The position numbers and the translations under genes were made by a program. The notes beneath the pieces are model-generated. The model was not told the DNA's origin. It saw nothing but the letters and a program-made list of their open reading frames with translations, and searched no databases. 64,000 nucleotides of DNA from Planctomycetota bacterium (GTDB lineage Bacteria; Planctomycetota; Phycisphaerae; UBA1845; UTPLA1), in assembly GCA_015654675.1 (NCBI GenBank), contig JAATGM010000021.1:62001-126000 (forward strand). The letters run 5' to 3'. This document shows positions 1 through 64,000 of this stretch, piece after piece (within the stretch, counting starts at the first letter, position 1; every line of letters starts with the position of its first letter).

Positions 1-855
1 TCGAGCGTCGGTCAATGGCTTCAAGCCCACGTCGAAGCCGCGCTCGACCAGATGCGCGCCGCCCTCGCCCTGTTCGATCGCCTCGATAGCTGTCCGCTGG
101 GCACCGGCGCCGGCTTTGGCGTTCCCTTGGACCTCGACCGCCCCTTTACCGCCCAGCTGCTCGGGTTCGCCCGCGTGCAACGAAATCCGATCGACGTGCA
201 AAATTCCCGTGGCCGGATGGAGCTCTATTTCGCGCGGCTCGCCGCCGATGTCGGCGCCTTCCTCGAAAAACTCGCCAGCGACTTGCTGCTCTTCTCAACC
301 GCCGAGTTCGGCTTCTTCTCGCTGCCCGCCGCACTGACGACCGGCTCATCCATCATGCCGCAAAAGCGCAATCCGGATGTGCTCGAACTGATGCGCGGCA
401 GGTCAGCCCGCCTCCGCGCCCGCGCCATCGAGCTGGAATTGATCATCGCCAAGCTGCCCTCCAGCTATCACCGCGACCTCCAACTCACCAAGGAACCCGC
501 CTTCCGCGCCGCCGATGAACTCGACGAGCTGCTTCGTGTAGCCGAGCGCGTGGTCGCAACGTTTGAAATCCACCCGGACCGGCTCGCCGCCGCGATGCGG
601 CCCGAGCTGTTCGCAACCGAGGCCGCCCTCCAGATGTCCAAGTCCGGCACTCCCTTCCGCGAGGCCTATCGCCGCATTGCCGACGACCTGGCCGCCGGTC
701 GATTCAAACGCCCGTCCACCACAGCCGGCGCTTCTCAGCCGCAGTTGCTCTTTCCCGCCGCCTGCGACGAGATTCGTGCAGAACTGGAAACCCTGACCAA
801 TCGGTGCCGTCAGCTCTCATCCAAACAGGATCACGCCGAAAAACTGCTTCGTTGA
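1..855 (+). CDS. argH: Argininosuccinate lyase, 3' part (5' end outside window)
   Basis: This is the C-terminal 284 residues of argininosuccinate lyase, which splits argininosuccinate into arginine and fumarate in the last step of arginine synthesis. The reading frame is open from base 1, so the start lies upstream of the window. The fumarase/aspartase superfamily signature GSSIMPQKRNPD is present around bases 340-378, the flexible catalytic loop region of the family. The preceding PLGTGAGFGVPLDLDR segment and the downstream YHRDLQLTKEP segment also match ArgH rather than fumarase or adenylosuccinate lyase. The protein ends about 50 residues after the last recognisable helix block, a normal ArgH length. 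No other arginine gene follows in the window. Confidence 0.93.
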   Translation, partial: SSVGQWLQAHVEAALDQMRAALALFDRLDSCPLGTGAGFGVPLDLDRPFTAQLLGFARVQRNPIDVQNSRGRMELYFARLAADVGAFLEKLASDLLLFSTAEFGFFSLPAALTTGSSIMPQKRNPDVLELMRGRSARLRARAIELELIIAKLPSSYHRDLQLTKEPAFRAADELDELLRVAERVVATFEIHPDRLAAAMRPELFATEAALQMSKSGTPFREAYRRIADDLAAGRFKRPSTTAGASQPQLLFPAACDEIRAELETLTNRCRQLSSKQDHAEKLLR

Positions 856-941
856 CCATTCGCAACACATTGCCATGAAGCAACTTAAAGAAAATCCCGG
901 CCCGTTGTAAGGTTTGCCCGGCGATTGGGTCTATAGGGGTG

Positions 942-1046
942 GTGGATGAGGCCGCAATGCGGGAGACGGGCCGAATCCACTCGGGAGCAAATAACGGAAC
1001 GGGCGCGGATGACCAAGAGGCGGGTCATCCGCGTCTTACCGTTTTT
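942..1046 (+). ncRNA. Candidate structured RNA or leader with terminal hairpin
   Basis: The 288-base gap between argH and the TPR gene holds two strong inverted repeats. The first is an interrupted stem. GTGGAT (942-947) pairs with ATCCAC (975-980), and GGCC (950-953) pairs with GGCC (969-972). GA (948-949) faces GA (973-974) between the helices, which on this strand would form tandem sheared G-A pairs. The second is a perfect 11-bp stem, CGCGGATGACC (1004-1014) with GGTCATCCGCG (1023-1033) and an 8-base loop. A run of five T follows at 1042-1046. The orientation is chosen from the G-A pairs and the T-run. It matches no riboswitch class I can recall. It could be a small RNA with a terminator, or a leader of the following gene. 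Confidence 0.35.
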
Positions 1047-1143
1047 ACGCACCAACACGTTCCATCGCCAGGTTGCATTCACTCACCAATTCCGCGAAAA
1101 CCCTTCACTTCAATCCTCGCAATAGGTTTTGGAAGGATCTCGC

Positions 1144-1449
1144 GTGCCCAGTCTCGAACAACTCGACAAGCTGCTCTCGAAAGAGCCCGATGACGTGTTC
1201 CTGAATTTCGCAAAGGCCATGGAGCTGGCCAAAGGTCAGCGCTTCGCCGAGGCCTTCGCCCAGTTCGATCGCGTTATCGCGCTCGATGCAGACTACGCCC
1301 CGGCCTTCTTCCAGAAAGGCCGCACGCTGCTGCAATCGGGCGACACCGAGACCGCCAAGTCGACGCTTCGTCTAGGGATTGATCGCGCCCGCGCAACCGG
1401 CGACTCCCACGCCGCCGGAGAAATGACTGAACTGCTCGATTCGCTCTAA
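1144..1449 (+). CDS. Small TPR-repeat protein
   Basis: This is a 101-residue, probably cytoplasmic protein of about two and a half tetratricopeptide units. The blocks around residues 15-35 and 45-65 (LDADYAPAFFQKGRTLLQSG) show the Ala/Gly/Tyr spacing of TPR helices. I chose the GTG at 1144 because GGAAGG lies 7 bases upstream; an in-frame TTG at 1129 would add five residues but would consume that site. Proteins of this size with a lone TPR module usually act as protein-binding adaptors. The partner is not evident from the neighbours, which are argH upstream and a convergent methyltransferase downstream. Specific function is unknown. Confidence 0.8.
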   Translation: MPSLEQLDKLLSKEPDDVFLNFAKAMELAKGQRFAEAFAQFDRVIALDADYAPAFFQKGRTLLQSGDTETAKSTLRLGIDRARATGDSHAAGEMTELLDSL

Positions 1450-1462
1450 CCCGCCCGCGAGC

Positions 1463-2275
1463 TCAAACCAACGGCTTCGTCAGCCGGAAGAGATCGTACG
1501 ACATCCAACCCCGTCGCAGCAGCCGCTCCATCAACACCAGATAGAGCAGCCGACCCCGATAACCTGGGATCTTGCCCATGCCGTCGCGAAAGAGTGGCGC
1601 CAGACCCTCGTCCAGCGAGCATGCCGCCTCGCGCGACACGTCTTCATGCACCACCAGCTTCAGCCCCGTCTCCGCAAAACACTTGAGATAGTCACGCGCC
1701 GACCAGAGTTTCGCGTGCGTGCTGAATTGCGTGTCAATCAAATTGACCAGCCGCGCCAATGTAAACAGCACTTTGTGCGTCGTCGTGATGTCGCCGAGGC
1801 AGAGCATCCCGCCCGGCCGAAGCACCCGTCGACACTCGCGAATAAACGCCCGCTTGTCGGAATAGTGCAGCGCCGACTCGAGATTGAATATTACGTCGAC
1901 CGAATTGTCCGCCAGCGGAAGGTAGTGCGCATCGCCCTGAACGAAGCTCGGCCGCACCGGCTTTCCTGCCCAGCGCGACTCGGCCTCGCGAACGCTCGAC
2001 GGGCAGTATTCCACGCCCACCAAGAGCCCGGGCTGATATCGCTCGAAGATCCAGCTCGATGGCCCGCCGATGCCGCAGCCCACGTCCACGACACGCGCGC
2101 GCTTGTCGATGGGCGCGTCGCCCAATAATCGCCAGACAAGATCCTGCTGATGCTGGTCAAACGTCCCCTGCCCCGGGCGAGCCGAATAACCCGCATTATA
2201 GCCGATAAGGCCGAGCGCCTGCGTCAGTCGCAGATTGGGCTCGTAAAAGACGTCGAGACTTTTTTGGCTGGCCAA
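1463..2275 (-). CDS. SAM-dependent class I methyltransferase
   Basis: This is a 270-residue cytosolic methyltransferase of the UbiE/Methyltransf_11 type. Motif I, VVDVGCGIGG, is at about residues 62-71 and would bind the methionyl part of SAM. An acidic residue follows in VGVEYC. QGDAHYLPLADNSVD is the adenine-binding and post-II region, and RRVLRPGGML is the motif III region. The N-terminal segment around FYEPNLRLTQALGLIGYNAGYS resembles small-molecule O- or C-methyltransferases acting on sterol, polyketide or quinone-like substrates. The substrate cannot be told from sequence. It is a single gene, convergent with the TPR gene and separated from ybeY by 58 bases. Confidence 0.85.
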   Translation of the reverse strand: MASQKSLDVFYEPNLRLTQALGLIGYNAGYSARPGQGTFDQHQQDLVWRLLGDAPIDKRARVVDVGCGIGGPSSWIFERYQPGLLVGVEYCPSSVREAESRWAGKPVRPSFVQGDAHYLPLADNSVDVIFNLESALHYSDKRAFIRECRRVLRPGGMLCLGDITTTHKVLFTLARLVNLIDTQFSTHAKLWSARDYLKCFAETGLKLVVHEDVSREAACSLDEGLAPLFRDGMGKIPGYRGRLLYLVLMERLLRRGWMSYDLFRLTKPLV

Positions 2276-2332
2276 AGGTGATGGTTCCGAAGTCAGGCGG
2301 ATTGTAAGAGGGCTAGTTGTTCTCAGGCAAAT

Positions 2333-2821
2333 TCAAGCCGAAGCGAACACCGCGCCCAGGCCCAGTTCGCCCAATAGCTCGTCCTCGCGCCGGTGCATGC
2401 GTTTGAAGTCGCCCGGCCGACGATCGTCATGGCCGGCCAGGTGCAGCGATCCATGAACAACATACAACGCCAGCTCCGAGTCGATCGGAATGCCGCGCCG
2501 CCGGGCTTCGCGGCGTGCCGTTTCGTCGCAGACAATCAGGATGCCTTCTATTCGCGCGGGGTCGTCGCTCAGGTCGAATGAAAGCACGTCGGTGGACGCC
2601 GATGAGTCCTTCCATCGTCGATGCGCGATCCGCATGGCCCGATCGTCCACGACAGCAATCTCCATGCTGGCCCGAAGCTTCCCTTCGCTGACGAGCGTGT
2701 GCCGCGCGGCTCGGCGCAGCAATGTGGCGGTTCGATCACCGCATCCGCTGACGCTGATGCGAATGTTCGTCCGTGTAGCAACCCGGCGTGAGGCGCGTCG
2801 CCGTCGGGGTGCGGACTTCAT
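2333..2821 (-). CDS. ybeY: Endoribonuclease YbeY (16S rRNA 3'-end maturation)
   Basis: This 162-residue protein carries the YbeY zinc motif HGSLHLAGHD near residues 123-132; its three histidines coordinate the metal. The preceding STDVLSFDLSDD matches the family's TDVLSFP segment. YbeY is a metal-dependent endoribonuclease used in 16S rRNA 3'-end processing and 70S quality control. I took the ATG at 2821 because it overlaps the stop of pgpH as ATGA, giving translational coupling. The upstream in-frame extension would lie inside pgpH. The basic N-terminus (KSAPRRRRASRR) is unusual. The PgpH-YbeY order is conserved in many bacteria, often with phoH, which is absent here. Confidence 0.93.
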   Translation of the reverse strand: MKSAPRRRRASRRVATRTNIRISVSGCGDRTATLLRRAARHTLVSEGKLRASMEIAVVDDRAMRIAHRRWKDSSASTDVLSFDLSDDPARIEGILIVCDETARREARRRGIPIDSELALYVVHGSLHLAGHDDRRPGDFKRMHRREDELLGELGLGAVFASA

Positions 2822-5142
2822 GCCGTACGGGTGGCGGCCAGGGGCTGCGATTGCGGCTGAGGAGTCTTCGGATATGCGATACGGCCGTGATAGATCGAAC
2901 ACAGACTCTTGATCAGACTCTGTTCCACTCTGGCCAGATCCTTCAAGGAGATGTCGCAGTCATCAAGCTGGCCATCCATGAGCCGCTCCATGACGATCTC
3001 ATGCACAACCGCCTCAATCCGACTGGGGTTCGGCTCGGGCAGCGAACGAACCGCTCCCTCCACCCCGTCGCAAAGCATGAGAATGGCCGCTTCCTTGGTA
3101 TGCGGCCGGGGACCGGGGTAGCGGAACTCGGACTCGTCGGGCGGGCGGTCGTCGCGGAATCGGCCGCGGGCCGCGTCGTACTGCGCCGCCATCGCATGGA
3201 AATAGCGCACCAGCGTCGTGCCATGATGCTCCGCGATGAACTGATGCAGGATCTTGGGAAGGTGATATTCCTCGGCCAGCGCGAGCCCGTCCTTGATGTG
3301 ACCGAGAATGACCAACAGACTCATGCGCGGTGCCAGCCGGCTATGGGCTGAAGTCTGACCCGGCTGGTTCTCGACGAAGTACTCCGGCTTGCACATCTTC
3401 CCGATATCGTGGTAATAGGCACCCACCCGGACCAGAAGCCCATTTGCCCCGATTTCGTCAGCGGCCGCCTCGGCCATGCTGCCCAGCAAGTGGCTGTGCT
3501 GCCAGGTTCCCGGGGCTTTCTGAATCAGTTGCTTCAATAGTGGCGTGCTCGTATCCGCCCATTCCAGCAGCGTCATCGACGTCGCCAGCCGGAAAATCTT
3601 CTCAATCACCGGCAGAAGGACCAGCACCACGCAGCAAGCCAGGAACGCTGCGCCCGCCGCGACGCCCGCCTGTCCGGCCACGAATCCCGGGGCCTGCTGC
3701 TGTGACAGACCCACCAGTGCCGCCATGACCCCCGCCGCCGCACCCGTCCACGCCCCGACATAAATGAGCCGCATGCGTGAGCGAATGTCTCCCAGCGTGA
3801 AGCTCACCGTCGTCGCGACCGCCATCATGACCAGGAACAACTCGAATGAGGCGTTCAGCGTGAGCGCGATCAATGTGGCCAATGCGGCCGAAACGCCGAA
3901 TGCGAACCGGTGCGAATAGACAATCGTCAAAATGGCCGCCGCCGTTGTCATCGGCGCGAGCGTCCAAAGCTCAGACCAGCTTCCGGCTACCAGCAATCGA
4001 GAGGCCAGCATCATCGAGAGCAGTAACGTCGCCAGCGAGAGGCAATGCACCGGCTGGGCCACCAGTCGCGGCTGATAGCGTTGGGTGTATAGCGACAGCC
4101 CGAGGATGATCAGGATGACAAGGCCGGACTGGCCCAGTCGCTTGTAAAGCCAAGGCCGATAGAGCTCGACCGAGGATTGTCGGACTTCCAGATACCGGGA
4201 ATGCTCGCGGCTCACCAGAACCAGCAACTCCGGCGTCAGCGTCGAGCCCGCCGGCACCAGCACGGCCCCGCGCTTGTAGTGGTCATAGACCGGCGGAATC
4301 CCCTTTGCGGATTCGAGGGCGGCCTGGGTCGCGCCGTTGTCAAAGACGTAAACCGGTTCGTAGCGATCTTTCGCCGGATCGACCCGGATCGCCTGAACCA
4401 CGATCTGCGTCACCGCCTCGCGAAGCGAGTTGGGAAACCCCTCGGCCAGCTCCTTCGCCAAACGCACGACATGCTGCTCGTTCGACGCATAGCTGAGCCG
4501 CTGCTTCGATACGCGGACGTCCTGCCCTTCGGCATTGACGAGAATGGCGTCCTCGGCCGTCTCGCGTTGCGAGTCGCGCTCCGCGGCCGTCGGTCGCTGG
4601 ACGAGCCGTTCCCCCGAAAGCCCGTTCATGAGCCCGTTGACCCATCGGTCGTATTTTGCGGCCCCCTCAGAATCGCTGAGCTTACGTACGGCGTCGTAGC
4701 CCGCCTGGCTCAGCTTCCAGCGACCCTTGGAGGACTCATTGAATTTCTCATAGCTCTCGGCCGCTCGGACGTCGGTCTGCAGGGCCCGAAGATCGCCCGT
4801 CACCCGTTCGATCAGTGGCTTGTTGAATCGGAAGTAGTTCGGAGTGGCCCGCTGAGCGGCTTCCAGCGTCTGCGTGGTCTTGGTTTCGTTGAGCCGGTCG
4901 AAGTCGATCCGGGCCACGATCGGCGTATCAACGGTCTGATCGGGGACCCAGGGGAGGCGTTCCTCGCCGGAAAGCACGATGCAAAGGGCCGACCCGCAGA
5001 AAACCAGGGCGATCAGCAGCGGCAGCGTGGCACCCGAGACCCGGAGGTGCTCTAGCCACTTGCGGGGGCCGCCGACATCCAGTCGCCTGAGGTCCCCACG
5101 CCGCGTTAATCGTGATTTAGAGAATGGATTTGTAAACGGCAT
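2818..5142 (-). CDS. 7TM-HD family cyclic-di-AMP phosphodiesterase (PgpH-like)
   Basis: This is a 774-residue membrane protein with the PgpH architecture. There is an N-terminal helix at about residues 38-58, then an extracytoplasmic 7TMR-HDED-type region to about 335. A block of hydrophobic helices spans about 340-530, and a cytoplasmic HD phosphohydrolase domain spans about 540-740. The metal ligands are visible as WQHSHL and, near residue 576, YYHDIGKM, with further histidines in FIAEHHGTT. Characterised PgpH proteins degrade cyclic-di-AMP to pApA, and I infer the same here. I see no diadenylate cyclase gene in the window, so the substrate is unconfirmed. It is the first gene of a pgpH-ybeY operon. 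Confidence 0.88.
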   Translation of the reverse strand: MPFTNPFSKSRLTRRGDLRRLDVGGPRKWLEHLRVSGATLPLLIALVFCGSALCIVLSGEERLPWVPDQTVDTPIVARIDFDRLNETKTTQTLEAAQRATPNYFRFNKPLIERVTGDLRALQTDVRAAESYEKFNESSKGRWKLSQAGYDAVRKLSDSEGAAKYDRWVNGLMNGLSGERLVQRPTAAERDSQRETAEDAILVNAEGQDVRVSKQRLSYASNEQHVVRLAKELAEGFPNSLREAVTQIVVQAIRVDPAKDRYEPVYVFDNGATQAALESAKGIPPVYDHYKRGAVLVPAGSTLTPELLVLVSREHSRYLEVRQSSVELYRPWLYKRLGQSGLVILIILGLSLYTQRYQPRLVAQPVHCLSLATLLLSMMLASRLLVAGSWSELWTLAPMTTAAAILTIVYSHRFAFGVSAALATLIALTLNASFELFLVMMAVATTVSFTLGDIRSRMRLIYVGAWTGAAAGVMAALVGLSQQQAPGFVAGQAGVAAGAAFLACCVVLVLLPVIEKIFRLATSMTLLEWADTSTPLLKQLIQKAPGTWQHSHLLGSMAEAAADEIGANGLLVRVGAYYHDIGKMCKPEYFVENQPGQTSAHSRLAPRMSLLVILGHIKDGLALAEEYHLPKILHQFIAEHHGTTLVRYFHAMAAQYDAARGRFRDDRPPDESEFRYPGPRPHTKEAAILMLCDGVEGAVRSLPEPNPSRIEAVVHEIVMERLMDGQLDDCDISLKDLARVEQSLIKSLCSIYHGRIAYPKTPQPQSQPLAATRTA

Positions 5143-5198
5143 GCAGTAAGTGACTCGCCGCCGATCCGCCTCTTCGGGCCGGAACGACGCATGTGTGG

Positions 5199-5225
5199 AT
5201 TATACGAGCGGTCCACCATCGACAA
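5199..5225 (-). promoter_or_regulatory. Possible sigma70-type promoter for pgpH-ybeY
   Basis: On the minus strand a perfect TATAAT (plus bases 5199-5204) is preceded by TTGTCG (5220-5225) with a 15-base spacer, shorter than the usual 17. The -10 element lies about 57 bases upstream of the pgpH start at 5142. The perfect -10 box in GC-rich DNA is the main support. Confidence 0.4.
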
Positions 5226-5349
5226 TAGAACTATCGATCCGCGCCGGGATCGGTTGAACATCGCGTCGCAATTGGCGCGCGGAAACGATCGGCCGGAATC
5301 GCGAAATAGGCGTAATAATCTTTAAATACTAGAGTTATGGAATTGACGC

Positions 5350-5883
5350 TTATGCGGATTGTACCGATCGTGCGGTCGATGGAGCCGGCGTCGAATTATC
5401 GGACTTCGTTGGAAATCCGTCGGGGTAGTGTTTCACCAGACGAGCATACGTCTTGGGCCGATGCAATTTCACAAACTCCCGCAGATCGTCAGGCGACTTG
5501 AAGAGGTACTTGTCCGGATCGCCCGGGGCGTAAGTGGTGCATTCCTCGACCGAATACTCCCGGCAGAGATGCGGGCGCCGGCGATAGACCCCACATCGAT
5601 GTTCGCTCAGAGCCGAGCAGGGCGTGTTCACCTGCACAAACCAGTCGTTCTCGTCATCGACAAAGATCCAGATGTTCTGGTGCAGCAGATACCAGAAGAG
5701 TTCGTCGAAATCGCTCTTGCTGCGCGGGCGGGAGATTGGGATCGCAATGTACTCGCAACAGTCGCTACATCCGCGGCACGGATTCGGGTCGTTGGGGTCC
5801 AGCGTGCGCTTCTCAAGCACCGGCAAGCTCTGTGTGAGACGATCGACGAGCATGGAAACGGACATGTGAGCTTCTAATCCCAT
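5350..5883 (-). CDS. YkgJ-type CxxCxxCC cysteine-cluster protein
   Basis: This 177-residue protein begins its conserved part with CRGCSDCCEYIAIPIS at about residues 36-51. That is the YkgJ/UPF0153 motif (CxxCxxCC), thought to bind zinc or an iron-sulfur cluster. Two more cysteines follow in CSALSEHRCGVYRRRPHLC. The RPHLCREYSVEECTTY block is typical of the family. Biochemical function is unknown for most members. Residue 7 is a second possible start (MSVSML); neither has a clear ribosome site. The gene stands alone, divergent from the SAM hydrolase gene across 136 bases. Confidence 0.82.
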   Translation of the reverse strand: MGLEAHMSVSMLVDRLTQSLPVLEKRTLDPNDPNPCRGCSDCCEYIAIPISRPRSKSDFDELFWYLLHQNIWIFVDDENDWFVQVNTPCSALSEHRCGVYRRRPHLCREYSVEECTTYAPGDPDKYLFKSPDDLREFVKLHRPKTYARLVKHYPDGFPTKSDNSTPAPSTARSVQSA

Positions 5884-5973
5884 CCGAATGACTGGCGGCG
5901 GCGACGGCCGAACTCGACGCTGGAACTTTACGGTGCGATCGGCCCCGCGGCAACGCGGCCGACCAAGGCCCTA

Positions 5974-5982
5974 TGGTATGAT
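5974..5982 (+). promoter_or_regulatory. Extended -10 promoter element, SAM hydrolase gene
   Basis: TGGTATGAT is an extended -10 (TGnTATGAT) 38 bases upstream of the ATG at 6020, in the divergent gap. I see no good -35, as is usual for extended -10 promoters. Confidence 0.35.
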
Positions 5983-6019
5983 CCGCCCCATCAACGAGCC
6001 CGCGAGGCGGTGTGAATCC

Positions 6020-6805
6020 ATGGCGATCGTCACGCTTACGACCGATTTTGGCGTTTCCGACCATTACGTCGCCTGCATGAAGGGCGTCATCCTGCAGGCC
6101 GCGCCGGCCACCTACCTGATCGATGTCACCCACCAGATTGAGCGGCACGACGTCGTCCATGCCGCCGTCGTGCTGCGGCAGGTCTTTGAGTACTACCCGC
6201 GCGGCACGATACACGTCGTCGTGGTTGACCCCGGCGTCGGCACGACCCGCCGCCTGCTGGCCCTGCAATATTCCGGACAAACCATTCTCTCGCCTGACAA
6301 CGGAATCGTGAGTCTGGTGCATCGCGACATGCAACTCATGGAGATTCGCGGCGTCGAAAACCAGGAATTGTTTCGTCGGCACGTCAGCAGCACATTTCAC
6401 GGCCGTGACGTCCTGGCCCCCGTCGCCGGTTTCCTCGCTTCGGGCGGGGCGATCTCGTCCGTCGGACCGCCCGTGGCACAACTGGAGATTCTGAACCTGC
6501 CCAAGCCCGTGATGCTCTCGGATGGCGGCATTGAAGGGCAGATTCTCTACAAAGACACGTTCGGTAATCTGATTTCCAACATCGGACGCGACGATTTGAA
6601 GAATTGCCTGCTCCGCCGGCCACAGGCCGAGGTCTATGCCGGGGCACTGCGGATTGGACCCGTCCGGCGTACCTATGCCGACGTCGGACCGGGCGAAATT
6701 CTCGCACTCATCTCAAGCTCCGGATCGCTCGAAATCGCAATGAATCAGGACAGCGCGGCCGTGCGGTTACGGGTCGGACCCGGCTCCGCCGTCATCGTCC
6801 GCTGA
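6020..6805 (+). CDS. SAM hydrolase (SAM hydroxide adenosyltransferase, DUF62 family)
   Basis: This 261-residue cytosolic enzyme belongs to the DUF62/fluorinase-related family that hydrolyses S-adenosylmethionine to adenosine and methionine. The N-terminal TLTTDFGVSDHYVACMKGV holds the Asp used for SAM ribose binding. VVVDPGVGTTRR and LSPDNGIVS are the other family blocks, and FHGRDVLAPVAG follows. I chose the ATG at 6020 because MAIVTLTTDFG is the canonical family start; the open frame reaches 5888, but the extra residues look non-conserved. It likely adjusts SAM pools or removes (R)-SAM. It is monocistronic; the next gene starts 99 bases later. Confidence 0.92.
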   Translation: MAIVTLTTDFGVSDHYVACMKGVILQAAPATYLIDVTHQIERHDVVHAAVVLRQVFEYYPRGTIHVVVVDPGVGTTRRLLALQYSGQTILSPDNGIVSLVHRDMQLMEIRGVENQELFRRHVSSTFHGRDVLAPVAGFLASGGAISSVGPPVAQLEILNLPKPVMLSDGGIEGQILYKDTFGNLISNIGRDDLKNCLLRRPQAEVYAGALRIGPVRRTYADVGPGEILALISSSGSLEIAMNQDSAAVRLRVGPGSAVIVR

Positions 6806-6904
6806 CTAGCTGGACGTGGCACGTCTCGCCCGATCCATCTATTATTCCATACGGGCGAAAGGCCCATCTCGGCGAGCCGGACGTTTTCAAAAGAGCATGG
6901 ATTC

Positions 6905-8107
6905 ATGAAGGGCTTTCTCATACTAATTGCGCTGGTCGGGGCCGGCGTGGGCGGCTGGTATGGCTACGGGGCGCTGACTAAGGGTCCCGACGCCGAGGAT
7001 TTCGTCCTGGCTCCGGTCGACCGGGGTGAAATCGTCGCGACCATTGCGGCCACCGGGACGGTCGAACCGACTACCAAAGTTTTGGTCGGCTCGCAGGTCA
7101 GCGGGACCGTCATGAAGTGGTACATGGACTTCAACGCCCCCGTGAAGGTGGGCGACCTGCTGTTGGAGCTCGACCCGGAGCGCTACAAGACCGAGGTCAT
7201 GCGCGGCAGGGCGGCCATCAAGACCGCCGAAGCCCGCATCGAGGAAGCCCGGGTTCGCGGGAAGGACGCACGCCGCGAAGAAATGCGACTCGGCGAATTG
7301 CGAAAGCGGAACGCCGCCAGCGACAACGAATACAAGATCGCCCAGGCCACGGCCGATGCGGCCGATGCGACCCTGCACGCCGCCGAAGCGACGCTGGATT
7401 CTGTGAAGGCCGAACTCAACTCATCTGAAGTCGACCTGGGCCGGACGCGAATCATCTGCCCGATCGACGGCGTCGTGGTCTCGCGCGACATCGATGCCGG
7501 CCAGACCGTCGCTGCATCATTCCAGGCGCCGACGCTCTATACCATCGCATCCGATCTGCGAAAAATGGAAGTGCAGGCCAACGTCGCCGAATCCGACATC
7601 GGAAAGATTCACGATGGCATGGAAGCGCGATTCCGCGTCGATGCATTCCCGGAACGCCGCTTTGACGGACGGGTCTCACAGGTCCGTTACAATCCGACCA
7701 TCGTCGACAACATCGTGACTTACGTGACCATCATCGATGTCGAAAACCCCGACCTGCTACTCCGCCCCGGCATGACCGCCACCGTGACGTTCGAGGTGGC
7801 CAAAGTCGCCAACGCCTTGCGTGTGCCGAACGCAGCTTTGCGCTTCACCCCCGAAGCCCCACGAGCATCCAACGACACCCGCGCGCCCGGCCCCAGCCAG
7901 GGCAGCGACCACAAGCCCAAGATCTATCGCCTGGCCGATGGAAAGCCCATGCCTGTCTCAGTCGAAATTGGCCTGACAGACGGCAGCTTCACCGAAGTCC
8001 TCGGCAGCGCGGTTGCCGATGGTGAAAAGATCATCGTCGAACGGCGCTGGGGCGTCGGCGGCGCGGCCGGCGGTTCGCGCGGTCCGCGAATGCCGCGGGC
8101 CATGTGA
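6905..8107 (+). CDS. Periplasmic adaptor (membrane-fusion) protein, MacA/HlyD family
   Basis: This 400-residue protein has an N-terminal membrane anchor (FLILIALVGAGVGGWYGYGA). It then has the barrel-sandwich (lipoyl-like) half-motif TVEPTTKVLVGSQVSGTV, a long alpha-helical hairpin at about residues 95-175, and the second half-motif with CPIDGVVVSRDIDAGQTV. A beta-barrel and MP-type end follow. The family links an inner-membrane ABC permease to an outer-membrane channel in tripartite efflux. The next gene, 4 bases on, is a MacB-type ATPase, but no permease follows. The C-terminus is Gly/Arg-rich (GGAAGGSRGPRMP). The transported substrate is unknown. Confidence 0.88.
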   Translation: MKGFLILIALVGAGVGGWYGYGALTKGPDAEDFVLAPVDRGEIVATIAATGTVEPTTKVLVGSQVSGTVMKWYMDFNAPVKVGDLLLELDPERYKTEVMRGRAAIKTAEARIEEARVRGKDARREEMRLGELRKRNAASDNEYKIAQATADAADATLHAAEATLDSVKAELNSSEVDLGRTRIICPIDGVVVSRDIDAGQTVAASFQAPTLYTIASDLRKMEVQANVAESDIGKIHDGMEARFRVDAFPERRFDGRVSQVRYNPTIVDNIVTYVTIIDVENPDLLLRPGMTATVTFEVAKVANALRVPNAALRFTPEAPRASNDTRAPGPSQGSDHKPKIYRLADGKPMPVSVEIGLTDGSFTEVLGSAVADGEKIIVERRWGVGGAAGGSRGPRMPRAM

Positions 8108-8111
8108 CGCC

Positions 8112-8903
8112 GTGAACACGCCTCCACCCAACGGACACATCATCGACGTTCGCAGCATCCACAAGTCCTACCACACCGGCGAGGTCGAGGTGCGCGCCGT
8201 CCGCGGAGTCTCGCTCGCGGTGCTCGGTGGCGAGTTTGTCTGCATCATGGGCGCCAGCGGCTCGGGCAAATCTACCTTCATGCACGTGCTCGGCTGTCTC
8301 GATCGCCCGGATCGCGGCGAATATCACCTCAACGGCCGCGATGTGGCCCGCCTCCCCAAGTCCGAACTGGCGCGTGTGCGCAATGAGCACATCGGCTTTG
8401 TCTTTCAGGCATTCAACCTGCTCGCGCGAACAACCATCGTCGACAACGTCGCCCTTCCGCTGATGTATCAGGGTGTGCCCCGCCGCGAGCGCCGCACGCT
8501 CGCCGCATCCATGCTAGAGCGCGTCGGGCTCGGCGACCGACTGCACCACCACCCCAACCAGCTCTCCGGCGGTCAGCAACAACGTGTCGCCATCGCCCGC
8601 GCGCTCATCACGCAGCCGCTCGTCCTCCTGGCCGACGAGCCGACCGGAAACCTCGACAGCAAAACCAGCGTCGAGATTATGGCCCTGCTGCAACAATTGA
8701 ATCGTGAAGAAGGCCTGACCGTCGTCGTCGTTACCCACGAGCCCGACATCGCCCGCTACGGCACCCGGCACGTCGTATTTAAGGACGGCCTTATTTCGCG
8801 CGACGCATCCAACACCCGAATGGCGAACGCCCACACCGAATTGGCGGAATTACTGCGATCCCGATCAGCCGAAGAAGCCGAAAGCGCCGCAGCCGCCGGC
8901 TGA
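8112..8903 (+). CDS. ABC transporter ATPase, MacB/LolD type
   Basis: This 263-residue nucleotide-binding subunit has Walker A GASGSGKST at residues 47-55, a Q-loop in GFVFQAFNLL, the signature LSGGQQQRVAIAR, Walker B VLLADEPTGNLDS and the switch His in VVVTHEPD. These blocks match the MacB/LolD/FtsE group that powers mechanotransmission permeases. The start is GTG at 8112; the frame is open upstream, but that part lies in the adaptor gene. The partner permease is absent. The next gene is on the other strand, so this adaptor-ATPase pair may serve a permease elsewhere, possibly the four-permease operon at 15-20 kb. Confidence 0.9.
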   Translation: MNTPPPNGHIIDVRSIHKSYHTGEVEVRAVRGVSLAVLGGEFVCIMGASGSGKSTFMHVLGCLDRPDRGEYHLNGRDVARLPKSELARVRNEHIGFVFQAFNLLARTTIVDNVALPLMYQGVPRRERRTLAASMLERVGLGDRLHHHPNQLSGGQQQRVAIARALITQPLVLLADEPTGNLDSKTSVEIMALLQQLNREEGLTVVVVTHEPDIARYGTRHVVFKDGLISRDASNTRMANAHTELAELLRSRSAEEAESAAAAG

Positions 8904-8908
8904 CCAAT

Positions 8909-9796
8909 TCAACCCAGCAACCGGCGCACCGGATCGGGAATCCCCAGCATCGCCGGCCAGCAAATCGGCGCGAAGACGATCCACGCAATATTCGCCCCCG
9001 TCACCAGGTCATACGGCACCGACCCGCGCGGAAACCGCCACGCTGCCAGATAGCGCCGCCAATCGGTGAACGGCCCCGCGACCGGCGGCCGGCCATTTCG
9101 CTCCGTGGCGCTCAGGACTTCATACGTCCAATACAGCCGTCGCCACACTGTGAACGCCGTCAGCAGCGCCTGCTGCCACAGAACCGCCGGAATGTGCGAT
9201 GCAAACGCGGCAATCAAAAGCGCCGCCGACCGCTCGCCCCGCAGCCAATAGCCCACCGAACAGTCCGCAATCAGCGTCTCGCTGCGCGCCTTGATGTAGC
9301 TGATTAGCGTCGCGTTGCACAAAGCAATCATCGCCAGCAGCGAGTACGTCACGTTCCCGCGCCACGTGAAGTGCGCCGCGATCGCCAGATAAATCGCCAT
9401 GTCGCTGAACCGATCGAGCGATGAATCCAACACGGCCCCCAGCGGAGTTGATAGGGCGCCAAGTCGCGCCACCGCCCCGTCCAACATGTCGCACGCCGAA
9501 GCCAGAAACAGCGCGACCGCGCACCAGAACGGCCATGGCCACCGCCCGGCTGCCCGCGCGCTCGACCAACTCTCAGACGCCCCCGGCACCAGACACGCCG
9601 CCGCGACCAGCGTAAACATCGCCCCCAGCAGCGTAAGCATGTTGGGCGTCACGCCGAGTCGAACGAGCCCGCGCGCAATGCCGTCGCGCGATCGCACAAA
9701 CCCCATCCCGATCGTGTGGCTCGATCCGGAACGATGCCCCTCGCTGCGAAGTCGCTTGAAGTCTTTCCCCGTCGCGGGGCTCGGCGTTGCGCTCAT
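8909..9796 (-). CDS. CDP-alcohol phosphatidyltransferase family membrane protein
   Basis: This is a 295-residue integral membrane enzyme. The family motif (D-x2-DG-x2-AR-x8-9-G-x3-D-x3-D) is complete in DMLDGAVARLGALSTPLG followed by AVLDSSLDRFSD, around residues 112-142. Such enzymes swap the CMP of a CDP-alcohol for another alcohol in phospholipid synthesis. The NMLTLLGAMFT segment before the motif resembles PgsA and phosphatidylinositol-phosphate synthase relatives, but the acceptor alcohol cannot be deduced. It lies 9 bases after lpxB on the same strand, so the two are probably co-transcribed and both point to envelope lipid synthesis. Confidence 0.88.
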   Translation of the reverse strand: MSATPSPATGKDFKRLRSEGHRSGSSHTIGMGFVRSRDGIARGLVRLGVTPNMLTLLGAMFTLVAAACLVPGASESWSSARAAGRWPWPFWCAVALFLASACDMLDGAVARLGALSTPLGAVLDSSLDRFSDMAIYLAIAAHFTWRGNVTYSLLAMIALCNATLISYIKARSETLIADCSVGYWLRGERSAALLIAAFASHIPAVLWQQALLTAFTVWRRLYWTYEVLSATERNGRPPVAGPFTDWRRYLAAWRFPRGSVPYDLVTGANIAWIVFAPICWPAMLGIPDPVRRLLG

Positions 9797-9805
9797 GGCC
9801 GCAAT

Positions 9806-11002
9806 CTACCAGACCTTGTGCCGCGAGCCGATGACCCGATCGCCTCGCCCCTGGCGCGGATGCTCAGCCAACAACGCCGCCAGCTGCCCCGCCGCCGCGG
9901 CACACGCCCCCGTGCGCACGATCGGCTGCATCAGATCCGCCAATTCGCCGCGCATCCGATCGCGCAGCGACGCCGACGAAAGCAGCTCCAGTGCCGACAT
10001 CGTGATCTCGGAAGTATTGGCGTAATACGGCATGAACTCGGGCACAATTCGCCGGCCGGCCAATATGTTCGGCAGCGAAAAGACCTCGGTCTGAATCATC
10101 CACCCGCGCAGCAGCGGATAAGCCCATCGCGCCAGGCGAGCGTTGTACATGACGATCATCGGCGTATGGTGATACGCCACCTCGAGTGTCGCCGTCCCCG
10201 ACGCAACCAGCACCAGGTCCGCCGCCCGAAGGACATCGCTCCGATGCTCCGTCTCAAACTGGATCGGCGGCGCATCAGGGCGTCCGGCGATGACCTCCCG
10301 CGCCACCTCGGCCGCCCCCGGATTGGCCGCCGCCAGCAGAATCCGCGCCGATCGAAATCGCCGAACCACCTCGCGGGCCACATCCAGCTGCCCAGGCAAT
10401 ACCTCGCGGACCACCGTCCGCCGCGAGCCGGGCAACAACGCGACCACCGGCATCGCGTCGCCCCTTAGTCGTGCAACGCGCTCCGCATCGTGCGGCTCGC
10501 TTGCCAGTCGATCGAATAGCGGATGCCCGACATAGGTGGCCGGAATGCCGCGCTGCCGGAAATATGTCTCCTCAAACGGAAGGATCGCGGCCAGCCGGTC
10601 CACTCGCTCGCGCAGGGCCCGATTCCGCCATGGCCGAGAAGCCCATGTCTGCGGCGCAATGAAATACAACACCGGTAATCCACGGGCTTTGCAGCGACGC
10701 GCCATCGGCAGGTGCAGCGTCCCGGAATCAACCAGCACAGCGGCATCAACCGCGTTTCTCGACAGGAATCGATCGACCCGGCTGACCGTCGCCAGGGCCG
10801 CCGGAACGCGCTCCACCACGCCCGTCAGCATGCTGGCCCGCGTCGTCAGGTCTTCGAGGCACAGGCACCCGGCCGCGCGCATGCGCGGACCCGCCAGCCC
10901 AACGAACTCGGCTTCAGGGTGGGAACTGTGAAATGCGCGGATCAGTCCGGCGGCATGTTCGTCGGCGCTCTGTTCGGCCACGCTGATCAGGATTCGCAGC
11001 AT
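9806..11002 (-). CDS. lpxB: Lipid-A-disaccharide synthase homologue
   Basis: This 398-residue glycosyltransferase (family 19) would join UDP-2,3-diacylglucosamine and lipid X to make the lipid A disaccharide. Conserved LpxB blocks are APQTWASRPWRNRALRERVD, AILPFEETYF, YVGHPLFD, LLPGSRRTVV and VASGTATLEVA. The N-terminal AGExSGD loop is degenerate (SVAEQSADEH), and the IDxPxFN block reads VDSGTLH, so the enzyme is divergent and its donor or acceptor may differ. I chose the ATG at 11002 because MLRILISVAEQS aligns with the family start and GAGGA lies just upstream. No other lpx genes are in the window. The CDP-alcohol phosphatidyltransferase follows. Confidence 0.85.
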   Translation of the reverse strand: MLRILISVAEQSADEHAAGLIRAFHSSHPEAEFVGLAGPRMRAAGCLCLEDLTTRASMLTGVVERVPAALATVSRVDRFLSRNAVDAAVLVDSGTLHLPMARRCKARGLPVLYFIAPQTWASRPWRNRALRERVDRLAAILPFEETYFRQRGIPATYVGHPLFDRLASEPHDAERVARLRGDAMPVVALLPGSRRTVVREVLPGQLDVAREVVRRFRSARILLAAANPGAAEVAREVIAGRPDAPPIQFETEHRSDVLRAADLVLVASGTATLEVAYHHTPMIVMYNARLARWAYPLLRGWMIQTEVFSLPNILAGRRIVPEFMPYYANTSEITMSALELLSSASLRDRMRGELADLMQPIVRTGACAAAAGQLAALLAEHPRQGRGDRVIGSRHKVW

Positions 11003-11149
11003 GTCCTCAGCACCCGAGAAGTGGACTTCCCGGCGAATTCCAATTCGCCGCGCGGCTCGACTGTAACCCACCGCGACGGATTGCGACAAGCCGCTGCTAA
11101 TACGAGTGTTGCAGCAGCTTCGCCGACGCGTTAAGCAATAATTTTTCCC

Positions 11150-11178
11150 TTGACGCCCGCGCCAGTGCCCCTTACCCT
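11150..11178 (+). promoter_or_regulatory. Likely sigma70 promoter of rpsB-tsf
   Basis: TTGACG (11150-11155) and TACCCT (11173-11178) are separated by exactly 17 bases, about 66 bases upstream of the rpsB start. The -10 is weak in its middle positions. Confidence 0.45.
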
Positions 11179-11195
11179 TACGAATTGCGACAAGT

Positions 11196-11217
11196 GGCGC
11201 AGGGGAGTCCTTGCGCC
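11196..11217 (+). promoter_or_regulatory. Hairpin in the rpsB leader
   Basis: GGCGCA (11196-11201) pairs with TGCGCC (11212-11217), and an inner GGG/TCC can extend the stem. It sits between the predicted promoter and the strong ribosome site AGGGAGGTGA, in the place where S2 binds its own mRNA in other bacteria. I infer a possible autoregulatory site; the sequence does not match the enterobacterial leader. Confidence 0.35.
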
Positions 11218-11243
11218 TGTGAATCCCCAAAGGGAGGTGACGT

Positions 11244-12116
11244 TTGGCTTCTGAGTTGGTCCGTGAGCTGGTGGATGCCGGCGTTCACTTCGGCCACCGC
11301 GCGAGCCGGTGGAATCCGAAGATGGCTCCGTTCATCTTCGGCAAGCGGAATCACATCCACATCGTCGATATCCGCGAGACCGTCAAAGGTCTGCTGCGTG
11401 CAAGAAAGTTCGTCGCGGCGATTGTGGCTCAGGGCCATGACGTCCTCTTCGTCGGGACCAAGCGCCAGGCGCGGGAATCCATCGAGCGACATTCCCAGCG
11501 CGTTGGAATGCACTACGTCTCCGATCGCTGGCTGGGCGGAACCCTCACCAACTTCCGCACCATTCGTTCGCGACTCGCCCGTCTCGAAGAGCTTGAGAAC
11601 CTCGAGCAAACCGGCTCCATCGCCAACTACTCCAAGAAGATGGGCTCGATCCTCAATCGCGAACTTCGCAAGATCAAGCGCAACCTCGAAGGCATCCGCC
11701 GCATGACCAAGCTCCCCGGAGTCCTGGTCATTGTCGACGTGAAGCGCGAGCACATCGCCATCCGCGAGGCCCGCAAGCTCGGAATCCCGACCATCGCGAT
11801 CGTCGATACCGACAGTGATCCGGAAGCCGCTGACATCATCATCCCCGGCAACGATGACGCCATGCGCGCCATCGAAATCATCCTCACCCAGCTTTCTGAT
11901 GCGGTTGAGGAAGGCAAGCGCGGCCGGCAGGTCGCCGCCGAAGCCCCCGCCGGCGAGGATGGCCAGCAAAACGCACCGCGACGCTCGCGCCGCATGACCA
12001 CAACCGCCGCCGCGTCGCAGACCGCCGTCGATGAGGCATCGGCCGCCGTCGCACTCGCGCAGCCCGAAATGGCCGGCGAAGCTGAGTTGACTGGACAGCC
12101 GGCCGGTCCCGTCTAA
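11244..12116 (+). CDS. rpsB: Small ribosomal subunit protein S2 (uS2)
   Basis: This 290-residue ribosomal protein begins with the family block LVDAGVHFGHRASRWNPKM and contains IFGKRNHIHIVD, VGTKRQA, DRWLGGTLTNF and GIPTIAIVDTDSDP. The start is TTG at 11244, six bases after GGGAGG within AGGGAGGTGA, the clearest ribosome site in the window. The core ends at about residue 228. The last 60 residues (AEAPAGEDGQQNAPRRSRR onwards) are a low-complexity Ala/Glu/Arg tail absent from the E. coli protein. It is the first gene of the rpsB-tsf unit. Confidence 0.97.
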   Translation: MASELVRELVDAGVHFGHRASRWNPKMAPFIFGKRNHIHIVDIRETVKGLLRARKFVAAIVAQGHDVLFVGTKRQARESIERHSQRVGMHYVSDRWLGGTLTNFRTIRSRLARLEELENLEQTGSIANYSKKMGSILNRELRKIKRNLEGIRRMTKLPGVLVIVDVKREHIAIREARKLGIPTIAIVDTDSDPEAADIIIPGNDDAMRAIEIILTQLSDAVEEGKRGRQVAAEAPAGEDGQQNAPRRSRRMTTTAAASQTAVDEASAAVALAQPEMAGEAELTGQPAGPV

Positions 12117-12270
12117 GCGGTCCACCGGAATCGCCCCGGACATCTCTAATCCTAAGAACCGCCACGGTCCGGCTGCCGGCTCGGGCGATCGATTGTCAGC
12201 ACCCTAGAATGCCCCCTGCTCCGGGCAACCCCGGCGCACCACGGATTCCAGACAGAGGAGATAGCCGCGA

Positions 12271-13092
12271 ATGCCCGAGATTTCCGCCAGCCAAGTCCAA
12301 TCGCTCCGGTCCAAAACCGACCTGCCCCTGATGGATTGCAAGAAAGCCCTCATCGATGCAAATGGCAGTGAAGAGGCCGCCATCGAGATCCTCAAAAAGA
12401 AATATGCCGACAAAATGTCGTCGCGCGCCGACAAGGAGGCCGCCAACGGCCGCATCGGCATCTATGCCGACGCCAAGGGTGGCGCCCTCGCCGAACTCCG
12501 CTGCGAGACCGATTTCGTCGCCAACAACACCGTCTATGTCGAGCTGGCCAACCAGTTCGCCCGCCAGTGCGCCGAGACCCACCAGAAAGACCCTGAGGCC
12601 CTCATGGCCAGCAAGGCCGCCTTCGCCGGTGGTCGCACCCTGAAGGAAATCCTCGCCGACGCCTACGGCAAGCTCAACGAAAAGCTGGAACTCCGCCGCG
12701 CCAAGTGCGTGCACGGCCCCGCCGCCGGCTACGTCCATCACAACGGCAAGGTGGCCGCCCTCGTCACCATGGACAAACTCAACGAAGCCGTCGGCAAGCA
12801 GATTTGCATGCACATCGCCAGCTCGCACGTCCTGCTCGGCCTCGATCGGTCGGCCATCCCCGCCAACCTCGTCGAGGAGGCCACAGCCGCCGCCCGTGCC
12901 GAACTCACCAACAAGCCGCCCCAGATCATCGACAAGATCGTGGCCGGCAAGATGGACAAGTGGTTCGGCGAGCGCGTCCTGCTCGAGCAGCCCTTCGCCC
13001 TCGACGACAAGAAAACCGTCGGCGCGTTCGCCAAGGAAAACGGCATCGCCGTTACCGGCTACCTCCGATACGAACTCGGCGGAAAAGACTGA
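12271..13092 (+). CDS. tsf: Translation elongation factor Ts
   Basis: This 273-residue protein is the guanine nucleotide exchange factor for EF-Tu. The N-terminal UBA-like domain holds LPLMDCKKALIDANG. The core block CETDFVANN is the TDFV motif that contacts EF-Tu. The HIASSH segment and the C-terminal region GAFAKENGIAVTGYLRYELG are also family features. The usual TGAG before MDCKKAL is replaced by TDLP, a local variation in the first helix turn. It lies 154 bases after rpsB, likely in the same transcript, and ends just before a strong terminator. Confidence 0.96.
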   Translation: MPEISASQVQSLRSKTDLPLMDCKKALIDANGSEEAAIEILKKKYADKMSSRADKEAANGRIGIYADAKGGALAELRCETDFVANNTVYVELANQFARQCAETHQKDPEALMASKAAFAGGRTLKEILADAYGKLNEKLELRRAKCVHGPAAGYVHHNGKVAALVTMDKLNEAVGKQICMHIASSHVLLGLDRSAIPANLVEEATAAARAELTNKPPQIIDKIVAGKMDKWFGERVLLEQPFALDDKKTVGAFAKENGIAVTGYLRYELGGKD

Positions 13093-13102
13093 CGACCCCG
13101 AC

Positions 13103-13125
13103 AAGCCGCGAAAGCGGCTTTTTTT
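13103..13125 (+). terminator. Rho-independent terminator after tsf
   Basis: A perfect 7-bp stem AAGCCGC (13103-13109)/GCGGCTT (13114-13120) is closed by a GAAA (GNRA) tetraloop, and the T-run ends at 13125. It lies 11 bases after the tsf stop and 18 bases before pyrH. It may therefore separate or attenuate expression of the two genes. Confidence 0.88.
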
Positions 13126-13142
13126 ATGGACAGGAGCCAACC

Positions 13143-13943
13143 ATGCCCGTCAGGCCAAGCGCGGCTCGAACTTCCAAACAGAAAACTTCCCCCACGCCCG
13201 ATGCTGCCGCTCGCGCCGCCCGCTCGGCCGCGCCGGTCTACAAACGCATCGTCCTGAAAATCAGCGGTGAGGGTTTCTGCAAGCCCGGCGGCTTCGGCAT
13301 CGAAGGCGAAACCATCGGGCGTATCGCCGAGGAAGTCGCCGACGTGGCCCGCCTCGGTATCCAGGTCGCCGTGGTCGTGGGCGGCGGCAACTTTCTCCGC
13401 GGCTCGACCCTCGCCGAAAAAAGCCGCATCCACCCCGCCAGCGCCCACTACATGGGCATGCTCGCCACCGTCATCAATGCCCTCGCCCTCCAGGAAGAGC
13501 TCGAAACCCACAAGCTCATCACCCGCGTTCAATCGGCCATCAACATCTCCGCCGTCTGCGAACCCTTCATCCGCCGCCGCTGCATCAGTCACCTCGAAAA
13601 AGGCCGCGTCGTCATCCTCGGCGCTGGCACCGGCCGCCCCTTCGTCACCACCGACTCAGCCGCCGCGCTGGCCGCGGTCGAGCTAGGCGCCGACGTGCTG
13701 CTCAAGGCAACGAAGGTAGACGGCGTCTATTCCGCCGACCCGATGAAGGACAAAAACGCCAAGCGCTACACCGGCCTGACCTACAACCAGGTCATCAACG
13801 ACCGGCTGAAAGTCATGGACGTCTCAGCGATTGATATGTGCCAACAAAACGGCGTCCCCATCATCGTCTTCTCACTCATGAAACCGGGAAACATGCGCCG
13901 AGTAGTGCTGGGCGAACACGTCGGTACGACCATCGACGAGTAA
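13143..13943 (+). CDS. pyrH: UMP kinase
   Basis: This 266-residue cytosolic enzyme phosphorylates UMP to UDP in pyrimidine nucleotide synthesis. The amino-acid-kinase fold blocks are YKRIVLKISGEGF (ATP lysine and glycine loop), VAVVVGGGNFLRG, the MGMLATVINALALQEEL helix, ILGAGTGRPFVTTDSAAA, and LLKATKVDGVYSADP. About 30 N-terminal residues (Ala/Ser/Lys-rich) precede the core and have no counterpart in the roughly 240-residue enzymes. The ATG at 13143 has AGGAG a few bases upstream. It directly follows the tsf terminator and is convergent with the adaptor gene, 6 bases away. Confidence 0.96.
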   Translation: MPVRPSAARTSKQKTSPTPDAAARAARSAAPVYKRIVLKISGEGFCKPGGFGIEGETIGRIAEEVADVARLGIQVAVVVGGGNFLRGSTLAEKSRIHPASAHYMGMLATVINALALQEELETHKLITRVQSAINISAVCEPFIRRRCISHLEKGRVVILGAGTGRPFVTTDSAAALAAVELGADVLLKATKVDGVYSADPMKDKNAKRYTGLTYNQVINDRLKVMDVSAIDMCQQNGVPIIVFSLMKPGNMRRVVLGEHVGTTIDE

Positions 13944-13949
13944 GAAACG

Positions 13950-15185
13950 TTACTGGGCCCCAGCCCGTTCCCCATCCCGAAGTTTGTCGGCCCCATCCCC
14001 GATCGACTGTCCCGCCGACAATCCGGATACCACCTGCACCTGATCACCCGTGGTCGCTCCCAGGCGCACGGTCGTCTCGTGCAGCCGCCCATCGGCCGCC
14101 ACGAACACCTTGCCCGCCATCCCTCCCGCATCGACCACGCAGGCCGTCCGCGGAATCCAGATACCCGTCTCCTTGGCGTCCGCCGCCTCGTCGGCCTTCG
14201 GCTTGTCCGACAGGAACGCCACCTGCGCCACCCCTTCGACCCGCAGAAAATCGTCCGGATTATCGATGCGTACCTTCACCTGCACCGTCGCCTTCGAGTA
14301 ATTCGCCCCCGGATCGATCCACATCACATATCCGCTGTATTTCCGATCCTTGTATGCATCCGGCGTGACGATGCACGGCATGTCCTTTTTCAGCCGTGCG
14401 ATATCCAACTCGCTGATATCGACCTCGACGCGCACGAGCTGCATGTCGGCGATGGATCCGAGCTGTGCATTCGACATGGCGCCGCGCCCGCCCTCGGCCG
14501 CGACGAAATCGCCGACGTTCACATTTCGCTCGAGCACCACGCCGTCGATCGGCGCCACCACCTTCGTATCGACCAGTTGCTTGTTCACGAAATCGAGCAG
14601 CGCCTGATCAGCCGCGACCTGTGCGGTCGCTGAATTGATATCTCTCTGCGCCCCCACGTATTCAATCTGCGGAGAAGAATTGCGCTCGAAGAGTCGCTTC
14701 ACGCGCTCGAAGTTGACCTTTTGATATTCGAGATTCGCCTTCGCCCGCTCCAGGTTGGCCGCCGCCTCATCGCGTCGCGCCTTGAACAGAATGTCCTCGA
14801 TCTCCGCCATCACCTGCCCGGCCTTGACCCGGTCGCCCTGCTCGAACAACAGCTTGACGATCTGCCCCGACACCTTGGTGAACACCAGCACCTTGTGATC
14901 CGAGACGATCTTCCCCGTGGCCGTCAGCACCGCCGACGGATCCGGGCGTCCGGTCCGTGCTACCACCGGAATCAGCCGCACCGCCGGCGCATCTGTTGTT
15001 GTCGAGGGATGCTTTCGCCAGTAGTCCCAGCCGGCGTATCCCCCGCCCGCCAGAAGCACCATCAGCAGCAACTTCCACCAGACTCCCGATCGCCGCGTTT
15101 GCTGGCGCGAACCCTCGATGGGCCGCTGATGACGATCAATCTTGAGCGATTGCAGTTGTGACCGGAGGTCCGACGGGGCGTTCAT
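13950..15185 (-). CDS. Membrane-fusion (HlyD/RND-MacA type) adaptor of the four-permease ABC operon
   Basis: This 411-residue protein has one N-terminal membrane segment (WWKLLLMVLLAGGGYAGW). The split biotinyl-lipoyl-like domain includes ATGKIVSDHKVLVFTKVSGQ and later VVAPIDGVVLERNVNVGDFV, with a helical hairpin between about residues 130 and 205 and a beta-barrel domain after it. It should bridge the inner-membrane ABC permeases to the outer membrane or act as a periplasmic chaperone. It is the last gene of a six-gene run on this strand that starts with the ATPase at 20736. It differs clearly from the adaptor at 6905. Confidence 0.87.
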   Translation of the reverse strand: MNAPSDLRSQLQSLKIDRHQRPIEGSRQQTRRSGVWWKLLLMVLLAGGGYAGWDYWRKHPSTTTDAPAVRLIPVVARTGRPDPSAVLTATGKIVSDHKVLVFTKVSGQIVKLLFEQGDRVKAGQVMAEIEDILFKARRDEAAANLERAKANLEYQKVNFERVKRLFERNSSPQIEYVGAQRDINSATAQVAADQALLDFVNKQLVDTKVVAPIDGVVLERNVNVGDFVAAEGGRGAMSNAQLGSIADMQLVRVEVDISELDIARLKKDMPCIVTPDAYKDRKYSGYVMWIDPGANYSKATVQVKVRIDNPDDFLRVEGVAQVAFLSDKPKADEAADAKETGIWIPRTACVVDAGGMAGKVFVAADGRLHETTVRLGATTGDQVQVVSGLSAGQSIGDGADKLRDGERAGAQ

Positions 15186-15208
15186 GTCAGATCGATTCTA
15201 GCGTTAGA

Positions 15209-16381
15209 TCAGGCCTTTCGCAGGGCCTCGATCACATGCACCCGCGACGCCCGCAGCGCCGGCGCGATCGCGCCAATCACTCCCACCAGGCAGGCCAGCC
15301 CCAGCGATCCCAGTGCAATCGTCGGCGTGATCTTCAATTCGTACGCGAGCACGGTCCACGTCGAGTTCGAGAGAAAATCCTGCCGCGTCCCGGAGAAAAA
15401 CATCGCCCCGGCTAACCCGAACAGGCAGGCCGTCATGCAGACCAGCAGCGACTCCGTCACGAACGACAGGATGATCGCACCGCGCCCAAAGCCGATCGTC
15501 CGCAACATCGCGATCTCGCGCCGCCGGCCATCCACGGCCGCATACATCGTGTTCGCCACCGCAAACGCCGCCCCGATCGACATGATTGCAATGAGCACCG
15601 TCGTGAGGGCGACGATGTCGCGCGTCGTCTTGGATAAGTCCTCGTAATACTCCGTCTCGCGCTTCGACTCGAGTGCGACGAACGGGCCATTCAAGTAAGA
15701 AATCGCTGCAGCTGCCTCCGCCGCATCGTCGAGCCGCAACACCGCGCTCGAAATGAAATGACGATTGAACGAGTCGCTGATCTGCGTCCGGCCGCCCCAG
15801 ATTTCGCTGTCGAATGCCCCGCCGCCAGTCTCGAAGACTCCCACCACCTTGTAAAGGCGATTGCCCTGCCGCCCCAGCCGTACTTCGCCCCCAATGCCGA
15901 GATTGTCGAACCGATCGCGCGCCGCCTTGCCGACGATGACCTCGAGCTGTCCCGGTTCGAACCGCCGCCCTTCGATGATCTTCACTTCCGGATGCACTCC
16001 GAAAGCCGTCGCATCGACGCCGCGAACCGCCACGTTGGCCATGTTGTGTTCGCCCGCCCGCCGCGGGATCGACGTTTGCGTGCACAGCTCCTCGCTGATC
16101 AGCATCTTCCCGTCAGCGCCGTGAGCGATCCCCGGAGCCTGCACCACCCTTCCCTTCTCGTCCGGTGTGATGATGCTCGTGCTCTCAGCCGTCGCCCCCG
16201 GCTTAAGCACCAGCACGTTCTGCGGCCATCCACTGACGGCCAGCGAAGCCCGAATCCCGGCCGCAAACGAAAGCAGCACGCACAAGACCAGCACCAGCGT
16301 CGCCACGACCGCAAATGTCAGCGACGTGCTCAGCTTCCGAACGAAGAGGTTGCGCCAGTTGTAGTAGAGAGGGAGCGCCAT
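15209..16381 (-). CDS. ABC transporter permease, MacB/FtsX type (copy B2)
   Basis: This 390-residue permease has one N-terminal helix (residues about 17-42), an extracytoplasmic MacB periplasmic-core-like domain and three C-terminal helices of the FtsX fold. The cytoplasmic coupling segment is NTMYAAVDGRRREIAMLRTI. It is a paralogue of the permease at 17619: both begin MALPLxYNWRNLFVRK and end in RASRVHVIxALR. The stop of the upstream permease is one base away, so the two are translationally coupled. Such proteins transmit ATPase motion to the periplasm, usually for lipoprotein, peptide or macrolide export; the substrate is unknown. Confidence 0.87.
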   Translation of the reverse strand: MALPLYYNWRNLFVRKLSTSLTFAVVATLVLVLCVLLSFAAGIRASLAVSGWPQNVLVLKPGATAESTSIITPDEKGRVVQAPGIAHGADGKMLISEELCTQTSIPRRAGEHNMANVAVRGVDATAFGVHPEVKIIEGRRFEPGQLEVIVGKAARDRFDNLGIGGEVRLGRQGNRLYKVVGVFETGGGAFDSEIWGGRTQISDSFNRHFISSAVLRLDDAAEAAAAISYLNGPFVALESKRETEYYEDLSKTTRDIVALTTVLIAIMSIGAAFAVANTMYAAVDGRRREIAMLRTIGFGRGAIILSFVTESLLVCMTACLFGLAGAMFFSGTRQDFLSNSTWTVLAYELKITPTIALGSLGLACLVGVIGAIAPALRASRVHVIEALRKA

Positions 16382-16382
16382 C

Positions 16383-17561
16383 TCACTCCAGATTCCGCAG
16401 TGCCGCCACGACCTTCAATCGCAGCGCCAGCACCGACGGCCAGACCGCCGCAATCAGCCCGATTACCGCCGCGATCGCAATCGCATGCAGGCAAACAATC
16501 GGCCGGATCTCAAGGTGTTGAATGACCGGCACCGGCACCCGTCCCAATGGTGTATGCATGAACGCCACGTACGGCATCAGCGCCCCGAAGATGCCACCCA
16601 GAAGGCACAGCCCCAGACTCTCGGTCTGAATCAGCGTAAACACGTACCCGCCCCCGAATCCCAGCGCCTTGAGTGTCGCGTACTCATTGAATCGATCGCG
16701 AAAGTTCATGCTCATCGTGTTCGTCGCCGCCATGACCGCGACGAACACCGTGACGATCGACAGGATGGTGAGATTCCGCGGCAAGTCGAATTGCTGCGTG
16801 ATGAACTCATTCATGAATGCTTTTTCGTCCTGCGTCTTCGTCTCATCTATCGTGCGGGCAAACAGCTTGTCGATCTCGACCCGGAAAAAGTCCAGGTCGG
16901 CCTTCGACCCGCACTTCACGAAGAAGAAGCTCACCATCCCCTGCGTCGCTTCCGGAATGTTCTTCTTCAAATCCTCTTCGTAATAGCTGCGATGGCACCA
17001 ATTGGTGTTGGCGTCCTGCGCATGCTCCGCCGTCGATACGATGTGAAACTCCAGCGACGTATAGGGCGGCACCGACGAGCGAATGCTGATCCGATCGCCC
17101 ACCTTCCAGCCAAAGATCGCCGCCGTCCCGCGGCCGACGATGATGGCCTGATGATCGCGCAGCCACGCCGCTTTCTCCGTCTCTGTCAGCTTGAAATCAT
17201 CGAAGGCCTTGATGAACTCCTCGGCGTCCACCGCCACCGTCGACAGCGGCTGCGTCACATTCTGCATCTTGCCGCCGATCCACCGCATCCCGCAGGCCGC
17301 CCGCAGCCGCTCCCCGGTCGGATCGAGCGATTTGATCTTCAGCGCATACCCCTCCGGGAGCATGTTGATGATGGATGCCTTGTGCGTCACCGCCAGCCGA
17401 AGCTGCCGCGCCGAGTTGTCGAGAAAAGCATCGACACCCGAGACCACCGCCGTCGACAGCACGTAAATGACCATCGGCAGTGCCACGGCCGCGCAGGTCA
17501 ACAGCGTCCGCTGCTTGTTGCGCGTCAGGTTTCGGTAGAGATAGATCAGCCGCAGGTGCAT
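16383..17561 (-). CDS. ABC transporter permease, MacB/FtsX type (copy A2)
   Basis: This 392-residue permease has the same four-helix layout, with TM1 around residues 20-42 and three helices after about residue 275. Its large extracytoplasmic part carries CGMRWIGGKMQNV and SSVPPYTSLEFHIV, blocks shared with the permease at 18823 (CGMRWFGGKIPN; KSTVPPYLELEFHIV). The coupling region is MSMNFRDRFNEYATLKALGF. The A-type and B-type permeases probably form a heterodimer. It lies 57 bases downstream of B1 and one base upstream of B2. Confidence 0.87.
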   Translation of the reverse strand: MHLRLIYLYRNLTRNKQRTLLTCAAVALPMVIYVLSTAVVSGVDAFLDNSARQLRLAVTHKASIINMLPEGYALKIKSLDPTGERLRAACGMRWIGGKMQNVTQPLSTVAVDAEEFIKAFDDFKLTETEKAAWLRDHQAIIVGRGTAAIFGWKVGDRISIRSSVPPYTSLEFHIVSTAEHAQDANTNWCHRSYYEEDLKKNIPEATQGMVSFFFVKCGSKADLDFFRVEIDKLFARTIDETKTQDEKAFMNEFITQQFDLPRNLTILSIVTVFVAVMAATNTMSMNFRDRFNEYATLKALGFGGGYVFTLIQTESLGLCLLGGIFGALMPYVAFMHTPLGRVPVPVIQHLEIRPIVCLHAIAIAAVIGLIAAVWPSVLALRLKVVAALRNLE

Positions 17562-17618
17562 GGTTTCGTCGTCGGTTGGCAGTCGTTCAGACCCGCGAAA
17601 GCGAGGAAGGTTGGCTGA

Positions 17619-18803
17619 TTACGGCTCGCGCAAGGCATCGATCACGTGCACGCGCGAAGCACGCACCGCCGGAGGCAGCGCCCCCAGCACCGCGACCCCC
17701 GCGACCAGAAGCAACGCGCCGACGACCATGTATGGCGTCAGCTTAATCTCAAACGCCATCGTCGTGAAGGTCGTAGCGCCGAACATATCCTTGGTATTGC
17801 CGGCCAGCACCAGCCACGCCTCGCAGGCAATGCATCCCATCGCACCCCCGAGCAGCGCCAGGAATACCGCCTCAATCACCACGCTGAGCAGAATCTGATT
17901 CTTCGAAAACCCGATCGTCCGCAGCATCGCAAACTCGCGCGTCCGACCGGCCACCGTGGCATACATCGTATTGGCGATCGCGAAGATGGCGGCCACGCAC
18001 ATGATGCTGACCAGCCCCCCGACGATTCCAAGATAAATGCGAATGTTCTTCGATTGGTCGTACCAGTAGGCCGGCTCGGTCTGGGCGTTGAGATCGACCG
18101 ACGGCCCCTGCACGAACTTCGCAACCTTGTCGGGGTCGGCCTTGTCGTTCAGCAACACGTTGACCGACGAATACATATTGCGGTTGTACGAGTTCATGAG
18201 TGTCGTGAGCGGCCCCCAGATCTCCGTCTCCATCGGACCGCCGTTCGCCGAAAAATAACCCACGACCTTGTATCCGCGATTGCCGCTGTACCCGAGATTG
18301 ATCGTGTCGCCGATCTGCACACCGCCAAACTGCTTGGCCGCCTGCTCGCCGACGATCACTTCCATGCTGCCCGATGAAAACCCCTTGCCGAGCAGCTTGA
18401 CGTTTCGATGAACGCCAAATGCCGCGTCCGTCACCCCACGAACGGCGACATTCGCGAAGGTCGTGCCATTATCCCGCCGACGCGGCAGCGATACCTGCAC
18501 GATCATCTCCGGGCTGCGCAGCGGCTCGCCCGTCTTCGGATTCACCGCCACATCCTGCACCTGGCTGAGCTTGTTGTAATCCTCCGGCAGGATGGCGCTG
18601 TTCGTCTCCGACGTCGCCCCCTGCTTAAGAACGATGAGCTTGTGCGCGTCGTTGGCATAAGAAAGCGAGCGATTCAGCGCCCCGGCGAAACCAACCAGCC
18701 ACGTGAACACGCCCACCACCGTCGCGATGACCAGGCAGGTCAGCAGCGTCGTCGTCTTACGGACGAAGAGGTTTCTCCAGTTGTACGAAAGCGGCAATGC
18801 CAT
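17619..18803 (-). CDS. ABC transporter permease, MacB/FtsX type (copy B1)
   Basis: This 394-residue permease is the B-type paralogue of the protein at 15209. Shared blocks are MALPLSYNWRNLFVRK, FANVAVRGVTDAAFGVH, the NTMYATVAGRTREFAMLRTI coupling segment and RASRVHVIDALREP. TM1 spans roughly residues 18-42 and three helices fill the last 130 residues. It lies 19 bases after A1, within the operon. The ectodomain is the region that should choose the cargo, and no conserved cargo motif is recognised in it. Confidence 0.87.
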   Translation of the reverse strand: MALPLSYNWRNLFVRKTTTLLTCLVIATVVGVFTWLVGFAGALNRSLSYANDAHKLIVLKQGATSETNSAILPEDYNKLSQVQDVAVNPKTGEPLRSPEMIVQVSLPRRRDNGTTFANVAVRGVTDAAFGVHRNVKLLGKGFSSGSMEVIVGEQAAKQFGGVQIGDTINLGYSGNRGYKVVGYFSANGGPMETEIWGPLTTLMNSYNRNMYSSVNVLLNDKADPDKVAKFVQGPSVDLNAQTEPAYWYDQSKNIRIYLGIVGGLVSIMCVAAIFAIANTMYATVAGRTREFAMLRTIGFSKNQILLSVVIEAVFLALLGGAMGCIACEAWLVLAGNTKDMFGATTFTTMAFEIKLTPYMVVGALLLVAGVAVLGALPPAVRASRVHVIDALREP

Positions 18804-18822
18804 TTCGTTGTTTCCCGGGCTC

Positions 18823-20007
18823 TCAACCCACGCGGCGCAGCGCGTCCACAGTCTTCAGTCGAAGGGCCTGATAGGCCGGCCACAGCCCCGCCGCGAATCC
18901 GACGATCAGCGCGATCACGACGGAGATCACCACCGCCCACGGCGAAACGGTCAGCGCACTGATCGGCAGATATCCCATCCGGCGGATCGGAAAGCTAAGC
19001 AGGAATAGCGTCGTCGGCACAATTCCGATCAGTGCCCCCAGCAGTGCGAGGAGCAGACTCTCCGTCAGAACGACGAAAAAGATCCGCCACGATTGAAAGC
19101 CGATCGCCTTGAAAACCGCCAGTTCGCGCGTCCGCTCGCGAAAGCTCATCATCATGGTATTCCCGGCAACCAGCGCGATGATCACCACCACAACGATCGC
19201 CATGGCCCGCATGAGCCCGGGCAGATTGCCGAGCGCCTGCGTGAATCCCGCCCGAAACGTATTCTCATCTTCCGACTTGGTCTCATTCGGGCTGTTGGCG
19301 AACGTCTGATCGATCTCGCGTTGCAGTGCCGCCAGACTCGCGGCGTCGTTGCACTTGACCCAGAAAATATTGCAATCGGGGCTGTCGATGCCCGCCGTCT
19401 TGAATGACTCGGTCAGATAGTCGCGGCGAAAGTAAAAGACGTTCGCCTGCCCCTTGGCCTGCATCACCTTGACGATGTGAAACTCAAGTTCGAGGTAAGG
19501 CGGCACCGTGCTCTTCAGCACGACGCGACCGCCCGGCTTCCATCCCGAGTATTTCGACCCGTACGTTTCCGCCACGCCCGCCCCGACAACAGCCGCGGCA
19601 CGGTCGCGGTTCCACGCCTCAATCTCGGCCGGCGTCAGCTCCGCATCGGAATAAACCCTGGGAAACGTATCAGCGTCCGCCGCAAGACTTTGGATCGTGC
19701 CCGACTCGTTCGGAATCTTGCCGCCAAACCAGCGCATTCCGCAGACCGCCGTCAGCCGCTTGCCACCCGGATCGAGAGCCTCAATCTTGCGCCGCGTGCC
19801 CTCCGGCAGCGGGTTGACCAGCGTCGTCTTATGATGCACTCCCAGCCGCAGCTCCCGCGCACTGATCGCATTGATTTCAATCAGCGCCACAACCAGCGAA
19901 ATCGCCGCCACGAAAATTGCCATCGGCAGCGCGAACGCAATGATCGTCAACGCCGTCCGCGTGCGGTTGCGACGTAGATTCTGCATCATCACATAGGCAA
20001 TGGTCAT
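18823..20007 (-). CDS. ABC transporter permease, MacB/FtsX type (copy A1)
   Basis: This 394-residue A-type permease directly follows the ATPase gene (12 bases). TM1 lies around residues 20-44. The ectodomain carries CGMRWFGGKIPNES and STVPPYLELEFHIVKV, and the C-terminal FtsX domain carries MMSFRERTRELAVFKAIGF. The strongest relative in the window is the permease at 16383. The pairing of A and B types repeated twice suggests tandem duplication of a two-gene permease unit under one ATPase. Confidence 0.87.
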   Translation of the reverse strand: MTIAYVMMQNLRRNRTRTALTIIAFALPMAIFVAAISLVVALIEINAISARELRLGVHHKTTLVNPLPEGTRRKIEALDPGGKRLTAVCGMRWFGGKIPNESGTIQSLAADADTFPRVYSDAELTPAEIEAWNRDRAAAVVGAGVAETYGSKYSGWKPGGRVVLKSTVPPYLELEFHIVKVMQAKGQANVFYFRRDYLTESFKTAGIDSPDCNIFWVKCNDAASLAALQREIDQTFANSPNETKSEDENTFRAGFTQALGNLPGLMRAMAIVVVVIIALVAGNTMMMSFRERTRELAVFKAIGFQSWRIFFVVLTESLLLALLGALIGIVPTTLFLLSFPIRRMGYLPISALTVSPWAVVISVVIALIVGFAAGLWPAYQALRLKTVDALRRVG

Positions 20008-20019
20008 GAATCGAACTCG

Positions 20020-20736
20020 CTACGAAGCCGCCATCGCCGGCCGCGCCGGATTTCGCTCTTCGCGCTCCAGCACGCCCTTCTCGAGGTGAACCACGCGCTG
20101 CCCATGCGAAGCCGCTCGCGGATCGTGCGTCACCATCAGAATCGTCTTGTTGAATTCCGAATTGAGAAGATTGAGCAGAGCCAGAATCTCTTCCGACGTC
20201 TTCGCATCCAGATCGCCCGTCGGCTCGTCCGCCAGAATCACATCTGGATCCGTCACAATCGCGCGGGCAATCGCAACCCGCTGCTCCTGACCGCCCGAAA
20301 GCTGGTTCGGCCGGTGGTCCGTTCGATCGGCCAGTCCGACCACCTTCAGCGCCGTCGCCACGCGCTCGCGCCGCTCCGCCGACGACATTTTGAACAGCAA
20401 CAGCGGCAGCTCGACGTTCTGCGCCGCCGTCAACACCGGAACCAGGTGATACATCTGGAAAATGAAACCGACATGCCGGCTGCGCCAGGCCGTCAGTTCG
20501 CGCTCAGTCATCCGCTCCAGGTTGTACTCGCCGACCCGGATAGACCCGGACGTCGGCGAATCGAGCCCGCCAATCAAATGCAGCAGCGTAGACTTCCCCG
20601 ATCCGCTCGGCCCCATCAACACGACAAACTCGCCCGCGTCGATCTTCAGACTCAGGCCGTCCAGCACCGGGATCTCGATGCGATCCTTGTGATAGACCTT
20701 GCGTACGCTCGTCGCGACTATGTCCGCTGCGCTCAT
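20020..20736 (-). CDS. ABC transporter ATPase, MacB/LolD type, of the four-permease operon
   Basis: This 238-residue ATPase has Walker [10 protein letters not shown], a Q-loop in [12 protein letters not shown], the signature [15 protein letters not shown], Walker [16 protein letters not shown] and the switch histidine in MVTHDPRA. I chose the ATG at 20736 because GAGGAG sits five bases upstream; the frame is open for 13 more codons without a ribosome site. It is the only ATPase for four permeases, so it either serves two heterodimers in turn or the duplicated pair is specialised. It lies 93 bases after recO on the same strand. Confidence 0.92.
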
Positions 20737-20829
20737 GGTGCCTCCTCGAATCGTGCGCCACCCCGCCGGACGCACGGATGCGAGCGATATTGTATTCCAA
20801 GTCTCGCAAAAAGCTCCAAAGCGCGTGGT

Positions 20830-21603
20830 TCAGCGCGTCCGCCCCGCCGCCGAACGCAAAATGGCCGTCACCCGCGAGGGCTTCGACAGCACTTCCGTCA
20901 GGTGATAGTCGAGCAACTCAAAAACGGACGGCATCACCGTTTCGGGCAGGTCGTCCTCCAGCGCGGTCGCCAGATCGGGCCACTCCTCCACTGCAATCGC
21001 CGCATCCACCGTCCGCGGATCGACGCGACGCTTCTCGACAAACGCCGGCTCACAATCGCGGCAGAGCAGCCCCCCCTGCCGCGCGCTGAAATAGACGCAC
21101 GAGACGCTCGCCCGCTCCGCGCCACACGCCGCGCACCGCTCAAACTGCGGAACAAGCCCCACCTCGCGCAGCAAAACGCACAAATACCAGGCCAGCGCCG
21201 CCAGCGGCCGCGACCACGCCTCCGACTCCAACAAATGCTTCAGCGCGTCAAACAACTCCGGATGCGGATCGCCCTCCTGCGTCGCCTGCGCCGTCCGGTC
21301 CGCCGCATACTGCGCCGCATACCACGCCGCCAGGTTCCTCCGCACGGCCGGATGCACATCCTCTTGCCGCCATTCCGTCAGCGTGCCCAGCGCCGCCTCC
21401 GACTCGGCCCGCCGCGAATAAACCACGAACCCCAGCTCCAATAGATCGATCCCCGTCGCCGCCTTGCTCTTCGTCCCGCGCTTCACCCCCTTGGCAATCA
21501 ACCGTTGCTGCCCCGTCTCGCGCGCAAAAACGACCAGCACCTGCGACGTCTCGCTGTAATCGAGCCGCCGAATGACGATCGCGATATCTTTGATGAGCGC
21601 CAT
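20830..21603 (-). CDS. recO: DNA repair protein RecO
   Basis: This 257-residue protein has the N-terminal OB fold of RecO (IRRLDYSETSQVLVVFARETGQ and LIAKGVKR). The zinc finger at about residues 155-185 reads CAACG...C..C, and a helical C-terminus follows. RecO works with RecR and RecF to load RecA on SSB-coated single-stranded DNA and anneals strands. The ATG at 21603 matches the family start; eleven in-frame codons upstream are not conserved. It is divergent from the BNR-lipoprotein gene 69 bases away. Confidence 0.9.
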   Translation of the reverse strand: MALIKDIAIVIRRLDYSETSQVLVVFARETGQQRLIAKGVKRGTKSKAATGIDLLELGFVVYSRRAESEAALGTLTEWRQEDVHPAVRRNLAAWYAAQYAADRTAQATQEGDPHPELFDALKHLLESEAWSRPLAALAWYLCVLLREVGLVPQFERCAACGAERASVSCVYFSARQGGLLCRDCEPAFVEKRRVDPRTVDAAIAVEEWPDLATALEDDLPETVMPSVFELLDYHLTEVLSKPSRVTAILRSAAGRTR

Positions 21604-21672
21604 GAACAGCCCAGTAGCACGACGAAGAAGCGACAAGTCAAGCCAGTCGCGATAAGCTATTGGAGGAACGCA

Positions 21673-22719
21673 ATGACGGGGCGACTACTCACAATATTCT
21701 TGTGCGGGACGGTGTTGTTAGCGATGAGCTGCATCAACCCGGCCATCCTGCCCCCCGATCCGTCGCTCCCCCTCTTCTCCGCCGAACTCATCCCCACCGC
21801 CGGCGACGCCTACAACCACACCTCATCCATCACCGCCCTCGCCGACGGCTCGCTCCTCACCGCTTGGACCGCCGGCCAGCGCGAACTCGCCGAAGACACC
21901 CGCATCGTCCTCGCGCGAAAACCGAATGGCGGCTCGTGGGAAAATCCAGTCACCGTCGCCGACACACCCAACAAACCCGACGCCAACTGCGTCCTCTATC
22001 TCGACGACCGCGGCCGGCTTCAACTCCTCCACTCATCCATGTTCGCCAACACCTTCTGCACCTCCACCGTCATGCGACAAACCAGCGACGACGCCGGCGC
22101 ATCCTGGTCCGCCGAAACCCCGGCCATCCCCGCCGTCTGCGTACTCCTCCGCAACAAGCCCATCGTGCTCAACGACGGCCGCTGGCTCCTCCCCGCCTAC
22201 ATCGAAGCCACCTACCAGTCGCAATTCTTCTTCAGCTTGGACCGCGGCGCGACCTGGCTCCCCAACTCCGCACCAATCCTCACGCTCCCCTACGGCAATC
22301 TCCAGCCGGCCGTCATCCAACGAACCGATGGTTCGCTGTTCGCCCTCGCCCGCAGCGCCGCCGGCGCGGGCTTCACCTGGCAGGGCAGCTCGCACGACGG
22401 CGTCGCGTGGCTCATGCAGTCCCGCGACGATATTCCCAACCCCGGCAGCGGCCTCGACATGCTCAAGCTTTCCTCGGGCCACCTCGTCGTGGCATTTAAC
22501 GACAGCGCCACCGAGCGGACTCCGCTCGTCGTGTCAGTCTCCGCCGACGAGGGTCAGACCTGGTCCGCACCAAGAATTATCGAAGACGGGCCCCCGCAAT
22601 TGTCCTATCCCTCGCTCGTCGAAGGCCCCGACGGCCTCATCCATTGCACCTATAGCTACCGGCTGGAAGCCATCAAACACGCCGTTTTCAACCGCGCCTG
22701 GGCCGAGTCCGCCCCCTGA
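21673..22719 (+). CDS. BNR-repeat/sialidase-fold lipoprotein
   Basis: This 348-residue protein starts with a signal peptide ending in LAMSC, a plausible but imperfect lipobox, so it is probably exported and lipid-anchored. Three Asp boxes (SxDxGxxW) are visible: SDDAGASW, SLDRGATW and SADEGQTW. These are the turns of a sialidase-type six-bladed propeller. Blocks such as NDGRWLLPAYIE and SYPSLVEGPDGLIHCTYSY match exo-alpha-sialidase-like proteins of bacteria that degrade glycans. The catalytic Arg triad is not confidently placed, so it may be a glycan-binding or other glycoside-acting propeller. TGGAGG lies six bases before the ATG at 21673. Confidence 0.8.
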   Translation: MTGRLLTIFLCGTVLLAMSCINPAILPPDPSLPLFSAELIPTAGDAYNHTSSITALADGSLLTAWTAGQRELAEDTRIVLARKPNGGSWENPVTVADTPNKPDANCVLYLDDRGRLQLLHSSMFANTFCTSTVMRQTSDDAGASWSAETPAIPAVCVLLRNKPIVLNDGRWLLPAYIEATYQSQFFFSLDRGATWLPNSAPILTLPYGNLQPAVIQRTDGSLFALARSAAGAGFTWQGSSHDGVAWLMQSRDDIPNPGSGLDMLKLSSGHLVVAFNDSATERTPLVVSVSADEGQTWSAPRIIEDGPPQLSYPSLVEGPDGLIHCTYSYRLEAIKHAVFNRAWAESAP

Positions 22720-22764
22720 CAGCCCCGGTTTGACCGTCTCCCCGCCTTCCGCTACAAAATTCAC

Positions 22765-23169
22765 ATGGCATCCGCAGCAACCATCCACGTTTCGGTCATC
22801 ACCCCCGAGCGCAAAGTCCTCGATACCGAGGCCACTTCGGTCGTCTTTCCCCAGCATGACGGCCTCGTCGGCATCCTGAAGGATCGCGCCCCCCTCGTCT
22901 GCGAACTCGGCATCGGCGTCCTCCGCATCGAGACGGCCGGCGCCGGCCCCAAGGAGTTCTTCATTGACGGCGGATTCGCCCAGGTCTGCTCCAACAACGT
23001 CTCAATCCTCACCCAGAAGGCCGTCCCGGCCGAGGACATCACCCGCGCCGCGGCCGACAAGGCCTTCACCGAGGCCTCGGCCCTTCCCATGAAGACCGAC
23101 GAGCAATTCGCCGAGCACCAGGCCGCCGTCGAACGCGCCCGCGTCCAGCAAAAGCTCGCCTCCAAGTAA
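22765..23169 (+). CDS. atpC: ATP synthase epsilon chain
   Basis: This 134-residue F1 subunit shows the epsilon beta-sandwich blocks HVSVITPERKVLD, VVFPQHDGLVGILKDRAPLV, GVLRI and FFIDGGFAQV, followed by two C-terminal helices (residues about 88-134). Epsilon couples the gamma shaft to the c-ring and can inhibit ATP hydrolysis. The gene stands alone here: no other atp gene is within the window, although atpC usually ends the atp operon next to atpD. It lies 45 bases after the BNR gene and may be co-transcribed with it. Confidence 0.92.
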   Translation: MASAATIHVSVITPERKVLDTEATSVVFPQHDGLVGILKDRAPLVCELGIGVLRIETAGAGPKEFFIDGGFAQVCSNNVSILTQKAVPAEDITRAAADKAFTEASALPMKTDEQFAEHQAAVERARVQQKLASK

Positions 23170-23208
23170 CCGCCTCCATTCGCTCAATCCTGAACCAGCA
23201 CGAAACTC

Positions 23209-23237
23209 TTGACCGCCATCTCCGCGCGGCTTATACT
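23209..23237 (+). promoter_or_regulatory. Near-consensus sigma70 promoter of the PadR operon
   Basis: TTGACC (23209-23214) and TATACT (23232-23237) are 17 bases apart, the ideal spacing. The predicted start would fall about 35 bases before the PadR ATG. The -10 overlaps the inverted repeat described next. Confidence 0.75.
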
Positions 23238-23253
23238 ATGCCAGACATAGTAT
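23233..23253. promoter_or_regulatory. Perfect inverted repeat over the -10, likely PadR operator
   Basis: ATACTATG (23233-23240) and CATAGTAT (23246-23253) form a perfect 8-bp inverted repeat with a 5-base spacer. Known PadR operators are AT-rich dyads of this general kind (ATACT/AGTAT half sites). The position over the -10 fits autorepression: bound regulator would block RNA polymerase. Confidence 0.72.
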
Positions 23254-23281
23254 GTGAGGCATGCCCAAAGGAGCCCGTTGC

Positions 23282-23629
23282 ATGCGAATCGAAAAAGAAC
23301 TGATGCGCGGAGCCGGACCGGCCGCCGTCCTGAAACTCCTCTCGCGCGGCGAGATGTACGGCTACGAACTCGTCGAGGCCCTCTCGAAACGTACCGACGG
23401 CGTCCTCGCCATGGGCCAGTCCACCCTCTACCCCCTCCTTTACAACCTCGAAGCCAAGCGCCTCATCGAAGGCATCTGGCGCGAAGCCGACTCCGGCCGC
23501 CAAAGAAAGTACTACCGCCTCACCAAGAAAGGCAAAGGCGAGCTGGCCAAGAGCGCCAAGCAGTGGACCTCGCTCGTAGAAACGATGAAGTCCCTCGGAG
23601 TCGTCCCCGAACCAGGCACCGCCGGATGA
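23282..23629 (+). CDS. PadR-family transcriptional regulator
   Basis: This 115-residue protein is a short (PadR-s1) winged-helix regulator. The first helix region is AAVLKLLSRGEMYGYEL. The recognition helix follows in STLYPLLYNLEAKRLI, and the wing in RQRKYYRLTKKGK. PadR proteins are dimeric repressors that often sense small amphipathic molecules or membrane stress. The start at 23282 has AAAGGAG eight bases upstream; an in-frame ATG at 23261 is also possible but lacks a site. Its stop overlaps the next ATG (ATGA), so it is coupled to three membrane-protein genes. Confidence 0.92.
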   Translation: MRIEKELMRGAGPAAVLKLLSRGEMYGYELVEALSKRTDGVLAMGQSTLYPLLYNLEAKRLIEGIWREADSGRQRKYYRLTKKGKGELAKSAKQWTSLVETMKSLGVVPEPGTAG

Positions 23630-25524
23630 GCGCCGAAGCCCTCCCGCCGCCAACGAATTCGCCAGATTCGTTGTTCTATAAGCTGGGTAACACCCCGCTC
23701 CGCGACTTGCTGCGCGGCCGGCTGACAGCTCGGCTGGATTTGAGGAGACTTGTTGCGAATTCCGGCCTGCCCCGTTCCCTGGCACAGCTAGTCGAAGAAA
23801 CCGTACGCCGCACGCGGCTCTGGCGGCTCGAAAAGCTCGATGTCGCCGCCGAACTGATTTCGCACTTCAAAGATGGATTAGAGGCGGGCGATTCGCACGA
23901 ACAGCTGGCAAATTCGTTCGGCGACATCGCGCTCGTCGCTAAGCTCATTCGCCGCGCTCGAAAACGCCAGCGACTGCTCAATCGCGTCGTGGCCACATCG
24001 CTGCGCCGCGGGGCACAGGCGCTAACGGTCGTTTTTACGCTATTGATCGTTACCTACTTCGTGATGGCAGTCCGCGTGTTTACAGGAGCACCTCGAGTTT
24101 CTCGTGACTACGTCCAGGAGTTCAATGCTGCCGCGCGCGCAATTCCACCCGAACACCGTGCTTGGCCGGTCTACCGCCAAGGGTTTCTCGCGTTGGCCCC
24201 CTGGCCAGCGCCCTTCATTTTCAAAGACATCGCTCCCGATCGGCCCGGCTGGGATGAATATGTCCAATTCGCCAAAAAGAATTCTCTCGCCATCGACCTG
24301 TTTCATAGCGCGGCACGTATGCCTCAACTGGGCACGGTCCTCTTCGATCCGGATGATGCCGAATTGTTGAAGCGCGCCGGAGTTTCAAACTCGATCGTTA
24401 TCCCATCAGGGCTCACTGATCGCATAGCCCCCACAATCATTTCGGCCGTGTTTCCTGAGTACAGTGTGTTGCGCACGGCAAGCCAGCTCTTGACGATCGA
24501 CGCATACCTCGCGGTGAAGAACGGCAATTCAAAGCGCACCGTCGAGGATCTGGATTCGCTTCTCCAAATCGCCGAACAGCTCTCGCACTGCCACTACGTC
24601 ATTGCGGGGCTCGTCGCGGCGACAGTATGTTCTCATGCATGTAGGCCCGTCGCATTTCTGCTTGAAAAAAACCCGAAACTGTTGGATGAAAACCAACTAT
24701 TGGAGCTTTCAAGGCGCTTCTATGGAATCGCAAACAACGACCGACTCAAGGTCGATCGAACTGGAGTGCGCGCGTTCTTCGATGACTTTGTGCAACGCAC
24801 CTTCACAGATAATGGCGAAGGCGACGGGATTCTTGCGCCAACTTATCTATCGTTCATGAATGCCATCGAGTACGTCGGGCAGAGCCCGGCTGATACTCGG
24901 CTTCAGTCGGTCATGCATCGATTGGTGTTGCCCACCTACAGTTTCATGCACGCCGGAAAGCGAGTCACGCTCGCCAAATTCGATGACTTGATGCGGCGCA
25001 TGGCGGCCGAGCAGGAGCGACCGCTTTGGCAGCAAACGGACACCGATGCAGAGGACGAATTGGAGCGACTGCACGGCAACCCCATCGCGCAATGGCGCTA
25101 TACCGTCCTGCTCCGATTGACGCCTACTCTCTCCCGTGCATCGTTCCTGTTCAATGTCGCGGCCCAGGAAGCCGACGCCTGCGCGGTTGCCCTCGCGCTT
25201 GAGGCATGGTTCCGCCGACACGGCGCATACCCGAGCTCGCTCGACGGATTGGTGCCGGAATTCATCCCCACGATCCCGCCTGATCGCTACGACGGCAAGC
25301 CGATCAAGTACAAACTTGTTGACGGTAAGCCGTTGCTCTATTCCGTCGGAGCAAATAGGCAGGACGACGGAGGCACACTGATCAACGGCATGCCGCCCGA
25401 TAAAGCCAACCAGCGGGCCCGCGAATGGATCGCGCCAAAGTGGTTGCCAACCTCCACGAGCGAACAAACCAAGCTTCGCGGCGATTGGATTCTTTGGCCG
25501 CCAATTGAAAGCGGAATCAAATGA
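23626..25524 (+). CDS. PadR-operon membrane protein, paralogue 1 (HAAS-like / pseudopilin-like ends)
   Basis: This 632-residue protein of unknown function begins MSAEALPPPTNSPDSLFYKL. Residues about 60-115 (AAELISHFKDGLEAG ... SFGDIALVAKLIRRARKR) resemble the HAAS/permease-prefix segment common next to PadR genes. A single membrane helix spans about 130-149, followed by a large domain that is probably extracytoplasmic. The C-terminal 110 residues contain HGAYPSSLDGLVPEFIP, PPDRYDGKPIKYK and LLYSVGANRQDDGG, the pattern of type II secretion pseudopilin C-termini. The tail ends RGDWILWPPIE. It overlaps padR by ATGA and overlaps the next paralogue. I cannot assign a function. Confidence 0.82.
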   Translation: MSAEALPPPTNSPDSLFYKLGNTPLRDLLRGRLTARLDLRRLVANSGLPRSLAQLVEETVRRTRLWRLEKLDVAAELISHFKDGLEAGDSHEQLANSFGDIALVAKLIRRARKRQRLLNRVVATSLRRGAQALTVVFTLLIVTYFVMAVRVFTGAPRVSRDYVQEFNAAARAIPPEHRAWPVYRQGFLALAPWPAPFIFKDIAPDRPGWDEYVQFAKKNSLAIDLFHSAARMPQLGTVLFDPDDAELLKRAGVSNSIVIPSGLTDRIAPTIISAVFPEYSVLRTASQLLTIDAYLAVKNGNSKRTVEDLDSLLQIAEQLSHCHYVIAGLVAATVCSHACRPVAFLLEKNPKLLDENQLLELSRRFYGIANNDRLKVDRTGVRAFFDDFVQRTFTDNGEGDGILAPTYLSFMNAIEYVGQSPADTRLQSVMHRLVLPTYSFMHAGKRVTLAKFDDLMRRMAAEQERPLWQQTDTDAEDELERLHGNPIAQWRYTVLLRLTPTLSRASFLFNVAAQEADACAVALALEAWFRRHGAYPSSLDGLVPEFIPTIPPDRYDGKPIKYKLVDGKPLLYSVGANRQDDGGTLINGMPPDKANQRAREWIAPKWLPTSTSEQTKLRGDWILWPPIESGIK

Positions 25525-27389
25525 GCGCCCAAGCCCTCCCGCCGCCGACGAATCCCTCGGATTCGCTGTACCACAAGCTGCGTTACACGCCGCTGCGGGA
25601 CTTGTTGCGCGGCCGGCTGACGGAAACGTTGGACTTGGTACGGCTGAGGGCGGAAACCGAACTCCCCGCGCCGCTCGCCGAAATCGTGGTGCAAACCGTG
25701 CGAAAGACGAGATTGTGGCGTAGCGAGCGCCTCGATGTAGCGAACGAGTTGATTGCCCACTTCCGCGACGGACTCGCGAGTGGCGCAACTGCCGAACATT
25801 TGTTGTCTACCTTCGGCAATTTGGATGCATCCGCAAAGCTGATTCGGCGCGCAAAGAAGAGGCGACGCTCGCTGCTCTGGCGCTCCGGAATCAAAACCAT
25901 GCAGATTCTTGCGGGTGTTTTCGCGATCGTCGTCGCGATATATCTCGTGCTGGTCGCGTACCTGTATTCCGGTTCTGTGAAGGTCAAAAGAAACTTCGCC
26001 TCTGAGCTCAATGCACGGGTTCTCGCGATTCCTGAAGAACAGCGCGCATGGCCCCTTTATCGCAAAGCGTACCTCGCACTCGGGTCATGGCCGACCGGTG
26101 TCCAAGGACGCGAACGGCCGGGCGGACCTGACTGGCATCAGTATGTCGAGTTCGCGAAAGAAAATGGCCAATCCCTTCGTTTGTACCGCGAAGCTGCAGG
26201 GCGTCCGCACCTTGGCGCACTGCTATTCGATCCGGACGACTACACGGCGGAGCTAAAACGGTCAGATTATGCTCCACCAGGTACCCCGCTGGAGCCACCG
26301 GACAATCCGCGGCTGATTGGCGCAACTTTCAATGAACTCTCCTTCTTACGCGACGGAGCGAGACTCGTGGCTATCGACGCGATGGCTGCAGTTGATGCCC
26401 GGGATGGCTCGACCGTGGTGCAAGATGTCAAAACGATTCTGCAAATGGCGGAACACATGGCGGAGCGCGGTGCCGTCATTAGCGCACTTTTTTCTTCGCT
26501 TGTTGTTCGAAGAGCTCAATCTGTCATCGCATACGCACTTACCACCGCGCCGGACTCGCTGACAGAATCGGAATGGCAATGCGTTGCGCACCTCCTTTCC
26601 CGCGTGTTCGGAGGCGGTCCGTTCCCGCTACCCGACGCGTCTGAGAGTCGTTCCATTTCAGACGTCATTCAGCGCGTATTCACCGATGACGGCCAGGGGG
26701 ACGGACACATTGCGCCATCCGCAGCGTCCTGGATGCTCGATGCAACGCACTTTGGGGCTTTAGAACGTCCAGCTTCGCCGTATCGTTCGGTGCAGGTGCT
26801 CCTGCCCGTCGTAAGCGCGGTCCATGTCCGCCGACAAGCGTTCGAAAAAATCTACAAGGACATTTTGAATCGCGGGATTCAAGAATCGCGAACACCACTC
26901 TGGCTCATTACCGAGTACAAGGTTCCGATTGAAGTCGACGCGTACCGCAGTGGGCACTGGAACCAGTTGCGATTCGGGCTTGGAGCGTGGCTATTCCCGA
27001 CACTGGCGCGCGCCGGAATCTTGCAGCAGTGGCGCACTCAGCAGCGCGATGCAACCCTCGTTGCGATTGCACTCAACCTCTATCGAAAAAAACACGGTAC
27101 TTATCCATCCGATTTGACAGAACTCGTGCCCAAGTTTCTGCCATCAGTCCCGCCTGACCGCTACGACGGCAAACCAATCAAATACAAGCTCGTCAGCGGC
27201 AAGCCGCTGCTCTATTCAGTTGGCGCGGATCGAAAAGACGATGGCGGTCGCCTTCCTGAAGGCTCGGATCATGGCAAGGCAAACAGGCAGGCATATGAAT
27301 GGTGGCCGGCAAACGACGTGGAAGTGGGCCTGCGCGAAAAGAAAATCGGCGACGGCGACTGGATCCTCTGGCCCCCGGTCGAGGAATAA
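25521..27389 (+). CDS. PadR-operon membrane protein, paralogue 2
   Basis: This 622-residue paralogue has the same order of parts. It begins MSAQALPPPTNPSDSLYHKL. A HAAS-like segment follows (ANELIAHFRDGLASGAT ... KLIRRAKKRRR), then one membrane helix near residues 128-150. The next block, RNFASELNARVLAIPEEQRA, is shared with the others, and a long variable middle follows. The C-terminus reads HGTYPSDLTELVPKFLP, PPDRYDGKPIKYK, LLYSVGADRKDDGG and ends DGDWILWPPVEE. Its ATG overlaps the stop of paralogue 1 (ATGA). The ends are much better conserved than the middle, suggesting that the middle carries the specificity. Confidence 0.82.
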   Translation: MSAQALPPPTNPSDSLYHKLRYTPLRDLLRGRLTETLDLVRLRAETELPAPLAEIVVQTVRKTRLWRSERLDVANELIAHFRDGLASGATAEHLLSTFGNLDASAKLIRRAKKRRRSLLWRSGIKTMQILAGVFAIVVAIYLVLVAYLYSGSVKVKRNFASELNARVLAIPEEQRAWPLYRKAYLALGSWPTGVQGRERPGGPDWHQYVEFAKENGQSLRLYREAAGRPHLGALLFDPDDYTAELKRSDYAPPGTPLEPPDNPRLIGATFNELSFLRDGARLVAIDAMAAVDARDGSTVVQDVKTILQMAEHMAERGAVISALFSSLVVRRAQSVIAYALTTAPDSLTESEWQCVAHLLSRVFGGGPFPLPDASESRSISDVIQRVFTDDGQGDGHIAPSAASWMLDATHFGALERPASPYRSVQVLLPVVSAVHVRRQAFEKIYKDILNRGIQESRTPLWLITEYKVPIEVDAYRSGHWNQLRFGLGAWLFPTLARAGILQQWRTQQRDATLVAIALNLYRKKHGTYPSDLTELVPKFLPSVPPDRYDGKPIKYKLVSGKPLLYSVGADRKDDGGRLPEGSDHGKANRQAYEWWPANDVEVGLREKKIGDGDWILWPPVEE

Positions 27390-27394
27390 GCCAC

Positions 27395-29275
27395 ATGAGC
27401 GCCCAAGCCCTGCCGCCCCCTGAAGTCCCGGACTCGCTCTTCTACAAGGTGCGATACACGCCGCTCCGCGACCTCCTGCGCGGCAAACTCACCGCCCGCC
27501 TCGACCTCGCCCGCATCATCGACCACGCCGGCCTCCCGCCTGAACTCAGTGAAATCGTCCGCACAACCATCAAGCGAACCCGCCTCCGCTGGGGCGAAAA
27601 AGCCGACGTAGCCCGCGAACTCGTTGCCCACTTTACCGACGGAATCACCGGCGGAAGCGAGCCGCGGTCGCTCGCCGAATCATTCGGTGACACGAGACTG
27701 GCTGCCAGGCTGATTCGACGCGCGCGCATCCGCCAGCGAGGCATCATTTTTCAAACGATTCGCGCGGCTTACCGGTTCATCTTCGCGATCATCGTTCTTG
27801 TGATCGCCGCGCACCTCTTACTCCTTGTTCGACTGCATCTCGGCACAGTGAGGGTTTCACGTAACTACGCAGCCGAATTGAATGCGGCGGCACTGGCGGC
27901 ACCGGAGGATGACAGGGCGTGGCCTTACTATCGCGAGGCCTTTCTCCAGACAAAGCCGTTGCCGGATGGCTTAAAGAATCTGCCAAGTAGTCTGGACCGC
28001 GCCCGGCGGCCTGAGTTGCTGGAATACCTGCGAGCAAACGAGGCTGCCTTGCAGTCGCTGAGGCTGGCCGTCAAAAGGCCAACGATGGGTTCATTGCTCA
28101 CTGACCTGGTCGACCCCGAGATTGAAAAGCGGCTCGCGCAGCCCAGTCTTTCCATGTGGCTGCAGCCGAGTGCCTTATGGACGCCATCGACTCGGCCCGC
28201 CACAAACCCACCGGTGTGCAGCTTGAGTCTCCCACAATACGAGGTAGTGCGGCGATTTGCGGGTCTGCTCAGCGCTGATGCAAGCGTAGCGACTGAAGAA
28301 AATGACGCCGCTCGGTTGACAGGCGATCTCGATGCGTTGTTTCGTCTGGCGAAACACGCATCCCAACTTCCATTTCTCGCAGGCAGCCTCACATGGATCA
28401 GCATCTACAACAAAGCTCTGTCGGTCATCGAGAGCACGCTTTACCGGAAACCCGAAATGCTCACAGACAAGCAGTGGACAGACCTGAGCCATACAGCTTG
28501 GGCGTTTCTGGAGGACCGCCCTCAGATGAATTTGGAATCGGAGGAATTGTTTTTCGCGGATCTTCTGCAGCGCACCTACACGGATGACGGTCTCGGAAGT
28601 GGTCACTTTCGACCGGATGACGAGACGCTCCGGCTATGGATCCTCGGCGGGACCGCCAGGCAAACACAGCGATTCCTAATACAACCGCTTCTCAGTGCCG
28701 TGATGGCCAATCGGGCGGACATGTTAAACAAGCACCGCGAATTGATGGAAAAACTTCGGCATGAACTGGCCACGCCGCTATGGCTGAAAAGGGATTCCGA
28801 ATACGAATCCGATTTGGAACAGCTGCGAAAGGGCTCGTATCTGGACGAAACACGATACCTGCTGGCTACCATAGTGATGCCCAGCGCTAATCCATTGAAT
28901 CGGATTGTCGAGCGCAGCATCCAGTCGCGCGATGCCGTCTGCGTTGCTATCGCATTAGAGCTCTACCATCGTCATCATGGCGCCTATCCGGCAGCATTGA
29001 ATGCGCTCGTCCCCCGATATCTCCCCTCTGTTCCGCCAGATCGATTCGACGGACGACCGATCAAGTACAAGCAACTAGATGGCAAGCCCCTGCTGTACTC
29101 AATCGGCGTCGATCGCGTCGATGATGGTGGTGTACTCCCGAAAGGTGAAAATCGCTCCGGGGCAAACAATCGCGCAATGGATTGGTATCCATCGGGCGAA
29201 ATGGAAAAGTTGACGGATGCCGAACGGGAGAACTATCGCGGCGACTGGATCCTCTGGCCCCCGGTCGAAGACTGA
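27395..29275 (+). CDS. PadR-operon membrane protein, paralogue 3
   Basis: This 626-residue paralogue starts five bases after paralogue 2. It keeps the N-terminal FYKVRYTPLRDLLRGKLTAR, the HAAS-like ARELVAHFTDGITGG ... LIRRARIRQR, a membrane helix around residues 132-152 (FAIIVLVIAAHLLLLVRLH) and RNYAAELNAAALAAPEDDRA. The C-terminus has HGAYPAALNALVPRYLP, PPDRFDGRPIKYK and LLYSIGVDRVDDGG, then RGDWILWPPVED. The last 29 coding bases before the final codons are identical to those of paralogue 2. No catalytic motif is recognised. It ends the operon. Confidence 0.82.
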   Translation: MSAQALPPPEVPDSLFYKVRYTPLRDLLRGKLTARLDLARIIDHAGLPPELSEIVRTTIKRTRLRWGEKADVARELVAHFTDGITGGSEPRSLAESFGDTRLAARLIRRARIRQRGIIFQTIRAAYRFIFAIIVLVIAAHLLLLVRLHLGTVRVSRNYAAELNAAALAAPEDDRAWPYYREAFLQTKPLPDGLKNLPSSLDRARRPELLEYLRANEAALQSLRLAVKRPTMGSLLTDLVDPEIEKRLAQPSLSMWLQPSALWTPSTRPATNPPVCSLSLPQYEVVRRFAGLLSADASVATEENDAARLTGDLDALFRLAKHASQLPFLAGSLTWISIYNKALSVIESTLYRKPEMLTDKQWTDLSHTAWAFLEDRPQMNLESEELFFADLLQRTYTDDGLGSGHFRPDDETLRLWILGGTARQTQRFLIQPLLSAVMANRADMLNKHRELMEKLRHELATPLWLKRDSEYESDLEQLRKGSYLDETRYLLATIVMPSANPLNRIVERSIQSRDAVCVAIALELYHRHHGAYPAALNALVPRYLPSVPPDRFDGRPIKYKQLDGKPLLYSIGVDRVDDGGVLPKGENRSGANNRAMDWYPSGEMEKLTDAERENYRGDWILWPPVED

Positions 29276-29666
29276 CCCTGTGTCACACCGCTTGGCTAAA
29301 ATCTTCAAGGGATGGCTTGACTTCGCCCGCGAGGTGAATAAAACATTATCCTAACACGCTCCCCGTCAATGTCGGACGGGGGAGTGAAGCGGGCTCTCGT
29401 TGCGCATAAACCGCGGTGCGGGGTCAGCGCCCGCTCCCCGCGCGGGCCAGGGTTCTTTGACAATCGAATACGCGGGCGTGCAAGTCTCGAAAGGGCCGCG
29501 ACTTGCAACTCGTCTCAAAAATCTCATCGAGACGTCTCAATCGCGTCTCACAAATCTCAACCCGTCTCAATCTGCCCAATGGTCGGCAGGACTTGTCAAT
29601 TTGTCCGGAATTCCGCCAGAAATCTCACCGCGGCGCGGGTGTATGAAGCGTTCAGGTTTCGAGCGG
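29276..29666. other. 391-base convergent intergenic region
   Basis: This gap lies between the last PadR-operon gene and the end of the NtrC-type regulator on the other strand. I see no protein-coding pattern and no clear stem-T terminator. It contains a cluster of short TCTCA words described separately. A TTGACA hexamer at 29457-29462 has no matching -10 at 16-18 bases. Confidence 0.6.
29511..29569. repeat. Cluster of TCTCA words at about helical spacing
   Basis: TCTCA occurs at 29513, 29522, 29535, 29546, 29555 and 29565, steps of 9, 13, 11, 9 and 10 bases (mean 10.4). Four of the six are in CGTCTCA and two in ATCTCA. The array lies wholly in the convergent gap. The near-helical phasing could mean a binding array on one DNA face or a degenerate tandem repeat. 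Confidence 0.55.
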
Positions 29667-31106
<1,440 letters not shown>

Positions 31107-31127
31107 GTCTGGCTCCTTTCGCGGCCC

Positions 31128-32243
31128 TTAACGCCGTGCTTCGATGTCGGCCGTGGCCTGAGTTCCCTGAATGACGCCGGCCGGCAGCCGGACCGTAAAC
31201 ACCGCTCCGCGCTGATCCGGGCGATTGCCCGCGACAATGCTTCCACCCAGCCGCTCGGCAATTTCGCGGCATACTGCGAGGCCGAGACCGGTCCCCTTGC
31301 CGGGCGGTTTTGTCGTAAAAAATGGTTCAAAGAGTTGCGACGAGTCATCCGGCAGCCCCGTGCCGGTATCGGAAAACGAGACGACCACATCAGCGTCAAC
31401 CGACGTTGCGGCAATCGTCAACGTGCCGCCCGAGGGCATGGCATCAATCGCGTTCTTGATGACGTTGCAGAAAACCTGAAATACGTTCGTCCCGCCAACT
31501 GCCGGCAGATCATGCGGCGTGTGGCACACCACCGAGACATTGTTCTCAATGGCCCGCGCCTGCATCGACGCGACCGCTTCATCAAGCAGGCGACTGATGC
31601 TTTGGCCCGCCAATGCGGGCGGTGTCTTCCGAGAGAAATCGAGCAGCGAACGCACGATATGCACGAGCCGAACGGTCCCGTCCCGCGCCGCCTGCACATA
31701 GTCGCGCAGCTTTCCGCCATCTCCGTCGCCCGCCAGCCGCAGTGACAGATTGAGATACCGCAGGATTCCGTCGAGCGGATTGTTCAGTTCGTGTGCGACC
31801 GAGGCGCAAAGCTTCCCGATCGCCGCCAGCCGCTCTGAAATCGCCAGTCGCTGTTCCATTGTGATGCGGGACGACACGTCCTCGATGATCAAAATGCCCC
31901 CGCGCGGCATCGCCTCGTCCGACCCCGTAGCCGCAATGATTAGATTGACGAAGCGCGGCCGCTCCGTGCGGTGCTGCAGCACGATCGCGTCGCGCCGCAT
32001 GGACTGGCCGCTGTGGAGTACTTCGCTCAGATTCTTCGCCCAGTCTTCGCACTGCACGTCGACCAGGTCGCGTGACAGCGCCTGGGGCACATCGTCCGCA
32101 TCCGGCAAAAGACAAATGGCCTGCGAATTGCGAATCGTCGCGCGCAGCGCGCCGTCAAACAGCACCACGCCGAGCGGCAGGGCTTCAAACAAGCCGAACG
32201 GCAGGTTTGGCGAAGCTGCGGATTGTGCGGGACTCTGAATCAT
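31128..32243 (-). CDS. Soluble sensor histidine kinase (NtrB-like) with PAS-type N-terminus
   Basis: This 371-residue kinase has no membrane segment. Residues about 14-125 form a PAS-like region ([18 protein letters not shown]). The HisKA domain carries phospho-acceptor His151 in [14 protein letters not shown]. The ATPase domain shows N-box [11 protein letters not shown]1 FSDTGTGLP and G2 [10 protein letters not shown]. It should phosphorylate the NtrC-type regulator encoded next. I chose the ATG at 32243; the frame extends 36 codons further to 32351, but that stretch looks non-conserved. The PAS ligand is unknown. It is divergent from the glycosyltransferase operon. Confidence 0.88.
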
Positions 32244-32273
32244 GGGCTGTTCGCGATTCCCCCAGAGGGCAGA

Positions 32274-32297
32274 CCCGCCCGATGCCGGTAGGGCGGG
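32274..32297. repeat. Inverted repeat in the kinase/glycosyltransferase divergent gap
   Basis: CCCGCCC (32274-32280) and GGGCGGG (32291-32297) are a perfect 7-bp inverted repeat with a 10-base loop, upstream of both divergent genes. No T-run follows, so an operator or leader hairpin is more likely than a terminator. Confidence 0.45.
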
Positions 32298-32371
32298 AGT
32301 CCCTCGGTTAGTCGGTCGCCCAGCGCCGCGACTGTTGCAAAAAGTCACCAAACCCCGCCTGATACCCCGAT

Positions 32372-32394
32372 CGCCAGCCGATTACCGGCTGGCG
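32372..32394. repeat. Inverted repeat just upstream of the glycosyltransferase operon
   Basis: CGCCAGCC (32372-32379) and GGCTGGCG (32387-32394) form a perfect 8-bp inverted repeat with a 7-base loop, ending 23 bases before the ATG at 32418. It could be a leader hairpin near the ribosome site AAGGA. Confidence 0.5.
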
Positions 32395-32417
32395 GATGAC
32401 GATAAGGACCGACGCGA

Positions 32418-34190
32418 ATGCCCGAGTCTCCGCAACCAGTCCGCCGGCGCATGCCCTGGGCCGCCTACGTCGCGATCTTCGTCGTCGCCCTTGCGATTCG
32501 CTTCACATACTGGAATCAGGTCTACGGCACTCCGCTCGACGCATGGCACGAGTGGGACCAGACCGACATGGCCACCTATATCGAGCAAGGCAAGCGCATC
32601 GCCGCCGGCGACTGGCTCGCCCGCGAACCCTTTCATCCCTACCACATCTGGCAGAGCGCGTCCGGCACTGAGGCCGACTGGCTCCGCTGGTACCGGCCGC
32701 ACGCCTTTCACCAGGCCCCGCTCTACAGCTACGCCTACGCCATCATTTCAAAGCTCAGTTCGCATCCCGAGTCGGTGCTGAAAGCGTTTCAACTTGTTGC
32801 GGGAGCCGCGACGGCCGTAATACTGGGGCTCGTCGCCCGCCTCTTGGCCGGCGACGTCGCCGGAATCATGGCCGGGCTGATCTGCGCGCTGTACGGCCCG
32901 CTTTACTACCTCGAATGCCAGATTCTGCGCGAAGGCCCCGCCTTGTTTTGCATCGCCGTCCTGCTTTTCCTGGTCGTTCGACAGGTTCAGCGAAACAGTT
33001 CACGGTGGTGGTCACAGGCGGCCATCGGCGCATTTCTGGGCGCCTTCGCCATGTATCACGAATTCGCGCTGCTCCTCGCGGCAGTCACCGTCGCGGTACT
33101 CGCCGCACACGCTGCAAGGCGTTCCGCGGCAAAGGCCGTACTGGCAATCGTCGCGGTGTTGGGCGGATATCTGATCGGATTCGCCCCGCTGCTTGCGCGA
33201 AACATCGCTGCCGGCGCCGCGCCGCTTTCCGTTTCGTCGCGTCCGCATCTTACGATCGCGCTGGCCAACATGCCGGCGTCACCGATGCAGGGCGTGGTCT
33301 TCGGCGCGCCTGGGCCGCAGTTCAAACTCATCCTCGATGCATCCGGGGGAACGACCTGGGGCGTCCTGCGCGAGGTCTGGCATACCTACGAAGGCCAAAG
33401 GGCAGAATTCTTCAAGAACTGGATTGCCCGGCTGGCGGCGATCGGCTCCGGCGGCGAAATTCCGGACAACACGTCCTTTGAGTTTCATCACGATCATGTC
33501 GCGATCATGGCCATCTCGCTCACGTTTAGATCCATCTTCCCACTCGGCGCAGCGGGAGTCGTCGCCACGCTTGTCGCGCTGGCACTCAGCCGGCGCACTG
33601 ACGGCGAACCCGCGAGTGATGAGCAACGCCGCGCACGGCGCGCCGCACACTTCGCCGTCCTGGCCTATCTTCCGATCATCATTCTGGCCATGTCATTCGT
33701 AAATGTTCAGGCGCGCTATCGGATGATCGTCGTGCCGTTCCTGATGATCTATTCCGGAGTCTTCGTTGCCGACATTCTTCGCCTGGCGTCCAATCGACAC
33801 GTTGCCCCCGCGGCGCTGCTCTGCGTCATTGCCCTCGGCTTCGCGGTCTTCCAGCGATCGCAATCGTCTGCGATAGAAGCGATCTGCCATCGCCCGGTCG
33901 ACCCGACGATGGTCGCGATGCGCTATTCGCGCCAGCGCAAGGAGAATGCCGCCCTCCCGTTCTATGAGGAAGCACTGCGTCTCAGGACCAGCGACTCAGC
34001 CGCGCGGGCGCGCTACGCCGGTAGTCTGGCCCGACTCGGCCAGCTCGATCAGGCGCTCGGCGAGTTTCGTCAGGTCGACGCTAGCGAGCCCGGCATTCCC
34101 GAAATACGTCAGTCGATCGCCTATCTGCAACGAATGATTCAATCTCGCGGCGTCAGTACGACGGCTGCAAGCGACGGACATGGCAGCTAG
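32418..34190 (+). CDS. Membrane glycosyltransferase-like protein (PMT/ArnT fold) with C-terminal TPR
   Basis: This 590-residue protein has about ten hydrophobic helices, beginning at residues 15-32 (YVAIFVVALAIRFTYW). The first extracytoplasmic loop carries acidic residues in HEWDQTDMATYI, in the place where GT-C glycosyltransferases hold their catalytic Asp. The soluble end (about 505-575) looks TPR-like (ALPFYEEALRLRTSDSAARARYAG). GT-C enzymes use polyprenyl-phosphate sugars as donors. Donor and acceptor are unknown. It overlaps the next gene by 11 bases, so three genes probably form one operon. Confidence 0.78.
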   Translation: MPESPQPVRRRMPWAAYVAIFVVALAIRFTYWNQVYGTPLDAWHEWDQTDMATYIEQGKRIAAGDWLAREPFHPYHIWQSASGTEADWLRWYRPHAFHQAPLYSYAYAIISKLSSHPESVLKAFQLVAGAATAVILGLVARLLAGDVAGIMAGLICALYGPLYYLECQILREGPALFCIAVLLFLVVRQVQRNSSRWWSQAAIGAFLGAFAMYHEFALLLAAVTVAVLAAHAARRSAAKAVLAIVAVLGGYLIGFAPLLARNIAAGAAPLSVSSRPHLTIALANMPASPMQGVVFGAPGPQFKLILDASGGTTWGVLREVWHTYEGQRAEFFKNWIARLAAIGSGGEIPDNTSFEFHHDHVAIMAISLTFRSIFPLGAAGVVATLVALALSRRTDGEPASDEQRRARRAAHFAVLAYLPIIILAMSFVNVQARYRMIVVPFLMIYSGVFVADILRLASNRHVAPAALLCVIALGFAVFQRSQSSAIEAICHRPVDPTMVAMRYSRQRKENAALPFYEEALRLRTSDSAARARYAGSLARLGQLDQALGEFRQVDASEPGIPEIRQSIAYLQRMIQSRGVSTTAASDGHGS

Positions 34191-35985
34191 CAGCCAGCTT
34201 CCGCACCGCGATGACCGGTTACCTGCGCGTACCGCCGCTGTAGCAGTCTTCGTCGCCGTATGCACCTTTGCCGCGTTCTGGCCAGCACTCCGCGCGGGCT
34301 TTCTTAATTGGGACGATGATCTCCTTCTCCTGCGAAACGTTGAGTGGCGCGGGCTGTCCCTTCATCACCTCGGCTGGATGTTCACGACCACTTACATGGG
34401 CCCCTACCAGCCGCTTGCATGGCTGAGCTATTCCATTGACTACCGTTGCTGGGGCCTGAGCCCGATCGCCTTTCATGCAAGCAATCTCGTGCTCCATTCC
34501 ATCACAGCAGCGCTATTCTTCTTTCTCGCACGCGAGCTCATACGAGCGGCGATTCACGCGTCCGGTCTCGTGCTCGATTTTTCCAGTGCCGCCGCGGCAT
34601 TGTTCTTTTCGGTGCACCCGCTCCGTGTCGAGTCCGTCGCGTGGATCACCGAACGTCGCGACGTCCTGTGCGGCGTGTTCTTCGTCGGAGCGCTGCTCGT
34701 CTACGTCCGCGGCGCCGCCGGCGTCGCAACTGGCACGCGACGCTGCGTCCTGGGTCCGGGATGTATCGTTCTCGTCATCCTCGCAGCGCTCTCCAAGGGC
34801 TGGGCCATGACGCTGCCCTTTCTAATGTTCGTTCTGGATTTCTATCCGCTGCGCCGTCACCCCCAGGTCCCCTTGCGACGACTGATTTCGGAAAAAACCT
34901 CAATCCTCGTGATCGCCGGCCTTACCGCAGCCATCGCTTACTGGGGCCAGCAATCCGGCGCATGGGGTCCGCAGCAGTTCGCCCATCGCACCGTTTTCGA
35001 ACGAGTTGCCCAGGCCGCATACGCGCTGGTGTTCTATCCCACGAAGACGATTTGGCCAGCCAGCCTGCTCCCGATCTACGAACTGCCTGTCGTTATTCGT
35101 CTGACCGACGCGCGCTACGCAGCGGCAGCGGCCGCAGTCGTCTTGATTTCAATCGCCGCCTGGCTCGCGCGCCGTCGCTGTCCCGCCGTCCTTGCCACCT
35201 GGCTTGCCTACGTTGTCACAATTGCCCCTTTCGTCGGCATCACGCAGGCCGGAAACCAGATCGTCGCCGATCGATACAGCTACCTCTCTTGCCTTTCATT
35301 CCCGTTGCTTGTGGCCGGAGGCATGGCGATCGCCGCGCGGCGGCCCAATCGCTTCATCCGCACTGCGCTCTTCGCCACATCATTCGTGGTCACAGCCATG
35401 CTCGCCACCGAGGCCTGGCGTCTCACCCTCGCCTGGCACGACAGTCTCTCTCTCTGGAAGCGAGCGGTCGCCCTCAATCCCAATAGCTGGGTCTCGCATG
35501 GCAATCTGGCGGACGCGCTACGGCAGTTCGGCGACACGGCCGGAGCGAAACGACACTTCCAAAAGGCCGTCGCGCTCAACCCGCGCTCTGGAATAGCATG
35601 GTTGAACCTCGGCGAGATCTTGAAGGCCGAGAATCAGTTCCCCGAAGCCGAGGCCGCACTGCGACAGGCCGCGGCACACCATCCCGAACCAGCCTTGGCT
35701 GAACTTCAGCTCGGTGAAATTTGCGCACGAACCAATCGGCCCGACGAATCGCTCATTCACTTCGCTGAGGCCGCGCGAAATCCGCGCACGGCCGCATGGG
35801 CGGAGTTCGGCGCAGGCATCGTCCTGCGGAACCAGAACCGTCCCGACGAGTCTCTTGCCCACCTGCGTCGGGCTGCCCAGCTCGATCCATCCATCCCAGG
35901 CGTCGCACAGGAGATTCACGCCGCCGAAGTTCTCGCGACATCCCCGGTTTACCCGGCGGCAACCGCACCATATAAACAAAACTGA
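34180..35985 (+). CDS. TMTC-like membrane protein with TPR domain (copy 1)
   Basis: This 601-residue protein has an N-terminal GT-C-like membrane part of about 400 residues and a C-terminal TPR part (about 415-585: ALNPNSWVSHGNLADALRQFG, ALNPRSGIAWLNLGEIL). The signature FLNWDDDLLL after TM1 carries the acidic cluster of the fold. HPLRVESVAWITERRDVLCG and GPYQPLAWLSYSIDY are typical of bacterial TMTC-like O-mannosyltransferase relatives. The second copy follows and shares these blocks. It likely acts in protein or surface glycosylation, by inference from the fold. Confidence 0.82.
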   Translation: MAASSQLPHRDDRLPARTAAVAVFVAVCTFAAFWPALRAGFLNWDDDLLLLRNVEWRGLSLHHLGWMFTTTYMGPYQPLAWLSYSIDYRCWGLSPIAFHASNLVLHSITAALFFFLARELIRAAIHASGLVLDFSSAAAALFFSVHPLRVESVAWITERRDVLCGVFFVGALLVYVRGAAGVATGTRRCVLGPGCIVLVILAALSKGWAMTLPFLMFVLDFYPLRRHPQVPLRRLISEKTSILVIAGLTAAIAYWGQQSGAWGPQQFAHRTVFERVAQAAYALVFYPTKTIWPASLLPIYELPVVIRLTDARYAAAAAAVVLISIAAWLARRRCPAVLATWLAYVVTIAPFVGITQAGNQIVADRYSYLSCLSFPLLVAGGMAIAARRPNRFIRTALFATSFVVTAMLATEAWRLTLAWHDSLSLWKRAVALNPNSWVSHGNLADALRQFGDTAGAKRHFQKAVALNPRSGIAWLNLGEILKAENQFPEAEAALRQAAAHHPEPALAELQLGEICARTNRPDESLIHFAEAARNPRTAAWAEFGAGIVLRNQNRPDESLAHLRRAAQLDPSIPGVAQEIHAAEVLATSPVYPAATAPYKQN

Positions 35986-37874
35986 TGCCTCGCCGCGGCG
36001 ATCGACAAGACCGTCAACCCGCAAAGCACGAAGCCGTCGCCGATGTCGGCCGACTTGATCCACTCCGCCGCGCCAGCCCGGTCGAGCAATTCGCGCGCAT
36101 CGCATTCCCGATCTCGATCATCGTCGCAACATTTTTCGTATTCGCGCCCGCTCTCAGTGCCGAGTTCCTCAACTGGGACGACGATATGAACTTCCGCGAA
36201 AACCCCAGCTTTCGCGGACTCTCTGCCGGCCATATCCAATGGATGTTCCAGTCCGGCTACATGGGCCACTACCAACCGCTATCGTGGCTTTCGCTGGCCA
36301 TCGACTATGAACGATCCGGCGGCCTCGATCACCCGGACAAGTTCCATCGTACGAATGTCGCGCTGCACGCATTGACGGCCGTGCTGTTCTATTTTCTGGC
36401 ACGCCGGCTGCTCCGACTGGCATTCGCTTCTCAACCAGTCCAGACCGGCGCCGGCGAACCATCTTCACTAGCCCTCTGTTGCGCCGCAGCCCTGGCCGCA
36501 CTCCTCTTCGCGCTGCACCCCCTCCGAGTCGAGTCCGTGGCGTGGATCACCGAACGCCGCGACGTGCTCTCCGGCGTGTTCTTCGTCGGCTCATTGCTCG
36601 CCTACCTGCGTGGTGTCGCGCCGGGCCGCACAGAGGTACGAAGTCACGGCTGGCACCTACTGAGCGTGCTGCTGGTCTTGCTCTCGCTGCTCTCGAAGGC
36701 TTGGGGCATGGCACTCCCAATCATCATGCTTGTGCTCGACGTCTATCCGCTGCGTCGCATCTCCTTCGACGCCGGCCGATTGCTATCGCGGCAATCGCTC
36801 AAAGTTGTCTATCAGAAGATACCGTTCTTCCTGCTCGCCGCATTCGCCGGAACGACCGCCATCATGGCTCAACGAACGGTCGACTGGGGCGTCATGTCGC
36901 TGAACAAGTATTCGCTCTCGGGCCGCGTTGCTCAGGCCCTATACGGCATTGCGTACTATCCACTTCGAACGTTGCTTCCGACAAACCTCGCGACGATCTA
37001 TGAGATTCCCAAAGGCCTCTCACTCGACTCGCGTCCCGTCATGCTCGGAGCGGTCGTGACTGTCGTCATAACTGGCGCCTTGATCGCGCTCGTTAGAAAA
37101 TTCCCAGCCGGGCTGGCCGTATGGATCTGCTATCTGGTAACGGTCGCCCCGGTGCTTGGCGTCGCGCAGAGCGGCATGCAGATTGTTGCCGATCGATACA
37201 GCTATCTCTCCTGCATTGGGTTTCCCTTGCTGGCGGCGGGCGGATTGCTGTGGCTGTGGGTGCATCGTGGTGAAGGCCTGCGAGAGGCCTTCTATGGAAC
37301 GGCCTCTGTTGCGGCCGTCGCAGTATTCATTCTCGCGATTCTGACCTATCGAGAAGCCGGCTTCTGGAAAACCAGCATCACGCTTTGGACGCGAACGGTC
37401 CAGGTCATTCCCGATAGTTTCATCGCATGGATCAATTACGGAAACGCTCGTTTCCTGGCCGGCGACAAACCCGGCGCGCTCGATTGCGGCCTCCGCGCCA
37501 TCAAGCTGAATCCCGAGTCCGGCAACGCCTGGCAATTGCTTGGAAGTGTCTACAATTCACTTAATCGTTTCGATGAAGCGGAACACGCCTTCGTGCAGGC
37601 GCGTGCCTATTACATCAATCCGCTTCACACCGATCTCGAAATGGGATGGGCCTATGTCCGTTGGGGAAAGTTCGATAAAGCGATCCCGTTACTGAACTCC
37701 GCCATGACCGACGCCAAATACAGGCCGTTCGCGCTTCTCTACCTGGGCCTCGCGCATCGCAGGCAGGGCCAGTTTGATCTGGCCGTTCGCGAAATGGAGC
37801 AGGCCTTCGCGATGGAGCCGAAGCTCGCCAAGAACTACTCACCTGAACTCGAAAAGGCGAGGCAGCGCCGCTAG
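35985..37874 (+). CDS. TMTC-like membrane protein with TPR domain (copy 2)
   Basis: This 629-residue paralogue of the preceding gene overlaps it by one base (TGATG). It has FLNWDDDMNFRENPSF, GHYQPLSWLSLAIDYE, HPLRVESVAWITERRDVLSG and the TPR units GNARFLAGDKPGALDCGLRAI and AWQLLGSVYNSLNRFDEAEHA. The first 25 residues are charged and probably cytoplasmic. Pairing of two copies with a PMT-like gene suggests that they act in sequence on one glycan or partner each other. Donor sugar and acceptor are unknown. Confidence 0.82.
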   Translation: MPRRGDRQDRQPAKHEAVADVGRLDPLRRASPVEQFARIAFPISIIVATFFVFAPALSAEFLNWDDDMNFRENPSFRGLSAGHIQWMFQSGYMGHYQPLSWLSLAIDYERSGGLDHPDKFHRTNVALHALTAVLFYFLARRLLRLAFASQPVQTGAGEPSSLALCCAAALAALLFALHPLRVESVAWITERRDVLSGVFFVGSLLAYLRGVAPGRTEVRSHGWHLLSVLLVLLSLLSKAWGMALPIIMLVLDVYPLRRISFDAGRLLSRQSLKVVYQKIPFFLLAAFAGTTAIMAQRTVDWGVMSLNKYSLSGRVAQALYGIAYYPLRTLLPTNLATIYEIPKGLSLDSRPVMLGAVVTVVITGALIALVRKFPAGLAVWICYLVTVAPVLGVAQSGMQIVADRYSYLSCIGFPLLAAGGLLWLWVHRGEGLREAFYGTASVAAVAVFILAILTYREAGFWKTSITLWTRTVQVIPDSFIAWINYGNARFLAGDKPGALDCGLRAIKLNPESGNAWQLLGSVYNSLNRFDEAEHAFVQARAYYINPLHTDLEMGWAYVRWGKFDKAIPLLNSAMTDAKYRPFALLYLGLAHRRQGQFDLAVREMEQAFAMEPKLAKNYSPELEKARQRR

Positions 37875-37961
37875 GCCTGTCAGACTGCGAGAGCGTGTCG
37901 TCTTTTTCGGTCCTGCGCTCGGGGTCGGCCAATGGCCGATGCCTCTGGCAGGAGCTTCGAC

Positions 37962-38183
37962 ATGCATCGACGACCGTTCACGTGCTCAACGTTGCTGCTC
38001 GCTACGCTGCTCATCGGAGGACAGCTCAACTGCAGTCAGGATGACGGCGGTCGTAGACGCCCGGTCGCGCGGCTGGCGCAGGCCAAAGGCAAGAGCGTGG
38101 TTCGCGATCTGAGAAAGAAGAACAAACTTGCGCTGGAGCAGCGCCGGCAAAAAGCGACGCAGATCGACAAGGCCGCCGACTGA
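37962..38183 (+). CDS. Small exported protein, unknown function
   Basis: This 73-residue protein has a short basic start and a hydrophobic stretch (STLLLATLLIGG) followed by LNCSQDD. It may be a lipoprotein with a non-standard lipobox or a secreted peptide. The mature part is basic and Lys/Arg/Gln-rich (VRDLRKKNKLALEQRRQKA). The ATG at 37962 has GGAG seven bases upstream; an in-frame ATG at 37932 lies just before it. A 6-bp hairpin TCGGCC/GGCCGA is at 37925-37939. No family is recognised. Confidence 0.55.
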   Translation: MHRRPFTCSTLLLATLLIGGQLNCSQDDGGRRRPVARLAQAKGKSVVRDLRKKNKLALEQRRQKATQIDKAAD

Positions 38184-38208
38184 GTGCCCGTGCCAGTCTA
38201 ATCTGGCG

Positions 38209-38913
38209 TTACTTGTCCACCGGAACGATCTCCGGCTCTGAACCGGAAGAATGCGGTGGCGGACTGGTGCTTGACCCGCTTGCCTGCGCCGGGGCCGGCG
38301 CAACGTTACTCGCACCCTGCTGCTGTCCCTCTTCAGGATGAACGTTGCCGCCGTGTTCGCGGTAGCGCGTGCGGTTCAAATCGTTGTAATCCGGCGGTTC
38401 ATCGCCCGGCTTGGCATAGCCATTGTCGTAGTCATACGTGCCAAACCACCGTTGAATCCGGCCGTTGCTTTCCATCGGCATGCCCGGCGGCTCGGGGAAG
38501 ACCGATACCGTCAGCCCAAAGGCGTTCAGGATCATCCGCGACGGGCCATAGGCGATGTCAAAGTAATCGACGGCGTTCCAGGCAAACACGTTGTCCGGCG
38601 CATCGCGATCGACGGGGTTCGTCCGATCGTTGCCCTTGTACTCAAATGGATCCTCGAACCACAGCGGCCAGTGCGTGACGAGGCCGCTCTCGTAATAGAC
38701 ATCCGACGCCGGCAGGTTTCGCTGGGCCAGCGTCCGGCCCTGGGGTTGGGCGAGGTAGACGTCCGCCGAAGGCGTCGTCATGTCCGCCTGTGCGTACGCG
38801 GTTGAGTCTTTGAAGGGGTTATTAAGCTGATTGCAGCCCGTGCCCGCCATCAGGACGGCGGCAACAAGGCCCGCTCCCAGCCATTCAGGATTCGCTCGAA
38901 GAGTCGAGAGCAT
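38209..38913 (-). CDS. Putative lipoprotein, unknown function
   Basis: This 234-residue protein has an N-terminal hydrophobic segment ([15 protein letters not shown]) ending in a cysteine, so it is probably a lipoprotein. The mature part is rich in Asp, Pro and aromatic residues ([33 protein letters not shown]), and the last 45 residues are a Pro/Ser/Gln-rich tail. The start overlaps the end of guaB by 29 bases on the same strand, suggesting coupled translation. I do not recognise the family. Confidence 0.72.
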
Positions 38914-40357
38914 AATTCGGTGATTCCTTCGTAATCATGATGTCGTGCGGGTGGGATTCTATCACGCTGGCATGCGTCACGCGAATAAACCTGGCATCCC
39001 GGCGCAGGTCGTCAATCGTCGGCGTCCCGCAGTATCCCATTCCTGCACGAAGACCGCCGACAAGCTGATAAACCAGCTCCCGCAGCGGGCCACGATATGG
39101 GACGCGGCCTTCCACGCCTTCTGGAACGAGCTTATCGCGGTCTTTCTCGCCCTTTTGTCCATATCGGTCGGCACTGCCGCCCATCATTGCCCCAAGTGAC
39201 CCCATCCCCCGGTATTCCTTGAACCTTCGCCCCCTCCACAGCACGACATCCCCTGGAGACTCATCCAGGCCGGCAAAAAGCGACCCGATCATCACGCAAT
39301 CCGCCCCGGCCGCGATTGCCTTCACCACGTCCCCGGACAGCCGCACACCCCCATCCGCAATGACCGGCACGCCCGCCGACCCGGCCACAGATACCGCGTC
39401 AAAAATCGCCGAAATCTGCGGCACTCCCACTCCCGACACCACCCGCGTCGTGCAAATCGACCCCGGCCCCATCCCGACTTTGATCGCATCGGCTCCCGCT
39501 TCGATCAAATCCTTCGCCCCCTCCTTGGTCGCCACGTTGCCCGCCAGGATATCAATATCCCAGCGCCGCCGAATCTGCTTCACCGTCTCGATCACATTCT
39601 CCGAATGTCCATGCGCCGAATCGACGACCACCGCATCCACATCATGCTTGATCAGCGCCTCGACCCGTTCCAGGTCCAGCACCCCGCACGCCGCCCCGAC
39701 CCGCAACCGCCCGCGCGCATCCTTACAGCTCTGCGGAAACTGACGGCTCTTGTCGATGTCCCGCATCGTGATCATGCCGGCCAGCTTGAACGACGCATCG
39801 ACCAGCAGCAGTTTCTCGACCTTGTGCTTCTGAAGCGTCTTGTCGGCCTCGTCGAGTGTCGTCGTCGGCGGTGCGGTGACGAGCTTCTCCTTCGTCATGA
39901 CTTCGCTGACGGGCCGGGATTGCGATTCGAGAAACTTGAGATCGCGCCGCGTGATGATGCCTACCAGCTTCCCGTCGGCCAGCGTCACCGGCACGCCCGA
40001 AATGTTGTGCAGCCGCATCAGCTCGGCCACGCGCCCGACCGGCTCCTCGGGCCGAACCGTCACCGGGTCGAGAATCACCCCGTTCTCGCTCCGCTTCACC
40101 TTCTCGACTTCGCGGCACTGAGCTTCAATGGTCAGATTGCGATGAATGATCCCGATGCCCCCCTCCTGCGCCAGGGCGATTGCCAGGCCGGCCTCGGTGA
40201 CCGAGTCCATCGGCGCCGACACCAGCGGAATGTTCATCGAAATCCCGCGCGTCAGGCGCGTGCGAACATCCGTGTCCTTCGGAACAACCGCGGAACGGGC
40301 CGGAACGAGCAAAACGTCGTCAAAGGTAATGCCGTCAGCGATGATTTTGGGATGCAT
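38885..40357 (-). CDS. guaB: IMP dehydrogenase
   Basis: This 490-residue enzyme oxidises IMP to XMP with NAD+ in guanine nucleotide synthesis. The catalytic loop [11 protein letters not shown] places the nucleophile at Cys302. Two CBS domains fill residues about 95-205 ([34 protein letters not shown]). [22 protein letters not shown], the [20 protein letters not shown] phosphate-binding block and the [11 protein letters not shown] flap are all present. I chose the ATG at 40357 because [17 protein letters not shown] is the family start; the 77 in-frame codons upstream lie in the divergent gap and next gene. Confidence 0.96.
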
Positions 40358-40457
40358 ACCGTCGGGCCTCGGGGGGACGAAGATATGCGTTAGTATTATG
40401 GCCGATCCGGCGGGCGAAGCAAGCGCGTCGGCGGCCGAATGCTGGGAGCCGGTGAAC

Positions 40458-41108
40458 ATGCACATTCGAATCTTGGTCGTGGCGGGCTTCGTCGTCACAG
40501 GCCTCCAGGCCGGCTGCAGCGATAAACCGGGCGCGTTGCAGATGTCGGTCACGCCCGATGCTCCGGAGTTTGGCGAGCACTCGCTCATTCGGCTTCGCTG
40601 CGATTTGAGTTCCGACGAGGCCGTCTGCCTGCCGCGGAACTACGACGTGCGCGTGGAAATGCGTCGAGTCGATGCGGATGAAGACTCGATCCATCCATCG
40701 GCATGCCGCCGATTCCGGTGTGGTAGCGAGTATTTCGCGTTGCTTCCGCTCGTGCCGGCCATCGTCGTCGGCCGATTGCTGGATGTTGGGGACTTGGGTG
40801 GCCGGTTCCAGGTCATCGCACCAGGCGAGGCACGCTCGTGCATGCTTGAGATCGGCGGCGGCTCCACGACGAAGTATTGGCTGAATAATTGGCCGCCCGA
40901 CGACCTGGGCACAAGACCGACCGACGCCTGCTGGACACCCGGCGAATATCGCGTCACCGTCAGTCTCAATAATTACAACGGCTTCGCGCCGCTCTTTTGG
41001 AAACCGTACAGCCAGCCGGTCCAGGCGGAGGCCTTCATCCAAATCACCGACACGTCGACGGAGCCGGCCGTCGTCGAGCCCACAATTCAGGCCGGCGTGG
41101 GAGACTAA
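40458..41108 (+). CDS. Putative lipoprotein, unknown function
   Basis: This 216-residue protein has a signal sequence ([19 protein letters not shown]) ending at a likely lipobox cysteine. The mature part looks beta-rich, with segments such as [20 protein letters not shown] and [17 protein letters not shown] that recall immunoglobulin-like or CARDB-type surface domains, though I cannot name one. The frame is open far upstream, but the ATG at 40458 starts at the signal peptide. It is divergent from guaB across 100 bases. Confidence 0.68.
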
Positions 41109-41170
41109 TACCGGCACCTGACCTGCGCCGCTTAATTGGCATCGTGATACAATACACCGTGGAGCAACAC

Positions 41171-41419
41171 ATGAGCCGCGAGGAGCTGCTGTCACGCATT
41201 TCAATCGATCCCACCGTGTGTTTCGGCAAGCCGTGTATCCGCGGCACGCGCATTTGGGTTTCGCTCGTTCTCGATTTCCTGGCGAATGGCATGACGATGG
41301 ACGAAATCCAAAGGGAGTATCCGCACGTCGCCACTGAAGACATCTTGGCATGTATCGCATACGGCGCGGAAATGAGCCGCGAGCGATATGTTGAAATCCC
41401 CGTCCGGGCGGCGTCGTGA
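41171..41419 (+). CDS. DUF433 family antitoxin-like protein
   Basis: This 82-residue protein matches DUF433: ISIDPTVCFGKPCIRGTRI, then VSLVLDFLANGMTMDEIQREYPHVATEDILACIAYG. The C-terminal half resembles a helix-turn-helix and the N-terminal part a short beta segment, as in VapB-type antitoxins. The stop overlaps the start of a DUF5615 gene as GTGA. In many genomes this pair is treated as a toxin-antitoxin module, with this protein neutralising the PIN-like partner. GGAG precedes the ATG at 41171. Confidence 0.86.
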   Translation: MSREELLSRISIDPTVCFGKPCIRGTRIWVSLVLDFLANGMTMDEIQREYPHVATEDILACIAYGAEMSRERYVEIPVRAAS

Positions 41420-41790
41420 AGTTTAAGCTCGATGAAAACCTCGGCACCAGCGCGGTTCAGGTTTTTCGAGAATTCGGGCATGACGCGCTGACAGTCCGGG
41501 ACCAGCGGCTCGCGGGAATCAGCGATCCGCGACTTCTCATCGTCTGCCGCGACGAACAGCGGGCTCTGGTGACGCTAGACCTCGACTTCGCAAACCCGTT
41601 GAGCTTCAACCCGCAACAATATCACGGAATCGCCGTGCTTCGTTTGCCGCCTCGTGTCCAGATAGAACACCTGCTGACCGCCGTACAAACACTGCTCCTC
41701 GCACTCCAAAATCAAACGCTCGATCGCAAGCTCTGGATCGTCGAACTCGGGCGCATTCGCGAATACCAGCCGCAAGAGGAAGCCGAGTAA
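41416..41790 (+). CDS. DUF5615 PIN-like protein, probable toxin
   Basis: This 124-residue protein has the PIN-like (Mut7-C related) pattern of DUF5615. KFKLDENLG carries the first acidic residue, FGHDALTVRDQRLAGISDPRLL follows, and then VTLDLDFANP with its conserved Asp pair. Family members are proposed RNA-cleaving toxins. The GTG start at 41416 lies in the stop of the DUF433 gene, so the two are coupled. The C-terminal 30 residues are predicted helical and end acidic. Confidence 0.84.
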   Translation: MKFKLDENLGTSAVQVFREFGHDALTVRDQRLAGISDPRLLIVCRDEQRALVTLDLDFANPLSFNPQQYHGIAVLRLPPRVQIEHLLTAVQTLLLALQNQTLDRKLWIVELGRIREYQPQEEAE

Positions 41791-41809
41791 CGGATCGAAT
41801 GGAGCTCAA

Positions 41810-42142
41810 ATGGCAACCGTCATCCTCCTCAACAAACCCCAGATGGGCCATGGCGACGCCGAACTCGGCAGGAAAATCCTCGCCACCTTCCTCCGCAAAT
41901 CCATCGCCATCACCGACCTCGAAGCCATCGCCTTCTACAACGAAGGCGTCAAGCTCGCCGCGAAAGACTCACCCATCGCCACCGAGCTCGTCATGCTCCA
42001 CGACCGCGGCGTCGACATCCTCCCCTGCGCCACCTGCGTCGATCACTATGGCCTGCGCGAAAAGCTGTGCGTTGAAAAAATCGGCACCATGGACGAAATC
42101 ATCGACGCCCTCAAAAAGGCCGACAAAGTCATCACGCTCTAG
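41810..42142 (+). CDS. DsrE/YedF-type sulfur-relay-like protein
   Basis: This 110-residue cytosolic protein has a DsrE-like fold pattern: VILLNKPQMGHGDAELGRK at the start, TDLEAIAFYNEGVKLA in the middle, and DILPCATCVDHYGLREKL near the end. The CxxC pair (PCATC) matches the YedF-like selenium/sulfur metabolism group, where one cysteine carries persulfide. It lies 20 bases after the toxin gene. A specific partner such as TusA is not in the window. Confidence 0.8.
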   Translation: MATVILLNKPQMGHGDAELGRKILATFLRKSIAITDLEAIAFYNEGVKLAAKDSPIATELVMLHDRGVDILPCATCVDHYGLREKLCVEKIGTMDEIIDALKKADKVITL

Positions 42143-42233
42143 CGCCCCACACGCCGTCCCGCTATACTGCACGCCTCTCGCGGACCGTGCCCAGCCCTGA
42201 CGCTTCGCAGCCGGCCGCCCACAGGACACGCGC

Positions 42234-43070
42234 GTGAACATCAACATCCTTTGCATCGGCGACGTCGTCGGCCGCCCCGGCCGGTCCGTTCTCGCCAATG
42301 CCCTGCCCGCCATCGTCCGCGATCACGCCATCGACTGCGTCATCGCCAACGTCGAAAACATCGCCGGCGGCTCCGGCCTGACCCCTTCGCTTTACGAAAA
42401 GCTGCGTCGCTACGGCGTCGACCTCATGACCATGGGCGACCACATCTACCGCCGCGGCGAAATCATCCCCGTTCTTGCCCGCTCCGATCGCATCGTCCGG
42501 CCGGCCAACTTCCCGCCCACCGCCGTTGGCAGCGAATTCGCCGTCTACCAGACCAAACGCGGCCCGAGCATTGCCGTCGTCTCGCTCATGGGCCGGCTCT
42601 TCATGCGGCCCATCGTCGATTGCCCGTTCCAGGCCATCGATCGCGTCATTCAACAGATCCCGCGCGACGTGAAAATCATCGTCGTCGACATCCATGCCGA
42701 AGCCACCAGCGAAAAAATCGCGCTCGGCTGGTACCTCGACGGTCGCGCCAGCGTCATTTTCGGCACCCACACCCACATCGCCACCGCCGACGAGCGACTC
42801 CTCCACAAAGGCACCGCCTATATCACCGACCTCGGCATGACCGGCCCCTACGAGTCGGTCCTCGGCCGCCGCATCGACCGCGTCACCCATTTTCTCACCA
42901 CCGGCATGCCCGAGCCCTTCGAAGTAGCCGGCAAGGACGCCCGCCTTTGCGGAATCATCGCCCGTGTCGACGGCGAGTCCGGCCGCGCCACGCACATCGA
43001 GCGCTTCCGCTTCGACGCACCCGACCGCGCCAGCGGCGACGACGACATGGACTCTGACTCGGATCATTGA
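42234..43070 (+). CDS. YmdB-type metallophosphoesterase (2',3'-cyclic nucleotide phosphodiesterase family)
   Basis: This 278-residue enzyme matches the YmdB/TIGR00282 family. CIGDVVGRPGR carries the first metal Asp, CVIANVENIAGG the Asn/Glu ligands, DLMTMGDHIYRR the next, VVDIHAEATSEK the following His, and FGTHTHIATAD the last His pair. Bacillus YmdB hydrolyses cyclic nucleotides and affects biofilm choice. Many bacteria carry this gene near rny and recA, which are not seen here. The start is GTG at 42234. The C-terminus has a Asp/Ser-rich tail (DDDMDSDSDH). Confidence 0.9.
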   Translation: MNINILCIGDVVGRPGRSVLANALPAIVRDHAIDCVIANVENIAGGSGLTPSLYEKLRRYGVDLMTMGDHIYRRGEIIPVLARSDRIVRPANFPPTAVGSEFAVYQTKRGPSIAVVSLMGRLFMRPIVDCPFQAIDRVIQQIPRDVKIIVVDIHAEATSEKIALGWYLDGRASVIFGTHTHIATADERLLHKGTAYITDLGMTGPYESVLGRRIDRVTHFLTTGMPEPFEVAGKDARLCGIIARVDGESGRATHIERFRFDAPDRASGDDDMDSDSDH

Positions 43071-43075
43071 CGCCC

Positions 43076-43564
43076 ATGCCGCCGCACACGACACCGGCAG
43101 CCGCCATTCGCCCGTTCGAACCCCCAATGACTGAGGCAGTCATCGCCATCGTCCGCCGCGTGCATGACGAATACGGCTTCATGTGGGACTACGCCGGCTA
43201 TCACCGCGACCTCTATGATGTCCCCGCGTACTACGTCGCCCCCGGCGGCGCATTTTGGGTGCTCGACGTTGATGGCAAGATTGCCGGCTGCGTTGGCGTC
43301 ACGCCGCACGGCGACCACTGCGAGCTGCATCGTCTCTACATGTACAGCGACATCCGCGGCCGCGGCCTCGGCCAGCTCCTGCTCACGACCGCCCTCGACT
43401 GGGGCCGCGCCCGAAATTTCCGCGAAATGATTGCCTGGTCCGACGTGAAGCTCGGCCTCGCCCACAAGCTCTACCTGACCAACGGCTTCACTCTCATCGG
43501 CCAGCGCTTCTGCGACGACCCCGACCAGAGCATTGAGCATGGCTTCCGGAGGCCGCTGCCATGA
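43076..43564 (+). CDS. GNAT-family N-acetyltransferase
   Basis: This 162-residue protein has the GNAT acetyl-CoA motif A in LYMYSDIRGRGLGQLLL (R-G-x-G-x-G/A pattern) near residues 97-113, and motif B in AHKLYLTNGFTLIG. The N-terminal part VIAIVRRVHDEYGF and WVLDVDGKIAGCVGV is the usual first half. The acceptor (amine, amino acid or protein) cannot be deduced. The ATG at 43076 lies just after ymdB; a TTG at 43067 overlapping its stop is an alternative. Its stop overlaps the xseA start. Confidence 0.85.
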   Translation: MPPHTTPAAAIRPFEPPMTEAVIAIVRRVHDEYGFMWDYAGYHRDLYDVPAYYVAPGGAFWVLDVDGKIAGCVGVTPHGDHCELHRLYMYSDIRGRGLGQLLLTTALDWGRARNFREMIAWSDVKLGLAHKLYLTNGFTLIGQRFCDDPDQSIEHGFRRPLP

Positions 43565-45084
43565 CCCGCGCCGCCGCACAAAGCGACACCGCGCCGGTCA
43601 TGAGCGTTTCGCAGCTCAATCGCATGGTCAGCGCCGCCCTGTCGGCGGCCCTCCCCGAAAAACTGCTCGTTGCCGGCGAAATCGCCGACATCTCGCGCCC
43701 CTCCAGCGGACACCTCTACTTCACGCTGAAAGACAGCGCCAGTCTCGTCCGCTGCGTCATGTGGCGCTCGACCGCCGAGCATCTCAAGTTCAAACCCACT
43801 GACGGCATGGCCGTGCTGGCCACGGGCGGCATCGAAGTCTACGAGCCGCGCGGCCAATACCAGTTCTACGTCCGCCGTCTCGAACCGCAGGGCATCGGCG
43901 CGCTCGAACTCGCGTTCCGCCAGCTCAAGGAAAAGCTCGCGAAGGAAGGGCTCTTCGACGCGGCCCGCAAACGAAAACTCCCGGCCTTCCCCCGCCGCAT
44001 CGCCGTCGTCACCAGTCTGAGCGGCGCGGCGATCCGCGACATTCTGCAAACCATCCATCGCCGCTGCCCCGCCGTCCACGTCCTCGTCTGCCCCGTCCGC
44101 GTACAGGGCGAGGGCTCGGCGCAAGAAGTCGCAATTGCGATTCGCCGCATCAACGAGCAGGCCGATCGCCTCGGCGGCATCGATGTCCTGATCGTCGGCC
44201 GAGGCGGCGGCTCGCTCGAAGACCTGTGGGCCTTCAACGAGGAAATCGTCGCCCGCGCCATCTTCGCCAGCAAAATTCCGATCGTCAGCGCCGTCGGCCA
44301 CGAGGTCGACTTCACCATCGCCGATTTTGTCGCCGACGTTCGCGCCGCCACGCCGACCGCCGCGGCCGAACTGGTCGTCCCCATGCTCGCTGACATCATC
44401 GAGCACATAGCCCTCCTCCAATCCCGCATCACGCGCGGTGTCCGCCGCGAACTCGACCTCTCCGCCGCACAACTGGCCGGCGTCCTGCGAAGCGAATGGT
44501 TCCGCGACTCCGTCAGCCGCGTACGACAAAAACAACAACGCGTCGACGAGGCCGCCGGCCGCCTGAACCTCACCGCAACACGCCGCCTCAAAGTCTGGCG
44601 CGAAGCCCTCCACCACCACGAGCGCATCCTCGGCCGCATCCGCCCTGAAATCGTCCTTGCCCAGCGCCGCGAACGCCTCGGCAACGCCGAACACCGCCTC
44701 CGCTGGGCCCTGAGACAGGCCGAATCAACGGCCGAACGCCAGGTAGCCGCAGCCCTGGCCCGCCTGACTCGCGCCACCCCTCAACGCTTAATCGACCGCT
44801 ACAGAATGCACGCAGCGCAAGCGCAAACACGAATGGAATCGGCCGCAATGAACCGAATGCGCCTGCTCGCGCAACAAATCGGCTCGATGCACGCGCGCCT
44901 AAGCGCAAGCAGCCACGAACAAGTCCTCAATCGCGGATTCTCAATTACCAGAGATGCAAGGTCAGGCCGCATCATTCGCAGCCGGATGAAAACCCGAGTG
45001 GATCAGCGCATCATCACGCGTGTCGCAGATGGTGAGTTTGGTTCTAAAGTTGTGGACATCAAACAGGGCGAGCTGTTCGAGTAA
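43561..45084 (+). CDS. xseA: Exodeoxyribonuclease VII large subunit
   Basis: This 507-residue protein has the N-terminal OB fold (VAGEIADISRPSSGHLYFTL), then the catalytic core with RRIAVVTSLSGAAIRDIL, VQGEGSAQEVAIAIR, VGRGGGSLEDLWAFNEE and PIVSAVGHEVDFTIADF, followed by a long Arg/Gln-rich coiled-coil region. The C-terminal block LNRGFSITRD is the conserved family end. XseA with XseB degrades single-stranded DNA. No xseB follows; the next gene is on the other strand, so xseB must be elsewhere. ATGA overlap couples it to the GNAT gene. Confidence 0.93.
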   Translation: MTRAAAQSDTAPVMSVSQLNRMVSAALSAALPEKLLVAGEIADISRPSSGHLYFTLKDSASLVRCVMWRSTAEHLKFKPTDGMAVLATGGIEVYEPRGQYQFYVRRLEPQGIGALELAFRQLKEKLAKEGLFDAARKRKLPAFPRRIAVVTSLSGAAIRDILQTIHRRCPAVHVLVCPVRVQGEGSAQEVAIAIRRINEQADRLGGIDVLIVGRGGGSLEDLWAFNEEIVARAIFASKIPIVSAVGHEVDFTIADFVADVRAATPTAAAELVVPMLADIIEHIALLQSRITRGVRRELDLSAAQLAGVLRSEWFRDSVSRVRQKQQRVDEAAGRLNLTATRRLKVWREALHHHERILGRIRPEIVLAQRRERLGNAEHRLRWALRQAESTAERQVAAALARLTRATPQRLIDRYRMHAAQAQTRMESAAMNRMRLLAQQIGSMHARLSASSHEQVLNRGFSITRDARSGRIIRSRMKTRVDQRIITRVADGEFGSKVVDIKQGELFE

Positions 45085-45132
45085 TCGACCCCTGAAGCGC
45101 CATCGAATGACTTCGCAAGTCACCAGCGATTA

Positions 45133-46131
45133 TTAGAGCTTTCGCATCGGCGTCCGCGCTGTGCGAAGTTCTCGTGTCGGATCGCTGCTGGGCGGAGTCG
45201 CCCGCGCGCGCTGCTGAATGGGTTGGCTGGGCGAATAGACTCGCCCTGCGACTGACAGCAGTTTGTCAATTAGCTCGTTCTGGGGGTCGAGCTTCTTGGC
45301 TTTCTGCAGTGCGGTGAACGCACTTCCCGGGCCGCTGGTGTAGTACAACGCGTACCCAAGCATGGTGACGGCGTATGGGTCGCCGGGTCGAGCGGCGACG
45401 GCTCGCTCCACCGCGGTGAGCTGAATCTCGAAATCCTGGGAGTTCCCGTATTCCTCGCGGAGGTCGAAGCGCAGCGTCGCGAGGCCGGGCTGGAGCTCGA
45501 AGGCCCGGGCAATGAGCTTGACCGACTGGTCATAGCGGCCGATCGCGAACATGGCATGGCCGGCGCGAACACGCGAAAGAGCGTCGGCGTGATTGGCGCC
45601 GGCGGCGTCGAGGAGCTGAATGGCAGCTTGTTCGTATTGCCCTGCGCGGAAGAGAGCTTTCCCGGAGTCGGTCTTCGCGACGTTCTGCTGGAGCAGGGTT
45701 TCGTCGCGTTTATAGATTTGATTGAGGTAATGGTAATCCTGGGCGTCGCGGATAGCGGTTTGATAGGGGATTCGGGCCATTTGGCGCTGAGCTTGCACCG
45801 AATAGTTACTGAGATCCGACTGCCCGATTCCGTACCCATAGCCATTGAAGCCGTAGCCCGATGAATACGCGCCGTTTGGCGAATAACCTGAATTGTAGTA
45901 AGGACTTAGGTCGTAAAACGCGGGTGGCGCGATGGGCATGGCTCCCGCGCGATATATTCCCGGCGGCAAGGCGTTGGGCACGGCCGGGTAGACGAGGGCT
46001 TGGGGAATTGGTTGCGTTGCTCCGAAGCCCGGAGATTGCTGCATCGGTGCGACAGCAAGCTGTTGGGCGAATGCAGGACCGAGTAGGACGAGGGGAATTG
46101 AACCGGCGAGGAACGACAACGGGCGAGACAT
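45133..46131 (-). CDS. Exported TPR protein, unknown function
   Basis: This 332-residue protein has a signal peptide (LSFLAGSIPLVLLGPAFAQQ) with a likely AxA cleavage site, then a Pro/Gly/Tyr-rich stretch (NSGYSPNGAYSSGYGFNGYGYG). The C-terminal half is TPR-like (ALFRAGQYEQAAIQLLDAAG, HAMFAIGRYDQSVKLIARAF, AVTMLGYALYYTSG). It should be periplasmic and act as a scaffold. I chose the ATG at 46131 because GGAG lies eight bases upstream and the signal peptide starts there. It is convergent with xseA (48 bases) and divergent from the redox operon. Confidence 0.78.
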   Translation of the reverse strand: MSRPLSFLAGSIPLVLLGPAFAQQLAVAPMQQSPGFGATQPIPQALVYPAVPNALPPGIYRAGAMPIAPPAFYDLSPYYNSGYSPNGAYSSGYGFNGYGYGIGQSDLSNYSVQAQRQMARIPYQTAIRDAQDYHYLNQIYKRDETLLQQNVAKTDSGKALFRAGQYEQAAIQLLDAAGANHADALSRVRAGHAMFAIGRYDQSVKLIARAFELQPGLATLRFDLREEYGNSQDFEIQLTAVERAVAARPGDPYAVTMLGYALYYTSGPGSAFTALQKAKKLDPQNELIDKLLSVAGRVYSPSQPIQQRARATPPSSDPTRELRTARTPMRKL

Positions 46132-46622
46132 GACCGGACTCCGAGGCCAAGGCATCGTCCGCGGCTAGCGAAACCGGGCGGATGGGACTGGCCCGGCACG
46201 TCGAAGTTTGCGGAGGCCGCGATATCGCCGCAACTTCCCCCTCCCCAGTGAAGACAAACGGGCGTCGCGAACGTTAGATTTCCGAATTTCGTCTCAAAGT
46301 TTTTTGTGCAATTGCAACATGAAATCGCTCGCTGGAATTGGGCGAGCGATATCGTACGCAAAGAGTACTGATTGGCTGGCGAGGGTTCCCAATAGTTTGC
46401 TGGCGGATTCTCCATCGCGGCGTCTGGGCCAGTCGGGCGATGTTAGTGCATGCTAACTCAGGCATCCGTTCATCATTCAGTGCGAAGCGCGCGCGGCAAT
46501 GATGCGCACGATATGTACGCAATAATGCGTGTATTCGCGTGCAATCCGGCCACAGCGCAAGCACAATACCGCGCTACGCGTGTTGCTGCGCAAAGCTAGT
46601 ACCCGCTAATGAGGACTTGAAC
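46132..46622. other. 491-base divergent intergenic region before the redox operon
   Basis: This gap holds the regulatory DNA for the TPR gene on one side and the redox operon on the other. It has a perfect 9-bp inverted repeat ATCGCTCGC/GCGAGCGAT (46324-46332 and 46342-46350, 9-base loop), a palindrome TGCAATTGCA (46307-46316), and ACGCA/TGCGT with a 4-base loop (46517-46530). No convincing -35/-10 pair was found for either gene, and no coding pattern is seen. Confidence 0.6.
46324..46350. repeat. Perfect 9-bp inverted repeat in the redox-operon control region
   Basis: ATCGCTCGC and GCGAGCGAT flank a 9-base loop. There is no T-run, and it lies about 270 bases upstream of the first operon gene and 193 bases upstream of the TPR gene. 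It may be an operator. Confidence 0.5.
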
Positions 46623-48428
46623 ATGTCAGTTGCCACCGTTGAACAGGGCCGCAGTCAGAGCAAACTCAACGTCGAGTTGCCGATCCTTGGCGCGCCGTCG
46701 GTCGATGCCGCGGTCGAAGCCGAGCGGCAGCGGCTGCTGCAGGAGGCCGGGCTGGATCATCAGATTCGGCACTTCAAGCGGCCGCGCGAGAAGAACTTCT
46801 CGAAGCAGGAGCGCGGAAAGACGACGATCTGGTTCGGTGGGCTGACGATGCGGCACGAGCATCTCATTCTCGCGGGCCTTGAAGGGCTGGGCTACAAGGT
46901 CGGCATCATTCCCACGCCGGTGAAGGCCGACTTTCAGGCGGGCAAGGAATACGGCAACAACGGGCAGTGCAACCCGACTTATTTCACGGTCGGTGCGGTC
47001 GTCAATCATCTGAAGAAGATGCGGGATGATGACAACATTCCGCTCGACAAGATTCTCGAAGAGAACGTGTTCATCACGGCCGGGGCTTGCGGGCCTTGCC
47101 GATTCGGAATGTATGAGGCCGAGTATCGCGTTGCGTTGCGAAACAGCGGCTTTGACGGCTTCCGCGTTCTGCTCTTCCAGCAGGGCGGCGGTTTGGACCA
47201 GTCGGCGGCTGAGGCGGGCATCGAGTTCAATCTGAACTTCTTCCTGTCGCTCGTGAACGGCATGTTCATGGGCGATCTGCTGAACGAAGTTGCCTACCAG
47301 ATTCGGCCGTTCGAAGTCGTTCCCGGTAAGACCGACGAAATCTTCGACAAGTGCCTCAAGATTTGCCAGGACGCGCTGCGGCAAAAGAACTACGACGAGA
47401 TTCAGGGTGGCAAGATTGCCAAGTTGCTGACGAACTTCCTGCCCCTCAAGAACGCCGACGAGACCGAGAAGTTTCTCGATCAGCTCCGCGGCACGTATTA
47501 CGCTGAAGTGTTCGAGAAGTGTCGGCATCTGATCGAAGAGGAGATCGAGGTCGACTACACGCGACCGAAGCCGATCGTGAAGATCACCGGCGAGTTCTGG
47601 GCGCAGACGACCGAGGGCGACGGCAACTTCAAGATGTTCCCGTTCCTCGAGTCCGAAGGCGCCGAGGTGCTGGTCGAGCCGATCGCGACGTGGATCGCCT
47701 ACATGCTCAACCAGGCCCGCAATAAGGCGAAGGATCGTAAGGGCGTAACGAAAGACGGCGAGGTCTCGCTGAAGAATCCGGCCAAGTGGCTGGCGGCCGA
47801 GAAGGCCTTCAGGGCCAAGATGTTCAAGTTCGCCCTGGCTGACAAAATCATCAAGCGCGAATACGGCCGGCTGCGCGAGGCCATTGGCGGTACGACGCAC
47901 GAACTGGCCTGCCAGCACGAGCTGACCCGCGTCGGGCACCCCTACTACAACAGCCGGGCCGGCGGCGGCGAAGGCCACCTCGAAGTCGCGAAGAATATCT
48001 ACTACAGCAACAAAGACATGGCCCACATGGTCCTGTCGCTCAAGCCGTTCGGCTGCATGCCCAGCACGCAGTCAGACGGGGCGCAGGCCGCGGTCGTCTC
48101 GCACTTCAAGGACATCATCTACATCCCGATCGAAACCTCCGGCGAGGGCGACATCAACGCATACAGCCGCGTACAGATGGCCCTCGGCGAGGCGAAGAAC
48201 AAGTGCAAGGATGAGTTCAACCGCTGCGTGAAGCAGAGCGGCTACACGATCGAGCAGATTCGTGCATACGTGGCCGAGTATCGCCAACTTCGCCGGCCGC
48301 TGCAGCACATCGGCCATCGCAAGGGCGTGATTGGCAAGGCGGCGAACTTCATTCTGGATGTCGCGGAGCGGATGAAGGCCGAGCATGTTCCAGCCGGAAA
48401 TCGCGAGGCAGAGTTGGTCGGAGTCTGA
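46623..48428 (+). CDS. HgdB-like/COG3581-type protein, separate subunit of a 2-hydroxyacyl-CoA-dehydratase-like system
   Basis: This 601-residue protein matches the C-terminal portion of giant activase/dehydratase-like proteins. The family blocks are GKEYGNNGQCNPTYFTVG (Cys116), TAGACGPCRFGMYEAEYR (Cys156, Cys159), and KPFGCMPSTQSDGAQAAV (Cys478) followed by HFKDIIYIPIETSGEGD. The conserved cysteines would ligate an iron-sulfur cluster of the HgdB or double-cubane type. In PlsA and relatives this part is fused after the activase domains; here it is a separate upstream gene. GAGGA lies eight bases before the ATG at 46623. Substrate is unknown; acyl-lipid reduction is my hypothesis. The next gene starts 45 bases later. 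Confidence 0.82.
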   Translation: MSVATVEQGRSQSKLNVELPILGAPSVDAAVEAERQRLLQEAGLDHQIRHFKRPREKNFSKQERGKTTIWFGGLTMRHEHLILAGLEGLGYKVGIIPTPVKADFQAGKEYGNNGQCNPTYFTVGAVVNHLKKMRDDDNIPLDKILEENVFITAGACGPCRFGMYEAEYRVALRNSGFDGFRVLLFQQGGGLDQSAAEAGIEFNLNFFLSLVNGMFMGDLLNEVAYQIRPFEVVPGKTDEIFDKCLKICQDALRQKNYDEIQGGKIAKLLTNFLPLKNADETEKFLDQLRGTYYAEVFEKCRHLIEEEIEVDYTRPKPIVKITGEFWAQTTEGDGNFKMFPFLESEGAEVLVEPIATWIAYMLNQARNKAKDRKGVTKDGEVSLKNPAKWLAAEKAFRAKMFKFALADKIIKREYGRLREAIGGTTHELACQHELTRVGHPYYNSRAGGGEGHLEVAKNIYYSNKDMAHMVLSLKPFGCMPSTQSDGAQAAVVSHFKDIIYIPIETSGEGDINAYSRVQMALGEAKNKCKDEFNRCVKQSGYTIEQIRAYVAEYRQLRRPLQHIGHRKGVIGKAANFILDVAERMKAEHVPAGNREAELVGV

Positions 48429-48473
48429 ACGAGGACGGCCCGCTCTGCGGACCCCACGAGGTAGAGAATCGCG

Positions 48474-51400
48474 ATGGCTTCAAAACTTCACGATGCAGAC
48501 AAACACGGTTCGGGTGGGGGAGGTGGTTGCAGTTCCGGCGGCGGAAGTTGCGGCTGCTCCTCGAAGAAGGGCGAGTCGGCCGGGACTGGCCTGATTCAAC
48601 TCAATGTCGGGCTTGCCTCGGCGGCGACGTCGCGGCCGACCATTGAAGACCTGCCGTTCCAGCCGACTGAGAAGTATCCGCAGGGCCTGCTCATCGGGCT
48701 CGACGTTGGCAGCACGACGGTCAAGTTCGTCGTCATCAATCCTGTCACCGACGAAATCCTCCACAAAGATTATCAGCGCCACGACACCAAGCAGCCCGAG
48801 AAGTGCATCGAGATGCTCAAGGTGATCGAGGAGAAGTTCACCGACGTGCCGCGCAACGCCTTCCGCGTTTTCATGACCGGGTCTGGCGGCTCAGCGATCG
48901 GCAAGCGGATCGGTGCGAAGTTTGTTCAGGAAGTGAACGCCGTTTCGCTTGCGGTGGAGAAGCTCTATCCGCAGGTCCAGTCGGTCGTCGAGCTGGGCGG
49001 GCAGGACGCCAAGATCATCGTCTTCAAGCCGGACGAAGAGACCGGCAAGAAGAAGAAAATCCCCTCGATGAATGACAAGTGCGCCGGCGGTACAGGCGCG
49101 GTCATCGACAAGATCAATGCCAAGCTCAAGATCCCGGCCGAGCAGCTCTGCAACATGGGCTACTTCGACCTGAAGTTGCACCCCGTAGCCGGCAAGTGCG
49201 GCGTCTTCGCCGAGACGGACATCAACGGCTTACAGAAGCAGGGCGTTCCGCCGGACGAGCTGATGGCGTCGCTGTTCGAGTCGATCATTCAGCAGAATCT
49301 CGCCGTGCTGACGCGCGGCCACACGCTGCGGCCGGTGGTGCTGCTGCTGGGCGGACCCAACTGCTACATCAAGGGCATGCGCGACTGCTGGCGAAACAAT
49401 ATTCCCATCGTCTGGAAAGAGCGCAAGGTCGAAGTTCCCGATCTGCCTATCGAAGAGCTGATTATCGTTCCTGAAAACGCGCAATACTTCGCGGCCATGG
49501 GGGCGGTTGAGTACGCGAAGATCGAAGTGCAGGACAACCCCAACTTCGGCGTCTATCGCGGCTTCTCCGAGCTGGAGTGGTACATCACCGTCGGCCGCGT
49601 CGAGGAGAAGAAGGCCAAGGGCAGCGCCGGCCTGACCAAGAACGCCGAAGAACTCGCCGCCTTCAAACATAAGTATCGCAAAGAGGCCTGGGTGCCAACC
49701 AAGTTCGCCCCGGGCACGCATGTTCAGGCGTTTTGCGGCCTCGATGGCGGCTCCACCAGCACCAAGGGCGTGCTGATGGACATGGACAAGAATGTCATCG
49801 CCCGCTCGTACCAGCTCTCCAAGGGCAACCCGATTGAGGATACGCAGGACATCCTCTCGCAGCTTGAGAAGCAGATTGCCGAACAGGGTTGCACGTTGGA
49901 GATTCTCGGGACAGGCACGACCGGGTATGCGAAGGACATTCTTAAGGACGTGATTGGGGCCGACGTGGCGCTGGTTGAGACCGTCGCCCACACGCAAGCC
50001 GGAATGCACTTCTACCCGGGCACCGACGTGATCTGCGACGTCGGCGGACAGGATATCAAGCTTATCGTTCTGAAAAACGGCCAAGTCAAAGACTTCAAAC
50101 TCAATACGCAGTGCTCGGCCGGCAACGGCTACTTCTTGCAGTCCACAGCTCAGGGCTTTGGCTTCAAGGTTGAAGAGTTTGCTGACATCGCCTTTTCGGC
50201 TCAGGCCATGCCAAGCTTCGGTTATGGCTGTGCGGTGTTCATGCAGTCCGACATTGTCGATTTCCAGCGGCAGGGTTGGTCGCCCGAAGAGATTATGGCC
50301 GCGCTGTGCGACGTGCTGCCGAAGAACATCTGGCTCTACGTCTCGCAGATTCCGAATATCGCCAAGCTTGGGACGAAGTTTGTGCTGCAGGGCGGCACGC
50401 AGAACAACCTCGCGGCCGTGAAGGCGCAGGTCGACTTCATCACCTCGCGATTCAAGGGCACCGGCGTTGAGCCCGAGGTGATCGTCCACAAGTTCTGCGG
50501 CGAGGCCGGCGCGATCGGCTGCGCAGTCGAGGCGCATCGGCTCTACACCGAGCAGGAACTCAAGACGACCTTCATCGGGTTTGAGCGCGTGCGGCAGATC
50601 AAGTTCCGCACGACGCGTGACGAAAACACCCGCTGCTATTTCTGCAAGAACAAGTGCCTGCGGACGTTCATTGACGTCAAGTCGGGATCGCCGGCGAGCC
50701 CGGGCACGCTGGTGGATCTGACGTCGCACATCATCAAAACCGGACCGGAAGCGGGGCACCCGACACGCATCAAGCATGGTGAGCCCGAGCCAGCGCTGGT
50801 CGAAGCGCAGGCAATGAAAACAAATCCGGACGGATCGCCCGAGGCGCCCACCGAAAAGAAGCCGGCCAAGAGCAAAACGAAGGTACCGCTGGCGTCGGAC
50901 GAGCAGCGGCTCATCATCGCCACATGCGAGAAGGGCACTGTCGAAGACGTCAACGACATGCGCGACATCAAGAAGGGGCTCGACGCGGTAAAGAAGGCCA
51001 ATCCCAACTTTGCCGAGATCGCGGCGCGCGAGGCCTTTGCCAGCACCGGCGTCGCGAATGTGGCCGATCCGATTCCGACCGTGAACTGGAAGAATGTGCT
51101 CAAGCGGAAGGAAGTCGAGCAGCGAATCGAGCGGATGAAGCGCCGCGAAGACATTCGCATCGGCCTGCCGCGACTCTTGAACATGTATTCGATGGGGCCA
51201 TGGTTTACTGCGTGGTTCCAGTCGCTCGGCATTCCGCATCGCAACCTGGTCTGGAGCGAATACACCAGCGAGGAGATGTACAAGGAAGGGGCTAAGCGCG
51301 GGGCGATCGATCCGTGCTTCCCGAGCAAGATCGGCATCCCGCACGTGCACAACTTGCTCTACCACAAGCACGCCGAGAAGCCGCTGAATTACATTTTCTT

Positions 51401-52325
51401 TCCGATGATCGACTGCCTGCCGACTTTCATGGAAGGCACCCTCAGCAATCGCGCGTGCCCAACGGTGTCGGCGACGCCTGAGGCGGTGAAGGCTGCGTTC
51501 ACGAAGGAGTCGAACGTCTTCGCTGATTTCGGCGTTGAGTATCTCGACACGTTCCTGAACTTCAGCGAGCCGGCCCTGCTCGAACGGCAGATGTTCAACG
51601 AGTTCGCCGACAAGCTTGGCCTTTCGGTCGAAGAAAATCATCGGGCTTGCAAGGCCGCATGGGAGGTCGACACAAAGTTTTGGGCCGATCTCCGCGATCA
51701 GGCCCGCGAAGTGCTTGAACGGCTTGAAGCGAATAATGAGATCGGCGTCGTCCTTCTGACGCGGCCGTACCACCACGATCCCGGCGTTTGCCACGAGATT
51801 CCCGACGAATTGCAGAAGCTCGGCTACCCCATCTTCACGATGGACACGCTGCCGCGCGACCCCGACATTTTGGAGCGGCTCTTCGGAGAAGAGGTCCGGC
51901 GTGGCGATTTCAAGAGCCCGCTCTCGATCGAAGACGCCTGGAAGAACGCCTACAGCGAGAACACCAATCGCAAGGTATGGGCCGCGAAGTATTGTGCCCG
52001 ACACCCCAATCTGGTGGCCCTCGAGTTGTCGAGCTTCAAGTGCGGCCATGACGCCCCGATCTACACGGTCATCGAAGAGGTGATCGAGAACTCGGAGACG
52101 CCGTACTTCTGCTTCAAGGACATTGACGAAAACAAGCCCACCGGCTCGATCCGGATTCGAATTGAGACGATCGGCTACTTCCTGCGGCGGCACCGCGACA
52201 AGATGGTAGTCCGCAAGCGCAAGATGACCGACATCGAGACGAAGCTGACCCAGCTGCGCGATCGGCTGCAGCGGCAGTACGACGCGGCGGCCGGTGTGCA
52301 GACCGCGGCTCTGGTGGGCGTGTGA
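48474..52325 (+). CDS. Giant BadF-type activase (two ATPase domains) with DUF2229
   Basis: This 1283-residue protein has two BadF/BadG/BcrA/HgdC-type ATPase domains. The first, from about residue 72, has GLDVGSTTVKF, Cys203 in NDKCAGGTGA and Cys242 in GKCGVFAETD. The second, from about 418, has GLDGGSTSTKG, Cys547 in TQCSAGNGY and Cys586 in GYGCAVFMQSD. Each keeps the cysteine pair that bridges a [4Fe-4S] cluster in HgdC dimers. CYFCKNKC (721-728) follows, then a linker. DUF2229 begins at about 895 (RIGLPRLLNMYSMGPWF) and the protein ends in a COG3580-like part. ATP-driven electron transfer to the upstream HgdB-like protein is the expected role. The first 35 residues are a Gly/Cys/Ser tail with Cys19, 26 and 28. 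Confidence 0.88.
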   Translation: MASKLHDADKHGSGGGGGCSSGGGSCGCSSKKGESAGTGLIQLNVGLASAATSRPTIEDLPFQPTEKYPQGLLIGLDVGSTTVKFVVINPVTDEILHKDYQRHDTKQPEKCIEMLKVIEEKFTDVPRNAFRVFMTGSGGSAIGKRIGAKFVQEVNAVSLAVEKLYPQVQSVVELGGQDAKIIVFKPDEETGKKKKIPSMNDKCAGGTGAVIDKINAKLKIPAEQLCNMGYFDLKLHPVAGKCGVFAETDINGLQKQGVPPDELMASLFESIIQQNLAVLTRGHTLRPVVLLLGGPNCYIKGMRDCWRNNIPIVWKERKVEVPDLPIEELIIVPENAQYFAAMGAVEYAKIEVQDNPNFGVYRGFSELEWYITVGRVEEKKAKGSAGLTKNAEELAAFKHKYRKEAWVPTKFAPGTHVQAFCGLDGGSTSTKGVLMDMDKNVIARSYQLSKGNPIEDTQDILSQLEKQIAEQGCTLEILGTGTTGYAKDILKDVIGADVALVETVAHTQAGMHFYPGTDVICDVGGQDIKLIVLKNGQVKDFKLNTQCSAGNGYFLQSTAQGFGFKVEEFADIAFSAQAMPSFGYGCAVFMQSDIVDFQRQGWSPEEIMAALCDVLPKNIWLYVSQIPNIAKLGTKFVLQGGTQNNLAAVKAQVDFITSRFKGTGVEPEVIVHKFCGEAGAIGCAVEAHRLYTEQELKTTFIGFERVRQIKFRTTRDENTRCYFCKNKCLRTFIDVKSGSPASPGTLVDLTSHIIKTGPEAGHPTRIKHGEPEPALVEAQAMKTNPDGSPEAPTEKKPAKSKTKVPLASDEQRLIIATCEKGTVEDVNDMRDIKKGLDAVKKANPNFAEIAAREAFASTGVANVADPIPTVNWKNVLKRKEVEQRIERMKRREDIRIGLPRLLNMYSMGPWFTAWFQSLGIPHRNLVWSEYTSEEMYKEGAKRGAIDPCFPSKIGIPHVHNLLYHKHAEKPLNYIFFPMIDCLPTFMEGTLSNRACPTVSATPEAVKAAFTKESNVFADFGVEYLDTFLNFSEPALLERQMFNEFADKLGLSVEENHRACKAAWEVDTKFWADLRDQAREVLERLEANNEIGVVLLTRPYHHDPGVCHEIPDELQKLGYPIFTMDTLPRDPDILERLFGEEVRRGDFKSPLSIEDAWKNAYSENTNRKVWAAKYCARHPNLVALELSSFKCGHDAPIYTVIEEVIENSETPYFCFKDIDENKPTGSIRIRIETIGYFLRRHRDKMVVRKRKMTDIETKLTQLRDRLQRQYDAAAGVQTAALVGV

Positions 52326-52393
52326 TGCTTGCGGTCCTCGCTCTCTGACGCGACACTTCCCGATCGCTCTTTGGCGACGGGCAGGAGGCGTTC

Positions 52394-52675
52394 GTGGCGG
52401 CGGCCGACAAGATCATGTTCGAGATTTATCGGGAGGCCGATTATGGCCGGCAGTTCCGAGTGGTTTATTTCACGGAACTGAACGAGCACAACAAAGAGAG
52501 CGAGATCGGCCGGGCCATGGCGGGCGAACACTTCTTCGACGGGTTCGTTCGCGAGAGCCGGCGGGATGATGCCAAGCGGTTCCTGACCGACGTCGTCCGG
52601 CAACTCAATAGCGGCCAGGCATTGACGGCCGATGAGGTTGAAAATCAATTACGCGAGCGCGAGTTGCTCGCTTAG
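52394..52675 (+). CDS. Conserved-looking 93-residue protein of the redox operon, unknown
   Basis: This 93-residue, soluble, mixed-charge protein lies between the activase and the radical-SAM gene, 69 and 38 bases away. The GTG start at 52394 has AGGAGG six bases upstream, a strong site. It has RQFRVVYFTELNEHNKESEI and a C-terminal helix-rich part (RDDAKRFLTDVVRQLNSG). It has no cysteine, no signal and no recognised domain. Its strong ribosome site and position suggest a partner or regulator of one of its neighbours. Confidence 0.72.
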   Translation: MAAADKIMFEIYREADYGRQFRVVYFTELNEHNKESEIGRAMAGEHFFDGFVRESRRDDAKRFLTDVVRQLNSGQALTADEVENQLRERELLA

Positions 52676-52713
52676 GGCCGCCTCGGCCCACCTGTCACGA
52701 AGGGAGTCCAGCG

Positions 52714-54855
52714 GTGGCGATGACCAAGCAGCTTCCGAAGGTTCCGGCCCATCTCGAACGCTGGGCTGCGAAACACCCGACCTATCTGCCACACGAGCCG
52801 CGCCCGGCGGTGACGAAAAAGAACGCCAAGTCCAAGCTGGACGAGTACAAGCTCTCCCTTCGTCGCTACGACCCCAAACATGCTCAGCTTCCGTGGGAGA
52901 TGATGTCGGAATGTCCGACTTGCGACGCCACGGTTCCCTCCACGTTTCATATGGTTGGCGATCGGGTGGTCCTGACGATTCGCTGCCCGTCGTGCGGCAC
53001 GGCCAATGAGGCCCACGAAGACGTCATTTTCCATCCGAATGCCAAGAGCGATCTGCCCGACTCGCCGACGCACACCTACGGCGGCACCAAGATCAACCCG
53101 ATTGTTCGCGGCCTTCCGCGAACGCTGGAGACGCTCTGCCCCGAGTGTTCGTGCAATATCCTCGGTCGCTATTACGTGAAGAACGGCCGCGTGATGATCG
53201 TGAAGACCTGCCCGCAGCACGGGTATTTCCGCGACTGCATCAACTCCGACGTGCGGGTCTATCTGCGGGCCAACTACTGGACATTTGAGGAGCAACCCGG
53301 CCTGACCAACCCCAAGGTCGAGCATGCTGTCTCCTGCCCCAGCGATTGTGGCCTCTGCAATCAGCACCAGTCGGTAGCCGTGCTTGCTAATATCGATCTG
53401 ACCAATCGCTGTAATCTCACCTGCCCGGTCTGCTTTGCAAACGCAAACGACGCCGGATACGTCCACGAGCCGAGCTTTACCGACGTCGAGCGCGAGCTGA
53501 TGCAGCTCCTCGACTGCCGGCCAACCCCCTGCACCAGCGTCCAGTTCTCAGGCGGCGAGCCGACCATTCACCCGCGCTTTCATGACATTGTCCGCCGCGC
53601 CAAAGAACTTGGCATGACCAACATCCAGGTGGCGACGAACGGCATCACCCACGCCAATCTCGAGTTCGCCCAGCGCAGCAAGGCAGCCGGCCTCCACACG
53701 CTCTACCTCCAGTTCGACGGACTCGACGATCGCATCTACAAGTTCGTCCGCGGCGAGGCACTGCTCGAAAAGAAGCTCCAGGCGATTGAGAACTGCCGCA
53801 AGGTCGGATTGAAAGTTTGCCTCGTTCCCACGCTCATCAAGAGTGAGAACGACGACCAGGTCAGCAAGATCTTCGATTTCGCAGTCGCCAACTCCGACGT
53901 TACCAGCGCCATTAGCTACCAGCCGGTCGTCTTCACCGGGCGAATTAACCGCCGCGACTTGGAGCGCAAGCGCTACACGCTGGGCGATCTGGCCCATGCC
54001 ATCCACAAACACACCGGCGCCGCGCTGGAGCGCGACTTCTTCCCGCTCTCCTTCGTCACACCCTTGTCGCAGTTGCTGAGCGTGCTGGAGCAGAAGCCGA
54101 AGATTCGCAGCAGTTGCCACAGCGATTGCGCCTTCGGCACCTACTTCCTCGTTGCTCCCGAAAAATACGCCGGCCAACCGACCCGCGAGCGCGTCGTCCC
54201 CATCCCGCAGGTCTTCGACATCGCCAGTCTCTTCAACGAGATGAACGAGATGGCCAAGCGTCTCGAAAAGAAGGAGAAGATCAGCAAGCTCGACTTGGCC
54301 AAGGTCCTGTGGATGTTCGTGAAGAACTACGATCGCAAGGCCGCTCCGGAAGGGCTGACCGTCATGCGTTTCATCAAGAGCTTGCAGGGATGCGTCAGCA
54401 AGACCGACGGCCGGTCGGATAAGGCCGACAAGGACAACTACAAGACGCTGATGTGCGCCGGCATGCACTTCCAGGATCGCTACAACTACGACGTCGAGCG
54501 CGTAAAGCGCTGCGTCATTCACTACAGCACGCCGGACGGCATCTACCCGTTCTGCACCTACAACAGCGGACCGACCTATCGCCCCTTTATCGAGGCGATG
54601 TGGTCAACGCCGAACGAAGAGTGGATCGCCGGCCATCCCGGTCAGCGGATCGTCCCGCCATCCAGCCCCAACAGCGTCATGCCGTGGGCGGGCAAGTTCG
54701 GCGGAGAGCCGGAAGAAGATGAGAGCTGGCGGACGCTGGAGAAAGAGGGCAGCAAGTTCACGAAGCTGCTCTCCCTGCCGGTGGCGGGCGGCGCGGCGGG
54801 CCAGAGCAAGGTCGGCTCGCGCGGCGGATGCGGTTCGGGCTGCGGCTGCGGTTGA
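52714..54855 (+). CDS. Radical-SAM protein of the tetraether lipid synthase (Tes)-like family
   Basis: This 713-residue protein has the radical-SAM cluster motif CNLTCPVC (Cys233, 237, 240) in IDLTNRCNLTCPVCF and the SAM motif FSGGEPTIHP. The region before it has the Tes-family layout. LCPECSCNILGRYYVKNGR leads to TCPQHGYFRDC, and then CPSDCGLCNQHQS (Cys208, 212, 215) comes just before the cluster. A further CPTC...CPSCG knuckle (67-94) precedes this. Archaeal Tes joins two lipid tails by carbon-carbon bond formation; the bacterial reaction is not known from sequence. Cysteines in SSCHSDCAFGTYF may bind another cluster. The C-terminus ends in GGCGSGCGCG. Confidence 0.85.
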   Translation: MAMTKQLPKVPAHLERWAAKHPTYLPHEPRPAVTKKNAKSKLDEYKLSLRRYDPKHAQLPWEMMSECPTCDATVPSTFHMVGDRVVLTIRCPSCGTANEAHEDVIFHPNAKSDLPDSPTHTYGGTKINPIVRGLPRTLETLCPECSCNILGRYYVKNGRVMIVKTCPQHGYFRDCINSDVRVYLRANYWTFEEQPGLTNPKVEHAVSCPSDCGLCNQHQSVAVLANIDLTNRCNLTCPVCFANANDAGYVHEPSFTDVERELMQLLDCRPTPCTSVQFSGGEPTIHPRFHDIVRRAKELGMTNIQVATNGITHANLEFAQRSKAAGLHTLYLQFDGLDDRIYKFVRGEALLEKKLQAIENCRKVGLKVCLVPTLIKSENDDQVSKIFDFAVANSDVTSAISYQPVVFTGRINRRDLERKRYTLGDLAHAIHKHTGAALERDFFPLSFVTPLSQLLSVLEQKPKIRSSCHSDCAFGTYFLVAPEKYAGQPTRERVVPIPQVFDIASLFNEMNEMAKRLEKKEKISKLDLAKVLWMFVKNYDRKAAPEGLTVMRFIKSLQGCVSKTDGRSDKADKDNYKTLMCAGMHFQDRYNYDVERVKRCVIHYSTPDGIYPFCTYNSGPTYRPFIEAMWSTPNEEWIAGHPGQRIVPPSSPNSVMPWAGKFGGEPEEDESWRTLEKEGSKFTKLLSLPVAGGAAGQSKVGSRGGCGSGCGCG

Positions 54856-54887
54856 GAATTCGGTTCTGCTAGACTCTGGCGTGCGGC

Positions 54888-55631
54888 CTATTGCCCATCC
54901 GGCGGCGCCGGCATGGTTTCGGTCGTCGCCGTCGTCTCATCAAAAATCTTCGCATTCGCGGGCGCTTCGAACTTAAATCGTTCCTCCTTGATTGGAACGT
55001 TTGTTCGAATATCCACGTAGGTCAGGGTCGTCATCGGCCTGCCCTTAATGTCATACGTGATCTTCTTCAACGGCACGCCAAGTTCCTTGTCGAACCAAAA
55101 CTTGTGTGGAAAGGCCGGCCACGGGTGCTTCAGTGGCGGCTTCGGTTTTACCAGTACAACCCAGCACGACCGTCCGGAGACTTCCTCGTCGTCGAGAAGG
55201 GACATGTCATACTGGTCCTTGAACTCAGCGAACGGATTCGGATCCGGAACAGCTGAAAGCTTCTGCTTCGTCACGACGGGCTGATTCAGTGCGATATTCA
55301 AAAGCCATGTGAACTGGCCGTCGCAGACCTTTTCAAACGTGTTAGGTTCCTTAGTAGCCTTGCCTTGGTACTCAATTGCCTTGACGCGCTTAAGTTCCTC
55401 ACGATGGAGGTACTTATCGCCGACAATCATATACTCAATCGTTCCGTCGCCCGTCGTCGTGTTTTTTGCCGCACCCTCAAGGAATTGATGGTAGCGAACC
55501 TTCTCCGTCAGCGACGTGATCCTGCGTCTCATCTCGGTCAGCTTCTTCTCGACGGATTCAAACGTCTCAGCGCGCACAGAGGTCTGCGCACACGCCGCGA
55601 TCAATCCCATCGTAAATAGCCGGCGAATCAT
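54888..55631 (-). CDS. LolA-like outer-membrane lipoprotein-sorting family protein (copy 1)
   Basis: This 247-residue protein has a signal peptide (IRRLFTMGLIAACAQTSVRA) and a LolA-like beta-barrel pattern: IEYMIVGDKYLHREE, CDGQFTWLLN, KFWFDKELGVPLKKITYD and FKFEAPANAKIF. Such planctomycete proteins resemble the LolA/LppX fold that binds acyl chains in the periplasm. I chose the ATG at 55631 because GGAGG lies seven bases upstream; two in-frame ATGs precede it. The next paralogue lies 28 bases away on the same strand. It is convergent with the radical-SAM gene, whose stop is 32 bases away. Confidence 0.75.
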   Translation of the reverse strand: MIRRLFTMGLIAACAQTSVRAETFESVEKKLTEMRRRITSLTEKVRYHQFLEGAAKNTTTGDGTIEYMIVGDKYLHREELKRVKAIEYQGKATKEPNTFEKVCDGQFTWLLNIALNQPVVTKQKLSAVPDPNPFAEFKDQYDMSLLDDEEVSGRSCWVVLVKPKPPLKHPWPAFPHKFWFDKELGVPLKKITYDIKGRPMTTLTYVDIRTNVPIKEERFKFEAPANAKIFDETTATTETMPAPPDGQ

Positions 55632-55659
55632 CCCCATTTCCTCCAAATACACAGCCCCG

Positions 55660-56412
55660 TCATTGCTTGCCCGCAGGCGAGCTCAGGTCCGCCTGGGTCG
55701 TATCCATGACCTTGACGCCCGGTGGCGGTGTGAACTTGAAGTGGTCTTTCCCGATCGACTTGTTCACTTGAATGTCTGAATACGTTGTCGTCGACATCGG
55801 CTTTCCTTCACCCGTGTAAACGATATTCTTCGCCATGGCCCCCGTGTCCTTCTGGAAATACTGCCGCATTTTCCCGCCCGCCGCCGGGTTCGGTGCCGCC
55901 TTCGATGCCTTGGGCGTCGCCTCAAACACCCAGCAGGTCTTGCCGTCGATGGTTTCGTCCGGCAGTAGCTTCAGATCGTAGTCATCTCGCAACGACTTGA
56001 ATGGGTCGCTGTCCGGCTTGTCCGGAAGCTTGGACTTTGTGGCCATCTTCTCGCCCGCCTGGTCGGTCAGCGTGTAGTAAAAGTGGCCGTCACAAACGCC
56101 GATTGACGAGCTTTCCTGCTTTGCCTTGTTCCCGCCGACGTCCGTCTCGCTCATCATCTTAGTGTCTGACCGGACATACATCTTGTCCCCATCCACCAGA
56201 TACTCGTAGCTGCCGTCCGCGGTAGCCGTGCTCTTGAACCCCGCCATGTCCATCTGAGTCACTTGCTTGAGCCTGGCCGACATGGACTTAATGGCTTTAT
56301 TCTTCTCGACGATCTTCTTCTGAACATCTTCCACTGACTCTGCTCGACCGACTCCGGTGCCGCCAAGAACCAGGACAATCGCCGCACCCGCCGTCATCAA
56401 ACCGCGCTTCAT
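55660..56412 (-). CDS. LolA-like exported protein (copy 2)
   Basis: This 250-residue paralogue of the next gene has a signal peptide (MKRGLMTAGAAIVLVLGG). The same fold blocks follow: GSYEYLVDGDKMYVRSDTKM, VCDGHFYYTLTDQAG, LKLLPDETIDGKTCWVFEAT, MRQYFQKDTGAMAKNIVY and FKFTPPPGVKVMD. It is exported and probably carries a hydrophobic ligand; this is an inference from the fold. The two genes form a small operon with this one first. The cargo is unknown. Confidence 0.75.
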   Translation of the reverse strand: MKRGLMTAGAAIVLVLGGTGVGRAESVEDVQKKIVEKNKAIKSMSARLKQVTQMDMAGFKSTATADGSYEYLVDGDKMYVRSDTKMMSETDVGGNKAKQESSSIGVCDGHFYYTLTDQAGEKMATKSKLPDKPDSDPFKSLRDDYDLKLLPDETIDGKTCWVFEATPKASKAAPNPAAGGKMRQYFQKDTGAMAKNIVYTGEGKPMSTTTYSDIQVNKSIGKDHFKFTPPPGVKVMDTTQADLSSPAGKQ

Positions 56413-56500
56413 GTCTGAACTCCGAAATTGATGTTGTGGATTACCCGAATAAAGCCCATTCGAGACGTTTAGAATAGCCCCGGTACGTCATACCGGCAAA

Positions 56501-57784
56501 TCACTTTGGCGCATCGAACTCGAATTCCAGCAACGAAAAGTCGTCGCCCAAATCGCTCGTGCCCTGGATGGCTCTGATCCGTTCCAGCATCGTCTTCACG
56601 CGCGACCCGTTGCTGGGCTGACACTCTGCCAGCATTCCGAGCAGGCCCGCCTCGCCAATCAATTGCGAATCCGGCCCCGCCACTTCGAACGCCCCATCGC
56701 TGAAGATATAGAGCCGATCGCCGCCGCGAACCGCGCGCGACTCGGTGACGTACTCCACATCCGGCATCACGCCGATCATCACATTGGGATCGCCAAGCCG
56801 CGCCGGTTTCGTCGCCCCCGACTCAAACAGCACCGCCGGAGGATGCCCGGCAGTGCAATAGCGTATCGTGCGCGATCTTTTGTCGAACACACCGTACCAG
56901 ATGGTGAAGAACTTGTTGTTGTTCTCCTCCATCGGAAACGTGCGATTCAGTGCAGCCAGAACATTCCCGGGATCGGAAAAATCCGCGTCCGGCAGCGTCC
57001 CGCGCCGCAAGGCATTCTGCACCGTCACCGAGAGCAATGCCGCACCGACGCCGTGTCCGCAAACGTCAAGCAGGTAGATCGCCAGCCGCTCGTCGTCGAT
57101 CCAGTGATATCCGAAGAAGTCGCCGCCCAGTTGCGACGAACTCGCGAATTGCCAGTCCGTCCGCACCGTGCCACTCATTCGCGCAGGCAGCATCGACTTC
57201 ACATAACTGGCCGCCTCCAAAAGCTCTTTCGCGATCTTCTTCTGCGATTCCACCAGCCGATTCTTCGTCTCCAGCACCTCGCGTTGCGCTGCGATCAGAT
57301 CGACCAGATTAACTTCCTGCTCGACCAGCTCGGCCATCTCCGAAAAAAGCTGCATCTCGCGGTCGCTCAACTGCCGCGGAAACGGTGCGGCCAGGCAGAA
57401 AGTTCCCACGTTGTGCCCGTTGGGACCGGCCAGCGGATACCCGGCGTAGAAACGGATGTGCGGATCCTTGGTTACCAGCGGATTGTCATGAAATCGCGGG
57501 TCCAACTGCGCATCGGGAATGATCAGCGGCTGCTTGAGCAGGATGGTATGCCCGCAAAACGATACATCTCGCCCGGTCTGCGAGGTCGCGATGCCGCACT
57601 TTGCTTTGAGCCACTGCCGGTCCGAATCGACCATCGCGACGTATGCCATTGGCACGCCAAAGACTCGCGTCGCCAACGCCACCATGCCGTCAAATCGGCG
57701 CTCCGGCGGGGTGTCTAGAATATGCAACGCCCGTAGATCGGCGATGCGCTCTGATTCATTGGAGGGAATGGGCGGGGCCTGCAT
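56501..57784 (-). CDS. GAF-domain PP2C (SpoIIE/RsbU-type) serine phosphatase
   Basis: This 427-residue protein is soluble. A GAF domain (residues about 20-165) has ILDTPPERRFDGMVALATRVF and VSFCGHTILLKQPLIIPDA. A coiled-coil linker follows at about 170-200 and a PP2C-type phosphatase domain after it. The metal Asps are in GGDFFGYHWID and LLDVCGHGVGAALL, later FSDGAFEV and DDFSLLEFEF. Such enzymes dephosphorylate anti-sigma-factor antagonists and control stress sigma factors. The GAF ligand is unknown, and no STAS or RsbW-like gene is nearby. It is monocistronic. Confidence 0.9.
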   Translation of the reverse strand: MQAPPIPSNESERIADLRALHILDTPPERRFDGMVALATRVFGVPMAYVAMVDSDRQWLKAKCGIATSQTGRDVSFCGHTILLKQPLIIPDAQLDPRFHDNPLVTKDPHIRFYAGYPLAGPNGHNVGTFCLAAPFPRQLSDREMQLFSEMAELVEQEVNLVDLIAAQREVLETKNRLVESQKKIAKELLEAASYVKSMLPARMSGTVRTDWQFASSSQLGGDFFGYHWIDDERLAIYLLDVCGHGVGAALLSVTVQNALRRGTLPDADFSDPGNVLAALNRTFPMEENNNKFFTIWYGVFDKRSRTIRYCTAGHPPAVLFESGATKPARLGDPNVMIGVMPDVEYVTESRAVRGGDRLYIFSDGAFEVAGPDSQLIGEAGLLGMLAECQPSNGSRVKTMLERIRAIQGTSDLGDDFSLLEFEFDAPK

Positions 57785-57913
57785 GTGTATCCGTTTCTCC
57801 CGGACTCGCCTGGCGACGCAATTGCGTCTCTACAGTGTTGCACGCCGCCTTACGAAGATCAAATCGGCATGCCCCGCCGCACCCAATTTGCTCTCCATAG
57901 CTCGACTTCCCGG

Positions 57914-58456
57914 CTATCCCGCCAGTGCCTTGAGGTATTTTGTTAACTGCTCGATATGCGACAAATCATGCCCGGCGTTCATCTTCCGCATGAGCCCGAG
58001 TGATTCCTCGCCCCGCTCATTATGGACACCCACGCGCTTCTCTTCCGCCGGTCCGATCAGCCGCCAAAGCCGCAAAGAACTTCCCCGTAGTGCCCGGAAA
58101 TCCGCCAGCAATTCGCGCGGCTCGCGTTCGTTGTAGCGCTGTCCCACGACCCATTTTTCCTGATCCATACCCAGAATCGTCGGCCGGTCTTCACAGAGAA
58201 TAAGCCGCACCCGATACCCATAGACGATTTCGGCGTCGATCAGATGGCCCAGCACTTCCAGCGGCGTCCATGTCCAACGCTCCGCGTAAGGGCGTCTTCG
58301 CAGGACAGCCGAAGGATGCGCCGAAATGATCCGATCGAGCGTGTCCGGCATGCTCGCCAGCACCTCCATCGGATCGCGACTTCCCAGTAAACCGAGCAGC
58401 TTGTCGTGATAGCCGCTGGTCGAACTGACATCGGTTTTTGTCGCCGTCATAGCCAT
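57914..58456 (-). CDS. DinB-family metal-binding helical protein
   Basis: This 180-residue protein has the four-helix DinB/YfiT pattern. TPLEVLGHLIDAEIVYGYR carries the first metal histidine, and MNAGHDLSHIEQLTKYL carries the His pair. The helix LPRELLADFRALR-like block (REPRELLADFRALR) lies between. Related enzymes are bacillithiol S-transferases or mycothiol-dependent enzymes, but planctomycete thiol partners are not known to me. Function is unassigned. It is divergent from gyrA across 167 bases. Position 58450 is an alternative ATG. Confidence 0.78.
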   Translation of the reverse strand: MAMTATKTDVSSTSGYHDKLLGLLGSRDPMEVLASMPDTLDRIISAHPSAVLRRRPYAERWTWTPLEVLGHLIDAEIVYGYRVRLILCEDRPTILGMDQEKWVVGQRYNEREPRELLADFRALRGSSLRLWRLIGPAEEKRVGVHNERGEESLGLMRKMNAGHDLSHIEQLTKYLKALAG

Positions 58457-58623
58457 GAATTGCCCTCCGGCTCGTCACAGGGATATAGCCGTCCGCCGCC
58501 CTTTTCGAAAGCCGGCGCCGCGTGCGTGGACCCCCATTTTACGCTATTATTCCGGCATTGGTTCACGCGACCGTTTGGCGCGATTTTCAGCCAAAAAGTT
58601 CGTAATTCACCGGCGGAGCCGCC

Positions 58624-61260
58624 ATGTCCGATCAGCCCGGAAACCTCCACGACCTGCCCATTATCGACGAGATGCAGGACTCCTACCTCCGCTATGCCAT
58701 GAGCGTCATCATGGCCCGCGCCCTGCCCGATGTCCGCGACGGGCTCAAGCCATCCCAGCGTCGCATCCTCGTCGCCATGCACGACCTGAACCTCGGGCCA
58801 CGCTCCCAGCACCGAAAGTGCGCCAAGATCGCCGGCGATACGTCGGGCAACTACCACCCCCACGGCGAAGGCGTCATCTATCCCACGCTCGTTCGCCTTG
58901 CGCAGTCTTTTAACACCCGTGTCCCCCTCGTGGATGGCCAGGGTAACTTCGGCTCGATCGACGGCGACCCTCCCGCGGCCATGCGATACACCGAAGCCCG
59001 CATGACCGAGGCCGCCGTCCTGCTTCTGGAAGACCTCGACAAGGAAACCGTCAACTTCGTCGGAAACTACGATGAAACGCGGCAAGAGCCGGTTGTTTTG
59101 CCGGGAAAGTTTCCGAATCTGCTGGTGAACGGAAGCGTGGGCATCGCGGTCGGCATGGCGACGAGCATCCCTCCGCACAACCCGGGTGAGATTTGCGACG
59201 CGCTGGTCGCACTAATCGATCGTCCCGAGATGACGCTCGACGAACTGATGAAAATCATTCCCGGTCCGGATTTCCCGACCGGTGCGTTGATTTGCGGGCA
59301 GCGCGGCATTCGCGAGGCCTACTCGACCGGGCGCGGAAACATCATCTTGCGGGCCAAGTTCCACGTCGAGGAATTGAAGTCCGGCCGCAAGCTGATTGTG
59401 ATCGACGAGATTCCGTACAACATCTTGAAGAATACGATCACAGAGCGCATTGCCGAGTGCATCAAGGAGGGAAAGGTCACCGACGCATCCGAGGTTCGCG
59501 ACGAATCAGACCGCAAGAACCCGATTCGACTCGTCGTTGAACTCCGCAAAGACGGCAATGAAGAAGTGGTGATCAACCAGCTCTACGAGTTCACGCCGCT
59601 GCAATCCAACTTCGTCATCATCAATATCGCCCTGGTCGGTAAGCAGCCGCGGACGATGCCGCTCAAGGAGCTGATGCAGCACTTCCTGGAGCATCGCAAG
59701 GATGTCATCACGCGCCGCACCCGGTTCATGCTTCGCAAGGCGCGCCAGCGACTGCACGTTGTTGAGGCCCTCGTTCTATGCCTCGATTCAATTGATCTGA
59801 TCATCAAGACCATTCGGGCTGCCGCTTCGGCGCCTGCCGCGAAAGAGCAGTTGATGAAGCTGCCGCTCGCGCTCGGCGGCGCTGCTGCCAAGCTTGCCGG
59901 CGCATCACCTGATGAGATTGCTCACCGCTTCGCCAAGCTGCCCGAGAAGGATCGCAAGCGACTATCCGGCGGGCCGTTCACGCTGACGGGCGTTCAGGCC
60001 GACGCCATCCTGGCGATGCAGTTGCAGCGCCTGACCGGCCTCGAGACCGAGAAGGTATGCGTCGAGTTCGCCAAGCTCGTCGAAGAAATTGAGGGTTACG
60101 AAGCCATTCTTCGCGATCCGGCGCTCGTGCTCGATATCGTTCGTGAAGACCTCTACGAAATCAAAGCCAAGTTCGCCGACAAGCGTCGCAGCCAACTCGT
60201 AGGCGAAGTGGCTGAGTTTCGCATGGACGAGCTCATCGATCGCGAAAACATGGTCATTACCATTTCGCGCGAGGGCTATATCAAACGCACCAGCCCGGAC
60301 GAGTATCGCAAGCAGGGGCGTGGCGGGCGTGGACTGCGCGGCAGCGAGACCAAAGAAGGCGATTTCCTCGAGCATCTGTTTGTCGCCAGCACCCACGATT
60401 ATCTGCTCGTTTTCACCAATCGCGGCCGTGTCTATTGGCTGCGTGTGTATGACATTCCGGAGATGGCTCGCACTGCGCGCGGACGCTCAATCGCCAATCT
60501 GCTCAAGTTCCAGGAAGGCGAGTCGCATCGTGCCGTTCTGCCCGTGACCGGCTTCGAAGAGAAATTCATCATGTTCGCCACGCAGAAGGGGACCGTGAAG
60601 AAAACGGCCCTGGGAGCATTCTCGCGGCCGCGCCCCAGCGGCATCATCGCAATCTCGATCGACCCGGACGATGAGCTCATCAACGTCGAACTGACCAACG
60701 GCCAGGAAGAAGTCGTTCTCGCGACGCGAAACGGCATGGCTGTCCGCTTCAACGAGGCCGATGTCCGCGCCATGGGCCGACAGGCAGCCGGCGTGAAGGG
60801 TCTGACGCTCAAGGGTGACGACATCCTGGTCGATATGGCAGTTGCCCGGCCGGGCGTCAGTCTCCTGACCGTTTGCGAGAACGGCTTCGGCAAGCGCACG
60901 CCGATCGACGAATATCGCCTGCAGCATCGTGGCGGAAGCGGCGTCATTAACATCAAGGCGACAGATCGCAATGGAAAGGTCGTCGCCATGCGGGCCGTCG
61001 TCGACGCCGATGAGCTCATGATGATCACGGCCAACGGCATCATGCTCCGTACGTCCGTTAGCGAATTGCGTGAAATCGGCCGCGCGACGCAGGGCGTCCG
61101 CATGATCCGCGTGGATGAAGGCGACAAGGTCGTGGCTGTTGCTCGCGTCGCACCCGAAGAGGCACAAGGCGACGAAACAGCCCCGCCCGACGCCAGTGCA
61201 CCGCCGGCGGGAGACGCCGCCGCACCTGGCGATGCCCCGCCGCCATCCCCCGCGTCCTAG
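58624..61260 (+). CDS. gyrA: DNA gyrase subunit A
   Basis: This 878-residue type II topoisomerase subunit shares numbering with E. coli GyrA for its first 130 residues. Tyr122 in [10 protein letters not shown] is the DNA-cleaving tyrosine. The quinolone-resistance region reads [11 protein letters not shown], with Gly at position 83 and Pro at 87 in place of Ser and Asp. The C-terminal domain has a GyrA-box-like QGRGGRG near residue 562, typical of gyrase rather than ParC. The last 40 residues are Ala/Pro-rich. GGAG precedes the ATG at 58624. No gyrB is in the window. Confidence 0.94.
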
Positions 61261-61307
61261 GCGGAAGCGCGCCAGGGTCGGGTCACCGGCATGCTTATGG
61301 ACCTTCC

Positions 61308-62051
61308 ATGTCCATCGCCGCTCCATTTCGTGCCTGTCTTGACCTCGTCTTCCCGCGCACCTGCTCCGCCTGCCGCGAGCCGCTCTTCGAGCCGCGGATT
61401 CGACTCTGCGACGAATGCGCCGCTGACCTCGCGCACCACGTGGGTGGCGAATATTGCGCTCAGTGCGCCTGCGACGCGGGCCCTCATCTGCTCGTCAACG
61501 GCCGCTGCTCCGACTGTCGCGTCCATTCGCGCCCACCCGTCTCGCGGATCGTCCGCGTCGGCCGCCATCGGGGTACGCTCCGCGCCTTGGTTCTCGCTTA
61601 CAAATACGAGCGAGTTCTCGATGACCTGCTCGGCGACTGGATGGCACACGCATCGCAATCCGTCATCTCTGAAGCGGAGGTCGATACCCTCGTTCCCATC
61701 CCCACTCCGCTCATCCGTCGCTGGCGACGCGGATTTCATCCGGCCGATCTATTGGCCCGTCGCATAGCCAGCCGAACACATCTCGTGGTCACGCCCTTGC
61801 TCGCCATGGCCCGCCGCGTTCGCCCACAAACAGGCCTCTCCGCAACCGAGCGTGAGGAGAACATTCGTGGGGCGTTTCGATGCATTTCGCCGCGTCGGAC
61901 CGCGGGCCGATCGATTTGCCTGGTTGATGACGTCTGCACCACCGGGGCGACCCTCCGCGAAGCAGCCCGCGCCCTGAAGGCCGCCGGCGCGCAGCGCGTC
62001 ATGGCCGTGGTGATTTCGCGAGCGGTGCTGTCGGATCCGGCGCAGAGCTGA
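61308..62051 (+). CDS. ComF-family amidophosphoribosyltransferase-like protein
   Basis: This 247-residue protein has an N-terminal zinc finger (CSACREPL ... LCDEC ... CAQC ... CSDC). A phosphoribosyltransferase fold follows, with the PRPP-binding block SICLVDDVCTTGATLREA near residue 205. ComF proteins function in DNA uptake for competence; paralogues act as purine-type phosphoribosyltransferases of unknown role. LAYKYERVLDDLLG and PIPTPLIRRWRRGFHPADLLA are other family blocks. It follows gyrA by 47 bases. Its 3' end overlaps the convergent zinc-ribbon gene by 53 bases. Confidence 0.88.
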   Translation: MSIAAPFRACLDLVFPRTCSACREPLFEPRIRLCDECAADLAHHVGGEYCAQCACDAGPHLLVNGRCSDCRVHSRPPVSRIVRVGRHRGTLRALVLAYKYERVLDDLLGDWMAHASQSVISEAEVDTLVPIPTPLIRRWRRGFHPADLLARRIASRTHLVVTPLLAMARRVRPQTGLSATEREENIRGAFRCISPRRTAGRSICLVDDVCTTGATLREAARALKAAGAQRVMAVVISRAVLSDPAQS

Positions 62052-63057
62052 ACGTCGCAGCCACTTCCGTTGGCGTACTCTCTGCTTGAATTCTCCGCTC
62101 GACTGGACGACCGCATTCAGGGCATACGCCGCTCCGATTAAGCGTCAGATCGTATCCGCACTTGCGACAGTGCCCCGGGGCGATGTATCTCCGGCTGAAT
62201 CGAATCATCATGGCCGCAAACGCCGTCGCCGGAATCGCGGCGCACCACAGCGGTATCGCAAATCCACCCGGAGAACTGCCGCCGACTCTGACGATTTGCG
62301 GGCCCGACATCGATTCAGGCACTCGAATTCCAATTCTCCGGCCCCACGAAATGGGGACCATGCTGTCGCGTCGCTCCGCCACGAGGTGATAGCCGTGCCT
62401 CGTCCACGTGCAGTGAGGACTGGCGGCCGAACTGAAGTTCGCATCGGCGCTGCCGCTCGTGACCTCCAGCGTGCCGTCGAGCAGCGCGACATCCAGCGGA
62501 CCGCTTCCCGTCTCGAAGCGAACATGCATGAACGCGCTAGCGAGCCAGACGCCCATGGTCCCCCCGGCCAGGCCGATTCCCAGCGCCATTGCCACATCGC
62601 GCCACGCACGCGCATTTCGACCCAGCCAAAGTACTATCACCGCCAGCATTGCCGCGCCCGTCGGCGCCCACAGTGGCAACAACAGATCGCCCCACGGCCG
62701 ACTGACGTGACGATGAAGATGTGCCTCTGGCCAACGAAGCCCGATTCGATCCCGAAACCGAAGGTCCGGCTGCCGTGCTCGAACATGCCAGCCGAGCTCT
62801 TCGGCGGCTCGTTCGGGTGCGATGGCCAGCGTTCCCCATTCGGCCTCGATCCGTCCGGCCCATACTTCGATCGAGTTGCGCCCGAACCGATACTCGAAAT
62901 GCAGGAAGCAGCTTGACGTCCAAACGATGAACAGAGCGAGCAGCAGTAGTTCGAACGCTATCGCGGCGTATCGACAAAGCCGCCGAAGCAATCGAAGTCC
63001 CGGCCGAGGCGTCGAGTGAGTGGTGCCGCGCATGGTTTGCGCTGGTGTTTCCGACAT
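61999..63057 (-). CDS. Membrane protein with C-terminal zinc ribbon, unknown function
   Basis: This is a protein of about 352 residues with an N-terminal helix (IAFELLLLALFIVWTSSCFL), two further helices near residues 125-175 (LLLPLWAPTGAAMLAVIVLW and ALGIGLAGGTMGVWLASAFM) and one near 275-290. It ends in a zinc ribbon, CRKCGYDLTLNRSGVCPECG, followed by a disordered tail. The ribbon is frequent in planctomycete membrane proteins. I chose the ATG at 63057; a GTG at 63081 and an ATG at 63033 are alternatives without clearer ribosome sites. Function is unknown. Confidence 0.68.
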   Translation of the reverse strand: MSETPAQTMRGTTHSTPRPGLRLLRRLCRYAAIAFELLLLALFIVWTSSCFLHFEYRFGRNSIEVWAGRIEAEWGTLAIAPERAAEELGWHVRARQPDLRFRDRIGLRWPEAHLHRHVSRPWGDLLLPLWAPTGAAMLAVIVLWLGRNARAWRDVAMALGIGLAGGTMGVWLASAFMHVRFETGSGPLDVALLDGTLEVTSGSADANFSSAASPHCTWTRHGYHLVAERRDSMVPISWGRRIGIRVPESMSGPQIVRVGGSSPGGFAIPLWCAAIPATAFAAMMIRFSRRYIAPGHCRKCGYDLTLNRSGVCPECGRPVERRIQAESTPTEVAATFSSAPDPTAPLAKSPRP

Positions 63058-63439
63058 TGACGTAGTGGTGCTGCCAACCACGCCCGATTCCTTGTACCTG
63101 CCATGCTATCCGGGCGAGCCCGAACACGATCACGGTCTTGAGAGTCGCGATCAACGGCTTGGCACAGGAAGAATTATACGGAGTTCCGCTGAACGAATGA
63201 CCGCCTTCGCAAATTGCTCGCCCGCTTGACTTGGAAGCGGCGTCGACCGGGAGTGACAAACGTTGGGCGTTACTCGGTCAGGCGGGGCAGCTGGGCCGTA
63301 TCCGGTTCGATTCGGCCCCCGTGGCTGGACGACATTCCTCGGCATTGTCCCCAAGGCAGGCCGCCGCATTTCACTCCACATCAGCGGCCTGCCTCCGCTC
63401 CTCAGAGCGGTGCAACCAACAGTTCCCGTTGTTCGTGCC
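63058..63439. other. 382-base intergenic region
   Basis: This gap lies between the zinc-ribbon gene start and the end of the calcium-repeat protein on the same strand. I see no coding pattern, no stem-T terminator and no strong promoter. It would hold the upstream region of the zinc-ribbon gene. Confidence 0.55.
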
Positions 63440-64000
63440 CTACTGCACGTTCGGATCCAGCGGCGCGTCATCCACACCGTCCGGCGTTCCGTCGCCGTCA
63501 TAGTCCGGATTGTGTGGATCAGGATCGATCACGTCCGGCAGACCGTCGTTGTCCACGTCCCCGGCCTCGCCGTCGATGTCCAGCCACGACGGCCGCTCGT
63601 TGTAGCTCGGGTCCGACCCATCCGGAATCCCGTTTCCGTTCGAGTCTGGGTCGTTCGGATGCGCGTCCAGAGCATCGACGATCCCGTCGCCATCGGCGTC
63701 CGTTTGCAGCCCGTCGAGAATGCCGTCGTTGTTCGCGTCAGGATCGATCGGCTCATCGTCCGCGGCGTCGGCACTCCCGTCATGGTCGTAGTCCTGTTCG
63801 TCCCCGTCTGGAATTCCGTCAAGGTTTGCGTCGGCTTCCAGCGGATGCGGATCAAGTCCATCCAAGGTGCCGTCGTCGTCGGTGTCCGGGTTCGTTGGAT
63901 TGGGGTCTTCCTGGTTGATCGCGTAGTCTTCATCTAGATCGGAGTCTTGCCCATCGATGATCCCGTCCCCGTCCATATCCGGGTTGTTCGGCGCGGGATC
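63440..64000 (-). CDS. Thrombospondin type-3-like calcium-repeat protein, C-terminal part
   Basis: This is the end of a larger secreted or cell-surface protein; the frame is still open at base 64000, so the start is outside the window. The 186 visible residues are almost all Asp/Gly/Pro repeats of the TSP3 calcium-binding kind, such as DTDDDGTLDGLDPHP, DANLDGIPDGDEQD and DADGDGIVDALDAHP, at roughly 12-25-residue spacing. Such repeats stiffen surface proteins in the presence of calcium. The strand is GC-rich and strongly Asp-coding. The C-terminal sorting or anchoring signal is absent in the visible end (PLDPNVQ). Confidence 0.85.
   Translation of the reverse strand, partial: DPAPNNPDMDGDGIIDGQDSDLDEDYAINQEDPNPTNPDTDDDGTLDGLDPHPLEADANLDGIPDGDEQDYDHDGSADAADDEPIDPDANNDGILDGLQTDADGDGIVDALDAHPNDPDSNGNGIPDGSDPSYNERPSWLDIDGEAGDVDNDGLPDVIDPDPHNPDYDGDGTPDGVDDAPLDPNVQ

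Follow-up and report, generated by a model that had tools for sequence, protein, structure and literature searches.

Organization of the locus

We analysed a 64-kb stretch of DNA (hereafter, the window) from a planctomycete of the class Phycisphaerae. The ORF listing of the window contains four co-directional genes, A-B-C-D, on the + strand (Table 1), in agreement with the single-strand arrangement and the sizes of A, B and C given in a preliminary description of this DNA. The intergenic gaps A-B, B-C and C-D measure 45, 68 and 38 bases; the first and third agree with the earlier values, and the second had been given as 69. The ATG start of A lies within a longer GTG frame beginning at 46539. 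The four genes are flanked upstream by a TPR gene (45133-46155) and downstream by LolA-like genes (54888-56412), all on the minus strand. A promoter and terminator scan at the locus produced no signal exceeding that of shuffled controls.

Of the 23 loci of relatives that carry A, 21 also hold B in the same orientation; at the remaining two, the contig stops right after A. This recurrent pairing demonstrates that A and B are real genes and not chance frames.

Table 1. Genes and tail segments of the A-D locus, with positions in the window.
Feature	Position	Strand	Remarks
Gene A, HgdB-like, 601 aa	46623..48428	+	Putative partner of the B DUF2229 domain
Gene B, BadF-BadF-DUF2229 activase, 1283 aa	48474..52325	+	PF01869 twice and PF09989
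N-terminal tail of B, Gly/Cys-rich, residues 12-33	48507..48572	+	Present in 19/30 B frames
Gene C, small putative accessory protein of A-B, 93 aa	52394..52675	+	Orthologues at A loci
Gene D, tetraether lipid synthase (Tes), GTG start, 713 aa	52714..54855	+	NF045702, 7TOL
C-terminal tail of D, GGCGSGCGCG, Gly/Cys-rich, residues 704-713	54823..54852	+	One match to its DNA pattern in the own genome

Gene D encodes a Tes-family protein

D scored 498.6 bits against the curated equivalog model for Tes (NF045702; cut-off 450) and matched the solved Tes structure 7TOL with an E value of 5.1e-113. Hand-matching to the solved enzyme demonstrated that the rubredoxin-like CX2CX20CX2H site (C142/C145/C166/H169), the N-cluster Cys3His site (C208/C212/C215/H218) and the SAM-cluster CX3CX2C motif (C233/C237/C240) are all kept; M584 aligns with the labile Met439 ligand and Y604 with the active-site Tyr459 of the C-terminal cluster domain (chain offset 20). 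Two other assignments of D were rejected: TrsS (306 bits against a cut-off of 490) and the other radical-SAM families among the 25 best listed, D falling below their cut-offs. With the curated cut-off passed and the metal ligands conserved, the earlier recognition of D as a Tes-like radical-SAM protein is upheld: D is a Tes-family protein, with a predicted tail-coupling activity.

D thus shares its cluster ligands, labile Met and active-site Tyr with Tes/GDGT-MAS (MJ0619, PDB 7TOL/7TOM). It differs in its bacterial host, in an additional N-terminal CX2C...CX2C ribbon and a Gly/Cys C-terminal tail, both outside the region aligned with the solved Tes, and in its position adjoining and directly downstream of Ger-type genes; its activity is a prediction. 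A 2025 study (PMC11868695) treats bacterial Tes activity as unconfirmed, and no bacterial Tes with demonstrated function was found in the literature examined.

Genes A and B retain the Ger/PlsA domain set

A Pfam search identified the two BadF stretches and the DUF2229 domain of B. Aligned to fused Ger-like proteins, B showed 27% identity across 989 columns (E 3.8e-93). A and C gave no Pfam or NCBIfam match at E 0.001, and A did not match HGD-D (PF06050) even at E 5; its HgdB-like nature was recognised by profile alignment and fold only. A aligned with split Ger-like HgdB at 22% identity (prob 99.1, E 4.4e-19) and keeps the motifs GQCNP (C116), GPCRFG (C159) and CMPST (C478). With the A model (pLDDT 68.9), the top eight VIA-align rows all belonged to the HadBC/BzdNO/DCCP/MbdON superfamily (Z 5.8-7.4 over 258-280 residues at 5.0-5.6 Å), and the best Foldseek E value was only 0.013. 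Domain search and alignment, together with the tentative fold match, bear out the PlsA-like architecture described previously, with two BadF domains, DUF2229 and an HgdB-like part split over two polypeptides; between them, the lineages of B and A retain all four Ger/PlsA domain types.

The BadF-BadF-DUF2229 plus HgdB-like layout, homologous along the proteins, is common to Ger/PlsA and B plus A, but A-B is split into two genes, of which the HgdB-like one precedes the other. Relative to the fused Ger-like proteins, the GKECLPC motif is reduced in A to one Cys, the second being missing, and B bears a Gly/Cys tail. The 2-hydroxyacyl-CoA dehydratases, benzoyl-CoA reductases and double-cubane proteins may share the fold modelled for A, and their systems resemble B in BadF sequence; A differs from them in lacking HGD-D, and the activase B in being a two-BadF protein of 1283 aa with DUF2229. 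An identity of A-B as ordinary amino-acid dehydratase genes was rejected on the missing HGD-D match. Five named plasmid records with A relatives (22-27% identity, 33-80% of A covered) were considered and set aside.

Orthologues of C were found at 7 of the 23 A loci and also beside B at one locus of another family (L300). The predicted fold of C is confident (pLDDT 91.3), and the best hits, a Foldseek E value of 2.1 and a VIA-align Z of 3.7 (UPF0213 protein, 68 residues), were taken as no PDB match.

A-B forms a separate lineage and mostly occurs without Tes

Phylogenetic analysis of B placed the A-B type in its own deep clade (100/100), outside both the fused (95/94) and the split (100/100) Ger-like clades, with a very long stem and an unsure placement (long-branch warning). 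The A tree likewise recovered an A-B clade (100/100) on a backbone without resolution. In both trees the fused proteins were divided by motif or length, and the reference rows are Ger-like by architecture rather than verified enzymes. The earlier placement of A-B within PlsA/Ger relatives is therefore not supported with these Ger-like sequences.

Genome searches for A relatives covered the host's own phylum; the named-record search of contigs used a Ger-like query, with the best 80 of a larger number of matches listed. In family f1, 13 of the 16 A-bearing genomes have A-B without Tes, indicating that the job of A-B is not tied to tail coupling. A role as constant companion of Tes was ruled out, as most A-B carriers lack Tes. 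One genome (G310) holds A-B plus a split Ger-like pair, indicating that the two are not strictly interchangeable. In three others (G000, G304 and G312), gene B accounts for every DUF2229 match region of the genome, with no other such candidate for an ether step seen. Apart from C, present at some loci, no conserved function-giving gene was detected in the A-B neighbourhoods of relatives.

Tes is recurrently linked to Ger-type genes across Phycisphaerae

We surveyed 40 loci of the class Phycisphaerae that carry a D-type Tes and enough upstream sequence. An activase/dehydratase gene (fused Ger-like, split Ger-like or A-B) lies within 2 kb upstream on the same strand in 34 of the 40, or 33 of 39 once a contig counted twice (L149 = L267) is taken into account. 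The operon co-occurrence proposed for survey in the preliminary description is thus recurrent, with Tes directly behind a Ger-type gene at most loci. Six of the 40 loci had no Ger-type gene upstream, and for a second Tes type none was present at any of nine loci. Fused Ger-like genes were also found with Tes in two Sedimentisphaerales records.

In the Tes tree, four A-B-linked Tes fall at two places among Ger-linked Tes, and the starred branches require at least two changes. On this tree, the Ger-like and A-B neighbours of Tes appear to have been exchanged at least twice. Planctomycete Tes and Ger homologues have been published previously; in the literature examined we found neither their linkage in a cassette, nor this exchange, nor the tails described below. 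A comparable bacterial pairing of a coupling enzyme with an ester-to-ether enzyme is that of Mss with Ger in Bacillota (PMC13274423), but the coupling enzyme here is Tes, and the literature examined gives genomic co-occurrence rather than such gene linkage.

A Gms-like gene accompanies Tes, and Gly/Cys-rich tails occur with A-B

A Gms-like gene lies on the same contig as the operon, 76.5 kb off and outside the window. Its product (L296:8428-10617) combines a radical-SAM core with a C-terminal SPASM domain (PF04055 and PF13186), as do the Gms-like proteins of L131, L139, L231 and L252; the protein is likened by layout only to the GMGT synthase Gms, as presented by Li et al. 2024 (PMC11186832). 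Among 248 genomes of the class, Tes was present in 55, the Gms-like gene in 54 and both in 50, a co-occurrence for which Fisher p values ignore shared ancestry. The two genes lie within 3 kb of each other in 31 genomes, the Gms-like gene standing just behind Tes in many carriers, and none of nine family genomes without Tes in the class sample has a Gms-like gene.

Where GC content is high, the ORF caller favours long frames over shorter ones and dropped some genes, such as the Tes of L055 and L065, so the tail counts cover kept frames only; the tails of these two Tes were read separately from the ORF listing. Among kept frames, the N-terminal Gly/Cys tail of B was found in 19 of 30 overall and in 19 of 21 from the host's order. 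It was absent from the B of L072, from the cut B of L075 and from all nine B frames of other planctomycete families (L300-L308). Tes beside A-B carries a tail resembling that of B in four of four cases, and Gms-like proteins co-occurring with A-B have similar tails, which appear almost nowhere else among the sequences examined.

Of the four Gms-like proteins that bear a tail, three have just one Cys in it. A similar tail also occurs outside the class, on the Tes-like protein of L081, which scores below the Tes cut-off and whose genome (G029) has no A match at E 1e-40. We counted against a shared tag the tail-less B of other families, of L072 and of L075, the tailed L081 and the single-Cys Gms-like tails.

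Pattern counts were rejected as evidence in themselves: GGCSSGG matched 34 times in 19 genomes and its backwards control 50 times, which puts the count no higher than chance, and the DNA pattern of the D tail gave one match in its own genome against two for its control. Of the 34 GGCSSGG matches, 30 were read as loci, with 13 matches in B, one in the Gms-like protein of G297 and 16 in other frames (two long). Only the placement of tails on B, Tes and Gms-like proteins is informative.

Proposed pathway and alternative explanations

The earlier proposal that the operon forms ether bonds and/or couples lipid tails gains from the Tes identity of D and the recurrent Ger-type linkage, and loses from the position of A-B outside the Ger-like clades, mostly without Tes in family f1. 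Because Tes sits behind Ger-type genes in most relatives, the best reading of the sequences is a putative membrane-spanning and/or ether-lipid pathway. We lean slightly towards membrane-spanning lipids, probably with ether linkages, as the product of the operon in this planctomycete. ATP spent by both BadF domains of B would drive low-potential electrons into Fe-S sites of its DUF2229 domain and of A. The DUF2229-A pair, laid out as an HgdBC/BcrBC-like heterodimer, would act as a divergent, split counterpart of Ger/PlsA and likewise reduce a phospholipid's glycerol ester bond, yielding an alkyl or alkenyl ether, with C as a putative small accessory protein. D would then link two lipid tails end to end through radical-SAM C(sp3)-C(sp3) coupling, giving a diabolic-acid-like or tetraether chain, and the Gms-like enzyme may cross-link chains (brGMGT-like). 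Counted against this reading were the long stem of the A-B lineage, the Tes-less A-B carriers, the unlinked Tes of both types, the Cys loss in GKECLPC and the double set in G310.

A fuller version remains tentative and, taken whole, rather unlikely: a split ester-to-ether A-B, with C, would have been swapped with Ger beside Tes at least twice, and Tes and Gms-like proteins would have gained the tail of B as a shared cysteine tag assembling these Fe-S enzymes into one pathway to cross-linked, spanning ether lipids (brGDGT/brGMGT-like).

It is unlikely, though still a reading of some weight, that A-B carries out an ATP-dependent reduction of an unrelated kind, a CoA thioester being one possible substrate, with the few Tes adjacencies coincidental and Tes working alone. 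The separate lineage of A-B, its occurrence mostly without Tes and the lack of any conserved neighbour beyond C hinting at lipids are consistent with this, but the Tes tree has two distinct branches on which A-B directly precedes Tes, in the place that Ger-like genes take in relatives, and the B-like tail on every Tes beside A-B argues against coincidence.

Distinctly less probable is a role of A-B in supplying low-potential electrons, at the cost of ATP, to Tes and the Gms-like protein for their Fe-S clusters, rather than in making ethers; the tails would aid docking or metal loading, and the spanning lipid may then be ester-linked. BadF ATPases and the HgdB-like fold do belong to electron-activating systems, and the tails are common to all three proteins beside A-B. 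However, 13 A-bearing family genomes have A-B without Tes, and the Gms-like gene is absent from all nine Tes-less family genomes of the class sample. Ger-like genes, moreover, occupy the same position beside Tes in relatives, and Ger reportedly yields ethers in E. coli without Tes (PMC11150832). Least probable of all is that D acts on another substrate, lipid or non-lipid, with no membrane-spanning lipid formed: the unconfirmed status of bacterial Tes activity in PMC11868695 and the extra ribbon and Cys tail of D would fit, but D keeps the ligands, labile Met and active-site Tyr of Tes, and Tes adjoins Ger-type genes in most relatives.

Implications

Branched tetraethers serve as proxies for past temperature, and their bacterial makers are mostly unknown. 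The position of Tes behind ester-to-ether genes, often with a Gms-like gene next, provides a genetic tie between the supposed steps of spanning-lipid formation and shows which groups to culture and analyse. If A-B performs the Ger step in these planctomycetes, it could escape surveys in which Ger serves as query and matches below 30% identity are dropped.

Operon layout and identity of the radical-SAM protein

A frame listing of the window placed genes A to D at the positions given in the preliminary description. The four genes are co-directional, with intergenic gaps of 45, 68 and 38 bases. Pfam assigned two BadF domains and a DUF2229 domain to B and a radical SAM domain to D; for A and C, neither Pfam nor NCBIfam gave a family match at E 0.001. 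Among 23 A loci fetched from related genomes, B lies on A's strand in 21, and in the remaining two the contig stops just past A. The two small overlapping genes in the table presumably resemble a DUF433/DUF5615 toxin–antitoxin-type pair.

Features of the operon, its surroundings and related loci
Feature	Location	Strand	Remark
A, HgdB-like, 601 aa	46623-48428	+	
B, BadF-BadF-DUF2229 activase, 1283 aa	48474-52325	+	
C, small accessory protein, 93 aa	52394-52675	+	
D, tetraether lipid synthase (Tes), 713 aa	52714-54855	+	
Two small overlapping genes	41078-41419 and 41416-41790	+	Frame listing
LolA-like gene (outer-membrane lipoprotein-sorting)	54888-55652	-	Runs towards operon from other side
Second LolA-like gene, adjoining first	55660-56412	-	Runs towards operon from other side
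Gms-like radical-SAM/SPASM gene, own genome	G000:C20:36520-38166 (L291, L296:8428-10617), outside window	-	76.5 kb upstream of Tes
Tes-like radical-SAM protein, another planctomycete class	L081:4285-6291	-	300 of 450 bits, below Tes cut-off; similar Cys-rich C-terminal tail
Second-Tes-type loci	L230, L233, L235, L237, L240, L243, L245, L246, L249		

D scored 498.6 bits against the curated equivalog Tes model NF045702, passing its cut-off of 450. Assignment as TrsS was rejected (306 bits, cut-off 490). The closest solved structure was GDGT-MAS 7TOL (E 5.1e-113, D residues 135-641). Hand-matching to the alignment, with the metal ligands of the solved enzyme taken from the consulted part of PMC9433317, showed that D keeps the ligands of the rubredoxin-like iron (C142/C145/C166/H169), the N-terminal cluster (C208/C212/C215/H218) and the SAM cluster (C233/C237/C240); likewise hand-matched, M584 corresponds to the labile Met439 and Y604 to Tyr459. 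Unlike 7TOL, D carries an additional N-terminal CX2C...CX2C ribbon (C67, C70, C91, C94) and a C-terminal tail, GGCGSGCGCG. The proposal that D is Tes-like is thus borne out by the model cut-off and the retained ligands, and sequence-based assignment confirms D as a Tes family member.

Relationship of A–B to Ger and PlsA

We compared A and B with proteins that are "Ger-like" (Ger, glycerol ester reductase) by architecture, reference rows that are not experimentally verified Ger or plasmalogen synthase (PlsA). In profile comparisons, five fused Ger-like proteins from the class Phycisphaerae matched B along 989 columns, at 27% identity and E 3.8e-93; for A the counterpart was a set of seven HgdB proteins of the split Ger-like kind (371 columns, 22% identity, probability 99.1, E 4.4e-19). 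A and the Ger-like proteins share GPCRFG and CMPST; at the position of GKECLPC in the fused proteins, A has a single Cys. The fold model of A had a mean pLDDT of 68.9. Its top eight VIA-align rows were 2-hydroxyisocaproyl-CoA dehydratase, BzdNO, DCCP and MbdON, at modest Z scores of 5.8-7.4 (below 8) over 258-280 residues at 5.0-5.6 Å. No Foldseek match reached E 0.001; the best four by rank were DCCP.

The 39-row B-type tree recovered the window's type as a clade, supported at 100/100 on a stem of 6.5 changes per site, that lies outside both Ger-like clades, the fused (95/94) and the split (100/100). The 36-row A-type tree also recovered it as a clade (100/100, stem 5.1); there the backbone was not resolved, and the fused rows were not one group. 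Both trees carry a long-branch warning, and Ca. Brocadia and Ca. Scalindua are among their fused reference rows. Other fused two-BadF/DUF2229 proteins from the class (L143, L145, L146; 1378-1593 aa) also lie outside the Ger-like clades. Judged by sequence, A–B is a pair of Ger/PlsA architecture, yet of its own lineage: the label "PlsA-like" holds for the BadF-BadF-DUF2229 and HgdB-like layout but not for clade membership in the B-type tree.

Gene exchange beside Tes

Of the 53 loci in the Tes neighbourhood survey, 44 were 49.5% or more identical to D, and 40 of these had at least 1.5 kb upstream. A fused Ger-like, split HgdB or A–B gene preceded the Tes match by no more than 2 kb on the same strand in 34 of the 40 (33/39 after removing a duplicate, L149 and L267 being the same contig); the loci without one were L132, L228, L231, L232, L234 and L236. 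Loci L148 and L149, from records titled Sedimentisphaerales, have a fused Ger-like gene directly before Tes. The class also holds a second Tes type, below 49.5% identity to D, whose alignment starts only near residue 114 and which lacks the N-terminal ribbon; none of its nine loci had a Ger-type gene upstream. Both types occur together in G363, G365 and G372.

A–B lies upstream of Tes in four loci (window, G304, G297, G312). A phylogeny of 30 Tes and Tes-like proteins divides them into two groups, one adjoining G303, which lacks A and has split Ger-like genes on another contig, the other adjoining family f96 with split Ger-like genes; the starred branches require at least two changes of neighbour type. 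A–B and Ger-like genes have therefore been exchanged beside Tes at least twice, whatever the direction, the strongest sign that A–B can take Ger's place. Strict equivalence is counted against by G310, which carries both A–B and split Ger-like genes.

Distribution and a Gms-like partner

Of the 17 genomes in f1, the family to which the window belongs, 16 gave an A match at E < 1e-180, the exception being G303. A was also found at E < 1e-100 in 8 of 44 order-mates searched, and a profile search at E 1e-40 across 294 genomes sampled throughout the phylum detected it in 24, own genome counted. Tes occurs in four f1 genomes (G000, the window's own, G297, G303, G304), three of them with A; G000 encodes a single Tes and a single DUF2229 protein. 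Among 248 class genomes drawn evenly, Tes (E < 1e-100) was present in 55, leaving out partial matches in G370, G386 and G476; DUF2229 in 93, counted as 89 after dropping four with merely weak partial matches; and both in 50.

In many relatives a radical-SAM/SPASM gene follows Tes, similar in layout to the GMGT synthase Gms as described in the consulted part of PMC11186832; "Gms-like" refers to this layout. With the G303 form as query (E 1e-60 or better), it was found in 54 of the 248 genomes, 50 of them among the 55 with Tes, and within 3 kb of Tes in 31. Tes occurred without it in G366, G372, G406, G442 and G511, and it occurred without counted Tes in G370, G386, G490 and G531. None of the nine Tes-less f1 genomes in the draw has it. 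Across the class, the gene is thus distributed almost as Tes is. In G297, A, B, C, Tes and the Gms-like gene stand in one row, the contig ending within the last.

Gly/Cys-rich tails

An N-terminal Gly/Cys-rich tail was present in 19 of 21 B frames of the window's order and in 0/9 from other planctomycete families. The C-terminal tail of Tes occurs in all four A–B loci and in none of eight other Tes proteins read by eye; among 46 Tes and Tes-like frames retained by the ORF caller, three were tagged (window, G312, L081). In four genomes, all of which carry A–B, the Gms-like protein begins with a Gly-rich stretch, which contains two Cys in G312 and a single Cys in G304, G297 and the window genome; the 19 other frames lacked it, L234 giving a chance-looking internal window. 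Stretches with at least two Cys numbered 20 in 397 frames of the window and 32 loci (17 B, two Tes, one Gms-like) and two in 858 frames of further loci (one B, L081). From these counts, the tail goes with A–B; docking or metal loading would be a guess at its role.

Implications for lipid biosynthesis

The excerpts consulted from PMC8941075 describe 456 bacterial Tes homologues, with a brGDGT role proposed. Those from PMC11868695 count, among 684 Black Sea Planctomycetota MAGs, 110 with Tes, 53 with Ger and 90 with Gms homologues; they place Tes in some Phycisphaerae and call the bacterial activity unconfirmed. They also state that some Brocadiia form alkyl ethers, at times coinciding with Ger, ElbD or Agps homologues. 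The available portion of PMC13274423 describes Mss (membrane-spanning lipid synthase) and Ger in Bacillota and holds sequence alone insufficient to tell Ger from PlsA. Our searches of open-access literature and a text search of PMC11868695 turned up no report of Tes–Ger gene linkage, an A–B substitute or the tails.

The earlier idea of an ether-lipid or membrane-spanning-lipid pathway was well aimed: its Tes part is confirmed, and its PlsA part holds in architecture, though not in clade. Most likely, this is a putative membrane-spanning ether-lipid operon, in which the divergent A–B system would carry out the ether step.
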